DNA of 64,000 bases from Isoetes taiwanensis (lineage: Eukaryota > Streptophyta > Lycopodiopsida > Isoetales > Isoetaceae): positions 39,235,841 through 39,299,840 of the forward strand of contig JAJEKV010000002.1 of the NCBI GenBank assembly GCA_021234155.1, given 5' to 3'. A model generated the notes under the pieces. That model had not been told where the DNA came from. It ran no database searches and saw nothing but the letters and a program-made list of their open reading frames with translations. Below, one piece after another: positions 1 through 64,000 of this stretch. The position numbers and the translations under genes were made by a program. Each line of letters starts with the position of its first letter. Within the stretch, counting starts at the first letter, position 1.

Positions 1-929
1 ATATGGGATGCAGTTACTTTGGCCCAAGTGAAAACTGGTCATTATCATGCACACATAAATCCCACCTTGGCACCAGGGCCCCAAGCTTATTTGCTTGCTT
101 CATTGTCCAGGAACAAGCTTGTAGCTATTGCATCAATTCGCACGGGGTCCCACAGGCTACGGATTGAGACAGGTAAATGGGAGCGGCCACAATTGCCGCG
201 AGAATTTTATTTACAATGCATCATTGGCTTCGAAATAACAGATTCAATAGTGTCAGGCTGTTTTAAAGCTTGCAATTGTCTAACATATTCCACAGTTGCT
301 CATGAACACTCTAGACAAACAGTTTAAAGTTGGACTGAAGCATAATATAGTTAAAAGATTGAGTCACCTTAAAGGATCTTCGCATGTCAAATCACAAGTT
401 GCATCACAAAATATGCAGAAATGATGGTACTTAAAGCTGGATACCAAACACGTTGATTATGAAATGGCTATGAAGAACATTATATATGCTTTTGCAAATT
501 TGCTCTCTAGAGAAATATTCATTTGCAGAGCAATGAAATGAAATGAAATGAAATGTTTGTTACGTCTTATCGAGACCTATCAGGTCTATAAGATGAAGAT
601 ATTTACAAAAAATATATTATCATGTCTCACTCTCGTATTCCTCCCTCTTATATCCTTCTACATCAGTTTTATCATCAAAATTATGTGTCTCATCTTCCCC
701 CTTCTCGTTATCCGAACCATTATTTTGTTTTTTACAGAGACTACTTTCATACAAAATTCTCTTTTTTTTAATACTTCATGTATATATAAACACTTACTTG
801 ATTCACGAGAAGTTCAAACAAATCAATTAGCGATGCAACTTTTATCTTGTATTTGCTCCTGATGTCCTAGTACTTGATACATTATAATAGAGTATGTGCT
901 TCATCCTAAACCACTATGTCAACTACTTC
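1..929. other. Gene-poor left edge
   Basis: No coding region can be supported here. Open frames are short and have no recognisable motif. The stretch is AT-rich and contains one short pentanucleotide repeat near its middle. It may be the distal flank of the decayed LINE that begins about position 930. Confidence 0.5.
532..555. repeat. (AATGA)n microsatellite
   Basis: About five tandem copies of the pentamer AATGA are directly visible. It is a simple-sequence repeat with no sign of function. Confidence 0.9.
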
Positions 930-959
930 TGTAATTTCTCTACAACCAACGAAAGCCCG

Positions 960-1976
960 CAGGGAGGCTAGGTGCCTAGACCTCACATCCATAAAGGATA
1001 ACCATTTGGACAAGTGTTTTAACAATGTTCCCTTACGCGGCCAATTCCATAGCTCCATTTTGCTGCTCTAATTTTGAAGTGCACATAATGCCTTTAGGCC
1101 ATTGCTATATTGTTGCTCAATGCAGAGATCCCAACGGTAATTATTGCTTAAAGTAATCCCAAGATATTTGAAAGATGGCACATTTTCCAGGGGCATCCCT
1201 TTATGCAAGAATTCAGATTGAGAACAAGATCCAACTACTTAGTTTTTTATATATTCGCGGTCATTCTTGTTTGGTCACAAAACTTTGATAACATTTTAAA
1301 ATGCATCTCTAACCCCTTTTTACTGCGTGCCACCGTGGCTACATCATTAGCATAAAGTAAGAGTGAAATCACATAGCTCATCAAAGGAGCGTCAACTCCT
1401 TCATGAAACAATATCCAATCTTTTAGTTCATCTATGAAAATGCCAAACAGTATAGGAGATAGAGAGCATCCTTGTTTTACATCGATGCTGTTTCATTCTG
1501 GCCCATTTCAGTTTCTAACCAAGGGTGTGACAATTCCACTAGACTTTCTCATAAAGCATTTTAACAACCCCTTTAATATTAATAGGTACATTCAATGCGT
1601 TCATACGTTCCCATAATCTATCTCTTGGAACCATGTCAAAAGCTTTCTGAAAATCTACAAATGCCATAAAAATTGGTTTCTTCTTACCTTTGGCGCTGTG
1701 CACTATGGTCCTTACTGTGACTAGTTGATCTATTTTTGAATGTTTAGTTCTAAATCCCCCTTGTCCATGCACTTTCACTTCATTTTCCTCTGTCCAAGTG
1801 CTTAGCTTTCTTTCCACTATTGTTGCAAATAGTTTTGCCCATATGCTACTCATAAGTATGGTTCGATAGTTGCCAAGTATTGTTTTATCTTCGCTCTTAT
1901 GCACAGGCACTGTCCGATTACATTGCCATTCTTTTGGGAAACCTTGCTTCATCGCTTTATTAAACATCTTCATCAC
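960..1976 (-). pseudogene. LINE reverse transcriptase fragment
   Basis: The minus-strand frame 1976-1539 carries RT motifs in order: LGNYRTILMSS (family NYRPI-type), GGFRTKHSKIDQL, then AFVDFQKAFDMV with the first catalytic aspartate. Continuing toward lower coordinates in shifted frames there are KQGCSLSPILFG, then LLYANDVA at about 1335-1360, and a post-RT FKYLGITL motif near 1160. The YADD catalytic box therefore reads YAND: the first aspartate is replaced. Frameshifts and stops make it a pseudogene. It is downstream of the endonuclease fragment in the same element. Confidence 0.8.
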
Positions 1977-2278
1977 ATACTAGACTACGCTATCTTCTAT
2001 CCATTTCAGTAATTCAGCCGCTAGTCCACACCTATCAAGTGCTTTGCCATTTGATAATTGTTGAATGCCATCCTTGACATCTGTACATGCGAAGAAAATT
2101 GGATCGGATGCATCTGGCAACTCCGTATTCATACATTGAGCTGTTCTTTATGATAAAGCCATTTCACATGCTCAAAAAGAGCCTCAGTTGGAAACTGCAT
2201 AGCTACTTCTTTTTTCGCCTCAGTTTGTTCCAGAATTTTTGCGGGTCTTGTACCCATTCATTTATCAAGGTCTCCTAT

Positions 2279-2979
2279 CTAGATTTTATATATGCTCCCT
2301 TCTTCCTTCTGATTATGCCCCTTATATCTCTTTAGTTCTGTCAGCTTGTGCTCTTCTATTGCATTCAAAAATGTAGTGCATGCTTCTTTGCATTCATCAT
2401 CAAACCATGCATTATAAGATAAACCTTTTCGTGCTCTATTAGATTGAAAACATTCTTTGGCTGCTGAGATCATAGCATTTGTTAGCGTCGCACTCATTTT
2501 CTCAGTTGTCTCACATATTTTAACCAGGATGGATTTGAATCTATCTTTCTTCTGCCAATTCAAGAACATTTTTGGGTTTCTCTTAGTTTCTTGTACATGA
2601 ACTTTTTGCACTGTGATAGAGACAAATAATGGATGGTAGTCTGATTCTCCTCTCCCTTCTAGTATCTTGAATTCCTCTATTTGACCTACGAAATTCTCAC
2701 TGCAAATAAGGTAATCAACTACATTCTTTCCTTTGCATGTGCATATATCAGTGCCAAGGAACCATCGCATATACACAAATCAAAGCTAGAACACAAAGCC
2801 AATAAAGACTTACTCAATGCGGCCAAATCCCCCATATCGTTTGTCCGTGCTTGCATGCCTTTCGTTCTCCCATTAAAATCACCTATTAGCATGATATCTC
2901 CTTGTGCTGAGTATCTAAGTATGTCCTGTTCTAGATGGAAAAACGGCTCTGTTGGGTCCAGTTCCATTCTCATGTACAC
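2279..2979 (-). pseudogene. LINE endonuclease domain fragment
   Basis: Two overlapping minus-strand frames (2719-2979 and 2279-2776) together encode an exonuclease-endonuclease-phosphatase-type LINE endonuclease. The first holds the metal-binding GDFNGRT motif; the second holds VVDYLICSE and an ESDYHPLF motif. The latter matches the family's SDHxP motif except that the expected histidine is tyrosine. A YNAWFDDEC motif, typical of the linker before the RT, follows. The break between the two frames is a frameshift at about 2720-2776. Its family role is target-DNA nicking for target-primed reverse transcription; this copy cannot do it intact. The domain call is firm, the clade is not. Confidence 0.75.
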
Positions 2980-3095
2980 TACCTAGTTAAGAAGAAGAAG
3001 CCATATAGAAGCCTAGGGGATGGGAAATCACATAAACTCTGACGCATTTCCAAGACAAAAAAGGAGACATTGACATCTAGGCCCATATGAATAGG

Positions 3096-3103
3096 ATTGG
3101 AGA
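3096..3103. repeat. 8-bp target site duplication, left copy
   Basis: ATTGGAGA immediately precedes the element's left CAGGGATA end and recurs immediately after its right end at 12708-12715. Eight bases is the duplication length generated by hAT transposases. Confidence 0.95.
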
Positions 3104-3121
3104 CAGGGATAAGTTCAATAC
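3104..3121. repeat. hAT left terminal inverted repeat
   Basis: It begins CAGGGATAAGTTC and pairs with the reverse complement of the right end, CAGGGATAGGTTC, over about 18 bp with three mismatches. Confidence 0.92.
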
Positions 3122-3226
3122 TGTATATGTTTTATACGTAATATATATTTTTCAAAAGATACGGCACAAATTTGACGTATAATACGTCAAAAATACGTCC
3201 AAAAACATTTCCGGCGTCGAAAAAAA

Positions 3227-3479
3227 TTTGCGTAAGCGAAAACAACAGTTTCGCTTACGAGAAGATAGTTTCGCGTAAGCGAAACCGTTGTTTTCGCTTA
3301 TGCAAAGCGAGGAAATTTTTGCGTAAGCGAAAGCAACTGTTTCGCTTACGCAAAAATAGTTTCGCATACTGTTTTCGCTTACGCAAACTTTTTTAAACTT
3401 TGCGTAAGCGAAATCAAGAGTTTCGCTACCGCGAAAGTATCTTCGCGTAAGCGAAACTGTTGTTTTCGGTTACGCAAAA
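3227..3479. repeat. Left subterminal array of the GCGTAAGCGAAA motif
   Basis: About a dozen copies of GCGTAAGCGAAA or its complement TTTCGCTTACGC occur in this 250 bp, mostly as head-to-head pairs separated by seven bases. Full copies read TTTCGCGTAAGCGAAA, a 6-bp stem around a GTAA loop. hAT transposases are known to bind short repeated subterminal motifs through their BED zinc finger, so these are the likely binding sites. The arginine/lysine-rich reading frames across the array are by-products of the repeat. Confidence 0.93.
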
Positions 3480-3563
3480 TTTTACAAAGCATTTTAGGGC
3501 ATTTTGTTAAGGGAAAAAAAGTTTTTGCGCTACTGTCTGGTCTATTTTGAGCATGTGAATTAT

Positions 3564-3572
3564 TATATATAA
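3564..3572 (+). promoter_or_regulatory. Candidate TATA box of the transposase gene
   Basis: TATATATAA lies between the left subterminal array and the transposase, about 365 bp before the ATG at 3935. The position fits a core promoter followed by a leader of about 330 nt, but AT-rich sequence alone could produce it. Confidence 0.4.
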
Positions 3573-3599
3573 GAAGAATGTGTTTAGCCCTAGAATTCA

Positions 3600-3934
3600 C
3601 CTCGAACGTTGACTACCAGGTCGAGTCAACATACTCCTTGGGAAATGGTCAGCCTTTGAGGGTTGGGTTTTGCGTTCGGGGCCTGACGCCGGAATATGTG
3701 AAGTGAGATTACTCCTTCACAAAGTTTTCCGACCTTGGGTTCCTACCCTATTCCTTAGAGACCTAAAGGTTCTTGTCTTTCCCTCCTTACGCTCGAACGA
3801 GACGTCGATGTAACATATGCGTAGTGAGCTTGCTCCTTCGCATATATAGACGTCGGCCTTTAGTTCGGACGATTAAGGAGTCTTTACCCTTTAGAATAGC
3901 AGAGCAGAGACAGTGATTTTAGATAGCAGCAGGG
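3600..3934 (+). other. Transposase leader with two similar hairpins
   Basis: The presumed leader contains two diverged copies of a roughly 65-bp block (about 3676-3742 and about 3793-3857). Each copy contains a small inverted repeat: GTGAAGTGAG...CTCCTTCAC in the first and TATGCGTAGTGAG...CTCCTTCGCATA in the second. A third imperfect palindrome, GTTGAC...GTCAAC, is near 3608. These may be RNA hairpins or further transposase contact sites; function is unknown. Confidence 0.5.
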
Positions 3935-6473
3935 ATGGCAGCTGGGCACGCATCTACATCAGGCGGCGCTGGGGGCCATGCATCTACATCCCGTGCCGCC
4001 GGCGGTCATGCATCATCATCTAGGGGTGCGCGGCCGTCGCGCGGTCATGGCAGGGTCACGGGGGTTGCAGCAGCACGTGGAAGAATTGTATGTCGAAATA
4101 CTGGTGGTCGAAGGAGAGGTCCTGAGTGGGGATTTGTGAAGGAATTTGGCCAGAATGAGTGGCAATGTGTGTTTTGTGGGTACACGTTAATAAATGGATC
4201 TGCGACAAGAATACGAGCTCATCTTTTACGTGACTCTAAAATTGGGGTGCAAACTTGTACGGCATCTGCTGACATACGACAAGATGCAATTGAAGTGTTG
4301 GGTCTAAAAAAGAACTTCAGCAGAAAAACACAGCTAAGGGATAGTCAAGGACCTTCACCGTGCCAAGCAGAAGAGATCATTTACACCACCCCTCCTGCAG
4401 CGCCAATGTACCAACCAGAGGGTGGACTAAGGTCGATAGGAGGGTTAAGTAGGGCGCAAAAAGAATGGCAGAGACAATTGAAATAGTGGAAAGACAGACT
4501 AAGCAACAGAGGGTTGACCAATGCTTAACATCAGAGCAACTGAAGAAGACGCAATTGAAGGTTGTAGAGGCATTTTTATATACCGGATTGTCTCCACATG
4601 TCTTAGAACACAAAGTAATGAAAGAAGCCTTCCAAGAAGTTGCCAAAGCGGGGTCGGCTTTCAGGCTGCCATCATACAAGCATGCCAATAACAAAATGGT
4701 AGATGAAATACACGGGAAAATGGTGGAGAAGGTGGAGATGAAGTTGTGTCGTGTTACTGAAGCCAGGCCAGCTTCACTAGTGACTGATGGTTGGAGCAAT
4801 GTAAACAAGGACCACCTTATAAACTTTATGATCGTCTATCCAGGGGGCGAAGTATTTTTGAAGACCGTGGAAACTAAAACTGATCAGGTGACAGGAGATT
4901 GGATTTTTCAGAAAACAAAGGCTGTGATAGAGAGTTTTGGGCCGAAGAGAATATTTCAGGTCGTAATGGACAATGCGTCTAATTGTAAGTTAGCGGGTGA
5001 AATGTTGGGTCTGAATTTCCAGGATTGCACGCGACCAGCTGCCAATGCCATTGCCTAAACTTATTGCTCAAGGACTGGTTTTCACAGCACACTTGGTTCA
5101 AAGATCCCATTCAAAAGGCCCGTCATCTTGTGAAATTCATCACAAAGAAGCTGACAATTTATGCCAAGTCATTGCGTCAGAAGGCCCTAGCACTCATGAA
5201 TCCTGGTCAGACTCGGTTTGGTTCCAATTACATTTGTCTTGAAAGAGCGCTTAGGTGTCGCGACCCGATTATCTCGACCTTCAACCATACAGAGTTCTTT
5301 GAATGGGAGAGGAGGCAGAAGGGCAAAAATGCATCAAAACATCGGCAGCAAGCTGCTGCCCTTCGAGAAATGATTGGGCGGGAGACATTTTGGAAAGGCG
5401 TAAAGAATGTTGTCAAGTGCATGCAACCTGTTTGTCATGCCATCAAAACCCTTGATTCTTCGAAGGCAAGCACTGGAAAGGTCTGGAGGTGTTGGCACTC
5501 CATTCAATCCTTTCTAGAACGTGATGGCCCCAATGCACCATTTGATAATGCTAAGCACGCAACACTGTTCAGATGCTTCAATGAACGATGGAAGAAGTCC
5601 TACAATGATCTTCATGGCGCCGCACATGCCTTAGACCCACACAACCACGATATGGACCAGCATACAGATAAAGAAGTGATGGATTCATTGAAGAAGATTG
5701 CAAAAATGTATTATCCGAACAGCTCGGACTATAAGACCTTCATTGCCGAGTTAACTGAATACCAGAACTTGAGTGGAAGGTGGGCAAATGAAGAGCTTCA
5801 CGATGCACTGGAGAGTCATAAAAAGGAACCAAATATGGAATCCTATGCATGGTGGCAAGCCCATGGACAGGTTACTGATACGTTACAGGCCCTTGCAATG
5901 ACTATCCTCTCCTTGGTATCCTCCAATAGTGCAAGTGAGAGGAATTGGAGTGCTTATAAGTACATACACAGTGTCACACGAAATCGCCTGTTGCATAAGA
6001 AGGCTGACAAACTTGTATATAACTTCTCAAATTGGTGGCTTTTGAATCGCAACAGTGCAGATTCCGAAGTGGAAGAGGACAGCTTCAAAGACAGTGAGGA
6101 CGAGTTGCTTGCTGTAAATGCCGCTAACCATGTTGATGAGGACATTCAACATACCCATTTTGTCGATGCCGAAGATGATTTAGATAAGAACATGTTCTCG
6201 GACGACTCAGACGACAGCGAAGATACAGAAGAGGAGTCTGATGCAGAAAGGCCAGGTCCAAGTAATACAGGAGATCCGCTTGAGGACTTAACGGTACGTG
6301 ATCCAGCGGACTCTCCAATGCCAGTTACCCAGACAAACAGGCAACGTGTCAGAAGAAACACATCTCGAGGATGTTGCAGTAAGGGAAAGGGCCAGAGGAG
6401 GTTCAACCTAACCCTGCAGGCAGAAGAGGACGAAACTCTGGATGATGAAACTGATGAAGATGGTGCTGCCTAG
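3935..6473 (+). CDS. hAT transposase (BED finger, DUF659, hAT dimerisation), two frameshifts
   Basis: Three overlapping plus-strand frames (3935-4486, 4465-5058, 5025-6473) form one hAT transposase. Frame 1 has a Gly/Ala/His/Ser-rich start, then a BED-type zinc finger (WQCVFCGY... with RIRAHLL) near residues 70-110. Frame 2 holds the DUF659 part of the RNase H-like core: SLVTDGWSN, VVMDNASNCK. Frame 3 begins with CQCHCLNLLL and ends with the dimerisation region: YAWWQAHG, LSLVSSNSASERNWS, HSVTRNRLL, LVYNFSNWW. A long acidic C-terminal tail follows. The family cuts the element at its ends and reinserts it with 8-bp duplications, as seen here. The frame changes at about 4470 and 5040 are either inactivating indels, sequence errors or splice points; no good splice pair was seen. 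The ATG at 3935 precedes all domains. Confidence 0.9.
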
Positions 6474-6508
6474 AAAAATGATGTGATTGTAACTGTGCTG
6501 GCACTATT

Positions 6509-6514
6509 AATAAA
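6509..6514 (+). terminator. Candidate poly(A) signal of the transposase
   Basis: AATAAA occurs about 35 bases after the transposase stop codon and is followed by T-rich sequence, as expected for a plant 3' end. Confidence 0.5.
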
Positions 6515-6884
6515 AAGTAAAGTTTTTTGTTATAAGTTTTTGTCTTCTGTATATTTCGTTACCGTGTTCTATGTTTCTTTCATGTATGATGATTTAGGGT
6601 CATTTCAACAATTTGTAACTTCGTTCGGTGTTTCATTCATGTGTAACCCCAGTCGACATTGCCTAGAGAAACCTCGCCGTGTTCCATTACCTCCATCGAC
6701 CATAGTATCTTCTGAACCCTCCTCGGATCAGATCCGTCTCGACTTCCGTTGCTGCTTGCCTCTTCGCATGCCACAGAATCTTGCTGATGAGAAGTAATCT
6801 ACGCATGCCAAGGGGCCAAACAGCCACGGACCAGTTGGGACGAATCTGATGCTGAAGAGGGTTCATAAGGTACATGATCCACAT

Positions 6885-7122
6885 CGTCCCATCCACTGGA
6901 TAGGTAAGACGTATCTCCAGTACGCCAAATTGGCATTTGAATGCTATCAGGACCCTATACCTGTACTCCATTCTTTTGGGTGGCACATGCTCTACATACC
7001 TAATGGGTTTATATGGCAGGTGCCACCTAAAGGAATGGAGGTACAGATACACGATCCCGATGGCATTCAAACGCACATTTGGCATATCGGAGTTACGTCT
7101 TACCTATCCAGTGGACGGGACA
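6885..7122. repeat. Large inverted repeat (about 105-bp arms)
   Basis: The block 6885-6987 is a diverged reverse complement of 7018-7122, with a loop of about 30 bp. Shared runs include CCACTGGATAGGTAAGACGT in one arm and its complement in the other. The arms make similar peptides when read on opposite strands, which explains the spurious open frames here. It lies inside the hAT element between transposase and kinase. A transcript could fold into a long hairpin; it may equally be a foldback element nested in the transposon. Confidence 0.8.
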
Positions 7123-7146
7123 ATGGAACAAGTGATATCAGAGTGA

Positions 7147-7230
7147 AAGCATCGAGACTTCCCAAATCTTGCTTTCACGCTACATTGCCCAAAGAGGCGG
7201 GGAAAGAAAGATTGAGAAGTCTCGATGCTT
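7147..7230. repeat. Perfect 15-bp inverted repeat
   Basis: AAGCATCGAGACTTC (7147-7161) recurs as its exact reverse complement at 7216-7230, giving a stem of 15 bp with a loop of 54 nt. It directly follows the larger inverted repeat and contributes to a hairpin-rich block between two genes of the transposon. Confidence 0.85.
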
Positions 7231-7955
7231 GAATTCATCAATCACTAATCTCTAATGAACCCACAAAATCGCAAGCAACCACTAGGCGGATATCATCCGT
7301 GGCCACAATAAAAATAGAGTACTCAAAAACCTTGTTACCTCCGTCCTTGTACAATCCACCACGACGCCAAAGGGGACGCGTCCTCTAATTTCAAGTCACA
7401 GTGCTGCTGGAGGTTCTCCATCAATAGCAAGAGTTAGGATATTCCATGATTTGGTGCCTAACAGCCGCTATATAGATGGACAAAGCCCAGGCACCACTTT
7501 GGCTTGAAATTAGGGTACGCTCTCACCTCTGACGTCATAGCAACTTGCATACGAGAACTTTTACCTCTAGAACGAACGATTTTTGCTCCAGATCCCATTT
7601 GGGGTTTTTTTGTGTAATATAACCTAGCAAAGTAACTAAACCACATTGACACAGAGAGACTCCAAAAGAGAGCCAGAACAAAGCTCGCTCTTTCTAAAGG
7701 AGGTAACAAGAATTTCAAGAAGTCTATATTGTTTGCCACGGAGAATATCAAGCCTGGTGAACTGACAACCATTCAAGAGGGTCACGCTCCAGGCTTACTC
7801 CCTTTTCGAGTTTCCTGCTTGATATATCTAAATCGCCACCTAAAATGAGTGAGCGACCTCATCCTAGAGGGCAATTTTGATACATCAAATAGGACAAACA
7901 AAAGAGACTAAGCCAGGGTGAAAGAGATGACAGTTAGTCCACTAATCCTAATTGG
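7231..7955. other. Non-coding interior of the hAT element
   Basis: No supported gene. The open frames here are short and lack motifs. The stretch connects the hairpin-rich block with the foldback at 7956-8054. Confidence 0.4.
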
Positions 7956-8054
7956 CATCTGTCCCTCTACATCAGGCCCTTCTTTTCAGTGATCACCATG
8001 GTTTTAACAACTATGATGTTCAAAGAAAAGAAGGCCTGACATGAGGTCCAGATG
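7956..8054. repeat. Foldback with about 30-bp arms
   Basis: 7956-7986 (CATCTG...CCTTCTTTTC) is a near-complete reverse complement of 8025-8054 (GAAAAGAAGG...CAGATG) with a loop of about 38 nt. Size and near-perfect pairing resemble a small-RNA precursor, but there is no expression evidence. Confidence 0.8.
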
Positions 8055-8253
8055 TCAAATATGTTGCGTGTGCAGATGATTTGACTCACTCACATACTTA
8101 ACTATTACACAAACAACTCAATGCGGCAACCCAACCCCCAAAATTTTATTAAGACAACAAATCCTCGTCAACGAACGTTGGTTCATTCATGTGCATCTGA
8201 GATCTTAGGAAAAAATATCAAAAAAATAATGTAGATAGCAGTGTATTCGAAGC

Positions 8254-8523
8254 TCATGGGTTTAAGTAATCGTCCTGATCCTCCACCACCACGTTTGCAC
8301 CAGGATTCACCCAATCACCTGTTGGCCCAGGAGCGGGAGGCAGGTACTTGTTAATGTCTGGTACCTCCTCACCTTCACGCGGTTCTTCCACCTCCCTCCA
8401 AAGGTCCATTTCACGTTGGGTATGGAATGCGTGAGCCATTCCGTCCCTCCTGCGAGCAATCAGAGGTGGCATGGGGGGGGCATGCGTGATTGCATGTTGA
8501 GCACGGCATACTGGAACTCTCAT
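8254..8523 (-). CDS. Small acidic, proline-rich ORF on the opposite strand
   Basis: An 89-codon minus-strand frame of coding-like composition: a basic/histidine-rich start (RVPVCRAQHAITHAP), a charged middle (REMDLWREVEEPREGEEVP) and an ordered acidic end (NVVVEDQDDYLNP). No family is recognised. Its ATG overlaps the plus-strand ATG of the kinase-like gene within one CATG, so the two would be divergent with overlapping starts. The frame stays open upstream of this ATG, so the true start may lie higher and overlap the kinase gene's first segment. It could be another cargo gene, a truncated exon, or chance. Confidence 0.4.
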   Translation of the reverse strand: MRVPVCRAQHAITHAPPMPPLIARRRDGMAHAFHTQREMDLWREVEEPREGEEVPDINKYLPPAPGPTGDWVNPGANVVVEDQDDYLNP

Positions 8524-9822
8524 GAAAGATGCTGAGAGAGTTTTTGGGCCTCGAATGATAGAGCTAGAACCTGAAAAGATTGATTCTGAAAGGTATGCTT
8601 GGATAGATGGGAATGTATCTCGTACAACTGGAAATATGATTCATGCGGTGGCAAATTTAACTAGACCGCAGAGTGCCTAAAAGATAAGGCTGTGGAATGG
8701 AATACAGCTTGGACGAATCGAAAGCTTAGAAAGGAAACCCATCAACCCCCTCATCTAATTAAGAAAGTTTTGGTACAGACTATTAGAGCCAAGCGTCCTG
8801 GTGAGACTGATAAAGAGTGGGAAAAAAGAAAAAGGGTAGATGCCAAGACTATATGGTTTGCAATGGTGGATTCCTCTCAGATAATCAACAGGACTAGAAT
8901 TGGTTCGGGAACAGATAGAACGGTGTTCAAATGCAATATCTTGGATTCTAGTTTTCTTAAAGACGAACCCTATTGTGTTAAATTTCAGAATGATGATGTC
9001 CGATTAGGTACGGCGAGGCCTGATGTGATAGTAAAGGCCATGATGAAAAACATGAGGGAGTCGCAAATGCAGGTTAGACATGGCTCTATCATACGCTGCA
9101 TTGGTCATACAACTGGGTTAGAAAGAACAGGGTTGATATTTCCTTACTGGAATGGGGGTTCTTGTGCATCTCTTTTTGTGCATCATGGAGATAATGAGTT
9201 TGCGAGGCATGCATTTCAAAGATTAGGGTATAAGCCTAGTGTCGAGGTCGACGTCCATAAGCTTGAGCAACGGAGGAAGCAAGAGTTATATGTTGCTCAA
9301 AGAGTGGGTGATCTAACTATGTCGTTTTTAAGCGGCTTGCTTAAGCTTCATAAAGAGCACCATTTACACATGGACTTGCACCCGGGCAATGTCTTGCTTC
9401 ATTTTGACTTTGGGAAAGAGAGAGGATGCACGGACCCCCAGGCTATTTATATTGGTATATGTGATTGGGGAGAAGAAAGGCTAATAGGTGAGCTTGTGGA
9501 AGTGAAGCGGTGGGCATACAAAGGCATGGATGGTGCTGCCAAAAAGACGATTGAGAATGAAAGACTTGCCTATCCATACATGCATGATGATTTGTATTGG
9601 GGTCCAAAAAGAGATGGAACTAAGATGGTGCCTGCAAGGGTAGATTTCGACCTTTTAGGGGCAGCCTACTTTATCTATTACCTTGCTGATTTTGCACGCA
9701 GGCATTCTTTCTTGGAGGCTATGGGTACCACTGAACAAAGCCAGAGGTTTCGAAACATGTGCAATTATTTGAAGCACTGTGTCGAATCCCAATACGAGAC
9801 AAGGCACGCAAGTTTGATCTGA
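8522..9822 (+). CDS. Protein-kinase-like cargo gene, one frameshift
   Basis: The main frame (8665-9822) encodes a complete kinase fold. Numbering codons from 8692, there is a glycine loop RIGSGTDRTVFK (69-80), the ATP lysine in YCVKF (K97), the catalytic loop HMDLHPGN (D228, N233), DWG in place of DFG (D258), and a helix-F-like DFDLLGA near 318-324. The codon at 8692 is GTG, so translation should start upstream. A 52-codon frame from the ATG at 8522 ends at TAA 8678-8680 and looks coding (MKDAERVFGPRMIELEP); it overlaps the main frame by about 15 bp, so one indel separates them. Key residues are kept, so activity is plausible. No signal peptide or membrane segment is seen. It is not a receptor-like kinase; its exact family is unknown. 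It sits inside an intact hAT element. Confidence 0.85.
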
Positions 9823-10196
9823 ACCAGCTACTGAACACCATGCGGAGCACTTGGAATTGCTCTCCAACACATTGCACAAGACCCCAAATGGAATCAGATT
9901 GGATTCCTCAAGTTGGATAGGTGCAGACGATGCTGATCAAGCTAGACCAAGTCACGCTTAGCGTGCCATTTATGAGCTCTCTTGTATGCAACCAAAAAAA
10001 TTTATTGATTGAACAATTGCTTTAGACACATTTAATAAAACATCTTTGGCATTCTTATATATTTATTTTTGTTGCACTTGATTTTTTTTATAATTTATAA
10101 GTCATATTGAGTAGTTTTTTATTTTGCGTAGTTAACAACATAAAGCGTATATGCAAGTTAACGAACAAACAAGTTACCTAGTGCCAAACAAAAAGA
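9823..10196. other. Spacer between kinase-like gene and unknown ORF
   Basis: AT-rich and non-coding. A GAACCAGCTACTGAACACCATG-like stretch near 9822 recurs in altered form near 11570 (GACCCAGCTACTGACTCCATG), a weak sign of internal duplication within the transposon. An AATAAA near 10031 could serve as a poly(A) signal for the kinase-like gene. Confidence 0.4.
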
Positions 10197-11156
10197 ATGT
10201 CTCAACAACCGAGTTCGTCTCATCAGCAAGATACTATTTCTCGTCAGACGAGAGAAGGGGCTGATGAAACTGGGCAAGGAGCCAACTTATCCTTGCCGTC
10301 CTCTTTGAGAACTCCAGATGGCTTTGTATTCCCTTCTCTACCTACATTGTCGGAGATTAGGGCACAACAGCTATAGAGAGCAAAGGAACATGCTAGAATA
10401 AATGAAGCGCGTGCAAAAGAGCTGTTGAGGTTGAGGGCAATGGCAGAAGTGGCCAAGAAAGAAGGTGTCACAATTACAGAGGTGCATGGAGTTGCATGTG
10501 ACATGAGCCCAGGTTGTTGCCCGCATGGAGCGGATTATGAGGATATCGAGGCCAATATAGACGCCAAACAGTTTGACGTCGACTGGCCAAGCAGGAGAGC
10601 AGGTAAGTATAAGGCATATGACTGCAAGATCCCTGAAGTCTGAGCTAAAGCTTTGGAGAGGTGGGTCCAAGTGAAAGGAACGATGATAAAAAACCATGAA
10701 TTCAGCAAGACGTTTGCCAAGCAAGTGTACTATGAGATTGTGAAAGGGGAGCCCGTAAATTATGCTAGTAGAAAATGGAAACAAGGAAGCGGTAGTGGTA
10801 GCAGCAAGAGAGTGAAGCTCGCGAACGATTCTGAAAGCGCTCTTGGTGATGAAACCGTGACTATAATCTATTTGCTTCAAGATGCCATAAAACTTTTAGA
10901 TGTGGCGGGGGTTGCAGCAGCAGGTGCAGTGACAGAAAAGGTGGATCAGTTAGAGAATGAAAGAAGTCGAAATCTTACTCTGTCGAATCAACTTGCAGCT
11001 TTGGGTAGGGAAAACGCGCATCCTTCGTCTGTTGTAGTAATCAACTCTAACTCAGATGGGGTGGCGGCGCATATTCGCTCACAGAGCCAATTCATCAAAG
11101 CAGGTCTTAAAGAAGACCATAGCTGTTGGGGTCTTGATCTTTTCCTCTGCATCTGA
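10197..11156 (+). pseudogene. Unknown cargo ORF with coiled coil, two in-frame stops
   Basis: From the ATG at 10197 one frame runs to 11156, broken only by TAG at 10374 and TGA at 10641. The N-terminus is Gln/Ser-rich (MSQQPSSSHQQD), followed by a charged helix (RAKEHARINEARAKELLRL), a cysteine cluster (CDMSPGCCPHG), a basic central part (GTMIKNHEFSKTFAKQVYYE), a Gly/Ser-Lys/Arg linker that may be a nuclear localisation signal (SGSSKRVK), and a heptad-like C-terminal helix (EKVDQLENERSRN). No family is recognised. It follows the kinase-like gene on the same strand. Codon-level coherence across the stops says it was a real gene, recently broken or read through. Confidence 0.6.
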
Positions 11157-11175
11157 GTAGAGGACTCGGCCTCTG

Positions 11176-11262
11176 GGTTCATGTGCGGCTCTGCTTCTAG
11201 CCTAGGTCCTTCTTTGGGGCTCATGTGAGGCTCTGCTTCTAGTTTAAGTCCTTCTAACTCTT
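11176..11262. repeat. Two-copy 42-bp tandem repeat
   Basis: Two consecutive copies of a TCATGTG(C/A)GGCTCTGCTTCTAG block spaced 42 bp apart. On the minus strand they encode a repeated LEAEPHM peptide in a 114-codon frame (10988-11332) that overlaps the end of the unknown cargo ORF; coding status is doubtful. Confidence 0.7.
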
Positions 11263-11332
11263 GTGGATTCATAGCAGCTTTAGAAGAAACTGTGTAGCTA
11301 GCAATATGCCAACAGTAGCAAAGCAGGAACAA

Positions 11333-12393
11333 TACCTAAATGTCTGGGGGAAAAAAAAACCCACTTTAGTGAGTGTCAATAAGCTGTGAAATAGTTCATT
11401 AAGATTCTAGTAAACTACTGAGCTTCAAGTTTGACGGTTAAACCCTAAACCCTACTAAATTTCAAGTTGACGGTTATAGGCACCCTATGGTTAATCTACT
11501 GAGTTTGACGGTTCACGGTTATAGGAAATGCATTTTTCTCATTCTCTTCAACAAGTTTAACTTATGATCTGACCCAGCTACTGACTCCATGAGGAAACTC
11601 CCTCATAGAGGTTGGCACTCAACTGCATTTGACCGCCTGGCAAACTCACGAATATTTAATGAAATATACGCCAATCCCTATATTAGTGTTGGACTTTCGT
11701 CAACAACACCGTCAGAGAATAGGGTATATCTCATTAAAATATCCTTCTGACCTTCTTTAAGAGTACAACACCCACCTTTCGAAACCGCATGACCGAAGCC
11801 AACAAGCTGCACCAGGAGAGGGCTATACACCTCGATGAAAGGTTGACCCTAGCAATCCTCGACATCAGCAATGACACCCACCCTCGGCATGGCACAATTC
11901 AATATGGTACACCAGGCGAGGATCACTGCCGAAACTCTAAAACCTAATCTCTCTTAATCAACTCCCTAACTGCTACATTTGTCGATAAAAAGAGAGGGCA
12001 ACTAAATTTCTAATTCTTATTTTTTTCTTTTGTTTTTCTTTTATTGTTTTTTTTTCTCGTTATTTTATTGTTTCTGTTTTATTGTTTCTCTTTCTTTTTT
12101 TCTCATTATTTTCTCTACGAAAATCAGTCTGGATTCGTCCATAGAACAAGACGCTCACCATCGTCACGCCCCCCGATGGAGGGGGGCAACAGACAAGGGC
12201 CTCACTATGGAGGAACCCTAGACCTACTATAAAAGAAACAACAACAAAAAACTAACTAAGTTTGGCTAGAAACTAAGAAAAAAGTAAAAAAAAAAAGGCA
12301 AAGGGGCACAGGTTGTGGAGCAGGGCGCAGAAGGTTTACCTTGTTCTGCGCAAAAAAACTGAAACAGCGTCTCGTTATATATAAAAAAAAAAA
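11333..12393. other. Non-coding right interior of the hAT element
   Basis: No supported gene. Near 11,420-11,520 the phrase TTTGACGGTT recurs several times, next to two tandem CCCTAAA units. A T-rich tract (12,015-12,115) and A-rich tracts precede the right subterminal array. Confidence 0.5.
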
Positions 12394-12588
12394 TTCGCGT
12401 AAGCGAAAACTACTGTTTTGCTTACGCGAAAACCCTTTCCCGTAAGCGAAACCTTCAAAACAGCTTACCCGAACAAAAAAAAGTTTCGCGTAAGCGAAAC
12501 CTAAAAGTTTCGCGTAAGCGAAAATTAAGCTTTCGCTTACGCTAAAAGATTTTCGCGTAAGCGAACCTGAAGGTTTCGCTTACGCGAA
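12394..12588. repeat. Right subterminal array of the GCGTAAGCGAAA motif
   Basis: About nine copies of the same TTTCGCGTAAGCGAAA motif as at the left end, again in both orientations and often paired with a 7-8-bp gap. It places matching presumptive transposase binding sites about 120-310 bp from the right terminus. Confidence 0.93.
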
Positions 12589-12689
12589 TTTTTTTTTTTC
12601 GGCCGGCAGGTTAAAAATACGAAAAATATGTATTTAACCTAAAAATATGTATTTTTTGACTTTATATGTCTGGAAAAATAATTTCGTAC

Positions 12690-12707
12690 GTACAGAACCT
12701 ATCCCTG
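12690..12707. repeat. hAT right terminal inverted repeat
   Basis: The plus strand ends ...GAACCTATCCCTG, the imperfect reverse complement of the left end CAGGGATAAGTTC. Confidence 0.92.
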
Positions 12708-12715
12708 ATTGGAGA
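12708..12715. repeat. 8-bp target site duplication, right copy
   Basis: ATTGGAGA, identical to 3096-3103, directly abuts the CCTG end of the element. Confidence 0.95.
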
Positions 12716-12892
12716 GACGCTGTGATGGACGCCATATAGGATCCTGATGCAATTTTCTTCATAACTTCTAGCTCGAGTGTCAGATTCGGGTGTTTTTTAG
12801 TGAATTGGAAGGCTAGAACCCTCGGTGTGTAGCCCATATAGTGATGATGGGCCTAGCTGGGCTAGATTTGGAGTTTACAAATTTTAGCCATC

Positions 12893-13309
12893 ATGGAAAA
12901 TCCTAGTTTGCCAGCTTGTGGATCATGTTTGAAAGCAAAGAAAGTGGTAGGTGATGCTTTTGCTTCTTCTTTTACACATGATATGAATTCTCCTTTGCTG
13001 TCTGAGTCTATATCATCAGCCTCTTTTAATGAGGATCAACATTCTCCTCTTCAGGACATTGCTTACAAGCAAGAATTATTGGAAGTATGATGGTCTACTC
13101 TATGTATGAAAAAGCTTACACGTTGTAAGAATAGATCAGCTCCTCATGCTGCTCTAATTCACTCTGTAGCTCCAATTTCTACTATGATTGTTGTAGTGGA
13201 TGTCCCTAATTTAGTGGCATTGAGACACCAAGTAGCAGATCAAGTTGCGGTTTTGATTTATGGATGTAGAACTTTGATCTGGTTAAACTTATCCGTTTTG
13301 AATATATAA
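12893..13309 (+). pseudogene. Unknown ORF with one in-frame stop
   Basis: A single frame begins with ATG at 12893, is interrupted by TGA at 13088-13090, and continues to 13309. The first part has a CGSCLKAKK cysteine pair and a Ser/Glu-rich stretch; the second is rich in Val/Ala with NLVALRHQVADQ. AATAAA near 13,434 could be a poly(A) signal. No family is recognised. It may be a small retroelement gag-like fragment. Confidence 0.35.
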
Positions 13310-14057
13310 TTATATATTATTCTTCTGTCTCTAGGAAAAGAAAGTAGTATGATTTGCATTATACTGTCATGCCTAGACGAGCAGCCCTGCTCAGTTGGAT
13401 CTGTATTGTATTATGTATTATTATCGAGCATTATTAATAAAGTCTGACGTCCTTAAGAAAAATCCAAGGCAAAAGACAACATGAATGAAGAAGAGAAATT
13501 TTTCGAAGGGATTTACTGTTTACAGCCATAAAATTAGAAATTAGTGGATGTAATGGATAAGACAAGTTCATATTAAACACATATGATGTAGCAGGCCATG
13601 TGGATAGGCTAAAATTCAAGGAATACCTAAGAAAAGGCAAGTCTGCTAATCATAATCGTATGCAATGTAATTATAATACTATTGGCACATGGGGCGTAAT
13701 TCAATAAAAGCCCAATATATATTCTACAGAAAGTCTTTATGGTCTGTTAAGTTTTATAGAAAACCTTTGTTACTCTCGCCCCTTTGACTTTGTCACTCTC
13801 GCCCCTTGGATGTAAAAGCCGTATACGCTTTTCATATGATTGCAATGATTTTCTATCGAGATAATACAAATTTCCTCACAGTGATTATAATCATCCTCTG
13901 TGCCTTTGTCCCCTCCTTTACGAATATGTAGAAAAAGAACAGGGGGTTCCAGGGGGATTTGATATGGATGTAAAAAATAACAATTCCGGAAACCATAGAC
14001 CATATATCCCTAAAACAATTGAATGGGTTATTATAAAAAAAAAATAAAATAAAATAA

Positions 14058-14060
<3 letters not shown>
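13310..14060. other. Non-coding stretch before the (CA)n tract
   Basis: No supported gene. It holds a candidate AATAAA near 13,434 and A-rich runs leading into the dinucleotide repeat. Confidence 0.4.

Positions 14061-14119
<59 letters not shown>
14061..14119. repeat. (AC)n microsatellite
   Basis: About 59 bp of pure AC dinucleotide. Cys-Val reading frames across it on the minus strand are artefacts of the repeat. Confidence 0.97.
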
Positions 14120-14121
<2 letters not shown>

Positions 14122-14142
14122 TTCAAGATAAAAAATAATCAC

Positions 14143-14440
14143 ATTAGTTCACTGAGTATATTGGTTAAAGTAGTCTTATTAGGATATTGAATTATTCTGG
14201 TAGAGGTTCGAGTCCCCGTATTTCATATTCTAAAATCTTAGGCAAACTCGTATAGAGGTTCGATATTCCCTCAATACCTTAGGTGAAATCGTATTTTATA
14301 TTTCAAAATCATAGGCGCTCACAGGCCCCAACATACGATCTGGGTCGTAGAATCGCTGAATCCGAAGACTGTGGTAGTCCAGGGTGGTGGCTGTTTCCAT
14401 TATGGTATTTTAATACAATCTCTCATCCTTAAAAAAAAGA
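14143..14440 (+). repeat. tRNA-derived SINE candidate
   Basis: An A-box-like TGAGTATATTGG (14153-14164) is followed by an exact B box GGTTCGAGTCC (14205-14215), the spacing and order of an RNA polymerase III promoter from a tRNA. The rest does not fold as a tRNA. A repetitive body follows, ending in CTCATCCTT and a short A run near 14,439. This is the structure of a plant SINE. Target duplications were not found. Confidence 0.55.
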
Positions 14441-15599
14441 TCCTTAAAGGTTATAATGCTTATAATGAACTTAAAATTCCTGGATGGGTTTTAGTCTAAT
14501 CTAAGCTCATCTTTGGTAAAGCTCTATCTCAAATTTTTAGATCATAAGTGCTTTATAAATTCATGAAGTTTATTGTTTCAAAATGTGAATAGACGATGGC
14601 ATTGCTTTTCAAATTTGAGGTGCCAACGTGGATGAAGTCTAAAAAAATGTGCTAATATTTTTCCAGGGAAATATAGGCTCCCAAATTGGGGGTCGGTTCT
14701 AAGAATCGCTAAGCCAAATACCCTCGCATGGTATTCAGCTCATAAAGTTCAGTTCTACCAGGAAAAATTCTGGCAAAGAGGGATATTCGGCTTATCTAAT
14801 ACATCAAAATTATTCCCTAAGTCAAATACCACACAGATATTCGGCTTTTCTAATTTGCCAGAGTTTATTTGCAAGTCGAATACCTTTGAATTGATTATGC
14901 AAGTCGAATACCTTAAAACTCCCTGCATTCACCATCTATGATGTCATTTCCTGCTATAAAGAGCTCGCAGCTGATCCACTTTGTTCGCAGATCATTCAGC
15001 TCCAACACAAATTCATTTTTTTCAGTCTTAACCTCTTTGTTTTTGTCTTTGAATTGACTATGACACATGCTATGCATTAGATCAAAATATACTTTAAGGA
15101 ATCCTCAACTATTGATTGAGGTCTATTATTTAAGAGGCATCCTTTCCATTTGAAATGCACTCTCAAGATGCTCGTACAAAAGCTCCTTTGTTTGACCTAC
15201 TGGTAAACTTGAAGCATTACACGATGGAAGTCGATCTTTGAGGTATTTGGATGTGCGCTCTTATGCTAGGTAAGTTGCTTCACTCGGTGGGTCTCTGCTT
15301 ATCCGCTGAGGTTTTATTCCTGTCTTGCACGTATACTTGTATTTGACTCTTTGATTAAATAAAGTTTGGCATCCTTCAACAAAAAAAGGGGGGGGGAGGG
15401 GGGGTCCAGGGGTCCGAACCCTTAGAATGAAATATGATCCTAAGCTTAATGTGGAACACTTGTTGGAAGAAATGGAAAGTGACTATAGCAAACCTATGGA
15501 CATTGTATCTGCACCTACATACAGAGGTTAGGAATAAATTTGTGATTTAGACAAGCCTAATACCGAGGTATACTAGAAAAGAAAAAGAAAAGGAAAAGG
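14441..15599. other. Repeat-rich non-coding stretch
   Basis: No supported gene. From about 14,690 to 14,930 short phrases such as GGTATTC and GAATACC recur in both orientations, resembling the array at 15,600-17,190. AAATAAAG near 15,358 followed by an A run suggests the 3' end of an old retroposon on the plus strand. Confidence 0.4.
15388..15404 (+). repeat. G-rich tract
   Basis: A 17-bp run of G with a single A follows an A7 run, with further GGGG groups just after it. It could form a G-quadruplex, or record slippage at the end of a retroposed copy. Confidence 0.8.
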
Positions 15600-17190
15600 A
15601 AAAAGAAAAAAGAGGTATTCAACTTATGCAATAGTCGAGGTATTTCGACTTGTAAAATATAGAGTCAATTTAGATGGTTTTTTTTTTTTTTTTTTGGAGA
15701 AAAGGAAGTTTTTATATTTTATATAATAAAAAAGTACAGAGTACAATGTTTCAAACTTCACAGAGGATTACTACAGGAGCAACTCAACCTCTTCATCCTC
15801 TATGAACTGAAACTTATTCAAATGAGTAACAGCAAAACAAAAGAAGTATAGGATACCTAACAATGGTTAAAGAAACCTGATTCTCAAAATGTTGTGTCTG
15901 AGGTGCATAGTAGAGTGCTGCATTGTCGGGATCACAGATAGCCTAAAGCTAGCTAGGCTTAGTACAAAGCCCAGTATGAGACTCCTCCCCTAAAAGCCCG
16001 GGTGCGGGGATATAGAAGCTCTGTATAGCCCCTAGCTCGGCAATCTCCTTTGAAAAGGTCACCCCTCAAAGGGAGTCTTCCACTTCCATTGTCCCATCAA
16101 GGAGCCCATACATCCTTGATAAATAAGCACATCCATCTTGTTAATCATGGCAACTACCACCAAATACCAGTATACTACTTTTGAAGTAGCATAGAAGACC
16201 CGGTTATACCACCACCACATCCTTTGCACATTTTACTCTTACCGAGATACAAAGAAGTGAAATAAAGAAACAAATCGATTGTAAGAAGAGGTACCGCCCT
16301 CTCTGCTCATAGAAGCACGCCACCGCTTCATGGATTACGGTCTCGGCTTTACTCAAATAAATCACTGTGGAATTGCATCAAATAAAAATCTTTGCATTGT
16401 CGGGGTAGGCAATCCAATTGAAGCTAGCTAGACAAAAAATATGCCCCTTGAGACTCCTCCCTCAAAAGCCGGTGCAAGATGTGTAATCTTCCGCCTACAT
16501 CATATCCCTAGCTCGGCTATTCTATTCAAAACAGATCCAAAGAATTTATTTGCATAAAACTAGAAAGCCCCAAAAGTGCACGAAAGTACCGATGCGTTCT
16601 TAATACACATTTTGTCTTTTCCGCCAAAGAAGAAAGGGTAAGAGTAAATCCAAGATACTTCACGTAAGGCGCAAGACTTTTACCTCTTTAGATGAAGCTT
16701 ACCCCGCACTAAACGGAACATGAGCCCGCTCAGTTTTGATCAATTAAGCCTACATAAATCCCATCCATCCCAGGTTGACCCAGCCTCAAAAGAATCCTTC
16801 GAGAACTGCAAGGAAAGAGTGGGAAATGCAGCCAAGACTGACCCAAAGTTGAAGATCGCCTACAGATTACATCCCTGGAAAAATCTGGAGAAAACCTGTG
16901 ATAATCAATCTTGCGGTTAGAAAGCATCATGGCCTGGCATCCCACTCCAGATCTTTGCTTCATGTCTCGCTGCTAATCCGGAAGCAAGGTGAAGCGGCGG
17001 TAGCCTCACCTCCGCCACCGCCCTAGCCGCTGCCGCTTCCGCTCATCTCCCAATTTAGATGAGTCTAATAGTCGACGTATTCAATTTGTATTGTAAACTA
17101 TAGAGAGTCAATTTAGATGTCTAATAACCCCTTGGGTATTCGACTTATGAAATATGGCGGCGTAATTTTAGACGCGTCTAATACCCCATT
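15600..17190. repeat. Tandem array of a GTATTCGACTTATGAAATA unit, split by an insertion
   Basis: Diverged units of about 60-90 bp share TATTCGACTT(A/G)T.AAATATAG, then GTCAATTTAGATG, then GTCTAATACC. They are visible at 15,613-15,676, 17,061-17,120 and 17,120-17,190, with related fragments near 17,290 and 18,000. The retroposon at 15,677-17,050 sits inside one unit and has duplicated its CAATTTAGATG. Confidence 0.7.
15677..17050 (-). mobile_element. Retroposon with poly(A) tail and 11-bp target duplication
   Basis: A T18 run on the plus strand (a poly(A) tail in minus orientation) starts the insertion. CAATTTAGATG occurs both just before it (15,666-15,676) and just after its other end (17,051-17,061). 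Removing the insertion restores a normal unit of the surrounding array, seen intact near 17,107. It is therefore a target-primed insertion of about 1.37 kb. Inside, two diverged copies of a block with GCATTGTCGG...GACTCCTCCC...CCCTAGCTCGGC occur near 15,925-16,050 and 16,390-16,520. No intact RT is visible; a minus-strand frame at 16,963-16,730 has no recognisable domain. Confidence 0.85.
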
Positions 17191-17348
17191 TTTTTTAGAA
17201 AGCCATTCCGGCAATGGAGTTTTTCAATTTTTGGAGGTATGCAACTTATGTAATATCTATTTGAACAAAACATAAGAGTATTTTGTAGTTTTTCCCTTGA
17301 GGTATTCGACTTGTGGAATAACCTAGAAATCTGAAACCACGAGGATAA

Positions 17349-18000
17349 GGGTGCCTTCACACCTGCGATTAGGTTAAGGTTAAGTTAATTTTGACCTTTA
17401 AGTTAAGTTAGTGTTAACTGGATCCTCCTGCCTTCAGACCAAACTTAGTTAAGGATTCCCGTTAAAATTAACCTAACGACAGTTCCATGAAATGCATTCG
17501 CACATGCCCAATTTAAGTTATCCTTTAAATTAACATAAAGACAACATGTTCATACATGCCTCGTTAAGTTACCTTAAGTTATCATTAAAATGGCCTTAAC
17601 TGACCTTAAAGTGACCTCTTAAGGTCACTTTAACTTTTAGTGTATTTTTTGAATTGGGTTAATTTTGTGTTAATTTTACTAACTTAACCCAACATAGTGC
17701 GAACATAATTTTTGTTAACATTTTTATTTAAAAAAGTTAACTCACACTTAACTGAAATTCTTAACCCAATGCTAACTTAACTAGCAGTGCGAACGAAACT
17801 TTTACTTAAAAAATAAATTTGTCCTAAGTTAAAGGTGGGAACATAGTGCCAACATAATTTCCGTTAACATTTTCATTAAAAAAAGTTATGTGACACTTAA
17901 CTAAAATTCTTAACCCAATGCTAACTTAACTAGTGTGCGAATGAAACTTGTGTTAAAAATTAAAATTTATCTTAACTTAACGGCGGGTGCGAAGGTACTC
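17349..18000. mobile_element. Tourist-like MITE (PIF/Harbinger type)
   Basis: The 652-bp block is flanked by TAA on both sides (17,346-17,348 and 18,001-18,003). Its ends are imperfect inverted repeats of about 30 bp (GGGTGCCTTCACACC at left; GAGTACCTTCGCACC read inward from the right). TAA is the usual 3-bp duplication of PIF/Harbinger elements and the terminal G(G/A)GT..CTTC.CACC is compatible. The interior is made of TTAACTTAA-like phrases with two diverged copies of about 165 bp (17,690-17,990), and encodes nothing. Confidence 0.8.
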
Positions 18001-18372
18001 TAATACCCCCATGAGTCTAATACCCTTTCTAGATTCCAACCACAAATCCGGAGCCAATAAATGCATCAAGTATTTTTACTTCTTGTTAAAGAGTTGCAGT
18101 ACGACATCATGCCATTAAAACACGACCATTATAGAATTAGCACTTATATTAGTATCGAAGAATATACTTATCCATATTGAATTTTTATTTTTCCAGCATC
18201 AGTCTAGCAAAATGTTAATTGGACCAGGGCTATATATTGTGACAAAAGAAGTAGTTCCACATATTTTCTCGCCATTCCAATGGTACATTCTCAATATAGA
18301 TAGATTGTCTTGTAACCATTTTGTTGGAAGAACACTCCGGTTTCTGGAAACAATATTATTGAAAGCCAAATC

Positions 18373-19563
18373 TTATTCTGTACTAACCTCTGGATTCTTG
18401 GGGACATCATTGGTATCAACACTGGAATCCTTCTTGACTATTTGTCCCACTTTCACATATTTGCTCTCAAACTTGTATTCCCAATCTGAAAGTACATCCA
18501 GTTCATATGAATTCAAGCCTTCAAGGTTTCCATTCAGGTCTTCTTCCTCAAAAGACATTTTAGCCAATGCTCGGCTGGCATCCTTTCCTGCGAACAGCGC
18601 ATATGGTCCACCGGGCCCATAAAATCCCCTGCACATATGAAAGGATGAGTATTTATAATAGGATAACGCCACTGAACCAGCTGCTTGAAGAATCTAGGAA
18701 AAATAAGACATGCAGTTATTACATACAAAGAATGCACTGGATAAGATAGGCCTATTTTTCTAAGATAAACCACGAAGGCAATTTATACATGTTAATGTAA
18801 TGCAGGAAAGAAAACCGTAGCCATAAAATGTAATTCTGAGTGATAGGCCATATAATAAAATATCTAAGAGCTAGTAAAACATGCTGCCTCAGCCTGCAAA
18901 AACTAAATCTGAAACTAGTAGCCATAAGGACACTGTGATGTATAGTTGAGCTTAATGTATAAATTTGCAACGACAACATTCTTCCTTGTAGTGCTAAATG
19001 ATGTAAAGTTCTACACAATGCATCCTTTCTGTGCATATGGCTACAAAAAATTGACGTTTAACACAGATCTCAAAATGTACAGATTCCTGATAATAGATGT
19101 AACGGCATGTAGGCATGATCTTTTTCCGAGGATCCATTGCAAGATTAATAAAACAATTCTTGTAGAAAGCGAAGTAATACAGAGGCCGACTCAACACGTT
19201 CCCATCAAAGATGATGCAATTTTGGGGCAAAACACTGCTGAAAATGGTGTTGCAAACCTACGAAAAGAAAATGAAAAGGACATACCTGGACATAGTAACA
19301 TCGTAAATCTTCCCTTTGATGGCCATAAGCAGAGGTTTTCCTTCAGTATTGCCGTCATAATCCCGAAGCTCCTCTTCAGTTACATCACCAAGCTGGGCAG
19401 GGGGAGGCGGGGGGACATATTTTGGGGCAGGAGGAGGGCTTGCAAACCATCCCGATACTACATAATAAAATGCGAATGCAACAGCGACAAGGGTAAAAAA
19501 GGTGCCTGCTGAAAATCCCGTGTATGTTGGAATAGCCGCTAGCAAATCGGACACAAGCGCCAT
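18373..19563 (-). CDS. Membrane steroid-binding protein (MAPR / cytochrome b5-like)
   Basis: Two exons: 19563-19286 and 18628-18373, with a GTATGT donor and a TGTGCAG acceptor that join in frame. The 177-residue product has an N-terminal membrane segment (about residues 21-39), a proline-rich linker (PPPAPKYVPPPPP), then a cytochrome b5-like MAPR domain: TEEELRDYDG, LLMAIKGKIYDVT, and FYGPGGPYALFAGKDASRALA. Y96 and Y102 align with the tyrosines that coordinate haem in animal PGRMC1. Plant homologues sit in ER or plasma membrane and bind sterols; in Arabidopsis MSBP1 has been linked to growth and MSBP proteins to scaffolding of lignin P450s. Start chosen: MALVSD, the usual plant start; an ATG six codons earlier is in frame. 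The stop at 18373 overlaps a GTTAGT donor, so a longer spliced tail is possible. Confidence 0.92.
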
Positions 19564-21850
19564 AGCTGGACCTAAACTCAAAGCTCTTCCGGTCCTTGAT
19601 GTGGACTAAAAGAAAAGTGAAGGGTTGGTGTCAATGTTTCCCTTCATTCAAAACAAGTTGAATTTATATTTTAATCTACTTTTAGCGACCATAATGCCGT
19701 GTGGAGACCAATTGAGATCCTTCCACTCTTAGGCCCTTTTTCCACGGCAAGGTTGTCTTAAAATTTTCGAAGTTTGATTGGGCCACTTCACCAAATAAGA
19801 CTCAAGAGCTTTTCCACGGAGGGTTTTGCGACATGTCTCATTTACATACCGCAGTTTTCTTTGTCCGTTTTCTTAGGAAACCCCCACATTTTGCGACATC
19901 AACTCTCTTGTTGCCGTAGAAGAAGGGAAGTAAAAAAAAAAAGATTTTCTGGGAAGTTCGAACATCCTGGATGCGTCCCTGCTTGGAAGCATGCATCAAA
20001 TTCATCTTGAAATTCATACTTGGCATCTTCGATTTGATTCGATTCATGCTTGGAGCATCTTAGATTTTCTGGAAGGTCGTTTTTTGGTTTAGGGTTTGTT
20101 GAACTATGAACAGCATGAAGGGGCTGCCCTGAAATCGCAGAGATTCGAAGCTCTTGCAGAGGATTTGCAGGTCGGATTCTCAGCTCTTGAAGCTCCTGCA
20201 GGTCGAAATTGCAGACCCGAAGTTCTTGTAGGTCGTATTTCCAGCTTTCTCATTTATCTTGCTGCAGCAGGTCTTTGCTCCAAGAACTGGAAAATGGTCA
20301 TGCAGCAGGTCTGTGGAAAACCAATATTTTAAAACACAATTTATCTTAATAGTACATGTCTTAAATTTGAGTAATGGAAAATCGATCTCTTTAGGACGTG
20401 ACATGGAGCTGAGATGGATCCCAAAGGGTGTCTTATAGAAATGTGACAGCCATAGAATAAGGCTGCTATGGAAAAAGGGCCTTAGGCTGGATTCACATGC
20501 ACCATCGCGGCCTTCCCCGTCGTGTAAAATGCCACGCCCTTTTACGCCCACCATCGCTGACCATCATCAATTTGCAAAGGGTATAATAGGGCCCCTCTCC
20601 GACCATTGTTGCATGTGAACCCGCTCTTATTGGGATGTTTTTATCTTGTTTTTTGACCATTGATCTAGGGAATATTCTCAAATCAAGGGCCCCTAATTTT
20701 TTCTACGTCCACGCCAAGAAAGTTCCAATGGTGCAAAACAGACCAATGGTTGGTGCCACAGAAATAAAAAACATGCAAAACCCATTGAAGCTGCCTCTAG
20801 ACTGCTGGAATGAATGCTTTGTTTGTGCTTGATTAATCCCTCTACCAGGGCATTCTTCAAGGCAAATCGAGCCCCCAAATCGAAGCCTCAGGTCGGCTTC
20901 AGGGGATTCTCTGCCTTCACTACCAGATCGGCTTCAGGGCTTCAAATAAAAGCTCCCGGCTGAATGGTACAGGCTGCGGTTTGGGACCACGTAAAGTTTG
21001 GGTTGGTGAAATTCTAAAGTATCCACCAATCCTAAAGTGCCACATGTACATCATTCTATTAGGGAATTGTCAATTAGTTGCAATTCTGTTAATCTACTTA
21101 CATTCTTATATCCTACTTATATTCTACATGTCCAACTGTTTTTCTGCATATCCTATTTACATTCTGCATATCCTACTTACATTCTGCATTCTTATTCCAA
21201 CTGTTTTTCCATAACACATACTAAACACATACTAACATTTTTCTTTAAAACCCTTTTTGCTTGCATTCTGATAAGAGATTATATACCAGTACTATGCAAT
21301 TACAGATCAAAAGGAATTACAGATTATAGATTACAGATCAAACATATTCTAAAATCAATTGGATTCACAACTGCAAGAATTTCAGCATTACAACTTCCAA
21401 AATCAATTGCATTCACAACTGCAAGACTTTCAGGTGAAGAAGTTTCAGAGTTCCACAACAGCACATCAAAAAAGTTTCAAGAGTTTCAGAACACTAGTTC
21501 AAATCTTTCGATTTCTCATCATATTCACCATGATATCATTCAACTCTTCTCGAGAAATATACGGCATCACAATATTGCAATTCTAAAATGAGCCACCTGT
21601 AATGCTACTAATATTCACTTCCATACCCATCGCCTTTCTCACAATTGGATCACTCTCGGACAAGATATCAATGTCTTTGTTTAATTGGATGTTGGAAGAC
21701 TCCATTGCAGAAACAGACACAACTGGATCAACAGAAGAAACTACCTGACCTGAAGGTATCTCGACAATAGAAGACTGCTTAATACACCATTGATAGCAGA
21801 ACTAATAGTACCTATTTTGGTACTCTTAGTACTAAAATAGGTACTCTTAG
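19564..21850. other. Upstream flank of the MAPR gene and repeat-rich spacer
   Basis: No supported gene. The first few hundred bases should hold the MAPR promoter and leader (minus strand), but no convincing TATA box was identified. Around 20,120-20,250 GCTCTTG(A/C)AG/GCAGGTCG phrases repeat. Around 21,080-21,215 units of TTCTGCATATCCTACTTACA repeat several times. Around 21,350-21,440 an AATCAATTG(G/C)ATTCACAACTGCAAG block is duplicated. Confidence 0.5.
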
Positions 21851-22000
21851 ACTGCTTAGTACCTATTTTGGTTTGCTGAATTGCAGGATCTAACACCAAC
21901 ATGTAGACTGCTTAATACACCATTGATAGCAGAACTAAGAGTACCTATTTTGGTTTTCTGAATTGCAGGATCTGACACCATTTTGGTTTGCTGCACTGCA
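21770..22000. repeat. Short duplicated blocks at the recombinase gene 3' side
   Basis: GTACCTATTTTGGT and its complement recur four times. A longer block (GACTGCTTAATACACCATTGATAGCAGAACTAA) occurs twice, near 21,775 and 21,905. The second copy lies in the last visible coding exon on the minus strand. Confidence 0.75.
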
Positions 22001-22174
22001 GAATCTGACAGAATGATATCCCTAAGGCCAATTCCATCACGGTCCAGCTCATCTAGCTTTTCCAACTCCTTAGAGTACACATCCTGATACATTTGCCTCT
22101 GCCCATTATCATCAAATGGTTTACTTAACACATACATAGCACATTTTGCTTCCACTTCCTTGTTCTTGTCATAT
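21856..22174 (-). CDS. Putative last exon of the recombinase-like gene
   Basis: A minus-strand frame after a TTTCTAG acceptor (exon from 22,174) encodes YDKNKEVEAKCAMYVLS, then a charged helix (KELEKLDELDRDG), then a degenerate repeat containing DSAVQQTKMVSDPAIQKTK. It follows the recombinase exon by about 80 bp. The phase of this join does not work with the nearest GT donor at 22,253-22,254, so exon structure is unresolved. Confidence 0.45.
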
Positions 22175-22254
22175 CTAGAAACAAAAGAAAATTACAAGTT
22201 AGAAACATAATGAAGAAAACTTAGAAACATAACTAAGAAAAAAAGTTCCTACTA

Positions 22255-23749
22255 TATGCCTCTGTTATCCTTTGTCCTGTAACGCGCATCCCAACATTTT
22301 GTGGAACCCCAGCCCGAACCATTCTAGAAATGGCAGTAGTACGACCAGACTTACCCGAAAACTTTCCTTCCATACCAATTATTTTCAACATATACTTCAT
22401 CCAGCTAGCTAACTTTCTTGCATTAACCCAGTTGACTGAATTATACCATACATTTCCTCTATGATTAACATTCGGCTGCATAAAACAGAATGGAGAAGCA
22501 ACTGTCCCATTATCATTAGGCTTTGGATTATGTAAATGCCTTAACAGCTGCCTATAAGTCAAAACTACATCAGCCTCATAACATTTACAAGCCAATCTAA
22601 CTTGTTCTTCTTGGTAATGATTCATGTCCGCGTCGTAATTCTTACTAGTTTGCTCATCATATTCCAAGTACTCACTAGCATTTTCTGTTCCAACACAAGA
22701 ATCTGACATTACCAACAAATGAAGCTTCTTTTGACCACGAATCGCAAAATCTAGAAACACAACAGTACAAAAACCTGCCCATTCAGGAAAAAAAAAAAAC
22801 CTGTCCTATGTATAAAGCTGTGCCAATCTGACAGGTTCTCTTCAGCAGATCCAAACCAAAAGGCAACTTGATATCTATTTTCCTAATATGCTTTGTGAAA
22901 GCTATGGCATCTGCTTCTGCTTTCAGCACTTCATCCTTTTTGAGTCTAGCAAGCAAAATAAATGATTCCTTACTCAAGGGAGCAATAGTACCCAGATTTT
23001 TGCTGTTCCAAAGTGTTTGTCCAAACTGCTCCCCATGGATTTCTACATTTCTGTTAGACATAATAGGAAAAGCCCCACAATTGAAAAAATTAAGTTCTTT
23101 GAGACTATACTGATCCAGCATATCCCTAATCTTGCAGTCCTCATCCATATCAGTATTAATTACAGGATCAGCAGCAGAATTATTTGTTTCAGTGGCACTG
23201 TCCCCCAACCCATCCATATCAAAGAGGCAATTGTCAACAGAAGTAGGCTGGGCCATCTTTTCAACAGTATCAGGTTTGGCATTTTGGGGAAAGGATAAAG
23301 GCTTAATGTTATTCTGAATTTCAAGGACATTGAGGCCTTTAATAAAAGCAAGCATGTCTCTAATATCCTGTCTATCTTCAGCCATATGAAAACCAGGAAG
23401 CTTATTATAGGTATCAACAATAAGATCATGACAAACCTCAGCCTTAGCATTTTTGAACCCTGAAACAAGCTCGAGCATCTTGTTGAACCCCAAAAACAGA
23501 ATGGCAGAAATCTCACCTTCAACAAGTGAGCACTCCTTACAAATGAGCAGATTATGTATTTCCTGGTTTCTGATGCATGCCAGAACTGTTTGTACTGCTT
23601 TATTAGGTGCAATGATGCCTGCAGCAGCATAACCCAAGCTTGCCAACTCCGGATACCAATCAGGTCTATTTCCATATGTATTTTGATAATTCGTCTGCTG
23701 ACTGTTTCCATTGATGTTGAAGATATAGCGCAGGTTAGAATTACCTTCC
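22255..23749 (-). CDS. Crypton/DUF3504-like tyrosine recombinase core
   Basis: Two minus-strand frames in one apparent exon, starting at 23,749 after a TTGGTTTCAG acceptor and ending near a GTAGGA donor at 22,254. The first half has a helical region (about 23,600-23,300) and an acidic linker. The second half matches DUF3504/Crypton recombinases in order: FAIRGQKKLHLLVMSD, EYLEYDEQTSKN, PFCFMQPNVN, GNVWYNSVNW, then the C-terminal box SGKSGRTTAISRMVRAGVP, VTGQRITEAY. The family cuts and joins DNA with a tyrosine (here in TEAY). Expected HxxR reads KSGR and the expected TGH reads TGQ, so catalysis may be impaired. A 12-T tract at about 22,788-22,799 shifts the frame between the halves by one base. 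Confident on family, less on activity. Confidence 0.75.
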
Positions 23750-25326
23750 TGAAACCAACAGAAATTTAGAGATATATAAAGAAAAGACCATAAGCTTAAA
23801 GACCATACAAAGGAAAACAGGTTATCCCTAAGGCCCACTCTGGTAAAACCAGAGATTTGAAATAGGGTATATATACTAAACCAAACAAATCCTCATGACT
23901 TGTCAAGTAATCCAAATCATTCTTAACTAACTAACAAGAAGATTGGACTTATCAGACCCCAAACGGGGAGGCCTTAGGGATTTTTAAATTGCCATAGTAC
24001 AAAAAAGAACAAAGCATATATACTACAACCTAGGGTTGCTTTAGACTGTAGAAAATACTTGCAAACAAGACTAAACCAGGAAGGAAATATCATTAAGGCG
24101 ATGAGATTTTCAGAAATACATTTTATTCAAGTGTAATAACCAAATTTAAACAAAAAAGGAAACTCAAGCTGAAAGAATTGTAAAACAACAACAGGCAAGC
24201 TGCACTACATAAGGTAAACAGTCAAAATAAGGGACAAAAAACCAGAAAATTTTTTTTAAGGGGCAAAGGAGATGTAAATCATACCAACTCATATACTATC
24301 CACTATTAAAGACAAGAAAAGACCAAGAATAAAACCAAGGGAATACTGAATTTGCATTAATAATAATAATATGTAAATGTTTAAAGAGAAAGATAGAGAA
24401 TACCATATGTTCCAACCACTGCTGTAAGAGATCCAATAAGAGTTCCAACAGAATTCTTACCATGAAGATTAAAACAAATTACAAGTGTTCATATCCGCAA
24501 ACACGCAGAATGCCTAAAGAACCACAAGATAAGGGAGAAGGAGTTCGGTTATATGCAGCAAAAGAGCATTTGTTAGCCTAAGAAGGGTAAAAATGCCTAT
24601 GCTAGCAGGTAAGCTATGAACAACCTTGGCCTTTCGGCCCTTTACTCTCAGATTATTATAAATACCATGTAACAAGTTAAAAAACCAGAATAAATGCATG
24701 AAGCAAGTTTAAAACCAGAATTTAGACCATGGTGTAGCCTATTACTTACATTACAATTTTAAATAAGACAACCTTAAGAATCAGAATAATCAGAACAATA
24801 ACGATATTATTTGCCCAAGATTCACATATAGCAGTATACCTTAGGGATTAGCAAGAACTAGTTACCGTATTTATTGGATAAGGCAGTGAAGTTATACTAG
24901 AGGAACAGCGCTATCAAGACCAAACAAATAAGAACCCCTACATTACCAATTATGGATTACTAGTGTGATATTTACAGCCTAAGGCCAGAGCCCGGTTCTG
25001 ACTACCCAGATCCACATATTATTAACACAGGTGTTTAAAAACAGCAAGGAATAAACAAGATTTACAGCAATCTCAATATATCAATACTCCAAAGGACATA
25101 AAACCATTCCAGGAATCCACAAAGTACACGGGTATACAAGGAGCCACAGGCTGAAAGCAGAAGATCATAGTAACATGCCTCAAACATCAGGGATAAATTA
25201 AAGGAATTCCCAAGTGCAAGGTCTGCCAGAACACAGCTAGCACCACATGTAAATAGATAGAACCAAACAAAACCCATAAAAATCATACCAAACATCAACC
25301 AGAATTTGAATGGGAAGCAAATAATA
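23750..25326. other. Intron or spacer between recombinase core and N-terminal exon
   Basis: No supported coding frame. The phrase GCAGGTAAGCTAT and a following CCCTTTACTC block near 24,605-24,650 resemble 28,094-28,140, which indicates that the exon at 25,327-25,671 was duplicated together with flanking sequence. Confidence 0.5.
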
Positions 25327-25671
25327 CTAAAAACCACTGGAAACCTGGTTGGGCTGGATCTGATCATCCTCAAAATCGTCATCACCATCAGATTCGGATA
25401 GAGGCACCACCTCCACATTGCTGGTAGAAGTCCCCAGCCCTGTCATAGCCTTGTTACTGATTCCCTGCTGCCCTGGTATAAATTTCTTAATGCCAGGGTC
25501 ATTCCTATCCCTATTTGGATCCAGACCATGCTGCCTACAGAGCTCCAGCAGATGAGCTTTGGATGGTTGAGAGCCACTGTGCTCCAATCCATTCCTCCTG
25601 AGAAACTCAATTAATTTGTGCCTAGTTTGCCCTTTATTGGGAGTGCCCTCAGGTCTGCCAGCCTTCGTCAT
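25327..25671 (-). CDS. N-terminal RPEGTxNxG-domain exon (copy 2)
   Basis: Starting MTKAGRPEGTPNKGQTRHKL, this exon encodes a basic head, a helical region (IEFLRRNGLEHSG, LLELCRQHGLDPN) and an acidic serine-rich end (SESDGDDDFEDDQ). It ends at PNQ followed by GTTTCC, a plausible splice donor. The GRPEGTPNKG start resembles an AT-hook-like DNA-binding arm and the following helices could form a small DNA-binding domain, but no family is recognised. It is the nearest upstream exon to the recombinase core on the same strand, so the two probably form one gene. Confidence 0.6.
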   Translation of the reverse strand: MTKAGRPEGTPNKGQTRHKLIEFLRRNGLEHSGSQPSKAHLLELCRQHGLDPNRDRNDPGIKKFIPGQQGISNKAMTGLGTSTSNVEVVPLSESDGDDDFEDDQIQPNQVSSGF

Positions 25672-26592
25672 CTCTTGAAGATATACGAAATGGGCTCATC
25701 TATATTTATAGCATTAGCTAAACCAGATTAAACATGTTTAACATTTCATTAATTCTAAATCATAAGAGTACCAGGCCTAAACCAGCTTGGCTTGCACGAG
25801 AAAATCAAAAGAGTTCTGAATATGATTACCTGGATTCGATTGCCAGATAAGAGCACGTGAACAAAATAGCTCCATGCAGAATACAACTGGGAAATCCTGT
25901 TATATGAGAAATTGCTTACATCAGATCGAAAAGTACCATTACTCATACCAAATCGCACCATGCTATTCCATCATCTTGCACGGACACAGCCGGAAAACCA
26001 TCGTCGCGACCTTCTTTAGGGTTTCAGGTAAAACATATGTTAGGTTACGTTTGTCCAAGTCACAAATGTCCTTTACCAACCCTAAAAGAAACATTTTATC
26101 CATAGGATAAATAATATTACCTCGAAGCTATTTTTTAATGTACAAAAATTGCCACTCATCCATATAGGTATTATTAGTCCAAGAATTTACCTTATAAGTA
26201 TAGTGCCAAAGGCAAGACAACCAGGTATACACAATTATCCCTCTTACGAGGTCAAACAGAAACGTTGTATTTAATGGTAAAACCCCCAAAGATTGAGCAA
26301 AACATCTCACATCATGTTCGTAAGCCTACAAGTTCTCAAAAAAAAGGCATGTAGAACCTTACCCCAGGCTCTGCAAATGGTTTTAGCAAATGCTGTAAAG
26401 TGTAACTTTACCACCAGATCATATCTTGAGGCTCAATTCTTGATAAAAACCTAGAATGGAATAACATAAGATATTAATGGAGAAAAAAAGGTTGACAGAC
26501 CATACTTGGCAATCAATTACACTTATTAGCCCGATAATGTACAAGGAAGACTCAAGCTTGTACAAGCCATATTATATTCCCAGCTTACCAAA

Positions 26593-26870
26593 TAAGTCCT
26601 GCACCACATCACTCCAAGGAGTGACCTAGGAAATTCATGAAGTACAGCATATTTAAGCAATTTTTTTTAAAAAAAAGCAACCAAATGTGCCAAATGTAAC
26701 ATAAGGCATGTCCAAAACACACCATATTCCAGCACATCAAAAAAGTCTTGTACCACATTCCTCCATGGAGTGACTTAGAAAATTCTTGAGGTATAACATA
26801 GTTAAGCAGGTTTATATGGCAAACAAATGTGCTGAGTGTAAGAAAAGGCCAAAACATGCCAAATACTTAC
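26593..26870. repeat. Two-copy tandem duplication (about 145 bp)
   Basis: The block around GCACCACATCACTCCAAGGAGTGAC at 26,600 recurs at 26,750 as GTACCACATTCCTCCATGGAGTGAC, followed in both by ...AAATTC(A/T)TGA and later by CCAAAACA. By eye most bases agree. Confidence 0.8.
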
Positions 26871-26880
26871 CCTAAACTTC

Positions 26881-26992
<112 letters not shown>

Positions 26993-27177
26993 TTCCCTTT
27001 TCGGTTCCCAGAACCTACTCCAAGATATCCTTCCTTACCATCACGGCATGTCAGGATTTATCAGTTCTTGACCAAAGTCAAGAGAATCCTAAGGACCAGT
27101 CCAGTTCCATTTTTATTTAACCATTATTTCTATATCAAATTCAATGCCCAAGAAGCAAAATATTATCATAAAAAAAG

Positions 27178-27450
27178 GAGCAAAGTCCTGTATATCAGGT
27201 GTTTCCATGAATAGGCCATCTCAAACAAATTCAAATTGCATATGCATTATTTCCTAGGCAATATTAAAGCTATGCCCACTGCACCATTTACCCTTTGCAA
27301 AAAGCCTATACAAAAACTAGATCAAAGTCCTATACATCAGGTGTATCCATGGATAGGCATTCTTGAACAAATTCGAAAATGCATATGCATTATTTTCTAT
27401 GCAACATTTTAGCAGTGCCTACTGTATCATTTACCCTTTGCCAAAAAAGG
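27178..27450. repeat. Two-copy tandem duplication (about 140 bp)
   Basis: Blocks starting CAAAGTCCT(G/A)TA(T/C)ATCAGGTGT near 27,182 and 27,323 run in parallel through ...GCATATGCATTAT... to CATTTACCCTTTGC, with scattered differences. Confidence 0.85.
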
Positions 27451-28179
27451 CCTTATCACCCATGCACAGAATATGCTATTTAACAATTCTCAATAATGGT
27501 AGAGTTTTCAGGATTACTTCTGCAGTTCGTCAGTATCCTAACTACTGCCCGAATATATCAGTTTCTTTACATGGGTTTTGCATCATAAATTACATGCCAA
27601 ATAATCAAGAAATAAATTCCTATATATTTAGTTGCTTAACCAAGCTTACAAACAGGTCCACAGATTACATTTGAACATTTTTCTACTATGCCATATGTAT
27701 TATCATAAGACTTTTAGCAAAGATACCAAAACTGTATTCCCAAGCCAGCATATGCAAATGATAAAACTTCCATTAAACGATTGTGTTCATGAAAATATTA
27801 TCCAAAAACTTAATGCATGGAATAAATCCATCATTTCCTGTCTTAGAAACCTGGAGCATTTCGATCCATATCATATATGCTACTGTTTATAAGTTTGAAA
27901 AAGGCTTACCATATACTGCAGGAAGCAAATACTACTAAAAAGAAAAAATATTTCGTCACCATGATGGCCACAGTTGCAAGGCCATTTGTAAAAGTCTGAA
28001 TCCTCAAGCAAAACGAATTTGGAGGAGTTAGACGGGTTACCTGCAGTGAAACCAAAGCACATTAGCCTTAAACAGGGTAACATACTAAGCCACTAGCAGG
28101 TAAGCTATCGTCTATACTCGGCTCTTCGCCCTTCACCAAATTAAAGACTGAAAAAATACACATTAATCATTCTGATTCA

Positions 28180-28644
28180 TTAACTGAGATAACAAGTTTC
28201 AGAACAGAGCTTTATAGTTAAGCCAAAACTTAGATTCGATTTAACTAAGAGGTTTAGAACAGCAGAAGAAGCCTGCTGAACCTGATTTAGCGCGATTGGA
28301 TCACATTCATCCGGATCCAGCTCATTGATTTGGTTGAAATCCTCTTGCTCAGCTTCAGGAGTATCAGCAATGCTGGTAATTTCATGGTTGGGCATCCCAC
28401 TGTGGGCCAAATCTGTTCCCATGCTGCTCTTAAAGAAATTCGTGACAGTGCCTGCCTTGACCTGGGTGCTGCCGATTAGATTATACCTATGCACAATCTT
28501 TTCCAGAAATACCTTGCCCGGTTGAGCAATATTTTCCCCTCCCGCTTTACATAGTGCTTTTAGATCCAAACCAGCCTTATCAATCAAATCCAGTAGTTTA
28601 GCTCTAGTGAGGCCACGGTTCTGTGTGCCCTCCGGCCTCGGCAT
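28180..28644 (-). CDS. N-terminal RPEGTxNxG-domain exon (copy 1)
   Basis: ATG at 28,644 gives MPRPEGTQNRGLTRAKLLD, the same RPEGTxNxG(x)TRxKL head as the exon at 25,671. A helical stretch (LIDKAGLDLKAL, VFLEKIVHRYNL) and an acidic end (PEAEQEDFNQINELDPDE) follow. ALNQ followed by GTTCAG matches the position of the donor in copy 2, so the exon probably ends about 28,279 and the rest is intron. The frame is open further upstream to 28,863, but the conserved head marks the start used here. Function unknown; DNA binding is an inference from the basic arm. Confidence 0.6.
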   Translation of the reverse strand: MPRPEGTQNRGLTRAKLLDLIDKAGLDLKALCKAGGENIAQPGKVFLEKIVHRYNLIGSTQVKAGTVTNFFKSSMGTDLAHSGMPNHEITSIADTPEAEQEDFNQINELDPDECDPIALNQVQQASSAVLNLLVKSNLSFGLTIKLCSETCYLS

Positions 28645-28863
28645 AACCGAAAAGAATAGAAAAATTAGGCAAAGTAGAACTAACTGGGTGTTTCCCCTGC
28701 TTATAAATCCCCGACAGACCCAAAAACATAGAAATTTCCAGAAATAGTTACCAAAGGGTGTCCTTAACTTTCTGTTATACCTTTTCTGCTGGTATTGGCC
28801 ATTTGGCTTACATCTTGCACGCTGGCGATTACGGCCATATCCGGTCCCTAGGATCACTCTCAT

Positions 28864-29940
28864 GACTGTGTGTGGTCTAATCCGAGCGCCAGCAGCGATC
28901 TTGCTCTTCTGTACACATTAGGTTTGCATGATAAACCCTAAAGTGTTAGTATGACATACGTTCGTTACACGCATACACCCATGCGCATTACTTGAACAAT
29001 TTGTTATTTTACTAAGATCTCGAATGAACCAGCTTATTGTCTTTACCCATGCCCAAATATTTAAATATTTAAACCCTTACCATTTGAAGAGGCCTTAACA
29101 TAAGTTATGCCCCCATGTCTTACCATTCCCTTGCGTTGTTCCCCATGTGATGCGCCCGAAAAAATCGGGTTACACTAACTCATGGTCCCAGGAAATCAAC
29201 CTATGGTGCCCAACTGGTTTGTCATGCAACCAGTATACCAGCCATGGATACTAGGTTTGTATGAATACTGGTTTGTCATTGATTCGTCATGCAGGAAACC
29301 TTGTACCCTTGCAATCTGGTTCTAAGAAATACCATACTCCAAGTTAATTAAACCATTGCTTTTGAGATATCTTACCTTTTGAGGTGCGTTCCAGCTGTTT
29401 ATGGTCCAGACACCTAGTAGTTAGTCTCCGTTACTTAATCCAGTTATCCTAAGCTGTAAGGCAAGGATCAAAGCTATTTTTGCTATTTTACTTAAATGCT
29501 CAATGTTAGTAAATTGGGTCATGTTGCCATATAAAACGTAAAGCCCATGGTAAATTCCTTATGCCTGCTCATTTCTCTTGGGCGTCTGTCCTTGTTGCAG
29601 ACCTTCAAAAAATTGGTGTACTTACCTTATGGCCCTGAAAATTCCAAAATACCAAGCCTAGTTATACCATCAACAAGTGATGCCCTTGGCAAGGTCCTTA
29701 TGCGTGTTCATATTTTTTGGTAGCAGACCTGTTATTCCTACTCCATGGTCCTAAAGGGTCCTGTATTCCATTTTTACCATTGCCATCATTTATTACAATG
29801 CCTTACCTTTCAGGTGTGCATCTGCTGTTTATTGTCCCAGCACCTAGTATTTAGTCTTCATTACTTGATCCTGTTATCCTAAGCTGTAAGACTAGGATCA
29901 AAACAAAAATCGTTTGGATATATCCTTATCCTTATCCTTA
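28864..29940. other. Spacer with a spaced direct repeat
   Basis: No supported gene. It could include the promoter of the gene starting at 28,644. The main structure is the direct repeat described separately. Confidence 0.5.
29370..29915. repeat. Direct repeat, copies about 435 bp apart
   Basis: 29,370-29,475 and 29,805-29,915 share ACCTTT..AGGTG(C/T)G, CAGCTGTTTAT or CTGCTGTTTAT, CACCTAGTA(G/T)TTAGTCT, and CAGTTATCCTAAGCTGTAAG in parallel order. Confidence 0.85.
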
Positions 29941-30170
29941 TCTGTTATATATATACAATTACTTAAGCACCCCCCTTGTTATATAGAGATTGATCGCAAC
30001 CGTCGATTATGAAATCGATGGTTCTAATGCAGCCACCTCGTCCTGACCTTGTTATGTAGAGATTGATCTCGGCCGTCGAACGTGCAAGATCGATGGCCCA
30101 GATAAAAGCCCCCTTTATTTGGGGCTTTTGATCTACACCGTCGGATTTAAAAATTGAATCTTGACCATCT
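29941..30170 (+). repeat. TATATATATACAATTA repeat, copy 1
   Basis: TATATATATACAATTA (ending 29,961) is followed within 20-90 bp by TAGAGATTGATC...CCGTCG, itself present twice (about 29,984 and 30,055). GGGGCTTTT follows. The same series recurs at 33,806 and 35,579, so these are the ends of one repeat family in the same orientation. All three begin TC just before the AT run, which would fit a Helitron 5' end, but this is weak. Confidence 0.65.
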
Positions 30171-33100
30171 AAAAAAGTCAATCAAATTAAATGCTGCTTA
30201 AGAGGTGTCTCTATATCATATGTCATATTTTTATTCCTCATTAATTTGACCTTTTGGGGTGATGTGCCACTCTATTTTTCCATGTGTCATTTTCTTTTCT
30301 CATTTATTTTTTTGCATCAGTTTAAGGCTTTCTCAGAGATTCTTTGGGCGGGCAGCGCTGGATTTGCATTCATCTATGTGCGACGGATTTGGCCATGTTT
30401 TTGGAGCTACTCCTTTGCGCATAATGCCGGTGGAGCTTATGCCCAGTTCTGCATCACTTACGGCCTCTCCTTCTTTCCATTCTGGCGTCATTCACAGCCA
30501 TGATTGGCAAACATAGCTGCGCTAAGCTTTCGCATGCATCGTTTCTTCTCTTCCCCTGCATTTGTCAATGTCGATGAGAAATGAGATGCAAGCTTCCCCT
30601 TTTTTTTTGTTAAATCAGCCATACAGAGATTTCGCCTTTCCACCATCTGTTGTTGCGGCGGCAGCAGTCCTTTCTGCGCTGGAGCCATGGAGCTTTTGTT
30701 GTTGCCGATGGTATGAAAGCTTGTTTGCTCAGACTATAGTTCTTCATACTATGCTCTGTCGTTTCAATGCCATGAAGCTGCCTATAGTTCCCTACAGCAT
30801 TATCGGCTCTACAGAAGCGTTGTGATGCTTGCGGTGGCCCTTCTTGACGGCTCTGCAGGGGAAAGACATCTTAAGAGGTTGTCGTAGGTGCGATCTGGGC
30901 TTTGAGCTTTGCAAGCTGAAGCATTTGATTCTTGCTTGTTGAAATCCAACCACATTTGATTCATGCTATCCGGTAAGCTTTATACACTGTTCTATTGAAT
31001 TTCTTAAGATTTTTAAATATTATACACTGACGTTCATCTTTGTGTGGAGAAAATAACATTGTTTGATTATGAAATGCAGCTAACAGCTAACAGAGACTAC
31101 ATAGAAGAATTTGGATTGGTCCACAGCATATGGGCGGTTCACACTTTTATTTGTGTTGCTAGCGTATCCAATATATCTGATAGATATCAAAAAATGAATA
31201 AATCTACATGTGGTGCTGAATTTTATGAGGTTAGTTCAAAAACATTTTGTGCTGCCGATTTTTCACGGTTGAAGGCAGCATGGATTCTGAATGATCTTAA
31301 CAAAACTGTCTATGATATACTCACAGGATGGAATGGCATACTGTTAACCAAAGTTTCTGTTTCATCCACCCAGCTTGCTCGACCGAAGAAATTAGCCATA
31401 CAACTAGATTTTGCAGTTTTTAGCCTAGATTTTTGCATCTTAAATTTTTGCATTCTTAATATGATGTATTTTTCTGCAGATTTAGTTATTCCATAGTTTC
31501 AGGGTGAGTCGCACTTGCGGACGTGTTTCTGTGATGGTGACTGAGGAGATTCAACTTCATTATGTCTGCTTGAAGCCAATCCCCAAGAACTCCGTCTTTG
31601 ACCTTTCTAGCATGCCAGCAATTTCAGATAAAGGCTTCGCTGATCACTGATTGCTCTTTCCCCTTTTGTTGGCTCTGTTTTAATACTGATGTTTTCTCCT
31701 TTCTCCAACAGATGACCATTGCTCAGCTAAGGCGGCAGCCGGCTTCTGATGCGATTGGTCTAAAATGGCACATCCGACCTTCACTATTGGCACAATCTGG
31801 ACAAAGCTATTCTGAAAGATATGGTTATCTTCTTGAGCTCTGTTTTGCCATTAACTCCAATGATATGCAATACCATTTGAAGATCGTACTGCTTATAAAA
31901 CACCTTATAAAACCCGGGCCCTAGTTTTTCCATATGCAGGCCCTGGTACACACATTTGAACTCCAGAGCTAAGGCGATAATATTTCTTGCTGCGGCCTGG
32001 TAAAAATGTATTTGAATTTCATCTTTGATGCTTGTCTTAACTCTAAAATATTTGATTTTAGCTCTCCTTCATTTCTGTCCCTTTTTTCAAAGAGACTTCT
32101 CTGATTTGAATATATGCAGGGAACCCTTGGACAGTCCAATGTCGAGGCAACTATTACCTGCAAAAAGGTACACCACTTGCAACTTGGATGATATGTTTAA
32201 GATCAAAGCAGGAATACAACAACACTTGCTATTTATTCTCTTATTTTCTTACATGCAACACTTGGAGGTGGAATGAATTGAAGAGCCATTCAGGCAGTCC
32301 CTGTCAGAAGGTAAAGTCTCCATTTTGTTATGTTAATTCCTCTTGGAACAACCACATTGGCAGACTCCAATTTCAATTTACATCTGTATTTAATTGTAAT
32401 TTACTCGGTAACACAATGATGTGGCCCGGTCAGCTTCTCATGTCCATTGCTGAATAATCTAGGACAAAACGTCAAGCAGACAACTTGAAAAAGAAAGGAG
32501 CAAAGGTCAGTTATAAATTGCAAGAAGAAGGGATGTCTTTAACACAAACGTTCCTGCAACTAATTGTACCTAGATATTACGGCATAACATAGGAGAAACA
32601 TACCTTATGCACAATGTTGATTTCCTTGATCTCCAGGGAAAAGAAATCAATTTGTCATAGTTTTGGCATTCTCAGCAGTCCCACCATCATTAGAACGCTG
32701 CTCCACTTCAATACCTCTCTGATCATTTAAGAATAAATGCCATAAAAAGCCCTAAGGTAGTCTGTATATATGACGCCAGTTACCAACAGCAAGTTGCTTC
32801 CTAAGCTTCTCCAAATATTCGAACAATAGAGACTGAACGTTTAGAATGCCCTTTTTTTTGTGTGTGTTAGGGATACTATTGTACAAGCACATCCAAACTT
32901 GCTATATTACTGGAAGATTTATGTTTATACGGGGGCATCTAAACTGTGTATGAGATGTGCGCATTGCAGTATCTATTCCTTGGACCGCAACCTTGACATT
33001 ACATTTGTAGCTATGATCTCATAGACTTTATTGCTATCTTCCTGGCATATGGTGCAAGGGCACGTATGAAACTATCGTACACACTGTGCTTTTTAATAAA

Positions 33101-33805
33101 ATGTTATTATTAGTGTAATTTCAATCTGTAATGGTTTAGGCGTCTTTTTGTCAGCATTGTAAAGTGATGCTTATGTTTTCGCTCATGCATGGCAAGCCTT
33201 CAACATCACAAGTTCTATGCCCGAGGGTGGTTTCCAGCTTCCAGATGATACACGTCACAAATATCGAGCAATCCAAGATAGATTTAAGGACTATCATATT
33301 CCTATTTTTGTGCGTTGAGAAGTCTCAATAGACAATGGTGAGCTTTTCATTGTTTGAGAATCTCAAGCTGGTCATTGATTGGCTATTAGGCAAGGGGTTT
33401 AGCTTAAAACTTCATGACTTTGGTCTAGATCCATTACTCCCATTTGTGCAACAGACAATTGAGAAAGGTCTCAAATAAGATGTGCCTCAAAGACAGTAAT
33501 GAATTCACCCTATGATGACAATAAATTAGTGGATTATGATATTTGATACCAAAGCATTGAATTCGCCTTGAACAAAAGACTTCTACTTATCGTAGATTGT
33601 TAAACGATTATATGTCAGGAGAATATGAAATTATATGAAACTAAATGGCAATGTTGACCGATGCAACGTCCACTATGGTATTGACTTCTTCTAATTTAAT
33701 TCTTGACACTCGACTTTAGATATTGATTGTTTAAGCTTAGATTTTACTTCCAGCTCTTCATAAACCATAGGCAAGACACCTATTCATAGTACAAAAACTT
33801 GTATA
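30171..33805. other. Possible gene-fragment territory without identified genes
   Basis: Several coding-like stretches are visible but unidentified. At 31,711-31,924 a CTCCAACAG acceptor is followed by an open MTIAQLRRQPASDAIGLKW frame. At 31,044-31,496 there is a 150-codon frame (RDYIEEFGLVHSIWAVHTF) without recognisable domain. At about 33,178-33,320 a 46-codon frame has coding-like content (MPEGGFQLPDDTRHKYRA). No complete gene can be supported. Confidence 0.4.
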
Positions 33806-33920
33806 TCTCTTATATATATACAATTATTTGATGGGTCCTATGGGGGGTTGAATGTGGGTAGAGATTAATCCTATCCGTCTAATTTTTGAGGTGGCACTTA
33901 AATGGCCCTTGGATTTGATG
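33806..33920 (+). repeat. TATATATATACAATTA repeat, copy 2
   Basis: The AT run and CAATTA are followed by GGGTAGAGATTAATCCTATCCGTC, a diverged form of the TAGAGATTGATCTCGGCCGTC block in the other copies. Confidence 0.6.
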
Positions 33921-34375
33921 GGGGGCATGCATGGGCCATGCATGGGCCATGCACCCCATCCATGAACCGTTGATCGGGCACGTGTGAAATCTTGGCCCTT
34001 GATTTTTTAAAGGGAAGATGCAAGGAAGGTCCCTTAAAAGGTGCTTTTTAGTGCAAATCAATCTTAACCGTTGGATCAAAAGGGGGAGGAAAAATCCTAA
34101 CCATTAAATTTTTTATTAAATTGCAATTTCTTTATTAAAAGAGGTGAGGTGGCACCCTTTATTTAATAAAAAAGGTAATGAGGTGGCATCAACATTAATA
34201 GGTGGACTTTCAGGAAGCTTCTTTTTTTATAATCGCCTTCAAAGGCCGATAACTCATAGAGGGGTGGGATGAAGGTGAGACCCACACCATTGGATTCCTC
34301 TCGCCGAGAACTTTCCAATGAGTGGTGCTTTGGCATCGTTCCCCGCAGTTGGAGCTAATGTGATCGAATACTAAG
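33921..34375. other. Non-coding link between repeat copy 2 and the minisatellite
   Basis: No supported gene. A GCATGGGCCATGCATGGGCCATGC stretch (about 33,927) is a short tandem palindrome, and GAGGTGGCA phrases recur near 33,890, 34,146 and 34,179. Confidence 0.4.
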
Positions 34376-35540
34376 TTTCCTTTTGGAAACTTAGAATTTT
34401 ACAGAATCTATGCGAATTTAAAAGAATCTAGGGGAATCTCCATAGGATTTTAGAGAATTTAAAGGAAGCTCAAGAGAATCTTTGGGAATCTATGAGAATC
34501 GCAAAGGGAATCTTTGAGATTCTATATGAATCTTTATGAAACCTTTGAGAATGTAGAAGAATCTTCATAGAATCTAAGGGAATCTAGGAGAATCTACATA
34601 GAAATATGAGAAATCTAGAGGAATCTTGAGATGATCTTTAGGAGGCTAGGGGAACCCCAACAAAATTAGGGAATTTATGGGAATCTCAAGAGAATCATAG
34701 AGAATCTAGTAGGATCAAAGTGCATCTTCATAAAATCTTTGAGAATCCTTGAAAATCAGAGAATCTAAGGGAATCTACATAGAATCTAAGGGAATCTATA
34801 TAGAATCTAACAAAATTTAGGAGAATCCACATAGAATTTTGGAGACTCTAGAGGTTTCTTGTGATAAGTTCGAAAATCTAGAGGGATCTTTATAGAATCT
34901 TAAGAATCTAGGGAAGCTTTGTGGAATCTTAAGGAATCTTTCATTAATAAGTGTGTTTAGTAGGGGAATCTCGATAGAATCTAAGAGAATCTATATAGAA
35001 TCTTGGAAAATGCGGGATAATCTTTGAGAATCTAGTTGAATCTTAAGAGAATCTTAAGTAATTTATGGGATTAAGAGTATTTAAGAGAATCTTCCTTAAA
35101 TCTTTGAGAATCTAGGATATTTTTTCCGAATCTTCAAGAATCTAAGTGAACCTTTATAGAATCTTCATTGAATGGCTCGAATCTAGCAGAATCTAAGCGC
35201 ATCTTCATAAAATCTTTGAGAATCTAGGGGAATCTTGATGGAATTTTCAAGATTCTAGGGGAATCTCTATAGAATCTAACAAAATCTAGGAGAATCTACA
35301 TAGAATTCTAAAGAATTTAGAGGATCCTTGTGATAACGTTTGAAATCTCGAGGAATCTTTGTAGAATCCTAAGAATCTAAGGGAATCTTAGGGAATCTTT
35401 TACACTAAGTGTGTTTTTCTAGGGGAATCTTGATAGAACCTAAAGGAATCTAAGAGAATTTATATAGAATCTTAAGAAATGTAGAGAAAATTTGGGATAA
35501 TCTTTGAGAATCTAGGGGAATCTTAAGAGAATCTTAAGTT
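34376..35540. repeat. Degenerate GAATCTA minisatellite
   Basis: For over 1.1 kb the phrase GAATCT recurs every 10-25 bases in GGGGAATCT, TAGAATCT and GAGAATCTA contexts. Longer internal duplications occur (CATAGAATCTAAGGGAATCTA; the TCTTTGAGAATCTAGGGGAATCTT type). No coding frame. Confidence 0.9.
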
Positions 35541-35578
35541 TGGATGGCTCAAAATTTGTGTACTCCCTTATAGTACAC

Positions 35579-35900
35579 TCACTTGTATATATATACAATT
35601 ATATGGAGGTCTGATCGATGGTGTAGAGATTGATCTCGGCCGTCCATCTCTGAGATGGACGGCCCAGACGGTGCCACCTCGTAACACCCCAAGCATCCCC
35701 CCTTATTTGGGGCTTTTCATCTGGGCCCTTGAAATTGGGGCATTTCATCTGGATCGTCGATTTAAGCAGACCTCTTCTTTTGGGGCTTTTAATCTGGGCC
35801 CTCGAAATTGGGGCATTTTATCCTGGCCGTCCATCTCAGATCTGGACGGCCGACAACAGAAGCCCCAATCGAAGCCCCAATCTGATCCTTCTGTATGGCC
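35579..35900 (+). repeat. TATATATATACAATTA repeat, copy 3, with GGCCGTCC palindromes
   Basis: After the AT run comes TAGAGATTGATCTC and a perfect palindrome with 13-bp arms, GGCCGTCCATCTC (35,638-35,664). A second related palindrome lies at 35,825-35,851. Between them a GGGGC(T/A)TTT..ATCTGG(G/A)CC(C/G)T block is repeated about four times. Confidence 0.7.
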
Positions 35901-36827
35901 GCCTGTATGATTTGTTGGATGCAGATGCAGATTGCGTTACTGGCCATGGCGACTTCTTCGGCAATTGAGCGACTGCTCTGGCGAAATCCATCAGTTGGCA
36001 ATGCTTGATGTATTTTTTAAGTTTTCTCATCCCTTTCTTATTGATTCGGCAATGGAGGGACTTCTCCAGTCGGTTTGGCCCGCATGTGTTGAAGCGGCGT
36101 CAAGATCCTATGCCATGCCTTTGTTTTTTCTTACCTCTGTTTTTTCTTACAGTCTTATATGGCAGAGGTACGACTTGGGGGCGATTTGGGCTTTCTCTCT
36201 ACTTCGTTTACATTCGCTTCGACTTTAAGTTTTCTCTCTACTTCGTTTACATTCGCTTCGACTTTAAGTTTTGGCAGCTGCCCTTGGTCATACCTATGCC
36301 CGTAAGGTGTGTGGCTCAGAACACTTTTCCAGATTTCTCAGAGTCAATGCAGGCTGCAAAATTGTAGTGTAAACTTATCTAAGTTCAGGCAGATGTGCTT
36401 CTCCGAGGATACAGTGGATTTAACACGAGATGGGAACTTTGCTTGCTGAATGAAGTCTTTCCCTTGGTACGTGTACATTCTAGCAGAGAGATTTGGCAGT
36501 TGCTTGCTGACAAATTGCAGGAAACACAGATTTTGCTCATGAAGTTTTTGTTTCTAGATGGCATGATGCACCATATTGGCTGAAGTAGAAATCTATGCCC
36601 AAAAACGCAAGAAAATTGTACTTTCATTATTCTTGCTGGCTTTACAAGTTTTTTGCACATCGTGACTGATTTTTCTTTTGCATTATGAAACAGCGCTGCA
36701 ATTCGCATATTCTTGATTTGGCAATTGGACACAGTAATTGAGCCTTGATTAGCACGTTGTTTAATATTATAATCCTGTGATCCATGTTATCAGGTCCTTG
36801 CAGAAAGGTGGATAGCATATTGTGCCA
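35901..36827. other. Flank of the epimerase fragment
   Basis: No supported gene. It contains the 39-bp duplication at 36,192-36,269. Short frames rich in Phe/Ser/Leu have no recognisable domain. Confidence 0.4.
36192..36269. repeat. Perfect 39-bp tandem duplication
   Basis: The unit beginning TTTCTCTCTACTTCG and ending GACTTTAAGT occurs twice head to tail without a difference, which implies a recent event. Confidence 0.95.
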
Positions 36828-37333
36828 GTTACGGGAGCTGCAGGCTTTGTGCAGGCTTTATTCATTCTCACGTTTCATTGGCACTCAAGAAACGTGGAGA
36901 TGGCATCATAGGTCTGGATAATTTCAATAATTATTACCCTGTTTCTCTTAAAAGAGCCCGAGCAGAGAACCCCAAATTGGCTGGAATGTAAATGCCCACG
37001 AAACCCTCTTATTGCTTTCCATCTGGCCTTCTTTGTTAACTAATTTGTGTTCCTTATCTGATGACAGATTTGTCGTAGAAGGTGATATTAACGATCAACA
37101 ATTACTAGGAGAACTCTTTGGGTTGGTTGTCTTCACGCATGTGCTTCATTTGGCAGCCCAGGTTTCAATTGTTCTCCCTTTAGGTTATTCATTTCGCTGA
37201 TCTAGCTATCGTGTGTTTGGTCTAATTTCATTTGGGTGTTCTGTAGGCTGGAGTACGTTATGCAGTTCATAATCCACTGGCATATGTCCACAGTAATGTT
37301 GGCGGATTTGTGACACTTCTAGAACAATGCAAG
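36828..37333 (+). pseudogene. UDP-glucuronate 4-epimerase fragment with introns
   Basis: Three coding blocks with good splice sites: 36,828-36,987 (GTAAAT donor), 37,068-37,161 (GATGACAG acceptor) and 37,247-37,333 (TCTGTAG acceptor, GTATAA donor). They join in frame as the N-terminal third of a GAE-type NAD-dependent epimerase: VTGAAGFV, IIGLDNFNNYY, VVEGDINDQQLL, FTHVLHLAAQ, AGVRYAVHNPLAYVHSN, GFVTLLEQCK. Intact relatives make UDP-galacturonate for pectin in the Golgi. The dinucleotide-binding loop is broken: just after GAAGFV a GCAGGCTTT duplication and extra bases (about 36,840-36,865) shift the frame. The catalytic YxxxK region is absent from the following 5 kb. Family certain; it is a fragment. 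Confidence 0.85.
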
Positions 37334-37498
37334 GTATAACATACACCTTATGTCAAAACAAGGCCTTAATGTCATAGTAAAAGATTAAAGTAAAGACTGT
37401 GTCAGAAACAGTTAGCTATGGATCTGGCCTATAGAACATGCATGTTAATTAATGTCTACAGTTATATTTGTTTCCAGCACCATACAGTGGAACTAATA

Positions 37499-37654
37499 GT
37501 ATCTTGTTTTTTTATTCGCCTCCTCTTCTGCCCGTTTTCTAACGAGATCACGTTTTCTTAACACCAAACTATGTCGTTTCAAGGTATTCCCTATGTTGGT
37601 AGTAGAAGCCTGTCTTTCCTTTGCTAGAAGCCTTCTCTCCTCTTCTGGATCTTC
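37499..37654 (-). pseudogene. Unidentified lysine/arginine-rich exon fragment
   Basis: On the minus strand a perfect ATTATTGCAG acceptor leads (from 37,654) into an open charged frame: EDPEEERRLLAKERQAS, then TLKRHSLVLRKRDLVRKRA, then EEEANKKTRY. Composition suggests a helical, possibly nuclear or RNA-associated protein. No family is recognised. It lies antisense to the neighbouring epimerase fragment. Its first part is also present in the duplicate at 38,010-38,283. Confidence 0.45.
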
Positions 37655-37844
37655 CTGCAATAATCTCAAGATGTTAATAAGAAATATAGAAACTCGACTA
37701 AGCAGGGATGTATAGGACAGAAAATGAAGGAATATCTGCCAGAAATTAGTGTAAGCTTAAACAATAGGTAACATAAAAGCCTCAGCAATAGAAACATAAG
37801 GATAAAAAACAAATCATGCAAACCCATAGGACGGGCATATTTCA
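37571..37844. repeat. 274-bp direct repeat, copy 1
   Basis: Nearly identical to 38,010-38,283 (a handful of differences by eye). It covers the splice acceptor, the first about 28 codons of the minus-strand exon, and part of the preceding intron. Confidence 0.95.
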
Positions 37845-38009
37845 AAAGACCATGCAGAAAAGACATTGAATTTGTCTGAGGGTTCTAGACAGATAGTTAT
37901 GCTTGGTAATTAATGGTCACATTTGCTGCTGTAAGTGTAAATCTTGATATCATATGGAAGCTTTTACTTTCTACTACATCCTATATCCCCAATGTGTAAA
38001 AATGAGTTG

Positions 38010-38283
38010 ATGTCGTTTCAAGGTATTCCCCATGTTGGTGGTAGAAGCCTGTCTTTCCTTTGCTAGAAGCCTTCTCTCCTCTTCTGGATCTTCCTGCAAT
38101 AATCTCAAGATGTTAATAAGAAATATAGAAACTCGACTAAGCAGGGATGCATAGGACAGAAAATGAAGGAATATCTGCCAGAAATTAGTGTAAGCTTAAA
38201 CAATAGGTAACATAAAAGCCTCAGCAATAGAAACAAAAGGATAAAGAACAACTCATGCAAACCCATAGGACGGGCATATTTCA
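38010..38283. repeat. 274-bp direct repeat, copy 2
   Basis: Second copy, 439 bp from the first, same orientation. It retains the acceptor (exon start at 38,093, minus strand) but lacks the downstream part of the exon. Confidence 0.95.
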
Positions 38284-38430
38284 TTTATTGATATTGCCCT
38301 TCTTCAAACGTGACCTCAAATGCTAAGCATTGGGTCCCCACATTCATATCCTTGCATTTGTTTATTTCATACTTTCCTTGCCTTTCTGTTTGGCGAATGG
38401 TGGTTAAAATGGCGAATGGCGACCTTGCAG

Positions 38431-38604
38431 CCAAGTGGCCGCTATGGTACCATTGCATATGGAAGAACAGAAAATGAAAAAATAGGTTTGAATCCGCTGA
38501 CTGGAAAAATAAAACAAGTGTATTCCGAATTTGCTTGTTGCAGCGAGAAATCAACTCAAAAACCTTCCAATTCTGCCTTATGTAGCCGGAAATCTGCTCC
38601 AGAG
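38431..38604 (+). pseudogene. Unidentified exon, 58 codons
   Basis: A GACCTTGCAG acceptor and a GAG|GTATGA donor bound exactly 174 bp that is open in one frame: PSGRYGTIAYGRTENEKIG, LNPLTGKIKQVYSEFACC, then SRKSAPE. Phase 0 at both ends. The residue pattern looks coding but no family is recognised. No adjoining exon was found, in keeping with a captured fragment. Confidence 0.45.
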
Positions 38605-39764
38605 GTATGATCTATAGCTGGATCCATTTGTTGATAGCTAGATTAGCCGTTTGTTGAAGGCTTTTCCCTTTCATTTTTAGGCGTTAATACAGAAAATTGA
38701 ATCTGTGCTATGATAAATGACAGACCGTTTGTGGAAACTGGTTGTTCCGGGTCTGATAGTAGAACTGGCTGTGGCATTATGCAGTTGGGTTGTGCTAGTG
38801 ATATGTAGATTGCATTTTCCGTTTTATGGCAAGGGTTTATTTTCCATGGAGCTACTGGCCGATTTTGCATTACCTCAAGATTTCTAATGACAGCGTGCTT
38901 TTGGAGATAGCAAAAAGATGGATGAAGTGGGCTCTTCAACATGTGTAGCCCTATTCTGCATGTGCGCTGGTATAAATGGGTTTTATTGCCTTTGAAATGA
39001 CTTGGCATGGTTTGTTCCTTATTCCTGCTTCCAAAAATGCTATTGTTTTTTTCGGTCAATCTTTTGAGTTGTGCAGGTTTCCCTCTTCTTAGTCGCAATG
39101 AACTTTAAGAAAAAACCGTTTTCATGTCCTTAGGAAGTTGGTCAATTCTGGTAGACATGTTTACGATCAGCACATTTGTGACTTCATGCTGCAATTTGGC
39201 ATTCGCTGAAATGCACGCTGCAAATTTCAGCCCAAATGTAGTCAGTTGAGAACCTGTACAGTGTACATTCCTGTGTTGTTAAAAGTAAGTTAGCAAGTAT
39301 TGTTGTGGAAACAACTCCATTTAGGATGGCCATCTAATGTGCTACATTAATTGTGGAACATTGGAAGCTGCAAGGAGTACCGAAAAAAAGCATTATTTCT
39401 TTTAACACTGTTCTAGATGCCTTCGCAAACATAGAATTCAAATGTAGGCAGACTTAATATATAGATAGGCCCACGTTGTTGCATTAAAGGTTAATGCCCC
39501 ATCCACAACAAACTACTCATACCATTGTATATATTGAATAGTTGGTAGGTTCCTATACTCAATATTTAATGTGTTATCCTTGCGGGTTGGGCTAAATCAG
39601 GTAGTTCTTGGTCCATGCGTTATCTTGGTTGTTTTGGAATAGTTTGTGGCAAGGCCAACTGCATGAACTTCCCAAGCAATATCAGTATAAGGCCCTGTCG
39701 ACTTTAGCAGTGGTACAATTTCAAGTTGTGTCTTTTGTGCATATTTGGACATTGTGCCTGACAG
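38605..39764. other. Non-coding stretch between captured exons
   Basis: No supported gene or clear repeat. T-rich intron-like sequence with several potential acceptors. Confidence 0.4.
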
Positions 39765-39819
39765 GAATCATGTCTACAGGTTGGAAGTTCTGGATTCCTG
39801 CAAGTGTTGTAAATTTTGG
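39765..39819 (+). pseudogene. Mpv17/PMP22-family exon fragment
   Basis: A GCCTGACAG acceptor and a GTGAGT donor bound 55 bp encoding IMSTGWKFWIPASVVNFG. The GWKFW(I/V)P....NF signature is diagnostic of Mpv17/PMP22 proteins (peroxisomal or mitochondrial inner-membrane channels), and the family continues with VPL..RV after this point, consistent with the donor position. No other exon of that gene was found nearby. One short exon, so the call rests on one motif. Confidence 0.6.
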
Positions 39820-41910
39820 GTGAGTGGCTTCCCTGTGCTTATCATTTTACGTAGAAATGCCTTGTGTCAACGATAAGTTCTTCGCAACTGTGATGCTAGA
39901 GAAGTATGAAATCTTATCTAAAAGTCAGGAAGGACATACATATTATACAAATCTCTACATGAAGTCAAGCTTCATAGTCAGCAAAGGTCGGGAGGTTTCT
40001 GCACTTTTTTTGAGCTATGAATTGTCCAAAAAGTTGACCGGAGAAGAATTCATTCAACTCTACTTTCTTAATGCGTTTGCTGAAGTGACATTCTGTTGCA
40101 AAGCAGTAAAAGATATTTCAATCAGAAAGTCCAAACATACATAGTTATGCACGTTCGTTTAGAGCTAGATTCCATGGGCAGAAGTTAGTGACTGTTAACT
40201 GCTTAAGGACTGTGTAATCTTGGACTGCCATTTTACAAGCATAAGATTCAATAGATGTTAGGCATGTACAAGTGTAAATGCAAAAGAACAGGCAGGCGTA
40301 ACCAGTATGGGGCATAACTACAGTCTAATTGAGCAGAGCTTTTGGATCTCCTCGTGATATTCCTGATAAACTCCTTGCAGCACTTTCTATCTGTGCCATT
40401 AAGCATGGTTTCAAACATACTTGTGGGCAGTAGGCCCCATTTAACAGGGCAGTTAGTGATACAAGTCTCTAATAGTATGCTGGACTCCGAAGTTGCACAT
40501 ATCACTAAATATTGCCAATGACGGGATTATTCAGCTTCTAAGGTGACATTTGCAAGAGTTGAAAACTTGCATGTCATGAAAGCCATATTTGGATGCATTT
40601 TAAGGTCTGTCATTCAAAGTGACTCCTGCTCAACTTATTGTGTATAAGATCATATTCATTTTTTACTTCATACACTGACAAGTATTATATGTTTGCAGTG
40701 TGCTGCCATTACAAACAAGGGTTGCATTCATGTCATGCTGTTGCATATTTTGGAATTTCTACCTTTCATCTACAATGGGTCCCCCAGCCTGAGCTGACTA
40801 GGGAATCTGCTGGTTCTAGAAATTTATTTTATCTCCTTCCTAAGCAGAAGGAACTTATTTGTCCATCCATTGTTTAGTTCTATTTTAAAAGTTATATGCT
40901 AAGGCAAAGAAAATTAAAGACAGGATGGAGCGACCTGTGGATCTGGGGAAAGTTTATTGCTGTAAGAGTAGATCCCTTCCTGTCCAGCCAAAAAGCTTTG
41001 TCTTATACTGCGCTCACTTACATTTTTCTTGGTCATGTTGCCACAGTAGTTGATACGTTCGTTTGTTTCCAAAATGCGCTGAAGAGGATCATTTGCATCT
41101 AACTCCATGGCCTACGGTCCATTGTAACTTGAACTAGAAGGAATGCACCACAAAGAAAACTATTGTTAACTTTGTGGAATTGTTCACATTAAGGTCGATA
41201 AACTTTATAGCCTCTTTCAACGTATCACGAAACGGCTGACCACCTTGGGATGATATTGAACCTAGTTTTGTTATGCTTAAATAAACATCAGTAATTGCTC
41301 CTGTATTGAAAATCCCTGAGATGGATAAACAATCCCAAGTTGTGACGGATGCTATTAACTTGCATATCAACCATGCTTCCAAGTTTTTTGCTACATAGTT
41401 AAAGTTTTTCTAGCTTCTAATTGTTTTAAGAACATGGAGCATATTTTCAAGTACGCCGACAGCATGCGCTAGCATCCCTAGTAGCATGCTCTAGCAATAA
41501 GGTATGTGGTATCATGGAATACAATAACTGCAAAATCTGTAATAAGGTTACATTTTTGGCAGCATCCTTTATGCATGCAACTGCAATGATTGTATTGATG
41601 AGGGTGGGCTATTTATGATTTATGACTATTTTGTCATGTCAACAATTGAGCATATGGCTTGAACAATTATGCATTTTTCTGTTTGTATAGATGTTCCAGT
41701 GTTGATTTTTTTGGGATTGGTAGTCAGATACCGCCCAAATTTGTGCCTATTCTTTATGTTGCAGCTACTTTTTGGATTTGTAATTTGTAAGTAGGTCTTC
41801 ACATTTTTTAGTTCTTGCTTTCTATCGTCAATAAAATCATGCTATCTTCAAACTAACTATTTAATGTTAAATATGAAGCAGCGTATAACAGATCAATATA
41901 AATATATTGA
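39820..41910. other. Stretch with possible but unidentified exons
   Basis: A 106-codon plus-strand frame (39,824-40,144, MASLCLSFYVEMPCVNDK) and others near 40,640-41,100 have no recognisable domain. At 40,699 a TGTTTGCAG acceptor precedes a cysteine-containing open stretch. Nothing here can be called a gene. Confidence 0.35.
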
Positions 41911-42444
41911 ATGCCACGAGACGGCGCTTCACTTTTCAACTTCTATCAAGTCATAAAAGCCAAGGTTTATGAAGAAGTTTGGCAGGCACTTTTGCAGAAG
42001 GAACCAGATGCACTGGTGAAAGCCCAACTCGTATTTCCACGGGTAAAATTTGATACTTTGGTGGCAATCCGTTCCCAGGAAGATATGCGCAATCTTAGAC
42101 TCACCATAAGTTTAGGTCATCACAGAGGACGCAAGAGTATCTGACAAGGTCTGCACTTGCAAAATTTCTTTACAGGATTACATAATGTTGTATAATTTCA
42201 GTGTTGACTGTTTCGTTTTGTATGTAGGTGCATTTCTGGTGAGGATGTTTTAAGCATCAGTAGTGCATTTGAGATTTCTCCATGCCCCTTGATGCGAATT
42301 CTGTTGGAACAGACTCGTGAAAGAAGTTCTGATCAGAAGGGACTGTTCCAAAGTCTAGGCTTTACGATGATATTTTTGCCGCTGTGTCGAAATGACTATG
42401 TGCTCTCCTTATGTTGAAACTATTAGAAGAGCTGCTGGACTGGA
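41911..42444 (+). pseudogene. CDIN1 (C15orf41)-like nuclease fragment
   Basis: Exon A (from 41,911) encodes EVWQALLQKEPDALVKAQ and FPRVKFDTLVAIRSQEDMR, which fits the N-terminal helical part of CDIN1, the TPD-motif protein. Exon B starts after a TTGTATGTAG acceptor (42,228) with SGEDVLSISSAFEISPCPL and MRILLEQTRERS, matching the next helices. After two frame changes (about 42,345 and 42,398) come RLYDDIFAAVSK and MCSPYVETIRRAAGLE, then a GTAAGT donor at 42,445. The order matches human CDIN1, a PD-(D/E)xK-like nuclease partner of codanin-1. The catalytic C-terminal part is missing. The frame changes make it a pseudogene; homology rests on recall and alignment by eye. Confidence 0.7.
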
Positions 42445-44183
42445 GTAAGTCTTACAATTGGTCTAATGGTCAGGGTACACTAGCTCCTTCCCTTGTCGCT
42501 AATCCAAGAGTTGAACTTGAAAATTGAGCGACACCTGATAGGCTGCCAAATCCCAGTCTTGTGTTTCAGGGTGTAGAAGATGAACTGTGGTAATTGGATA
42601 CATTGGTGCTTTTAAATCAGCGGTCATTTAGTGTGAAGGAGAGTTTGCAGACCCTAGAATAGTCAGGGTTTTTTTTATTGTACTGTCATGAATGCTTAAA
42701 CCAGATTCAACGCGATGGCTTAACTTGGCAGCAAAATCATTGGCCATTCCTCCCCACCTGTTGGTACCTTGCACACACAGCGAGACTAAAGCAAGTATTG
42801 GATTCAAAGCTGCGGCTTCTCCGGTTCGCCGCCACTACCAGAGAGACTCCCATGTTGAACTAAGAAGAGTAAGAGAGATAAAGAACTTTGTTTCACATGA
42901 TGATTTTGGGGCATCGTACTGTTGAACTTCTACAAGAACAGGTTCCTGCTGCTTAATCGCTCTGGATGAGCATATTAGAGCTCAGGCTCTCTATTTAAAA
43001 TTTTCTCCCTTCTTTCACGAACAGGTGATGCCTAGAAGTCTATTTCTATCTGTCTAAAAGAGCACCATTTCTTTTGTGCAAAGAATGAAAAAACATTATA
43101 ATTCAGGCACGACTTCTCGCAGACAATTAACATTTGTTTTTTCATTTTTAATTAAAAAAGAGAAAAATAAAAGGAGACATGGCTGCAACAGACCAGAGAA
43201 GTTGAGAATCATACTGTTGAAGTTTCCTTGGATGTTTCATGCATTTGTTCCATTTTTAAACGAAGGCCATTTGTACTAAAGGACCAAGTAGGGGCATGCT
43301 ATCTCCAATAAATACAATTAAGGAGACTTCCATTTTCAAATATCAGGCTAAGATCCACAATTTTTCCACTGTGTTTCAAAAGAGGCTAAATAGAGAAGCC
43401 ATTTCATTAGTTTGAATTCAAAGGCTGGATAGTGTCTATTTCAAAATGATTTCATAAGAGATTCTTTTACATTTTGAGTAGCTTGGACTTGCATTCCTTG
43501 TCATTGAACTCGTGACCATTGTTCCTGATCACCATTTGTCAAGGAACCATTCAAGAATGATGACAAGACAATTGATTTTGTTTGCCTATGACGTTCTAAT
43601 TTGTGGTTTATGGTTTGAAGAAGTCATTTTTGCTATTGCCGGAAGTAATCAATAATATTTCAACCGATTAAAAGCTCAAAAATAAGTCATTGCATTGTGT
43701 AATGTGTTTTTTGGAGCGCTCATTGCTTTTTTCAACAGTCAAGGGAGCACATGGTCAAAGAAGTTATCTGGCACGATACTCACCATGTTGTCAAATTATT
43801 CTGCACGTAGTTGAGATGATTAGGAATCTAACAATGAGTTACGTTCACAATTTTAGTAGGTTGCAAGAGTGTGTGGATGGATTTTCTGTAGGTTGTTCAA
43901 CAAATATGCTTATGCTACTTGGTAGAGGAGACATTGAATTCGACTTATCTGAGGCAAAGACACCCCGCACTCTGAGACCAGGAATGGATGCCCATTGAAT
44001 AAAAACAGTTAAGATAATATCTATGCCAAGAGTAACTACACTTTTAGCTACTGATTTGCCTTTTTTATTTCACTGTGACTGCAACTTTGACTTTGACTTC
44101 TTAGTAAGCGACCAGTCTTATAGGCACTAGTTTGCAAATAAAATCAAACAAATAAAAAATAAAATCAAACAACTAAAATATTA
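42445..44183. other. Non-coding stretch
   Basis: No gene can be supported. The 102-codon frame at 43,690-43,998 has no recognisable domain, and the missing catalytic exons of the CDIN1-like fragment are not seen here. Confidence 0.4.
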
Positions 44184-44438
44184 CCTCCGTTGAAGCCCCT
44201 TTGGATGATTGATCTGGTGATCAATATCAGCCAACAATGCTAACTCATCAGCATATGCTATCTCATCCACTTTCTTATGCTTCTTACAGACTCCAGAAGT
44301 TCTTCTAGATCTTCGCATTACTGCCACACAAGCTAAACGCGCCCTCTCGAAGACATATGCTAACTCATCAGCATATGCTAACTCATCCACTTTCTTATGC
44401 TTCTTACAGACTCCAGAAGTTCTTCTAGATCTTCGCAA
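44184..44438 (-). pseudogene. Unidentified exon with an in-frame 120-bp duplication
   Basis: The minus-strand frame carries two copies of RRSRRTSGVCKKHKKVDE followed by (L/I)AYADELA, then ADIDHQINHPKGLQRR. It ends at GGAG|GTAATA, a plausible donor at about 44,183. The repeat keeps the frame (120 = 3 x 40). No family is recognised; the basic head looks like a nuclear localisation signal. It may be part of the captured-fragment mosaic. Confidence 0.45.
44238..44437. repeat. 80-bp direct repeat with a 120-bp period
   Basis: 44,238-44,317 and 44,358-44,437 are nearly identical (one substitution noticed), separated by a 40-bp link. The units lie within the minus-strand exon above. Confidence 0.95.
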
Positions 44439-44610
44439 TTGTTAGTTCTTGATGTCTTCTAGTAATGCTACCAAATTTTCTGAACATGTCCTGCAGACTG
44501 GATAAAAAAGAAGAAGGCATAAGAAAAAGAGTAAAACTGATATTGCTCATTGTTGGATCCAATAACTCTGCGCACATTACATAAGCTCAGCAGCGACTCT
44601 TCTATTCCTC

Positions 44611-45395
44611 TTGCCTCAATGCCCCGGATCAATGGGGAAGCCACTTCCCCTTGAAATCGTGTGCTCAAGTTCCTCTATATCTCATCTTCCAGCCCCAAGT
44701 CACTCCTCCTCTGAAGATTCACCCAAATATTTTGTGATCTTTTACAGTACCTCACAGATCTGCTGTGGTTGGTTAGAAGGTCCTCCAGCTGATATCTGGG
44801 CATTTCTTGTTGAAGAAACTGTCTTCCCTGAAATTTTCTTCATTGGGGAGCAGTCTCATCCCACTCAAGATCCGTCTGCTGCTGCTATAGAGCTCAGAAT
44901 TGCTTATCTGGGTTCAGACCGCTACCCAATAGCACGATTTTATATCTACTCTGAAGCCTTCAACAACTACATCACCTTGAACTGCACAAGGCTGATTGAT
45001 GAGGCTCAGATATGGAATTTTTGGTCTTGTCAACTGACTCTAGCCCTAAGATCTCAGAAGAGTTAGCCCATTCCTTTTCTTCTGATCCATCGTCCCTCTC
45101 TGTTCAAATCCCTGTTATACACCGAGCTGTCATTCTTATTAACACTGAATACATTTGGTGGGGATATATTGAAGGGCCTATCGATATTTTGTGGGTCTCT
45201 ATAATCGACAGCAGGCAGCTCTACCTGGACCAGTTCTCCTGTGTTGGTGGTTTCGCCATTAGAGGGTTTGATCCGAGCTTTGTTCGTAGATTGGTAAGGC
45301 TGCTTATCTTTGGCAACGTGGAAGCTCTACCTACACAATCTCTTCTAGTCCAGTGCGCTTGGCTCCAGGAATATTATTGGCTAGAAACATACTAG
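44611..45395 (+). pseudogene. Unknown two-domain ORF upstream of L1 ORF1
   Basis: Two overlapping frames (44,611-45,066 and 45,012-45,395) encode two diverged copies of one domain. Copy 1 reads YFVIFYSTSQICCGWLEGP then PADIWAFLVEE; copy 2 reads AVILINTEYIWWGYIEGP then IDILWVSIID. Each is preceded by a Ser/Pro-rich stretch and followed by a hydrophobic/aromatic tail. A frameshift at about 45,012-45,066 separates them. No known family is recognised. Position just before the 63-bp array and L1 ORF1 suggests an accessory ORF of this LINE lineage, or an unrelated gene captured there. Confidence 0.5.
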
Positions 45396-45414
45396 TCTGT
45401 CCAAGTTTACCATG

Positions 45415-45790
45415 GCTGAGGCTATTGTTCTGCCTCCAGCACCAATGGGAAGTATGTCTTCCTCTTTGAAGGAAGATCTTGAGGCCATTGTTCTGCCTCC
45501 AACACCAATGGGAAGTATGTCTTCCTCTTTGAAGGAAGAACTTGAGGCCACTGTTCTGCCTCCAGCACCAATGGGGAGTATGTCTTCCTCTTTGAAGGAA
45601 GATCTTGAGGCCAACTGCTACGCCTCCAAAGACCAATGCTAAGTATGTCTTCCTCTTTGAAGGAAGATCTTGAGGCCAAATTACGCCTCAAAGACCAATG
45701 GGAAGTATGTCTTCCTCTTTGAAGGAAGATCTTGAGGCCACTGTTCTGCCTCCAACACCATTGGGATCCTCTTTGAAGGAAGATCTAGCT
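45415..45790. repeat. 63-bp tandem array before L1 ORF1
   Basis: About five and a half copies of a unit starting GTTCTGCCTCCAGCACC and ending GGAAGATCTTGAGGCC, exactly 63 bp in the first three. In one plus frame the unit encodes a 21-residue repeat containing VLPPAPMGSMSSSLKEDLEA; later copies have indels. Tandem units ahead of ORF1 recall the monomer promoters of some L1 families. Confidence 0.92.
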
Positions 45791-45809
45791 GCTGTATCCC
45801 TTCGTAGAG

Positions 45810-47234
45810 ATGGCGAACCGGATTTGCCACCTTGATAATCAAGCTTTGATTGTTAAAATAATAAGAGGTAATCCCTCTTTACCTGAGCTTAAGAAGACCA
45901 TAGAGCGTATCTGTCGGGGCAGAATCCTACCCCGTATTCAGCCTCTTGATAATCTATACTTCCTCATTACTCTTCAGTCTGATAGAGAGGCCTCAACTCT
46001 CTTCAAGAAAGGGATTCTCACATGTCCAAATGGCCAGATTCTGCTTCAAAAGTGGCAGCCAGGCTTTAACCCTCATAAGCCAGAAGCTTTGTTTTATCCT
46101 ATCTGGCTTTCCCTCTCAGATCTTAGTGCCGAGTATTGGACTGAGAAGGCATTCAAAGCCATTGCCTCTTGTCGAGGAGAGTTTATATGCATGGGAGGGA
46201 CAACCATCGAAGCTCCAAAGATTTGTATCTCTGTTGATACCTTCAAGCTGCTCCCAGAATCTGTTTTTTTCCATAGCTTTGACAACAAGCTCACTGAGTT
46301 TAAACTCTCCATTTCTGGCATGCCTCTTCCATGCTCTATATGCGGAGCCAATGTGCATTCAGGAGTGCTTTGTACCAATTCCCAGTTACCTCCTAAGCTG
46401 GGGCCTGACATGAAAGGGAAAGAGACATTTGATGGGAATGTAGACTTCGAAAAATCCATGCTCCTTAGTTCTGCCATAAAAAAGGCTGTTGTCCACCTCT
46501 GTGAAAGCTCCAAGGGAGGCAGCTCTGGACAAAATAGACATGGGCAAACTATCCAAGCTGACATTGCATCAATCTCCACTGTATCTATTGATCTGACTGC
46601 AATCCAGCCCTCTGTAAGTGTCGCTTATGCTCCTAACAGACCAGTGCCTCTGTCCGTCCATTCCCAAAACAGATATGCTCCTTTGGTTGGGATTGAGAAG
46701 CCCACCTCTCCGCCGGCCTTGATCAACACACATCTGGTCTGCTCTTCTGATAGAGACTGCTCTTTGGAGGCGGCTGATAATCACAAAGAACACCCCAAGA
46801 TGATTTCAGATCATCTCCAGAAGGTAGATCACGGCTCTATTGCTTCCACTGGTTCTAGTCTTCATATCAGCGCCATCAGCTCTTTTCTCCATACCCGAGA
46901 TGGCCCTATCTCACCCAAGGGCATTCATCAAGACCGAGATGGCCCTATCTCTCCCAAGGGCATCCAGCAAGATTGTGCCAGTACTCCGCATCTGGCATTT
47001 GGTACTTCTGAAAATGGTTCCAAGTCTGCTGGACCAGCAGCACCCAAGGTTTGTGATGCCATTGTGAATGGCGAAATGGATAAGGTTGGGGATGGCTTCA
47101 AATCCTCTGAGCCGGCAACTATTGAAGGTGAAATGATGGAGGCCTCTCAAGCAGGTAGACGCTTGCCTCTTCGTAAGCCTCTGTTGGAAAAAAGAAGAAA
47201 AACTTACTACAGAAGCACGATAAACAGGGTTTGA
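45810..47234 (+). CDS. L1-like ORF1 (gag-like, DUF4283 plus zinc knuckle)
   Basis: A 474-residue intact frame. Residues about 30-165 fit the RNA-binding DUF4283 region of plant L1 ORF1 proteins (LDNLYFLITLQ, YPIWLSLSDLSAEYWTEKA, KICISVD). A CCHC knuckle follows: C175-x2-C178-x4-H183-x4-C188. The C-terminal half is low-complexity, Ser/Pro-rich, with a 13-residue tandem repeat RDGPISPKGIHQD (near 363-388), and ends in a basic stretch (RKPLLEKRRKTYY). In L1 elements this protein binds element RNA in the cytoplasm. The ATG follows the 63-bp array closely. The frame is intact, unlike everything downstream, which could mean recent insertion or selection. Confidence 0.85.
   Translation: MANRICHLDNQALIVKIIRGNPSLPELKKTIERICRGRILPRIQPLDNLYFLITLQSDREASTLFKKGILTCPNGQILLQKWQPGFNPHKPEALFYPIWLSLSDLSAEYWTEKAFKAIASCRGEFICMGGTTIEAPKICISVDTFKLLPESVFFHSFDNKLTEFKLSISGMPLPCSICGANVHSGVLCTNSQLPPKLGPDMKGKETFDGNVDFEKSMLLSSAIKKAVVHLCESSKGGSSGQNRHGQTIQADIASISTVSIDLTAIQPSVSVAYAPNRPVPLSVHSQNRYAPLVGIEKPTSPPALINTHLVCSSDRDCSLEAADNHKEHPKMISDHLQKVDHGSIASTGSSLHISAISSFLHTRDGPISPKGIHQDRDGPISPKGIQQDCASTPHLAFGTSENGSKSAGPAAPKVCDAIVNGEMDKVGDGFKSSEPATIEGEMMEASQAGRRLPLRKPLLEKRRKTYYRSTINRV
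46898..46975. repeat. 39-bp in-frame tandem repeat within ORF1
   Basis: CGAGATGGCCCTATCTC(A/T)CCCAAGGGCAT is present twice with a period of 39 bp, keeping the frame. Confidence 0.9.
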
Positions 47235-50200
47235 AGCATCCTGTAGAAACCTTCTTGAGCACTCTCAAGAGAGGGCAGCAAGTCTCTTGTGATTTCCTAT
47301 GCTTCTTGATCAATAGATGGTTTGTCAACAACAATCGAGAATAATGATGCTTTATCATGCAAACAATTTTCTCTATATTTGCATTAAATGTGGTTACCAT
47401 ATCTAGCATCAAGGCGTTTTTTGTGTCGGGGCTTTGCGCTATATAATATTATGATTTTGATATTTGGAGATATTTTAGTCCCCTCTTCAAGTTGAATAGT
47501 GCATGTTACGTTATCTGGGTTTCCTATATATTCCATAGAATTGCTCCAGGAAATTTTGTTGCGTAAATATTTACATGTTATCACCATGGCCGATTTATAT
47601 TCAAAATAATCATTGAGATGGTCTATATGTTGTCCAAATCCTTACCCATGGAAGGGCGGGTGCAACTGAAAATATAACTTCCTTTATATTTGAGCGACTT
47701 CTTAAGGCAATGCAGGTGGTGCCTTTACACCAACAATGGCTACATTTGGTCTTGGCCTCGGAATGACCACATCAGACTAAGTCCCAAAGGCCCTTTTTGT
47801 CTTTATTGACGCTATTACTCAATGCATTCCCCTTTGGATTGGAAGTACGGAGAACACTTTTGGACCTTCCTCGGGTATTAACAAACTTAGCTTTGCACCA
47901 CCTGGCTGAGGTCCCATCAAAGATTAAATTGGAACAATTCAGGAGGTTTATATAGGCAATTCTCATAGAGATTATTTTAAAATCAGTGCACGGATATATC
48001 TCAATTCTATGTTGTCACCACGATAATAATAGCATTATGGTGTAGTTAATGGGGGCAATAAGAACCTTGGTTCCCATAATCACTTAGGTTCCTACCACAT
48101 CTTTATCCCTCCTCATGAGACTTTTGAGGTTACCCCAAGGTACTTGAGTGGCATATAATGCGTTTGGGGAAGTTCACATTATATAGGAAAATTAAGCTTT
48201 GTAGTACCGTGGAGTGCAAATAAAGAAGGCTGAGAGTTGCATCAGTCACGTGTAAAAGATGAAGTATCTTGACAAGCTGACCCTTTACACTTACTATACA
48301 CACCACGAAAATTTATCTCACGGAATCTTGAAACAGAGGTATAAAAGGTGTCTCAAAGCGTGGCGAGGAGTGCTTGCGCCCTTAGCTCATGAAGTAGGAT
48401 GTTATTCTTGTCCGGGGAACACAGGCATCACGTTTTGAAGCAGAGGCGCTCTATACCTGGAGCAAAATGGGTTCCATTAATTACTCCTCACTTAGCTTTG
48501 TACGACCACGAGGACAAAGGAGGTACTTGCCATACTTTGCCAGGAAGGCCTCACTCAAAAATGTCCTTTTTCTTTGCAAAGAATGGTTGATGGCGAAATT
48601 TGTGATCTTTGAATCAAGGAATGTGGGGCCCTTTATCAATGTCTCTCGCCTCTAACAAGAAACTGCTTGAAAGAGGCGGTTATGTGGAAGGGAAATTGAA
48701 AATTTGATTAGTCATCCAGGGTGACGGAGTGGATCTTAGGGGATTTGGCTTATGGTGATACGTGTGTAGGGATCGGTGATTGGGTTACGGGAATCTATTA
48801 GAAGATGTGAGGGCAGTGGAACTCCTTGTTTAACAATGGTAGATTTAATGCAGTTTCCACCTTCCAGTATGCGCTACATTCTCGAATCAGAAGAAAATAA
48901 ATAGAAGGGGGCTGGGAAATTACTTATTTATACATTAGGCAGAGATTTTATATATAATAACTAAATGCATGCTTCATATGGGCGGGTGTTATGCGAGGAG
49001 GGATCACGGCGGCCTTCTCTCCACCACGATCATGTCCCCCAAAGTTTAGTATTCAGAGGATGTGTATCTATAGGTGGGATAAGTAGAAAATATTATTCCA
49101 TTCAAGTTCAATACGTCTGGGGAAGGCGTGCAAGTAGTTTAGAATTATTTATTCGTCTCTCTCCTAACAACCTCGACACTTAGTATACAGCTTTGGAGTG
49201 CGGCGCGATCTCATGAAACACTGGGATTTAAAAAGGTGGGGTAGAGTGGGGAGCTTTGGCGACGAAGGTTGGGAGGTATACACTTTGTGCGGGGAATAAT
49301 TCCAGCGCTATCCGACCCACGCTTGATGACAAAAAGCGGAAGGAATGTGGGCTGATTTGGAAGGGGAAAGCAAGGGCAAGCTGGCGAAGGGGAGGGAGCA
49401 AAGTGCGAGCATTGCGATCCAAGAAGGCTTCAAATGTATCTTTGGTAGACCATGAAAACTCTAAATGCTTTTTTTTTTAGAATGCATTTGGAGCAAAGGT
49501 TAGCGAAAATATCATCATAGTTAAAGAGCTGATAATTCAAACATATTAGAGAATCCCGGAAATCAGGTCCACTTATAAGGGGAAGTTTTTGAAAATGTCT
49601 TTTGGAAGACCCTACCCCCTCCTGCATTCTCCGGATAGCTACTGAGATTTATTCTAAAGTTGAAGGCATTTGGGAAGAGGGTTACCCCGAAGAATGGGCG
49701 ACTCTGCAAAATATTAGAGGGAAGGGTTACAAGACCCTATGTTCTCCAGCAGCAGGAAAATCCACAGCCTAATGGTTTTCCTCGAATTCTTTTGTGAATT
49801 TTGGGATGTGCTTCAGTCATGACTTTGCTCCAGGAAGCGTGTATGTAAGCGGCGTGGGGTTTCAAGCTCCTGCAGTAGCGCGGGCTTTATATCACTTATT
49901 CCAAAGATACAAGGCCTCGTGCCTTAGTGAATGGCAGCCAACACTCACAATGTCATATATAAAGTGATCATGAGAGCTGGCTGCTTAGCAAGTTTAGGCT
50001 CCAATCCTCCAATAGGATCATTGGGTGAGGCAATGCTGCAGGGCTGGGAATGATGTCTAGCCTGCTACAGATTGCAGCCGAAGGGAAGGCTCACGTATTA
50101 GTGCCAGGGCCTCAAAGCAGAAATGTGCCAGTCCCGAAAATGCCGGTTTGAGAGGCCTGCTATTTGACTCCCTCGGATGGGAAATTTTGAGGTATGCTTG

Positions 50201-50900
50201 ACCCATGGTTGAGTTGCAGTTCTCAGAGTGGCTGGCAGGGTTAGACAACTTAGTACGCCAGTAGATAGTGGGCCATGGAGTGCTTTAGTCTCAAGAGGTA
50301 CAGACAAAATTTTGCCCTCACGACCAGCAGCTGCTACTCATCATGGCCTAATCTCCTCACAAGAATAGTTTCAACTAAAGAATGGCAGAAGGAGAATTTT
50401 GAAGGGACTCCACTTTCACGAGAATTCTGTGAATAAGCTACTTGTGTCAATGTCGATGCAGCAGTTTAATGCTTTTACATGTTTTCTCGGATATATGATG
50501 ATAATATAGTTTTCACTTTCATTTGGAGGAGATCACCGCGCTTGGCTAGGTATTTAATTACTTTGAGTGGGATAATTTCCGTTTCCATTTTTGAGATTGT
50601 TAATTTACGCTGAAAAAGGCACAGGCAGAAACTATCCTTAGATTTTTTGCGCTACTAGAACTGCATCCGAGCTTCCTCCGGTTGGGTTTTACGTTAAGTG
50701 AGGGCAAGAACAATGTGAAACAAGGGAAATTCATTAAAGATTGAAGATAAGTTAGATTGAAACCAAAAGTTTGTGGTTGAAGATATACATGATGGTCGGT
50801 GACACAAATATTTACATCATCTTACTTTGGGACACCCTACGGAACAACCTTGCTTCTGAGCAGGTGCGTTGAAATACAAAGGCAACTTGAAGAAGGCGAA
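47235..50900 (+). pseudogene. Probable decayed L1 ORF2, 5' part
   Basis: No frame longer than about 75 codons. Fragments compatible with an L1 ORF2 occur in order but in changing frames: a GYIWSWPRNDHIR stretch near 47,740 resembling the end of the endonuclease, IPLWIGS near 47,830, and a stretch with GKARASWRRGGSK near 49,370 resembling the linker before the RT. The catalytic RT boxes were not found. Low confidence. Confidence 0.3.
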
Positions 50901-52240
50901 ATACGAAGACGCTAGCTGAAGCGAAGCCGATCATGTCCTTTCCTGGTGCCATTTGTACTGGGAAGAGCAAAATCAAAAGTTAGTGCAAGAAGTTGATACT
51001 GCAGACCATTACAAATCAACCTTCTGATTCTAGGGCGCATTTTCACGGAGTAGGTACGGGCGCTACCGACTACGCGCCAGTCGAGAGGAAGGCCCCTGTC
51101 TATAGCTTGGGAAGCTTTAAAAGGCAAAAACGAGGAAAAAGATTTACCTTCTTTTTTTCCTAAGTAGGCGAAAAAATTTTTTGAGGGGCGCTTTCTAGGC
51201 TGTGGTCGAGAAAGAATGAAAGAGCCCCCTCTGGCAAACAGCCTTTCTCGACTTCATGAGTCGAGAAGCGTAGCTTCGGAGGAAGTAAAAATTTTTTTTT
51301 CTACTTTTTTTAACTAGGAAAAAAGTTTTTCAAAGAAAAATTTTTGCTTGAGGCCTTTCTGGGCTAGGTGGTCGAGAAAAAGCATGCGAGAGTAAAAGCA
51401 GCGCCTTGATTTTGTGGGGGGGTTGAAGAGGAAGCTCAAAAGCGCTTTGGTCTTAGGGGTTAGAAGAGAGCCTTTCTACCATTTCGCGCGAGCGTCGCCA
51501 GCAGCGAGGGTTTTAAGGGTTAGAAGGCGCTTTACGGCCTACGCGAAACCGAAGAAAGGCATCAAAAAGCGGGTTTTGGGGGTCAAAAGACAGCTTTCGA
51601 CTGCAGCGAAGTGTTCGAGAAGCGGCCTGTAGCAGCGGTTTAGGGTCAAAGACCTTTCAAAACTCGCGGTCGAGAAGAAGCGTCATGAAAAAACACGAGT
51701 TTGAGGGTCTTTCTCAACTTCCTTGATGTCCGAGAAAGCGGAGTTCTAAAGGCCTTCAAAGTAAAAAATATAGGTCGAGGTAAGAAGAAAACTATAGTTC
51801 TAAGGCCCTTTAGGAAATAATAAAAAGGGTCTAGGCCCTTCAAGATAGAAAACCTGAGTCTAAAGGCCATTTTTGGGTAGAAAAGAAGCTACAACTAAGT
51901 CAGAAGGTGAAAATGAGCCGCGCTTCCATCCCGCTGCTATTCACCCCTTTGTTGTGCTTGATGGCAATCCACAGCAAATGTGGCGAACCTACTTTTTACT
52001 TGTCTCACACTTTTTAATATGTAAATGTTTATCTATGGCTTTATTCAAGATACCTTTCTTGGTAAATAGGGTATATACCTTAGCATTTTTACAATGCAGA
52101 CAGTATCCTATCTGCTATGTATTTTTAATAAACACTGTGCTCTACTGTACATTTTCTATGAAAAAATACCCCTCCCCATAAAATTTCCTATGTATTTTCC
52201 ATTGTGCCCACAATGCACACATGTAAACAGCAACATGTAC
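50900..52240. other. GTCGAGAA-rich non-coding stretch
   Basis: The words GTCGAGAA and TTCTCGAC recur many times between about 51,195 and 51,740, including a palindrome with 9-bp arms near 51,247-51,270 (TTCTCGACT...AGTCGAGAA). AAAAAGTTTTT runs and CTAAAGGCC(C/A)TT phrases also repeat. No gene is supported. Confidence 0.5.
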
Positions 52241-54230
52241 TTGCACCTATAATACGCATTACTGCTTAAAAAATAATTTTACCTTATAACTAATAATAGC
52301 ACACCATATAAATATACTTACATATAGCTATATAATAGCTGCACACCATATAAATATTATGCCCGTGACTTGTTTTCCAAGACTCTCTTTACTCCTCTAC
52401 TCTGGGACTTGTTTTCAGAGACTCACACACATACTTTTTTCCCCCAATATTTTGAATTTGGAAATTTAATTTTACTTTATAAGATCATGTTGTACCACTT
52501 GGAAAGGAGAAACCACTGCAGTTTAGGAAGATTACACAACCCGATCGTTTCTTGAAGAATAACACCACAAAGAATGCGTGCATTCGACTTTCCTTGCTAA
52601 AGTATCACGGCAGAACTACTAGAGCAGCCCACAGAATCACATTTGTTTGGGTCCATTTTGGAGCCACACGAAATTTACTCCGAGATCACACTTCATAACC
52701 CGTTCTTCCAAGAACGCTACCCACGTAAAGAGGCTTCAGAAACTTCTAAGCTTCGATATCAATTTGGAGATAAACACTGCCGACCTTGGCGGCTTTTGGC
52801 GGGAATACCAAAAGCAGCTCGATATATCCGGCGCTTCCAAAGCGGCTGCTGTAATTCGCGACTAGTTGGGATAATGGATGCGCTCATCTTTTACAACAAC
52901 GCCTCCTGCGGTCGACCTAGCGGTGCGGCAACTCGGCATGGTGCCATCTATAAACCGCTTCCATTACATTCACCAGCACACTAAGCCGCCGGCCAGCCCG
53001 CACTGTCCGGCTGCCACCAAAGCGCCAAAGCGGCCTTCTTGAGTCCACGCCAATGCCCGTAAGCACAGCCTTCTTAAATCACGTATTGCTTTTATGGCTG
53101 CAGGCCTTCTCCAAATCCTGCGATTCAAATACGCTCTCAATACCTTTCCAAATAAGTACTGCTGCTTTTTATTCGAGTAGCATAAATTACCGCGGCTTAG
53201 TTTAAAGGCCCGGCCCCCCTACCGATTCACGGGTTTACATGGAATCACGAGGAGGTAATTTTGTCTGTTGCTTGGATTGATTTATCTTTGTGCGATTTTA
53301 CAGCCGACTGATTCGATCTATCTTGGGAGTAGCGACGCGCTACTATTCCAGATGGGAAATGAGGCGCACCTTTTGCTTTTCCTTTCCATTTCGAGGTCGC
53401 GAGCGGGGGTTTGGAGGGGCGTGGATTGGCCCGGGAGGCTTTCTTTGGGCATAGCCAAGGTCGTTTTCTTGGCCGAAGAAGCAGGAGGATAGAAGAATGC
53501 GGAAGCAAGGGTAAAAGCAGAAGAGCAAGAAAGAGCCGATGTAAGCGATTATTGTCTAAGAAATGGGGAGGAAGAAAGAAGCTTTGGAACAATTCAATGC
53601 CTCGGAGTTGAAAATAAGAGCCAGCCCAATTACGCCCGAGATAATACAGTCGAGAATGAGGCCTAGCGAGGGAGCTACTTGCGGATACTTTGATAGGGCC
53701 TTAAACGGCAAGAACTTATTTCTAAAGATTTCTGCTGAGCAAGGGAGTTTGCATCTACACATGTTTCTTCACTTCCTAATAGTGGCAAAAAACCCACGCG
53801 TAGCCCTCGGCTCGGACCATCAAGTGCTCGGTCTACCCGGGTTGAAGGGTGCAAAGAAGAAGCTGATCTCTTAGACTCGATTTACCAAAGGAATGGCATA
53901 AAATAAAAAAAATGCCTTGGCCGACACATGAAAAAGGTTAAAAGCGGATGGAGTCTTTGCGTATGCGAGAAGCTGTCCGGCTTTTTCACTATGTAGGAAT
54001 ACTTCTTGACGGAAGGGTAGGGTCAATTGCTTTACTTTTGAAAGACTCTTCAATTCTTTCGACTCACTGTAGTAGAGAACAGTTAAATACCACCAAGTTT
54101 GGCTATTATTTCACGATTCATTATATATATATTGTTTTTTTTTTTTAATTAATTATAATAATGTTAATTCTGCCAATTATATTTATTATAATTATATTGA
54201 TTACTTATAATTACTAAAGGTTTGCGCATC
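52241..54230. other. Mixed non-coding stretch
   Basis: 52,260-52,370 is AT-rich with two copies of GCACACCATATAAATAT. From 52,560 to 53,240 the base composition is more GC-rich and short frames lack motifs. The 103-codon plus-strand frame at 53,563-53,874 is the longest and has no recognised domain. 54,120-54,220 is extremely AT-rich. Confidence 0.4.
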
Positions 54231-54231
54231 G

Positions 54232-54545
54232 CACACCCCTTTTGCCCTTTCTCTCCCTTCCCATTTGCCCTTTGCCCATCACATACTCCTCCCGGTCCCT
54301 GCTTTGCCCATCCTCCTTCCCTTCTCCGATTTGCCTTTCCCGCCCTCCCTCCCTCTCAGTTGCCTCTTTCCCATCCCCCCCCTCCCCCTCCCAGTACTTG
54401 CGAGTCCTCCTCCCCTCCTGGATTTGCCTCACCCTGCCCCTCTTCTCACACCCCGAGACTTCCTCCCTCCCCCTTCCAACAGCAGCCCCTTTGCCCGCTA
54501 CTCTCAGCTTTCTCCTTTCCCTTTACCTCCCACGATCTAGCTGCT
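54232..54545. repeat. Polypyrimidine tract of about 310 bp
   Basis: The plus strand is almost entirely C and T, with recurrent TTTGCC and CCCTCCC words. All three plus frames stay open here and read as Pro/Ser/Leu-rich peptides; this is a composition effect. Mirror-like runs could adopt triplex (H-DNA) structure. Confidence 0.85.
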
Positions 54546-54549
54546 TGAT

Positions 54550-55560
54550 TCAATGAAAAAGAATTTTTTGTCCCATTTTCGATTAGAGGTCCCAAAGGTC
54601 GAGATTTATCCCACTTTAATTAAATCGACTTGCCGCTTATCCTTTGAGGTTATACTCGGGGAATTGGCTTATGCAAATAAATGCGATTCTGCGGGGCCTG
54701 GGGCCGTGTATCATTGGCCGGGCGGAGAATTACGGAAGCTTTCAGGATATGCAATGGCGGCCGGGGGTCAGTCAAACTTTTGGGCCTTCCCCTTGTACTC
54801 TCGGCCGGTCCACAAAGGGCCTCACGGAAATTCCTATACTGGATTACCTCAAAAGAAGCTGGTACGTAATTGCGCAAAACCTTCCCAGCAACATGCAGAG
54901 TGATGTCCACTTGGGGCGGCTATGCATTACTGGCTCTCACATACTTTATCACTACCTTCGCCGGTTATGGATAGTTTGCCGAAGGGGTCACAACCAAATG
55001 CAGAATTATCATAAGAAGGTGTTCCTTTTGGGGAGGCGAGAGGGGCAAAGTGGCACAGGGGAGCTTTGCGATAAAGGGATGGTGGACTAGGATGCAAAGA
55101 CCCTTTTATTCAAGCTTTCGGGCTTTTGCTAAATTCGTCTAAGAAGGACTCTACAAGGGAGGAATGCTTACGAGGTTTGCCTATCACCGCTCTAAAATTT
55201 GTATCATATTGGCTAAAACAAGGTAAGCTCACAGGAAGCGGCCCTACTTGAGAGAGCTGGGGAGCTTTGCTCATTACAAGATAATGGCCAGTCGTCTCTG
55301 TAATGAGAGAAAGATCCTCGAGGCATGGATAGATGTGCAACATTTGTTTCACCTAGCAGATACTCCAGAGGCGCCGGGTGGATTAAACTGTTCAGGAATA
55401 GCAAAGGAATACTATGGGAGAGAGAAAGGTCTTCCATTGGCACTTTCTCCCATCAGTATCTTCACAAATGGAAGGGATTGTGGAATATTAAGTTTACAAT
55501 ATCTCACGGGTAAATGATAGATGGGTTTTATTTGGACACATTAATAGGAAAAGTATACTG
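54550..55560 (+). pseudogene. Probable decayed L1 ORF2, 3' part
   Basis: Several overlapping plus frames. One has FGPSPCTLGRSTKGL and DYLKRSWYVIAQ, which resembles the (L/F)G.PL.LGR.....F..L..KV post-RT region of plant L1 elements. Later HKWKGLWNIKFTI (about 55,465-55,505) resembles the LWkLKIP start of the zf-RVT domain. Many frameshifts. Call rests on motif-level likeness only. Confidence 0.35.
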
Positions 55561-58500
55561 GTGAAGAGGAGATGCGCCAAAGTACTAAAGGGGTTACAGC
55601 AAATGTCACTGCACCAACCACCACCGGGTATTATTGGCCCATGTGAACAATGGTCATTTGGGCATTAACTGGCTAATGCCTGAAAACTGTTGGAAGCGTG
55701 GTAGCATGAAGGTCTTAAAGGGGAAATGAGGAGATCCAACCGGAGTTTTGATCCATGATTCAAAGGTACAATTCTATCTCTCTACTGCTTATCACAGGCG
55801 TCTCCCTCGGAAGGAGGCAGGTTAAAGCGGCCGTTTAGGAAAGATTCCCTTTCTAAATTTGTGCTGGGCCATTGGCGATTTATCCATGAGTATTAGGTAA
55901 TTTTTCTTAATGTCTTTGTGTGGGTGCTGCAGCTCATGTTTGGGCAGGGGAGTACCTAGTATACATCTTCTTGCCTCTATATTGTGTACTTAATTTCGTC
56001 AGCTTCAAAACAGTAGTCTCAGGTACCCGGAAGGACATCTACGAATATAGTGGCATGGCTATGATTTATGCGACGTGTGCAGATTTTCACAGAAGCTGTG
56101 GGGGAACAGCAGAGGCTTCGGGAGTAAGCGCAATGTAGTGGCCAAAAATGTAACTCTCACAAAATACATGTGCCTAGGAAGATACAAATTATGCCGGTGG
56201 AGGTAAACGCTCTGCGCGAGAATTACAATGGAAAGTTTGTTAAACAAAGGAATTGTGGTTGACAGCGAATTTCGCGGAACATCAGAATCCAGAATCTATG
56301 GGGCACCCCTCTTCTTACGCCCTATGATCTCGAGAATTTTGGCAATGGGTAAGTCTATATTTGGGCTAATGGCACACCAATTGGCGGCTGAATTCAGTCG
56401 TGACCGGGTCATGTAAGGGCCTCCTAAGTGAACTTTGCGGCATTGTGGGTCATGGAAACCGTTGTAGCGTGGCTTTGAGGATTGGTAGGGGATATCGCAG
56501 GAAGTTACCAAAAACTTCTTTCCTTCGGAGGATTCGCGGCTCATGGCATTATCCCATCACGAAGCATGGTATAAACTACAACAAAAGAGCTTGATAGACT
56601 AGAAAAGGACCTTAGGGGTTTCCTTGCATGCCGAGTATAAGCTGGATGAATAATGATAATAATGAGGGAAGAAGCGAAGAACGTTAGACGAAAGCGGTTA
56701 CTGCGTAATGGCGTACCAGAACTAAGGATGTGTGGAGGTGGGGATCGGCGTTGGAGCGGTACCTCTCTCTATAATTGCCTGCCTCACTTTTTGGGTGAAG
56801 ATGGGTAACTTCCCTTATAGTATCAAGCTTGATCGAAGATGAGGAGATGCTTAACTCCCTTTGGTACATATGTTGTGGCAGCCTATCACTACTTTTTATA
56901 TTGTACATGGTTTTACTATATTTAATGTCATTACATATAATCTTACAAAAAAGGAAAAAGCTGGAAATGCAAGAAAAGAATACTAAAAATTGACTTACGA
57001 TTCATTTTGATAGAATTGGCCATTTGCATTTTTGTGACCTGCGGCATAAAATCACCTCTCAAGTATTAGGAAAATTTAACAAGGTCCGATGGCAATCCTG
57101 CGTGTCGGTGGAGTCCTGCAGAAAATATCACTCCGGAGAGATCAAATCTCTTTTGAGGTCAAACAGATTTTGCTCGGCCGGACTTTTGGCACCGCACACT
57201 GCATCTACTATACTTCCCTTTGAAGTTCTTCGTTTCAGAAAGGCACTTTCGAACTCCCACCATCAAGTAGGTGGATTTGAAGGCATTTAAAGGTATTGTC
57301 GTAAGAATTCAGTTAACCCGGCATCATGTGCATGTATGCATCTCTTGCCTCATCGCAAAGTACGGCGAGCTGCCATCAGAAAACAAATTTATTAACCCCT
57401 TATGCCGGAAATCATTTTACGAGCACTCATTAGCTCTTGCATTGCACCTTTACTGGTGCATGAAGCACATCTCCTAACCATTAAACGTTTGAATCAGAAG
57501 AAGATTGAGAAATATTGCTTGCTTTAAAGCGGTCTATAACTCCCATCAAAGAACCACATTATACTTCATATTAAGCTCTCAAAACTTCGGCATCTCTCTT
57601 CAGCTCCCTAAGAGACTCGACTACCATAACTGATTAATCTTGATAGGTCAACTATAAGTTAAGCTAATACATTATAAAGAGAATTAGGTAGACAAGATAT
57701 ATAGCCATTTCCACTCAGGATATTTGGAGAGCCTTTTGCTGACAGAGACATTGAAGATTATCATCATAATTTGGAAACATAGAACCTTTGTAAACAAAAT
57801 AAAAAGAAATTACTGAATACTACGAGAATCAATTTTGCAATTGCCTTGAACGAGAAGAAACTCTTCCCACGAGAAAAAAGGCGGCTAGAACGTATATGGC
57901 GATGTCTTAGAAAAGAGCGAGGGGGTAAAGTTAAGCTGAAAATCATTACAAGCGGCCAACCCCCACTACAGCGCCTTGAGTAGTAAGAATATACAAAAAT
58001 CATGAGTTCTTCACGAGGCTTTTAGCAAATCTTGCAAAACAAAAGAAAACAAGCGAGATTGTAGCAGCGCGAAATCACGCCCGGAAAGGATGCATTTCAC
58101 GTAGAAGATGCCATTTAAAGGCGCAGCGAGCGACGGCGACATGCATAGACTACTGACTTAGCATACCATGGCAAACCAGAAAAGATGGAAGAAGGAGAAG
58201 TAAGAAAAAAAAGAACGAAGATTTATACCTGCGTGAGAATTTCACCAAACCTAAAACTTCCGTTAGAAGGAGATATTCGCTTCCGGGACATTAAATGATG
58301 TCGATCCTACGCCTCACGCTGGCGTGCGTCGGCGTCAACTTCCGCACGTTGAAATGTCTGTAAAGGACATTCTTATATACAAAAGATGCATCATCTACAA
58401 CGTCCACTCTAATCGAGTAGCGGGATCCGGAAAGCGGCCAAGCAAAGCGGCCCGCAACCGCCGGTCGAGAGCTCCCAAGCATCTGGGATTTTCCATACCA

Positions 58501-61100
58501 GGTGCCTTTGAAGCCCTTAGCCCATGATGCCCAAGCAGCAATCCTCGACCTATGTATAACATAAAAATAAGGCGGGAGAAGCGGGCATTTGAACCTCGGT
58601 ACAAATCGGCCCCTTGATGCTCCAAAAGAAATAACACCACTGGATTTCAAGCTTCAAAGCCTGAGCAACAAAGGGAAGACCCTCGTTGGTTTCATTCCAT
58701 CCTGCCGAGCTCCCTACGCAGCGAAAAATCGCGCGAGTATGCGGCATGGGCAAAAGGAAACAAAAGGCACGCGCCGTGTCTGGCACGGCCCGCCCGCTTC
58801 CATATCTCAGGAGGAGGATGGCTGCTCATCATATTCCCGGAAAACGCGCAAAACCTCAAAGAAGCATCCACATCAGATATAGTTCTATACTCACACGCCT
58901 TCTTATGCTCTAAACTCCCTATATCTTAGCCGTCTGAAAGCCCATTCATTTTACCAACTCTGAGGAGCAGAGATGGGTCTAACTTAGCGCACTTTATCTG
59001 AAAACTCATATGGGTGATGGTACAGAGGATTTTTGGTATTGGATCGAGGTGAGAATAGCTCTCCGTGCTTTGCCTTCTAACATTATGTCCTAGTAAAGGG
59101 ATCTAATGTCTACGTGATATGTCAAAATAATAGCAATCTAGATCGGGGCCCTTACAGTAGGACATATATCGAAGGAAGCTACAATTTGAAGAGTGCCAAC
59201 CCAGCAGAAGTAAGTGGCGCCCTAGGGTACATAAGAAAGGCATCTATTTCCCCAACCCACATTCCAAGAAGGAAGATCAAACTAGAGCAAAATAATCAGT
59301 CCCAAGATTCTCGGGATGTCTGCCTCACTTCTAAGAGCACTAAAGAAGCCTTAACCAAAGCTAAGGGATAAAAAGTAAAAAGTCAAATTCACAGCTCTAT
59401 TCTTGCTGAAATTTATGCTTTCCTCTATTTTCCATTCGACTGAAGATCATATCACCGGAATTTAAGAGGCATAAGGGCATGCTAAAGTAGAAAGGTTCAT
59501 ATCTCTTGTCCAGAAAATAAAGTTAATATCATGAAATTGTAGTCCGGGAGCATCACTCTACCTCTTTGGGAAAACTTCAATCTTGGCTCCTGGATCAAAG
59601 GGTAGCGAATTTTACATCTATCATTGCCACCGAGAGCCTATTGGTGGGGTACAGCGCTATATGGAACTGTATTTCAATCCTTGAAGTTATTCCTAATAAT
59701 TACGCTTAAATGTATCTCTGTTAAGCATGTTAGAGGGTTAAGATTGGCATTACAGATGCTTATGCTTCTCTACTAATTCCAGAACATAGATGCCGCTTTT
59801 GGCAGAGACATCTTAAGCGATCACATTCTCAACCCTGTAAGATTAGTTTGTTTTGAGACCTAGATAACACTCCTCATTGGGACCCTAAAAAGCAATAGTA
59901 GGCTTAACATGTTAAGAGAGGAAAAGAACCCTGGAATAAATAAAGCCAAGCATTGAAAGGACACTACATCACTTTCCAGTTCTATAAATATACTTTGGAG
60001 CAATAAAAGGCAAGGGAGAAAGGGACATTTTGTACCTTAAGGCTGAGGTTTGTATCTCAATTCTAGCATAAGCACATTGTTGGATGAAGTTGCGCATTAC
60101 TAGTGACAATGGGAACACTCAGGACAATACATGGCCATGGATTTTGGATGCCTCTCATCACGAGAATTAATATTTCAAAATCCACCTTCCTCTCACGGGA
60201 CAAAGTTGCTTTTGTGGTAGGATTATTGTAGCTCTACGGCACCTCCTCCGTTTAAAACCACCAGACCATTACCAAATTTTAACTTAACCGGACTTAAAAT
60301 TTTATGAAAGCATGGACTAAAAATAGGGGGCATAAGAAAATTACAATGAGAGTAGGACTTTAAGCGTGAAAAAGCTTGTCCTCAAATCGAGAATATTAGA
60401 CATGCTCTTATGGACAACCCAAACAACATTACGGCCATCACTACTTGAGAACTAATTTTGGAAGATCAAGATATAATCGAGGAGGGGAGGCTAAAAGGAA
60501 TGGCCCTTGATCAAGGTCAAGAACTGTAATATGGAATTTGCATTTGCATGACGATCAAATTAAGAAGAGTTCATATCCACCTACACTAAGCGCAAAACGG
60601 TGTATATCATGTGGGTCTAAAATTACTACACACATGTATTTTTCTTTAGCATATGTAAAATAGGTTTGACTAGAAACTACCTTTAGATTAGGCTAAGTTT
60701 CCAACACACAGCTACACTAGATGATTTTTCTTCATCATGATTTCTTGCCTTTGGCTAAACTTTCCTAAAATGGAAGGCAAATATTAGCCATAACATTTAT
60801 GCACTAATTTTAAAATCAAATCTTTGAACTTAAGGACATTGAATATTGTCACTACAACATAATTCAACATAGATAAAATAAATGGCAATCAATGTAATAT
60901 GGCATAATTGGCCCAGATTATAGTCATTATTATAACTTTCAGATAAAAAAAAGCAACAAAAGGCATAAATTAAAACATAAACGCATACATGAACATGTTA
61001 AGTGAGAAGAAAAGAAAAATACCTTATTTCTTAAGATTTGATCACCTCCTCGATGTAAACTTAGTACAGGAATAGAATCCTATAGATCCTAGGTGTTGAA
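55561..61100. other. Long stretch without recognisable genes
   Basis: No frame above about 120 codons and no known motif on either strand. Longest candidates are at 58,650-58,291 (minus, 119 codons) and 58,589-58,882 (plus), which overlap each other on opposite strands and share no known domain. No obvious long tandem or inverted repeat was noticed. Base composition varies between AT-rich and balanced blocks, as in old decayed repeats. Confidence 0.4.
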
Positions 61101-64000
61101 TTCTAGAGGCTAATCATCTATTCAACATGGCCAAAATCCTTTTGCTTGCTTCTAACGCTTCCTTGCTCCCTCTGTCTTGCTTGCACCTTATGCGGCGGCA
61201 GAAACGCTACTGTACAATGCTTACTATAAATACCAAACCATAAATGCATCTTCAATGAAATCGGGGACGCATTCTTGTGAATCACGATCATCCACTAGCA
61301 GGCATTTCGAGAGGAAAGTGGAGGATGCAAGAAGAAACATAAAAGCTAAAGGGGAGAATGAGCAAAAGCATTGGCGAAAGAGTGAAAAATTGAAAAATTA
61401 GCCCGAGAAAAGAAAAAAAAGTTCCTACAACTCGGCTATTCCGCTTTTTCAGTCCACCTTTGGCGTGGCGCGCTCGACCCAAAACTTTTTAAAGTAAGTA
61501 GATTAGCAAGTTCACGCGAATAACATAACATATATAAAACATTGAACATAGCACAAATCCATAACACACCAAAACAAAAAGAATTCAAATTTTTTAAAGT
61601 ATAAGCGTGGCCACCATAACATCATCTTCAAAGTAAAGAGATAGAAAGGGTGGGAAAATAAAGCGCCCAAACTACCTATGTTAGTTTCAATATCACGCAC
61701 AAAAAGGTTATTACACTTACGTGATGTGAGGACAAGAGACATAATAAGGTTCTGGCATCTCCTCCTTCGCATGAATTCAAAAGGCCCCAAATTATACCAT
61801 GCGTACACACAGAGCTAGATAAAATCAATTTATGGCCAATTCAATAAAAGTCTACTAGTAGAACCATTACAATGCTGCCAGTTCTCTTCTTATATCAAGA
61901 AGAGAGAACTATAAGTTACAGGAAAGGGGCCTCACATTTTGGCATCATGCTATTTTTGGGCGTGAGTCATCTTTGCTGAGAGCTTTCTTTGTCACATGAT
62001 TTCTTTAGCTCTATACGCTGCTATATCCATGTAGCTTCAAGCAATTCTTCGGTGTTTCCTTTGAAATTTGAATTCTCTCCTTGCTTGTTCAATGTTACCC
62101 TCCGACACTCTCTTTCATTTTAGATGCTTTGCTCTCATTTATCCACGAGGATGGATTGGGCCGGAATTACCAGCTCTTGGGGATCCGCGGTATTCTTGCA
62201 ATCCACGTCCCTTTAAACCAATATAGGCATTTTACTCCGTTCTTGCTTTCTTCTCTCCAAACTTTTTTCATGCTCATCTTTCTTTCATATTGTTAGCCCT
62301 TTTGACCCACTTATACATTGCTCTGTTTTGCTCTTGCATTTTTTATCTTTTCGTGTGCCATATTCTTACGCTCTGTCTTCCGGATTCACCGGTTCTTACA
62401 TTATCTGCTCCTCTTTTTGAGTCGCCCTATTCTTTATCACTTCGATTCCTATCCTTCCGATTAAATCATGGTCGCCATGTTATTTGCTTCTCTCTCCTTT
62501 GTTGTGCGTGGCGGTTGCTTGCCTTCAATTTTCGCGCTGCTTGAAATGCGGCATCCGGTTTGAGCCCTCACTCCGGTTTTGCGTCGTGCCAATACTGCGG
62601 GTAGGATTACGTCATGCTTTTGCCCCAAGATCAGTTCGGTTGCTTCTCTGTTTCTTTTTAGGATCGGCTCATGGGCTCTTAACATGTTTCATACTACATT
62701 GCGCTAAACACTTCCCCCTCATCTCTCGCTTGCAGCTTGCCATGCGCCACTGTTCTTATGCGGCCGTGGATATGCTGCTGATCTCGTACTTTTGCCGAGG
62801 ATCTGGAATTGAGGTATCAAACTGAAGGCAGATTAGTCGAGGTTTAGGGGTCGATATCCCCGGTGTTTTCCTTTTCCTTTTCTAGGTTTAGTTTGGTTTT
62901 TCTTTTTCATATGGTTCCAGCCGGTTTTATGTAGTGTTTTTGACGTTATTTGGGTTGGTAGGGTATGTATAGTTTGTTTTAAAAAGGTTCGATGGTATTG
63001 GCAGCAATGCTGGATGGACTGTTTGGACTTCACTTGGGTTATGTGGGTGATCTCATGAACTTTGGCATCGCATTCGCTAGTTTATGGTATAAGGAAATAC
63101 TTTGTACGGAGAACCTTCGCAAAACAGGGGTATATATGATCCATATCAGTATTAGCTTTTTACTAGTCACTAATTCTCTCATCACTTTCGTCTCTTTATT
63201 TTAATATTTGTTATATTGATTTGTTTTGCTTTTATTTCTTATGACCTCTCATTTTATTAAGCACATGTGGACAATTGCCATTATGATTATCTCATGGAGT
63301 CACATTGGGGGTTTTGCCCTGAATAGGGTGGGTTTGGGATTTGTTTGATTCTTTTTACGTTTTTTTGGCAGTTTGTATGATCTGTTTCTTTTTTGTTGGT
63401 TTTAGATTTGTTTATCTTTTTCCTTCCATGTTTTTTCAGAGTTTTTCACATTTCCTTCCATGCGGTTCTCCTCCTTTTTGCTTTGAGTGACCATGTGTAG
63501 TACTCCGATCTACTCTCGGGCTTTTCCCACTCGCCCACATAGATGCAGGCATTACCCCTGCATTTGTGCCCGTCATACCACGGGGACTGCTCCTATTCCC
63601 GCGGCCCCACACACTTTTTTGCCTTTTTTCCATTTGAGGGCCCAGCATTTCATGCTTTGCATTGCTTTCAATCTCAGCCATTTTGTTTTGGTCCCTTGGC
63701 CAATGCGCTACATCTTCTCTTCTTTGACATTTATGTCAGATTGCCTTCCGATTCTCCTCTTACGGATGATGCGGTACGGAGGGTAAGATTTTGGTCATTG
63801 ATTATTCTGGCGACCCCATCAGCCGGGCTGGTTTTGGTTTGGAGGTCTATGGTGTATTTTAGATCTTGCCCAGCGTTGGTGCAGGAATGGCCCGCGTCTT
63901 ATTTAGGTTCGGTTGCGGTTGTTCCTCTGCCTTGTTGCGTGTTGCGTTTCTCATGCCGGGGTTGGAGATCACGAGTTATACTCGTTTTCCTCCGTTTTCT
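61101..64000. other. Right edge without recognisable genes
   Basis: 61,500-61,860 is AT-rich. From about 62,000 the plus strand becomes T/C-rich, giving long hydrophobic frames (for example 62,484-62,825, 113 codons, rich in Leu/Cys/Phe) without any recognisable domain. Composition explains them better than coding. Confidence 0.4.

Follow-up and report, generated by a model that had tools for sequence, protein, structure and literature searches.

The locus analyzed here raises the question of whether a protein kinase gene can be a proper part of a hAT transposon. In a stretch of 64,000 nucleotides from Isoetes taiwanensis (the window), the first-pass annotation described a structurally complete hAT element that carries a kinase-like gene and a further, coiled-coil gene, both in the same direction as the transposase. 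To our knowledge, hAT transposons normally encode the transposase only. We examined the borders of this element, the state of its genes, and the arrangement of the related copies in the host genome.

The ends of the element are real. Sequence searches placed the left terminal repeat CAGGGATA at 3104-3111 (plus strand) and the right terminal repeat TATCCCTG at 12700-12707 (minus strand), and the element is flanked by perfect 8-bp target-site duplications, ATTGGAGA, at 3096-3103 and 12708-12715. On the plus strand of the window, ATTGGAGA occurs at these two places only. Mirrored subterminal arrays composed of GCGTAAGCGAAA palindromes and the complement were found near both ends by sequence and repeat searches, on the left at 3223-3483 and on the right at 12383-12599. 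When up to two mismatches were allowed and overlapping registers were counted, 24 of the 31 matches in the window lay inside 3230-3475 and 12397-12585. The repeat CAGGGATA also opens seven other left-end loci that we read (L002-L008), and the 8-bp duplication typical of hAT elements was found again around two further copies, as ACTTTTGT in C1075 and ACATGAAA in C1018.

The transposase gene (3923-6473, plus strand; open reading frames and profile search) is broken, being split over three overlapping frames at 3923-4486, 4453-5058, and 5001-6473. Its profile matches were DUF659 (1.3e-18) and the hAT C-terminal dimerisation domain (PF05699; 5.2e-9, 36.2 bits against a cut-off of 21.4). That is, two of the domains assigned by the first-pass annotation were confirmed, but the BED zinc finger, which had also been assigned, scored 11.9 bits, under its cut-off of 20.6. 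The frame 5001-6473 contains a CQCH, spotted by eye, as a candidate for the C/DxxH motif, and has a long acidic, serine-rich tail; the C/DxxH signature is given as a trait of the hAT superfamily in PMC9587614. At some other places in the genome the transposase frame is long and open, for example in C1084 (766 aa). Between the convergent genes lies a non-coding middle at 6474-8253 (delimited by open reading frames, repeats, and alignment). It contains an 85-nt inverted repeat (6882-6966 and 7041-7125, 82% complementary), and the repeat search listed further inverted pairs there.

Comparison with other copies revealed that a block at 8515-11015 (breakpoints approximate), which comprises the larger part of the kinase gene together with the front part of the third gene, is inverted in the window copy, and that its breakpoints fall inside the coding sequences of both genes. 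The kinase gene at 8523-9822 (plus strand; open reading frames, profiles, and copies) lacks its N-terminus and is frameshifted, with the longest open frame at 8665-9822. The missing N-terminal piece of about 85 aa was left behind on the minus strand at 11018-11272. The third gene, which in intact form encodes a RING-type coiled-coil protein, is represented in the block by its front part (10200-11015, plus strand) with stops at 10374 and 10641, and its C-terminal piece was left behind in the canonical orientation at 8254-8500 (minus strand; right boundary approximate). Both remnants were recognized from open reading frames and copy comparison; the first reading had missed these minus-strand pieces (11272-11018, and 8254 to about 8500). 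In the window copy, an inversion accompanied by a deletion has cut both genes, and the RING domain is lost.

The window kinase (L009) retains recognizable motifs, but three frameshifting gaps separate it from an intact copy, its glycine loop reads IGSGTDRTVFK in place of the IGSGTYGTVFK of C1075, and its open frame reaches 26.4 bits with the Pkinase profile, below the cut-off of 31.7. Likewise, the coiled-coil frame does exist, but it is a stopped fragment of a RING-finger gene without the RING domain. The kinase and transposase genes point in the same direction in this copy because the block is inverted, which is an accident of this copy. Judging from these lesions, the window copy is a dead, internally inverted member of a multicopy plant hAT family. 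The description of it as structurally complete did not hold: the copy is rearranged, and the transposase, kinase, and third frames are all broken. For the same reasons, namely the inverted block and the broken genes, we rejected the idea that the window copy is a working element.

The question then has to be answered at the level of the family. We searched the genome, 1,658,258,908 bases in 1110 contigs, and scored each place once. This gave at least 40 left ends, at least 107 kinase places, at least 94 places for the third (RING) protein, and at least 87 transposase places; the rows left out (61 of 101 for left ends, 3 of 110 for the kinase, 10 of 104 for RING, and 8 of 95 for the transposase) were additional pieces of one place, or matches to the palindromic array on the opposite strand. 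Among the transposase places listed, 37 of 87 lay no farther than 15 kb from a kinase or RING place; the chance expectation was 0.34. The two partners were convergent in 36 of these 37 linked pairs, and the single co-directed exception was the window copy. Thus, the shared direction described by the first-pass annotation is correct for the window copy but not for the family. Among the matches listed, a RING place lay within 6 kb of 36 of the 107 kinase places, on the same strand and downstream in all 36 cases. Furthermore, for 18 of the 40 left ends at least one of the two genes was scored within 20 kb, and within 15 kb of 56 of the 107 kinase places neither a transposase nor a RING place was scored, again among the matches listed.

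One copy, C1075, is complete: it measures 10,269 bp, carries the duplication ACTTTTGT on both sides, and is arranged with the transposase gene reading rightward, followed by the RING gene and the kinase gene reading leftward. Its kinase gene is intact, its transposase gene is broken, and its RING frame has no start codon at the head. The copy at 39.69 Mb of C1018 also has both ends (10,273 bp, duplication ACATGAAA, the right terminus one base short) and shows the usual order of three genes, with broken kinase and RING frames. Together with the window copy, this makes three copies that are flanked by complete 8-bp duplications and hold all three genes. The full form of the family is a left end, a rightward transposase gene, a non-coding middle, and leftward RING/coiled-coil and kinase genes. 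These results support, at the family level, the view that the kinase is part of the transposon, because the transposase and the third gene accompany it repeatedly within the same ends and in one fixed, convergent arrangement. The recurrence for which the first-pass annotation had asked was therefore found as far as the joint presence of the three genes is concerned, although none of the copies read had all three genes intact.

The same comparison bears on the possibility that the kinase-RING block is a separate mobile element that landed in a hAT element. In favour of such a nested insertion, the block in the window is bounded by breakpoints and lies in the opposite orientation. However, in 25 of the 29 other kinase loci (L010-L038) the kinase segment runs directly into the right-hand flank of the element, in the orientation opposite to that of the window copy; the four loci without this flank are L024, L035, L036, and L037. 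The block is thus colinear with the right-hand DNA of the element, its breakpoints in the window cut coding sequence, and among the repeats listed for the window element there were none at the block borders of the terminal kind that the first-pass annotation had named as a mark of a chance insertion. We consider nesting extremely improbable.

Copies without the kinase had been named as another sign of a chance insertion. Indeed, neither gene was scored within 20 kb of 22 of the 40 left ends, but the three of these that we read (C1030, C930, and C590) look like derivatives. C1030, a shortened copy of 5,432 bp, is an internally deleted form of a kinase-bearing element that has kept the right end and part of the kinase; its flanking 8-mers agree at seven of eight bases. 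In C930 and C590 the homology ends inside the transposase gene. Kinase-less copies therefore exist, but to judge by these three they look like derived forms. Another deletion derivative, at 1360-2774 of L023, lacks a transposase between the left end and the kinase gene, which are joined to each other. In addition, a 740-bp MITE with the family termini and perfect CCATGCAT duplications was observed in C1049:12034500-12050499 (L041 and L042; 6077-6816 in reverse orientation), adjoining frames that by eye resemble a copia-type retrotransposon.

We then considered what the two additional genes encode. The kinase of C1075 is 589 aa long and passes the Pfam cut-off, and that of L011 scored 33.3 bits with Pkinase against the gathering cut-off of 31.7. 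The ATP-binding lysine, HMDLHxGN, and DWG, that is, the HxDxxxxN and DxG motifs of protein kinases, were present in nine of nine aligned kinases, including P0001, whereas exchanges in the glycine loop were seen in L014 (Glu) and in L051 and L052 (Ala). P0001 (ENA; 580 aa) was the one relative obtained by protein search and shows 50% identity across 89% of the query. No locus of the P0001 gene was found in viral contigs, and none was confirmed in the genome contigs searched. An alignment search gave no relative at E <= 0.001 among the roughly 8000 most word-rich candidates; this search missed even P0001, so that its negative result is weak. The AlphaFold2 model of the transposon kinase had an overall pLDDT of 44.8, too poor for use beyond the strand order, and with this poor model the best 50 Foldseek matches were all kinases (best E 3.3e-3). 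For roughly residues 65-175, near the N-terminus, this otherwise poor model predicts a helical part with a pLDDT of about 60-90. The transposon kinase resembles RAF and other protein kinases by a weak profile match of the glycine and catalytic loops (best E 8.1e-4), and differs from them in having HMD for HRD, DWG for DFG, and its own helical N-terminal part.

The third protein matched the RING profile PF00097 with 23.7 bits (cut-off 21), and six other RING-type models matched it below their cut-offs. By eye, seven of the eight zinc ligands could be assigned; the last Cys is replaced by Asp in C1075 and by Gln in L041. With seven of eight ligands, the predicted protein is RING-like rather than a classical RING. 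It also has a coiled coil, recognized by eye, and a basic stretch, KRVKL. Its search gave no relative at E <= 0.01 among the roughly 8000 most word-rich candidates scored, which is a weak absence. The kinase likewise contains a basic stretch, RKRSRPQQ. We take both stretches to be nuclear-signal-like, and from these short motifs we infer that the two proteins may be located in the nucleus.

In order to clarify whether the genes are maintained, we compared the copies with one another. Between the three intact kinase copies dN/dS was 0.17-0.24 (0.18-0.24 in one computation and 0.17-0.23 in the other), which means purifying selection, and in 29 comparisons with C1075, the window copy included, it ranged from 0.12 to 0.45. 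Changes common to copies gave 0.21 and singletons gave 0.55; this tally omits five of 30 rows (L024, L032, L035, L036, and L037). Between subfamily A and subfamilies B and C, the kinase dN was 0.21-0.27 and dS was 2.3-3.2 or saturated, so that dN/dS was about 0.07-0.11 where dS was computable. The ratio was 0.13-0.14 between B and C, and 0.22, 0.25, and 0.56 within B. Codon third positions were the most variable in all six pairs. The non-coding right flank differed by 4-10% in seven comparisons, which is lower than dS; when this flank replaces dS as the neutral reference, the kinase dN is only about 0.3-0.5 of the neutral rate, a ratio below 1 and less extreme than dN/dS. For the RING gene dN/dS was 0.21 and 0.23, saturation having been reached in two other comparisons, and ten values for the transposase ran from 0.07 to 0.63, the two highest involving the degraded C930. 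All three genes show purifying selection. The kinase-RING module appears to have belonged to the transposon for a long time and to be kept by selection.

These values bear on two further alternatives. Since hAT elements can capture genes and the window copy is broken, the two genes might be passively captured, functionless pieces of host genes, as in Pack-TYPE elements. The intact frame of 589 aa, the dN/dS of 0.17-0.24, and the same arrangement with shared ancestry in two subfamilies make this very hard to maintain. Nor does the family fit the definition of Pack-TYPE elements as unselected gene fragments without a transposase: the selected 589-aa frame lies beside a transposase gene. Alternatively, the pair might serve the plant, for instance in signalling or defence, or some other party, and the transposon might be a mere vehicle. 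Coding selection alone does not tell who benefits. However, frames without any stop or frameshift were present at only three of the 29 kinase loci, singletons stand at 0.55, and the pair keeps a fixed place within the mobile element across subfamilies; a role as cargo for the host or another party is therefore improbable. The kinase and RING proteins would rather act for the element itself, because the constraint follows the mobile lineage, whereas individual copies degenerate.

The second subfamily adds information on the possible target of the module. C920 has the left end, transposase, RING gene, and kinase gene in the usual order (the stretch examined ends before the right end), and C1049 has the RING gene, kinase gene, and right end of the second subfamily, with no transposase match in the stretch examined. 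In C13 the kinase and RING genes were read, and the stretch examined held no left end or transposase. When C920 (140000-153999, L060 and L061) was compared with C1075, the transposase core and the non-coding middle were 89% identical, a level usual within one subfamily, whereas the left end, the N- and C-terminal parts of the transposase, the RING gene, and the kinase gene were 68-72% identical. Such mosaic subfamilies suggest exchange between element lineages. They also point to a history of the module apart from that of the core.

An action of the kinase on the transposase, one of the roles suggested by the first-pass annotation, is conceivable. In this main alternative, both proteins would have the transposase as their target, the kinase by activating or inactivating it and its RING partner by limiting its amount, so that the element would regulate its own copy number. 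All three genes are linked and selected, and the acidic, serine-rich tail of the transposase could serve as a substrate. However, a core at 89% beside a kinase and RING at about 70% is unlike tight co-evolution of the module with the core, and we regard this self-regulation as unlikely, though deserving attention. The separate history of the module leans toward a target in the host. The reading that we prefer, with a probability of roughly 55%, is that the family is a three-gene hAT whose kinase and RING proteins work in the nucleus as helpers of the element, most likely via host factors. Under this preferred reading, the two proteins would modify nuclear proteins by phosphorylation and ubiquitylation, and through host factors the pair would most likely blunt host silencing or set when and how strongly the element transposes. 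The window copy would have lost the module when the inversion with deletion cut both genes. More tentatively, we speculate that this hAT lineage possesses its own signalling module, a protein kinase with a RING-like ligase, whose modification of nuclear proteins of the host may help the elements to evade silencing or to control the timing of transposition, and that different kinase-RING versions may have been joined to a transposase core that hardly varies, in the manner of interchangeable counter-defence cassettes.

Eukaryotic cut-and-paste transposons rarely carry helper genes that are kept by selection. Among plant DNA transposons, second genes are carried by MuDR (mudrB) and by VANDAL elements (VANC), and VANC counters silencing. 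These elements resemble the present family in having a second gene, and the role of VANC is the role that we propose for the kinase-RING pair; on the other hand, they belong to another superfamily, and their proteins are unrelated and include no kinase. The DUF659 branch of hAT shares with the Isoetes family the 8-bp duplications, short terminal and subterminal repeats, DUF659, and the hAT dimerisation domain, and the Isoetes family differs by the addition of the kinase and RING genes. Topic searches of the open-licence literature found no hAT element with a kinase. According to PMC9587614, Kolobok lineages carry accessory proteins, namely nucleases, a RecQ helicase, or KolX. Kolobok is thus similar as a eukaryotic DNA transposon with an extra gene beside the transposase, and different in its superfamily and in the nature of these extra proteins (PMC9587614). 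If the kinase-RING pair does counter host control, it would offer a handle, in a lycophyte lineage, on the conflict between plant transposons and their host through protein modification. Natural comparisons are available within this single genome, since the family includes elements that bear the kinase, internally deleted forms, and a MITE.

Outside the element, two other features of the window were observed. Immediately to its left, an open reading frame at 2719-2982 on the minus strand resembles by eye a piece of a LINE endonuclease; a Pfam search at E <= 0.01 gave no match for it. Farther to the right, a 63-bp tandem repeat of 5.5 copies (45417-45766) stands just ahead of an open reading frame at 45789-47234, which encodes 481 aa with DUF4283.
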